A DNA stretch of 7,667 nt from CAVPRW01 sp046727435 [NCBI: bacterium] (GTDB taxonomy: Bacteria > Tectomicrobia > Entotheonellia > J063), in the NCBI GenBank assembly GCA_046727435.1, contig JBKPCR010000465.1:1-7667 (forward strand), read 5' to 3'. Under the pieces are notes generated by a model, which saw only the letters and a program-made list of their open reading frames with translations, had not been told where the DNA came from and did no database searches. Shown here in pieces: positions 1 through 7,667 of the stretch (positions within the stretch are counted from its first letter, which is position 1; each line of letters begins with the position of its first letter). Both the position numbers and the translations under genes were made by a program.

Positions 1-719
1 ACCAACAGGTAGAGCGGCGTGACGTACGTGAGCACCCACAGGAAGAACCGGGGGATCCGGACCTGTGCCCCCCGGTGAATTTCTTCCCAGGCGCGCCCCG
101 GCCGAAAGAGCCAGACGAACAGGATCGTCTCGACCAAGGCGAAGAGCGTGACCCCGAAAGTGCCGGCCCAGAAATCGATCTCATCCAGCGCGCCGCTCTG
201 AAGCCCCAGGATGGGCACGTGCGCCGCCAGGAAGATCACGGCCGACGTCACGAGCACGGCCTTCCGGTGGCTCCAGCTGAGGTCGTCCTGCAGGAAGGTG
301 ATGAGCGGCTGCATCAAGGCCAGCTGGGACAAGGTGCCCGCGATGAACAGTAAGCCAAACCACGCCGTCCCAAACGCCACATGCCATGGCAACTGTTGGA
401 GCACGACCGGCATGGTGGCGAATCCCAGGTTAAAGGCCCCCCCTTGGGCCACGTCCATGGTCCCCTGGGGTCCAAAGAACGCGTAAGCGATGGGGATCGC
501 GATCGTGCTGCCGAGGATGACCTCGCCCCACTCGTTCACCATGGTGGTGGACAGGCCGGTCACCACCACATCGTCCCTGCTTCGCAGGTAGCTGGCATAG
601 ACCTGGATCGTGCCGAAGCCGACGCTCAAGGTGAAAAAGATTTGGCCCGCGGCGGCGAGCCACACCTTGGCATCCGTCAACCGGGACAGATCGGGATCCC
701 AGAGAAATCCCATGCCGTT
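1..719 (-). pseudogene. LeuT-type symporter, C-terminal half, same frame after the TGA; runs off the left edge
   Basis: I translated this stretch by hand in the same frame as the preceding half and found no further stop down to position 3. It begins NGMGFLWDPDLSRL and gives the TM6 motif GQIFFTLSVGFG, then VNEWGEVILG (TM7), IAGTLSQLALMQP (TM8) and DEIDFWAGTFGVT. Compared with LeuT from memory, the binding residues F253, T254, S256, F259, N286 and S355 are kept, I359 becomes Leu, and E290 is kept, as in chloride-independent bacterial members. The position of LeuT T354 is Leu. About 457 codons of the gene are visible against about 515 in LeuT, so roughly the last 60-70 residues lie outside the window. 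It is called a pseudogene because of the TGA at 720-722. A restart ATG exists at 711-713, but no functional transporter is expected from it. Readthrough or a sequencing error would restore a full protein, since selection on the downstream half looks intact. Confidence 0.85.
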
Positions 720-1373
720 TCAGACGTGGTGCTCTGGGTGGCTGGGGTCCGGGGCCCCGAGGGTGAGCACGCGGACGGTGAGCAGCACGGAGAGCAGGAT
801 GAGCACCGGCATCCCCCAACTGGCGGCGCGTTCGATGCCTCTGCGGATGCCGCCCGAGAGAATCCAGGTGTTGAAGGCCATGGTCAGGACGAAGCAGAGA
901 TATGCAAGTCCGCTGACACCCCACCGGGAGTGACTGCCCTGGAAGCCCGCGAGGAACTCAGACATGCCCTCCCGCCAGGTCACGCCGACATACGTCCCGA
1001 ACAGGGCGTAGGAGGTATACGCCAGGGTCCAGGACTGCACGTAGACGTAATAGCACCCGACCGCCACGGGCAGGAGGATCCCCAAGGCGCCGAGATACTT
1101 GGCGACGGGGTGGCTCCAGAGGAGTTGAAAAATGCCCGGAGCGGTGCCATGGCCTCGCTCGCCCCCCATACGGCCCATCGCCCATTCGCACCACATCAAG
1201 GGTATGGCAAGGAAAATCAAGGCGCAGAAGTAGGGGATCATGAACGCCCCGCCGCCGTTCTGCGCGGCCTGTACGGGGAACCGCAGGTAGTTTCCTAAAC
1301 CCGTGGCATTGCCCGCCATGGCGAGGACCAACCCCAGTCTTGTCATCCACACTTCCCGGCTGTTATGTGCCAT
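720..1373 (-). CDS. LeuT-type sodium:amino-acid symporter, N-terminal half ending at an in-frame TGA
   Basis: Encodes 217 residues covering TM1 to TM5 of a neurotransmitter:sodium symporter, an inner-membrane protein that uses the Na+ gradient to import amino acids. The start ATG (1371-1373) has a GGGAGG ribosome site 5 nt upstream, and the N-terminus lines up directly with Aquifex LeuT as I remember it. TM1 contains the unwound sodium/substrate segment AGNATGLGNYLRFP (residues 20-33), followed by the conserved GGGAF and EWAMGR stretches. The tyrosine pair equivalent to LeuT Y107/Y108 is present in CYYVY. Translation stops at TGA 720-722, but the same frame continues immediately into the second half of the family, so this is one gene with one nonsense codon. 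Alone, the product would lack TM6 and TM8, which complete the transport site, and would not be functional. An upstream ATG at 1437-1439 is less likely because it adds a basic extension without homology. Confidence 0.85.
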   Translation of the reverse strand: MAHNSREVWMTRLGLVLAMAGNATGLGNYLRFPVQAAQNGGGAFMIPYFCALIFLAIPLMWCEWAMGRMGGERGHGTAPGIFQLLWSHPVAKYLGALGILLPVAVGCYYVYVQSWTLAYTSYALFGTYVGVTWREGMSEFLAGFQGSHSRWGVSGLAYLCFVLTMAFNTWILSGGIRRGIERAASWGMPVLILLSVLLTVRVLTLGAPDPSHPEHHV

Positions 1374-1557
1374 GGTGCCTCCCTGTCGCCCTCTCCGTCG
1401 AGCATTCATCCGTGGCACAACGCCGAAGGGGACGAGCACCCGGTGAGGGATACGCCGCCGCCTTGCGGGGTCAACGCGGATACGTCAGCCTGAGCGCCGC
1501 CTGGGGCGATGCCCGTCCCGGGGCGATACCGGCGGCACGTCGCACCCTTTCTGGCCC

Positions 1558-1586
1558 CCTGATCAGGTTGAGCGGGACTAGGTTGA
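1558..1586. repeat. Palindrome CCTGATCAGG overlapping a direct repeat of AGGTTGA; possible operator
   Basis: CCTGATCAGG at 1558-1567 is a perfect 10-bp palindrome. AGGTTGA occurs at 1565-1571 and again at 1580-1586, a 15-bp period. The cluster sits in the middle of a divergent intergenic region, where a regulator of one or both flanking genes might bind. Such short matches can arise by chance, and no regulator gene is in the window. Confidence 0.25.
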
Positions 1587-1620
1587 CCATGCCTGCAAAA
1601 GACCCAATTGTCGGCGCCAT

Positions 1621-1660
1621 ACCGATTGTGATAGTCTCTGATCTTATATTCAACTATGAC
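1621..1660 (+). promoter_or_regulatory. AT-rich stretch, weak candidate promoter for the plus-strand operon
   Basis: TATATT at 1645-1650 matches five of six bases of the sigma-70 -10 consensus and lies 86 bp before the DUF1501 start. No good -35 hexamer stands 16-18 bp upstream; TTGTGA at 1626-1631 is only 13 bp away. On the minus strand, TTGAAT (1653-1648) followed after 17 bp by CACAAT is an equally weak candidate for the transporter. This is the only AT-rich part of the intergenic region, which is the main reason to place promoters here. Confidence 0.2.
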
Positions 1661-1723
1661 GTTTTGGGCCTGACGGTTGGCGCGCTTAAGGGTAGGGAGA
1701 GAAGCGACCATCGCGAACCCCGC

Positions 1724-1730
1724 GAGGAGG
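1724..1730 (+). promoter_or_regulatory. Ribosome-binding site GAGGAGG that fixes the DUF1501 start
   Basis: GAGGAGG stands 6 nt before ATG 1737-1739. The ATG at 1732-1734 is out of frame with the gene, and the open frame farther upstream (TTG at 1677) would place this strong site inside the coding region, so 1737 is preferred. Confidence 0.7.
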
Positions 1731-1736
1731 AATGCT

Positions 1737-2879
1737 ATGGCGTCCGCCATACGAGATAAAGCGCTTGTGATCATACAGCTGAGCGGCGGCAACGACTGCC
1801 TCAACACCGTTGTCCCATACACGAACGGGCTCTATCACGATTTCCGTCCCACGGTCAGTATTGCGGCCGAACATGTCTTGCCCATCGATGATGCCTTCGG
1901 CTTCAATCCGAGCATGGGGCCCATCAAACGCCTGTGGGATGAGGGGAAGGTGGCCATTATCAACGGCATCGGCTATCCGCACCCCGATCGCTCCCATTTC
2001 CGGTCGATGGATATTTGGCACACCGCGGAGCCCGAGAAAATCGGCAAAGAGGGCTGGCTAGGCCGCGCCATACGAACCCTGGATCCCAAAGGCGACAACG
2101 TGCTCATGGGCATCAACTTCGGTCGAGGCCTGCCGAGAGCCCTTGGTTGCCGGGGTGTTCCGGTCGCTTCGGTGGGGAACCTCGAGACCTATGGCCTCTA
2201 CCCTGACCTTCAGGAGGAGCGGTCGCGACAGTTTGCGCTGCAGACCTTTACCAAGATGTACGGTGGGGGAGCAGGTCGGGATGCTGTTATGGGCTTCTTG
2301 GGTCAGACCGCCTCTGACGCGCTGAAGGGCGCCGACATTCTCAGGACAGCACCTGCGCGGTATGCCTCCACCGTGACATATGCCAACAATTCCGTGGCCC
2401 AAAGCCTCAAGAGCATGGCGCAGGTGATGTTCGCCGATCTTGGCACGCGCATTTACTACACCCAGTATGGCAGCTTTGATACCCACTCTGGAGAGCTGGC
2501 GACGCATGCGAAGCTGTGGCAGGAGGTTGCTGGCGCGGTCGGGACCTTCATGGACGATCTGCAGGCGCATGGCCGTGAAGACGACGCCTTGGTCTTCATT
2601 TTCTCCGAGTTTGGGCGCCGCATCCGCGACAACGGTTCTGGTACCGACCACGGCTCAGGCGGTGTGGCGTTTGTCATCGGCAAGGCGGTGCAGGGTGGGA
2701 TGTACGGTGAGTATCCTTCCCTAAAGGTTGAAGCGCAATTGGAGGGCGATCTGCACTTCAACAATGACTTCCGTTGTACCTATTCCACGCTCCTGGAGCA
2801 ATGGCTGGGCTTGGACCCTGCACCCATTGTGAATGGCCAGTTCGAGCAGTTCGCATGTCTCAAGACGTCAGCATCATAG
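1737..2879 (+). CDS. DUF1501 family protein (alkaline-phosphatase-like fold), without signal peptide
   Basis: A 380-residue protein of the DUF1501 family, which is grouped with the alkaline phosphatase/sulfatase superfamily; the substrate is unknown. The motifs appear in family order: LVIIQLSGGNDCLNTVVPY (residues 10-28), the RP at 37-38, GYPHPDRSHFRSMDIW (79-94), GSFDTHSG (245-252), and EFGRRIRDNGSGTDHG (291-306). D20, D248, H250, D304 and H305 are plausible metal ligands by analogy with the fold. Most family members begin with a twin-arginine signal of 30 or more residues. This one starts 9 residues before the first beta strand, with no RR motif and no hydrophobic leader, so it is probably cytoplasmic. 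The common GGNDG turn reads GGNDC here. It ends 33 bp before the DUF1800 gene, its usual genomic partner, and is the first gene of the plus-strand run. Family assignment is secure; the enzymatic role is inference. Confidence 0.93.
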   Translation: MASAIRDKALVIIQLSGGNDCLNTVVPYTNGLYHDFRPTVSIAAEHVLPIDDAFGFNPSMGPIKRLWDEGKVAIINGIGYPHPDRSHFRSMDIWHTAEPEKIGKEGWLGRAIRTLDPKGDNVLMGINFGRGLPRALGCRGVPVASVGNLETYGLYPDLQEERSRQFALQTFTKMYGGGAGRDAVMGFLGQTASDALKGADILRTAPARYASTVTYANNSVAQSLKSMAQVMFADLGTRIYYTQYGSFDTHSGELATHAKLWQEVAGAVGTFMDDLQAHGREDDALVFIFSEFGRRIRDNGSGTDHGSGGVAFVIGKAVQGGMYGEYPSLKVEAQLEGDLHFNNDFRCTYSTLLEQWLGLDPAPIVNGQFEQFACLKTSAS

Positions 2880-2912
2880 ACAGCGCATGCTTGTGTAGAA
2901 GGAGGCAGGAGT

Positions 2913-4328
2913 ATGCATCAGCAAGACATGACGCTCATGGCGCATTTGCTGCGCCGCGCTGGGTTTGGTGCGACCCGTGATGACCTCGAAGCGTATGTCG
3001 CCAAGGGCTATGAGGCAGTGGTCGAGGAATTGCTACACCCCAGCGACCCACAGGCCATGCCGGAGGACATCATCCGTCGCTACCACGTAGATCAGTCTGA
3101 GCTCCGCCAACTTGACGCCGCCGGAGCGAATTGGCTCTATCGCATGATCACGACCAGGTGCCCGTTGGAGGAGAAGATCGCCCTCTTCTGGCATGGCCTC
3201 TTTGCGACGGGCTACGCCAAGCTCAATCAGGCCAGGGCACTGCTCAACCAAATCGATATGTTCCGGCGATACGGCCTCGGGCGGTTCGATACGCTGCTCG
3301 TCGAGCTCTCCAAAGACCCGGCGATGATTATTTGGCTCGATAATAACACCAATCATAAGGGCTCCATTAACGAAAACTACGGTCGTGAATTGTTGGAGTT
3401 GTTCTCGATGGGCATCGGGAACTATACCGAGCAGGATATCAAGGAGTGCGCCCGTGCCTTCACCGGATGGACGCTGGGGAACGCCGAGTACATGGCCGTG
3501 CGCGCCAGCAAGGATTCCATCTGGCCCTACGGGCGTATCGCGTGGCATTTTGAGTACCGCGATGGGGACCACGACGACGGTGAAAAGACCTTCCTGGGCG
3601 AGACGGACCGGTTCAATGGCGAGGAGATCATCGACATCATCGCGCGCCAGGAGGCCACGGCACGCTTCGTCAGCACACGGCTGTTTCAGTTCTTCGGCGC
3701 AGACGAGATCGACGCCGCGGGTGAACAGACGATTCAGGAGATGATGCAGTCCTACTTCGACTCCGGCTACGAGATTCGTGCAGTATTGCGGACGTTGTTC
3801 CACTCCGACTATTTCACGTCCGAGCAGGCGCGCTACGCTCGTGTCAAGGGGCCCGTCGAGCTTGTCGTTGGCGCCATCCGCCTGGCAGGAAGCTACCGGA
3901 CGCCCACGCTCGGGGCACATCAGCTGGCGTACCAAACCTTCTACATGGGTCAGGGCTTGCTTCAACCGCCCTCGGTCGAGGGGTGGCACGAGGGCCTGGA
4001 GTGGGTGGACAGCGGCTCACTGCTCGAGCGGATTAACTTCATTGCGAAGGAACTCAGCAATGTGCAGAACTCAGGTGTGCGGGCCATCATCGCTCGGCTG
4101 GCCACTGAGAATGGTGGCACGCTGATGCCCGAGCAGTTGGTTGACCGATGCTTAGATCTGGTCGGTCCCCTCTCAGTGCACGACGACACCCGAGCTGCCC
4201 TGGTCGAATTTGCCGCTAAGGATGGGGCGCTACAGCTCGAGGGACACCAACCAGGCGATCCCTCCGAACAGCGAGTCGGCAACATGCTGCGGATGATCGC
4301 CTCGACCAGGGAATTCCAACTGGCCTAA
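2913..4328 (+). CDS. DUF1800 family protein
   Basis: A 471-residue protein of the DUF1800 family, function unknown, a frequent neighbour of DUF1501. The start ATG has AAGGAGG at 2899-2905, 7 nt upstream. Family hallmarks are HLLRRAGFG near the N-terminus (residues 11-19), NENYGRELLELFSMG (153-167) followed by YTEQDIKECARAFTGW, the acidic HDDGEKTFLG stretch (about 220-229), and VEGWHEGLEW in the C-terminal third. The length is in the normal range. As with the upstream partner, there is no signal peptide: the N-terminus is MHQQDMTLMAHLL and leads straight into the first helix of the domain. In many genomes DUF1800 precedes DUF1501; here the order is reversed. It is probably cotranscribed with its upstream neighbour. 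It is followed by a 91-bp gap carrying a large inverted repeat. A catalytic role cannot be assigned from sequence alone. Confidence 0.93.
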   Translation: MHQQDMTLMAHLLRRAGFGATRDDLEAYVAKGYEAVVEELLHPSDPQAMPEDIIRRYHVDQSELRQLDAAGANWLYRMITTRCPLEEKIALFWHGLFATGYAKLNQARALLNQIDMFRRYGLGRFDTLLVELSKDPAMIIWLDNNTNHKGSINENYGRELLELFSMGIGNYTEQDIKECARAFTGWTLGNAEYMAVRASKDSIWPYGRIAWHFEYRDGDHDDGEKTFLGETDRFNGEEIIDIIARQEATARFVSTRLFQFFGADEIDAAGEQTIQEMMQSYFDSGYEIRAVLRTLFHSDYFTSEQARYARVKGPVELVVGAIRLAGSYRTPTLGAHQLAYQTFYMGQGLLQPPSVEGWHEGLEWVDSGSLLERINFIAKELSNVQNSGVRAIIARLATENGGTLMPEQLVDRCLDLVGPLSVHDDTRAALVEFAAKDGALQLEGHQPGDPSEQRVGNMLRMIASTREFQLA

Positions 4329-4340
4329 CAATAGTAATGA

Positions 4341-4403
4341 AGTGATGAGTGGTTAGTGGGCGGTGGTTAGAGAAAATCTGGCTTGTACTAACCACTCATC
4401 ACT
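4341..4403. repeat. 17-bp perfect inverted repeat made of TGGTTAG-like heptamers
   Basis: The arm AGTGATGAGTGGTTAGT at 4341-4357 is the exact reverse complement of 4387-4403, with a 29-nt loop. The left side reads as heptamers in phase: TGATGAG (4343), TGGTTAG (4350), TGGGCGG (4357) and TGGTTAG (4364). On the minus strand the right side reads TGGTTAG, TGATGAG, TGGTTAG (4408-4388). The loop heptamer at 4364-4370 can also pair with CTAACCA at either 4388-4394 or 4402-4408, so alternative hairpins exist. There is no T-tract, so it is not a classical intrinsic terminator. It resembles the short heptameric repeat families dispersed between genes in some bacteria. No target-site duplication was seen. 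It ends 16 bp before the NHL start and may affect mRNA stability or partly separate the downstream genes. Confidence 0.8.
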
Positions 4404-4407
4404 AACC

Positions 4408-4415
4408 AGGGGGGG
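4408..4415 (+). promoter_or_regulatory. G-run ribosome-binding site AGGGGGGG before the GTG start of the NHL gene
   Basis: AGGGGGGG lies 4 nt before GTG 4420-4422. It is an atypical, slippery Shine-Dalgarno sequence, placed just after the inverted repeat, so hairpin formation could influence initiation. The earlier in-frame GTG at 4363 lies within the hairpin loop, and the next ATG (4453) lacks a good site. Confidence 0.45.
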
Positions 4416-4419
4416 AACC

Positions 4420-5451
4420 GTGAGTGCTCAAGTCGCTACGCCAAGCATCACGATGCAGTATGTCAAGACCATTGGTATTGTCAACAATGGGTTCAACGGG
4501 CGTGGCTTTGCTAACCCCTACGATCTGGTCGTAAGCCAGGATGGGCGCATCTTCGTGCTGAACCGCTGCGACCCGACGCGTGCCGCCGCCATCCGTGTGG
4601 GCATCTGCACGCTGGAAGAGGAGTACCTAGGAGAGTTCGGTAACGGCTTTGGCGCCGGTGACGGGCAGTTCGCCTGGCCCGTGGCCATGGCCTTTGACAG
4701 CCAGGAGCGATTGTACATCACTGACGAGCATAATCACCGCATTTCGATATTCGATACCTCAGGAACATTCCTGGGCAAATGGGGCACATTAGGTGGTGAT
4801 GCCGGCGAGCTCAACGGTCCCGCTGGTATCGCCATCGATGCTGAAGACCATGTGTACGTCGTGGACCAACACAACCATCGCGTTCAGAAGTTCACGACCG
4901 ATGGCACATACATCCTCCAGTGGGGTGAGGCCGGCACGCACGACGGCCAGTTCAATCTCCCCTGGGGCGTGGCTGTGGATGCCCAGGGCGCGGTGTATGT
5001 AGCTGACTGGCGCAACGACCGCGTCCAGAAATTCACCCCCGATGGGCAGTTTGTGGCCAGGTTTGGCGAGTCAGGCCAGGGCGAGGGCCAGTTCAATCGG
5101 CCGTCGAGCGTCGCGGTAGACTCAGAGGGGTACATGTATGTGGCGGACTGGGGGAATGAGCGCGTGCAGGTCCTGGGACCGGACGGGACCTTCCAGTTGC
5201 TGCTGCGCGGGCAGGCCACCTTGTCGAAATGGGCTGAGGAGTTCTTCGCCTCCAACCCGGATGAGTGGCAGACACGAGCCGTCTCGAACCTCATCCCAAA
5301 CTTGCCTCCTCACCTCAACACGCCATATCATATCTCTTCCCAGACCGAGCCGTATTTCTGGGGGCCCGTGTCGGTGAAGCTCGATCGGGAGAATCGACTC
5401 TACGTCCCTGAAACCAATCGTCACCGCGTACAGATTTACCAGAAATCCTAA
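4420..5451 (+). CDS. NHL-repeat six-bladed beta-propeller protein
   Basis: About 343 residues from GTG 4420. NHL repeats form beta-propellers that bind proteins, RNA or ligands; some family members are enzymes such as lyases and lactonases. Repeats are recognisable by a G-x-F/L-N-x-P entry, a V-A-V-D segment, and V-Y-V-A-D-x-x-N-x-R-V-Q-x-F. They begin near residues 30, 82, 129, 176 and 223, so the four central blades have a 47-residue period, and a last blade ends at the C-terminus (VSVKLDRENRLYVPETNRHRVQIY). That gives six blades, with an N-terminal strand (QYVKTIG) likely closing the ring. The first blade carries a Cys-containing insertion (NRCDPTRAAAIRVGICTLEE). About 50 non-repeat residues (about 265-314) are inserted between blades five and six. 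No signal peptide or transmembrane helix is seen. The start is less certain than for the neighbours: GTG 4363 and ATG 4453 are alternatives. The role is unknown; scaffold or sugar/lactone-type enzyme are both possible. Confidence 0.88.
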   Translation: MSAQVATPSITMQYVKTIGIVNNGFNGRGFANPYDLVVSQDGRIFVLNRCDPTRAAAIRVGICTLEEEYLGEFGNGFGAGDGQFAWPVAMAFDSQERLYITDEHNHRISIFDTSGTFLGKWGTLGGDAGELNGPAGIAIDAEDHVYVVDQHNHRVQKFTTDGTYILQWGEAGTHDGQFNLPWGVAVDAQGAVYVADWRNDRVQKFTPDGQFVARFGESGQGEGQFNRPSSVAVDSEGYMYVADWGNERVQVLGPDGTFQLLLRGQATLSKWAEEFFASNPDEWQTRAVSNLIPNLPPHLNTPYHISSQTEPYFWGPVSVKLDRENRLYVPETNRHRVQIYQKS

Positions 5452-5480
5452 AGGGCTTTTCCTCTGAGGCATGATTGTGG

Positions 5481-5487
5481 AAGGAGA
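5481..5487 (+). promoter_or_regulatory. Ribosome-binding site AAGGAGA that fixes the flavoprotein start
   Basis: AAGGAGA precedes ATG 5497-5499 by 9 nt. The in-frame GTG at 5488 touches this site and would be too close to use, so ATG 5497 is preferred. Confidence 0.6.
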
Positions 5488-5496
5488 GTGTGCCAT

Positions 5497-7296
5497 ATGA
5501 CGACAGGTAGAGACGACAACTCGACCGACATCGTCGGTCTGGGGGCATTAGGCGCGGGGATCGGTCCCATGCCGACGAGCTGGGACCTGGAAGCGGACGT
5601 AGTGATTATTGGTGCTGGCGCCACTGGACTGCCCGCGGCCATTCGGGCCGCGGATGCGGGGGCATCAGTGATCGTGGTCGAAGCCAACTATGATGTCGGC
5701 GGCCATGCGATCTTGAGCGGCGGCAACGTGCCGCTGGGCGGCGGCACGAGTGCGCAGAAAAAATATGGCATCGAGGATTCGCCGGACCTTGTCTTTCGCG
5801 ATCTGACCGATTGGACCATCGTCCAACCTAACGGCTGGCCGGACTACCGCTACAATGACCGAGCCATCATGCGGGCCTTCGCCGATCATTGTGCCGGAGC
5901 CTATGAATTTCTCGTGGCTAATGGCGTCAAGTTTCGTAACCTCCCACCGGACAATATCGGCGCCCACAGCACGGGCAACTCGGCGCCACGTGAGAATCAT
6001 GCCTTCTGGACCGACGGCGCCGGGCCCGGGAGTCCCAGCGGCCGCGGCGGCGCCGGTCTGGTGCGGCCCCTGGAGGCCAGCGCCCGGGCCAAGGGGGTCA
6101 AGTTTCTCCTACACTATAAGATGACGCGCCTCGTCCGGACCGCCTCCGCCGAGGGCCACCCCGGCCGCGTGGTTGGCCTGACCGCCACCTATGCGCCACG
6201 TATCCTGCCCGGCGCCGCCACGCCGCTCCAGAGCTACCGCGCCAACGGCAACCTCGACATGACCCAGCCGCGTGTGTCCATCCGCGCCACCAAAGCCGTC
6301 ATCCTCGCCACCGGGGGCAGCACCAGCAATGTCCACTTCCGGCGCATGTTCGATCCGCGCTTGACGGAGGTCTACCAGGTGGCCGGCGAACCGTATTCCT
6401 TCCAGGACGGCAGCGGCGAGTTGGCCGCCATGGCCATCGGCGCCTCGCTCTGGGGGCTGGGCATTCAGATTCTGGAGAATGGCGATAGCATCCGCACACA
6501 GCGACCCATTGGCGCGCGCTACAGTTATTTCGCCTGGGATGTCAACTGCCCCATCTTCCCCCTGGTGCGTGCGACTGGCCTTGAGGTCGAGAACTGGCAG
6601 AACCTTATCCTAGTCAACCAGCTGGGCCAGCGCTTTTACGACGAGACCAAAGGCGATTACCCCAACGGGAACATGGCCAACGAATTCACCCCATATACTC
6701 CAAATGATTACCGCAATAACGCCCGCATCGAGTACGACCCCACGCAATATAATTTCTTTAATGCCGCCGTGGCGATGAATGCGGCCTCGGCGCCACCCGA
6801 TTATGCCGCGGGCCCGATCTGGGCCATCTTTGATGCCGACGCGGCGGCCCGGGAGCAGTGGCAGGTCGCCCCGCCGTACGTCGATCCGGATGGCTATTGC
6901 TTTAGCGCAAACACGTTAGCAGATCTCGCTGCTGCCATCACCAATCCCTATCAGGCTAAGCCGATGGACGGCGCCATCTTGCAGGCCACGGTGGACCGCT
7001 ACAACGCATTTGTGGACGCCGGGACCGATGCGGATTTCGGCAAGCCGACGCCACAGTATAAGATCCAGACGCCGCCGTTCTATGCCGCCTGGGCCACGCC
7101 GCTGGTGCATGACACGCGCGCCGGCCTCCGCATCAACGAGAAGTGCCAGGTGATGGACCTGCAGGGTCAGGTAATCCCTGGCCTCTACTGCGGTGGCGAA
7201 TCGGCTGGCGGATTCAACCAACATGGGCTGGGCCGCTGCACGGCCCAGGGCTACATCGCCGGCACATACGCCGCTGCGGAAAATCCCCACGCTTGA
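5497..7296 (+). CDS. FAD-dependent oxidoreductase (FAD_binding_2, fumarate reductase/KstD-like flavoprotein)
   Basis: A 599-residue flavoprotein. The Rossmann dinucleotide site DVVIIGAGATGLPAAIRAAD (residues 34-53) has GxGxxG at 39-44 and the ribose-binding acid E62 in VIVVEAN. The following GGHAILSGGNVPLGGGTSAQ stretch is the flavin-contacting loop of the fumarate reductase/succinate dehydrogenase/3-ketosteroid dehydrogenase family. The second FAD motif VILATGGSTSN is at 268-278, and the C-terminal FAD clasp IPGLYCGGESAGGFNQHGLG is at 560-579. In fumarate reductases the clasp carries an NR pair whose Arg binds dicarboxylate; here it reads FNQHG, so fumarate is an unlikely substrate. The likely role is FAD-linked dehydrogenation or double-bond reduction of an unidentified organic compound. 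About 30 extra residues precede the Rossmann fold, with no clear Tat or Sec signal, so it is probably cytoplasmic. It lies 45 bp after the NHL gene and 26 bp before the amidohydrolase, which suggests one operon. Confidence 0.92.
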   Translation: MTTGRDDNSTDIVGLGALGAGIGPMPTSWDLEADVVIIGAGATGLPAAIRAADAGASVIVVEANYDVGGHAILSGGNVPLGGGTSAQKKYGIEDSPDLVFRDLTDWTIVQPNGWPDYRYNDRAIMRAFADHCAGAYEFLVANGVKFRNLPPDNIGAHSTGNSAPRENHAFWTDGAGPGSPSGRGGAGLVRPLEASARAKGVKFLLHYKMTRLVRTASAEGHPGRVVGLTATYAPRILPGAATPLQSYRANGNLDMTQPRVSIRATKAVILATGGSTSNVHFRRMFDPRLTEVYQVAGEPYSFQDGSGELAAMAIGASLWGLGIQILENGDSIRTQRPIGARYSYFAWDVNCPIFPLVRATGLEVENWQNLILVNQLGQRFYDETKGDYPNGNMANEFTPYTPNDYRNNARIEYDPTQYNFFNAAVAMNAASAPPDYAAGPIWAIFDADAAAREQWQVAPPYVDPDGYCFSANTLADLAAAITNPYQAKPMDGAILQATVDRYNAFVDAGTDADFGKPTPQYKIQTPPFYAAWATPLVHDTRAGLRINEKCQVMDLQGQVIPGLYCGGESAGGFNQHGLGRCTAQGYIAGTYAAAENPHA

Positions 7297-7322
7297 GCGT
7301 CACCACATATGGAGGTGCCAAA

Positions 7323-7667
7323 ATGCCATTCGGAGGCCATGACTGGCTCGCCTTAACCCCGGAACCGACCTTGGAGTCGGAGCTCCCTATCTGCGATCCC
7401 CATCACCACTTTTGGGACTTTCGCACCGAGCGCATGCCCTATCAGCGGTATCTGCTCCACGAGCTGGCCGCCGATATTCACAGCGGCCACCACGTGCGTT
7501 CCACCGTGTTTATCGAAGCACGCGCGATGTACCGGGCGGACGGACCGGAGGAGATGCGTCCCGTGGGGGAAGTCGAATTCGTCCAGGGCCTGGCCGCGGC
7601 CAGCGCCAGCGGCATATACGGCCCGGGCCGAGCAGCCGCTGCCATCGTCGGTCACGCCAACCTGAAC
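7323..7667 (+). CDS. Amidohydrolase (Amidohydrolase_2 / TIM-barrel metal-dependent hydrolase), 5' part
   Basis: The first 115 residues of a gene running off the right edge. ATG 7323 follows GGAGGT (7311-7316) by 6 nt. The diagnostic feature is ICDPHHHFWD (residues 23-32): the HxH metal pair (H27, H29) at the end of beta strand 1 of the amidohydrolase TIM barrel, as in the Amidohydrolase_2 group that includes 2-pyrone-4,6-dicarboxylate lactonase and ACMSD-type decarboxylases. It is followed by STVFIEARAMY and PVGEVEFVQGLAAASASG, typical of uncharacterised bacterial members of this group. Later metal ligands are outside the window. The short 26-bp gap to the flavoprotein suggests cotranscription and a shared pathway: oxidation followed by hydrolysis or decarboxylation. 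The substrate cannot be named from this fragment. Confidence 0.88.
   Translation, partial: MPFGGHDWLALTPEPTLESELPICDPHHHFWDFRTERMPYQRYLLHELAADIHSGHHVRSTVFIEARAMYRADGPEEMRPVGEVEFVQGLAAASASGIYGPGRAAAAIVGHANLN

Follow-up and report, generated by a model that had tools for sequence, protein, structure and literature searches.

A lone in-frame TGA in a LeuT-like transporter gene, best read as a recent nonsense change

Does the single in-frame TGA in a LeuT-like transporter gene mark a gene that has just been broken, a faulty base in the record, or a stop that the cell reads through? The window, as we call the whole stretch of DNA analysed here (7,667 nucleotides), reads TCA at plus-strand positions 720–722, and the minus-strand codon 722–720 is therefore TGA. 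The original prediction had placed a lone in-frame TGA here and had claimed that no other stop follows down to position 3. Both claims are borne out: the open reading frames 720–1439 and 3–713 (minus strand) flank the codon in a common frame, positions 3–719 hold no further stop in the transporter frame, and the 7,164 coding bases of the whole window contain one stop, the TGA itself, and no frameshift. The gene had also been called otherwise intact, and this stands as far as the window edge, at about LeuT residue 460, with no second stop or frameshift on the way; beyond that point the C-terminus is cut off. Translation most likely begins at the ATG at 1373–1371, separated by four bases from GGGAGG at 1383–1378, and the 217 residues between this ATG and the TGA comprise about five transmembrane helices (Table 1).

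Table 1. Coordinates of the features of the transporter gene in the window.
Feature	Position	Strand	Remarks
In-frame TGA codon	720–722	minus	Residue 240 if the frame is read from 1439; pairs with LeuT A224
LeuT-like transporter, upstream half	723–1373	minus	217 codons from ATG, to the loop before TM6; Pfam SNF 1.2e-20
LeuT-like transporter, downstream half	3–719	minus	239 codons; frame open as far as the window edge, which cuts the C-terminus; Pfam SNF 1.4e-28
GGGAGG, Shine-Dalgarno-like	1378–1383	minus	Ahead of the transporter start; read by eye
In-frame ATG	711–713	minus	Separated from the TGA by two codons; possible restart, without a Shine-Dalgarno-like sequence; by eye

The homology to LeuT that had been claimed on either side of the stop is present. 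Each half matches the Pfam SNF family (PF00209), and the read-through frame, with the TGA taken as W, aligns with LeuT residues 27–478 (E about 1e-135). The SNF domain spans both five-helix repeats and, together with the LeuT alignment, places the protein in the NSS/SLC6 family; its predicted function is that of a LeuT-type sodium-coupled amino-acid transporter. The frame is not a product of chance, because 73 loci encoding relatives were recovered from one scan of the species-genome collection. By hand count on the alignment, the TGA pairs with LeuT A224, before TM6, in agreement with the predicted position of about residue 224. It sits two residues after a five-residue insertion relative to LeuT, which fits the description of this loop as poorly conserved in length and residue. 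We take the loop to be the one that joins the two five-helix repeats of the LeuT fold.

The statement that the downstream half keeps all key motifs stands in part. All invariant columns of that half are retained, but the Na2-site stretch reads AGTLSQ instead of the usual AG[IV]TSS, which is present in eight of the nine other relatives shown, the ninth having AALTSS. The nearest full-length relative found (L001, 73–75% identical) has AGTLSQ too, so this departure is not decay. The TM1, TM6 and TM7 stretches, where substrate and ion ligands would lie, are largely kept, and the Na2 difference is common to the window and L001. Two shared features set this pair apart. In TM3, both proteins have YVQSWTL, where the nine other relatives shown carry E, as LeuT does; in TM8, both have AGTLSQ, where the nine others have Thr-Ser-Ser. 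The two proteins form a clade of their own, in which the sodium site is possibly altered.

L001 is the sister of the window protein with a support of 1.0 in a tree of 38 sequences, and with supports of 0.895 and 0.997 in trees of the half genes. No full-length match closer than L001 appeared in searches of 199, 296 and 290 genomes, the sets being relatives of three genomes that themselves encode close transporters. One piece in genome G165 is 75–78% identical over residues of about 25–144, on a contig that ends before the TGA site. Plasmids gave 79 records, each under 60% identity, and no match at the DNA level, and the IMG/VR patterns gave no match.

At the site itself, 95 distinct relatives of at least 38% identity (nine alignments were dropped as duplicates) contain neither a stop nor a Cys. 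The column holds L in 24, V in 11, S in 11, I in 9, a gap in 8, A in 7, W in 6, M in 4, G in 4, and N, T and E in 2 each, with H, P, D, F and Y once each, for a total of 16 different residues. The codon is TGG in L001 and L002, and TTA in L003; TTA likewise differs from TGA by a single base, but because L001 is the sister, the parent codon was more likely TGG. Stops elsewhere in the gene body are sporadic. We re-aligned the full query to 142 loci, ten of which (L099–L108) had been taken for the DUF1800 gene, after adding twelve stop-flagged matches that had no locus; the weak matches of the 290-genome search were covered in part. Sixteen of the 17 stops found lie at residues 12–22, before the start codon, and the stop-flagged matches in the three genome-set searches all start no later than query residue 22. 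The final count over residues 23–479, in 140 alignments to 132 loci, leaves one gene-body stop, at residue 118 of L135 (G692:C79:5900-7450), a distant LeuT-like relative of 27% identity with a single in-frame stop. This is an independent case at another place and gives no hint of recoding at a common site; it leaves the odds among the explanations unchanged. Judged by these alignments, the stop in the window would be a private, young and sporadic change. A different irregularity was seen at G536:C66:18789-20555, where overlapping matches (query 26–346 and 209–479) lie in one open frame of 671 residues, possibly a transporter gene with an internal duplication.

How long the stop has been in place can be approached from the conservation of the two halves. 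Columns invariant among 37 relatives (at least 50% identity, nearly the whole gene covered, near-duplicates removed) are kept by the window protein at 40 of 41 positions upstream and at 42 of 42 downstream. The window protein and L001 share an identity of 0.742 before the stop and 0.756 after it, and dN between them is 0.195 and 0.186, respectively. With L003, L002, L005, L004 and L026 as outgroups, the changes unique to the window versus those unique to L001 number 22/14, 20/12, 14/21, 18/11 and 21/10 upstream, and 20/15, 21/13, 15/16, 17/14 and 15/14 downstream; the downstream counts are no more skewed than the upstream ones. The tip lengths in the half-gene trees are 0.277 for the window and 0.118 for L001 upstream, and 0.184 and 0.169 downstream. 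Nothing in these comparisons suggests that the downstream half has been relaxed for longer. Synonymous sites are saturated against L001 in both halves (pS 0.84 and 0.80), and we draw nothing from the dN/dS ratios against more distant relatives, which are 0.32 upstream and 0.27 downstream for L002, show the opposite trend for L005 (0.10 and 0.19), and for L003 amount to 0.11 downstream with the upstream half saturated.

A simulation of neutral drift in the downstream half gave the probability of acquiring no new stop while keeping all 42 columns as 0.57, 0.32, 0.10, 0.03 and 0.007 at 0.005, 0.01, 0.02, 0.03 and 0.05 substitutions per site. If the gene has been dead since the change, the change would therefore be younger than about 0.03 substitutions per site. 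An old decaying pseudogene is disfavoured by the lack of further stops and frameshifts, the complete set of downstream invariant columns, and the absence of a downstream rate excess.

The data fit the three options listed in the original prediction, and we rank them in the order of recent nonsense mutation, sequence error and readthrough. We see a little better than an even chance that a single, very recent nonsense substitution has struck a normal LeuT-type transporter gene. An ancestor with TGG, as in L001, would have acquired TGA by one transition; translation from the ATG at 1373 would then stop after 217 residues and about five transmembrane helices, and the allele is predicted to have lost all or nearly all of its function. 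The downstream half, which looks selected, would have been under selection until very recently. We infer that the base is real, that Trp is ancestral, and that the allele is a loss-of-function one, either young or polymorphic. A Trp ancestor is made less certain by the 16 residues seen at the site, of which Trp is only one, and by the TTA of L003; more broadly, a base error would look identical. Such an error in base calling, through damage or in assembly, with the gene uninterrupted in the organism, is the main rival, if a less likely one. It would account for a TGA that is one transition from the codon of the nearest relative and for the full conservation of the downstream half, and the record is perhaps a short contig from a metagenome. 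One transition, lying 720 bases from the record end, can be either an allele or an error. However, the coding bases of the window are free of other stops and frameshifts, showing that the record is not error-rich, and just 131 of the 4,113 single-base changes in the transporter frame would give a stop. Substitution errors are also rare in an assembled consensus, which counts against an error. We favour a real young allele over an error because the 7,164 coding bases contain no other lesion.

The remaining explanations accept the stop and give it a use or a meaning, and we consider it improbable that the stop is real and used, be it through low, tunable readthrough or through a restart that makes a two-chain LeuT fold split between the inverted five-helix repeats. 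On the readthrough side, the gene would work at a low level through a near-cognate Trp-tRNA that reads UGA occasionally, which is ordinary biology; since the loop before TM6 tolerates many residues, the product would be functional, and the stop would act as a short-term brake on expression. This account is unlikely as a whole. Low-level readthrough could occur, and the Trp that a leaky UGA would bring in is the residue that some relatives carry, L001 among them. Belinky et al. (PMC7918605) name Trp as the amino acid put in at leaky UGA codons of E. coli and Salmonella; they suggest that readthrough is frequent while granting that a fraction of their cases may be true pseudogenes or polymorphisms. 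A UGA-reading tRNA-Trp with a 4-bp stem is described across diverse bacteria (PMC13092985). Sixteen residues occurring at the site would also suit an inserted Trp. Yet the fold z-scores around the site (−0.26, −1.48 and −0.51) indicate no notable structure, the stop is absent at the site from all 95 relatives and so is not conserved across diverged ones, and simple youth gives the same conservation.

It is very improbable that TM1–5 and TM6 onward are made as separate chains by termination and a restart at the ATG at 713–711. The stop does fall in the loop that links the two repeats of five helices, with an in-frame ATG two codons on, but this ATG lacks the Shine-Dalgarno-like sequence that five of the six listed gene starts have by eye (the exception is the NHL gene at 4363, whose real start may be elsewhere). 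The uninterrupted gene of L001 has a Met codon at this place too, which means that the ATG may be incidental; at the TGA site, none of the 95 relatives carries a stop. Among the papers listed, no account of a LeuT fold split in nature was evident, although one may still exist. We give hardly any credence to selenocysteine or to a genome-wide reassignment of TGA to Trp, and nothing in the sequence supports recoding at this codon. The TGA aligns with the Trp of the nearest relative, but TGA is a terminator in this window because the FAD-binding-domain gene ends in one (7294–7296); the next gene starts 26 bases further on, from a ribosome site of its own. Moreover, the five other genes have 34 TGG codons and no internal TGA, which leaves that of the transporter as the only internal TGA in the six genes read. 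Against selenocysteine, Cys and TGA are both absent at the site in the 95 relatives, no notable fold follows the TGA, where a bacterial SECIS would lie, and Rfam has no match in the window.

Other features of the window were catalogued alongside the transporter. A candidate hairpin with a T-run at 662–643 (minus strand), shortly after the TGA, was rejected as a terminator; one such element was found, and shuffled sequences average 1.5. On the plus strand lie DUF1501, DUF1800, NHL-repeat and FAD-binding-domain genes (Pfam), in this order, followed by the start of a fifth gene, presumably amidohydrolase-like by its HHHFWDF motif, for which Pfam gave no match at E 0.001. None of the five has an internal stop; the first four end in TAG, TAA, TAA and TGA, and the fifth runs off the window. 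The first four genes (1737–7296) are codirectional; for three of them the start as listed has a clear ribosome site, and the four likely form an operon. Between the DUF1800 and NHL genes, positions 4341–4403 hold a perfect 17-base inverted repeat with 29 bases between the arms, which folds far better than its shuffles (z −6.85). It may be a hairpin of the terminator type, or else a mobile palindrome of small size; in the viral contigs, a 21-base piece of the repeat found no exact match. The DUF1800 protein has matches in 7 of 34 genomes, the best-scoring being 43% identical (46% in a single short piece), none in the 199 genomes around G001 (a search made without a positive control), and relatives in 54 plasmid records that are all under 60%.

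If either a young nonsense allele or an error lies behind the TGA, the case is an ordinary one. It is then useful only as a caution that a conserved downstream half does not imply readthrough, since a young stop would leave that half looking no different. If instead the stop is tolerated, the locus would show either leaky decoding of UGA in nature or a LeuT fold that is split along its internal symmetry, and a fold divided in that way would bear on the origin of such folds from half-size ancestors.

Compared with LeuT (PDB 2A65), the window transporter is identical in the TM6 stretch GQIFFTLS and differs in the in-frame TGA at the A224 position, in five extra residues in the same loop, in YVQSW for YIESW in TM3, and in AGTLSQ for AGLTSS in the Na2 stretch, the last two shared with L001. 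The closest parallel for the stop is the survey of Belinky et al. (2021; PMC7918605), in whose account in-frame stops are widespread in bacterial genes and mostly no longer-lived than population polymorphisms, the affected genes having dN/dS below 1 though fairly high. A within-host study of Bacteroides fragilis cited in PMC11379459 counted 28 premature stops out of 325 new nonsynonymous mutations. The main set described in PMC7918605 consists of stops that orthologs from at least two species have in the same position, whereas the stop in the window is known from one sequence, where an error is possible. As described there, the shared traits are an in-frame stop in a gene otherwise under purifying selection and persistence on the scale of population polymorphism, and the TGA of the window is one more instance of these known short-lived in-frame stops.
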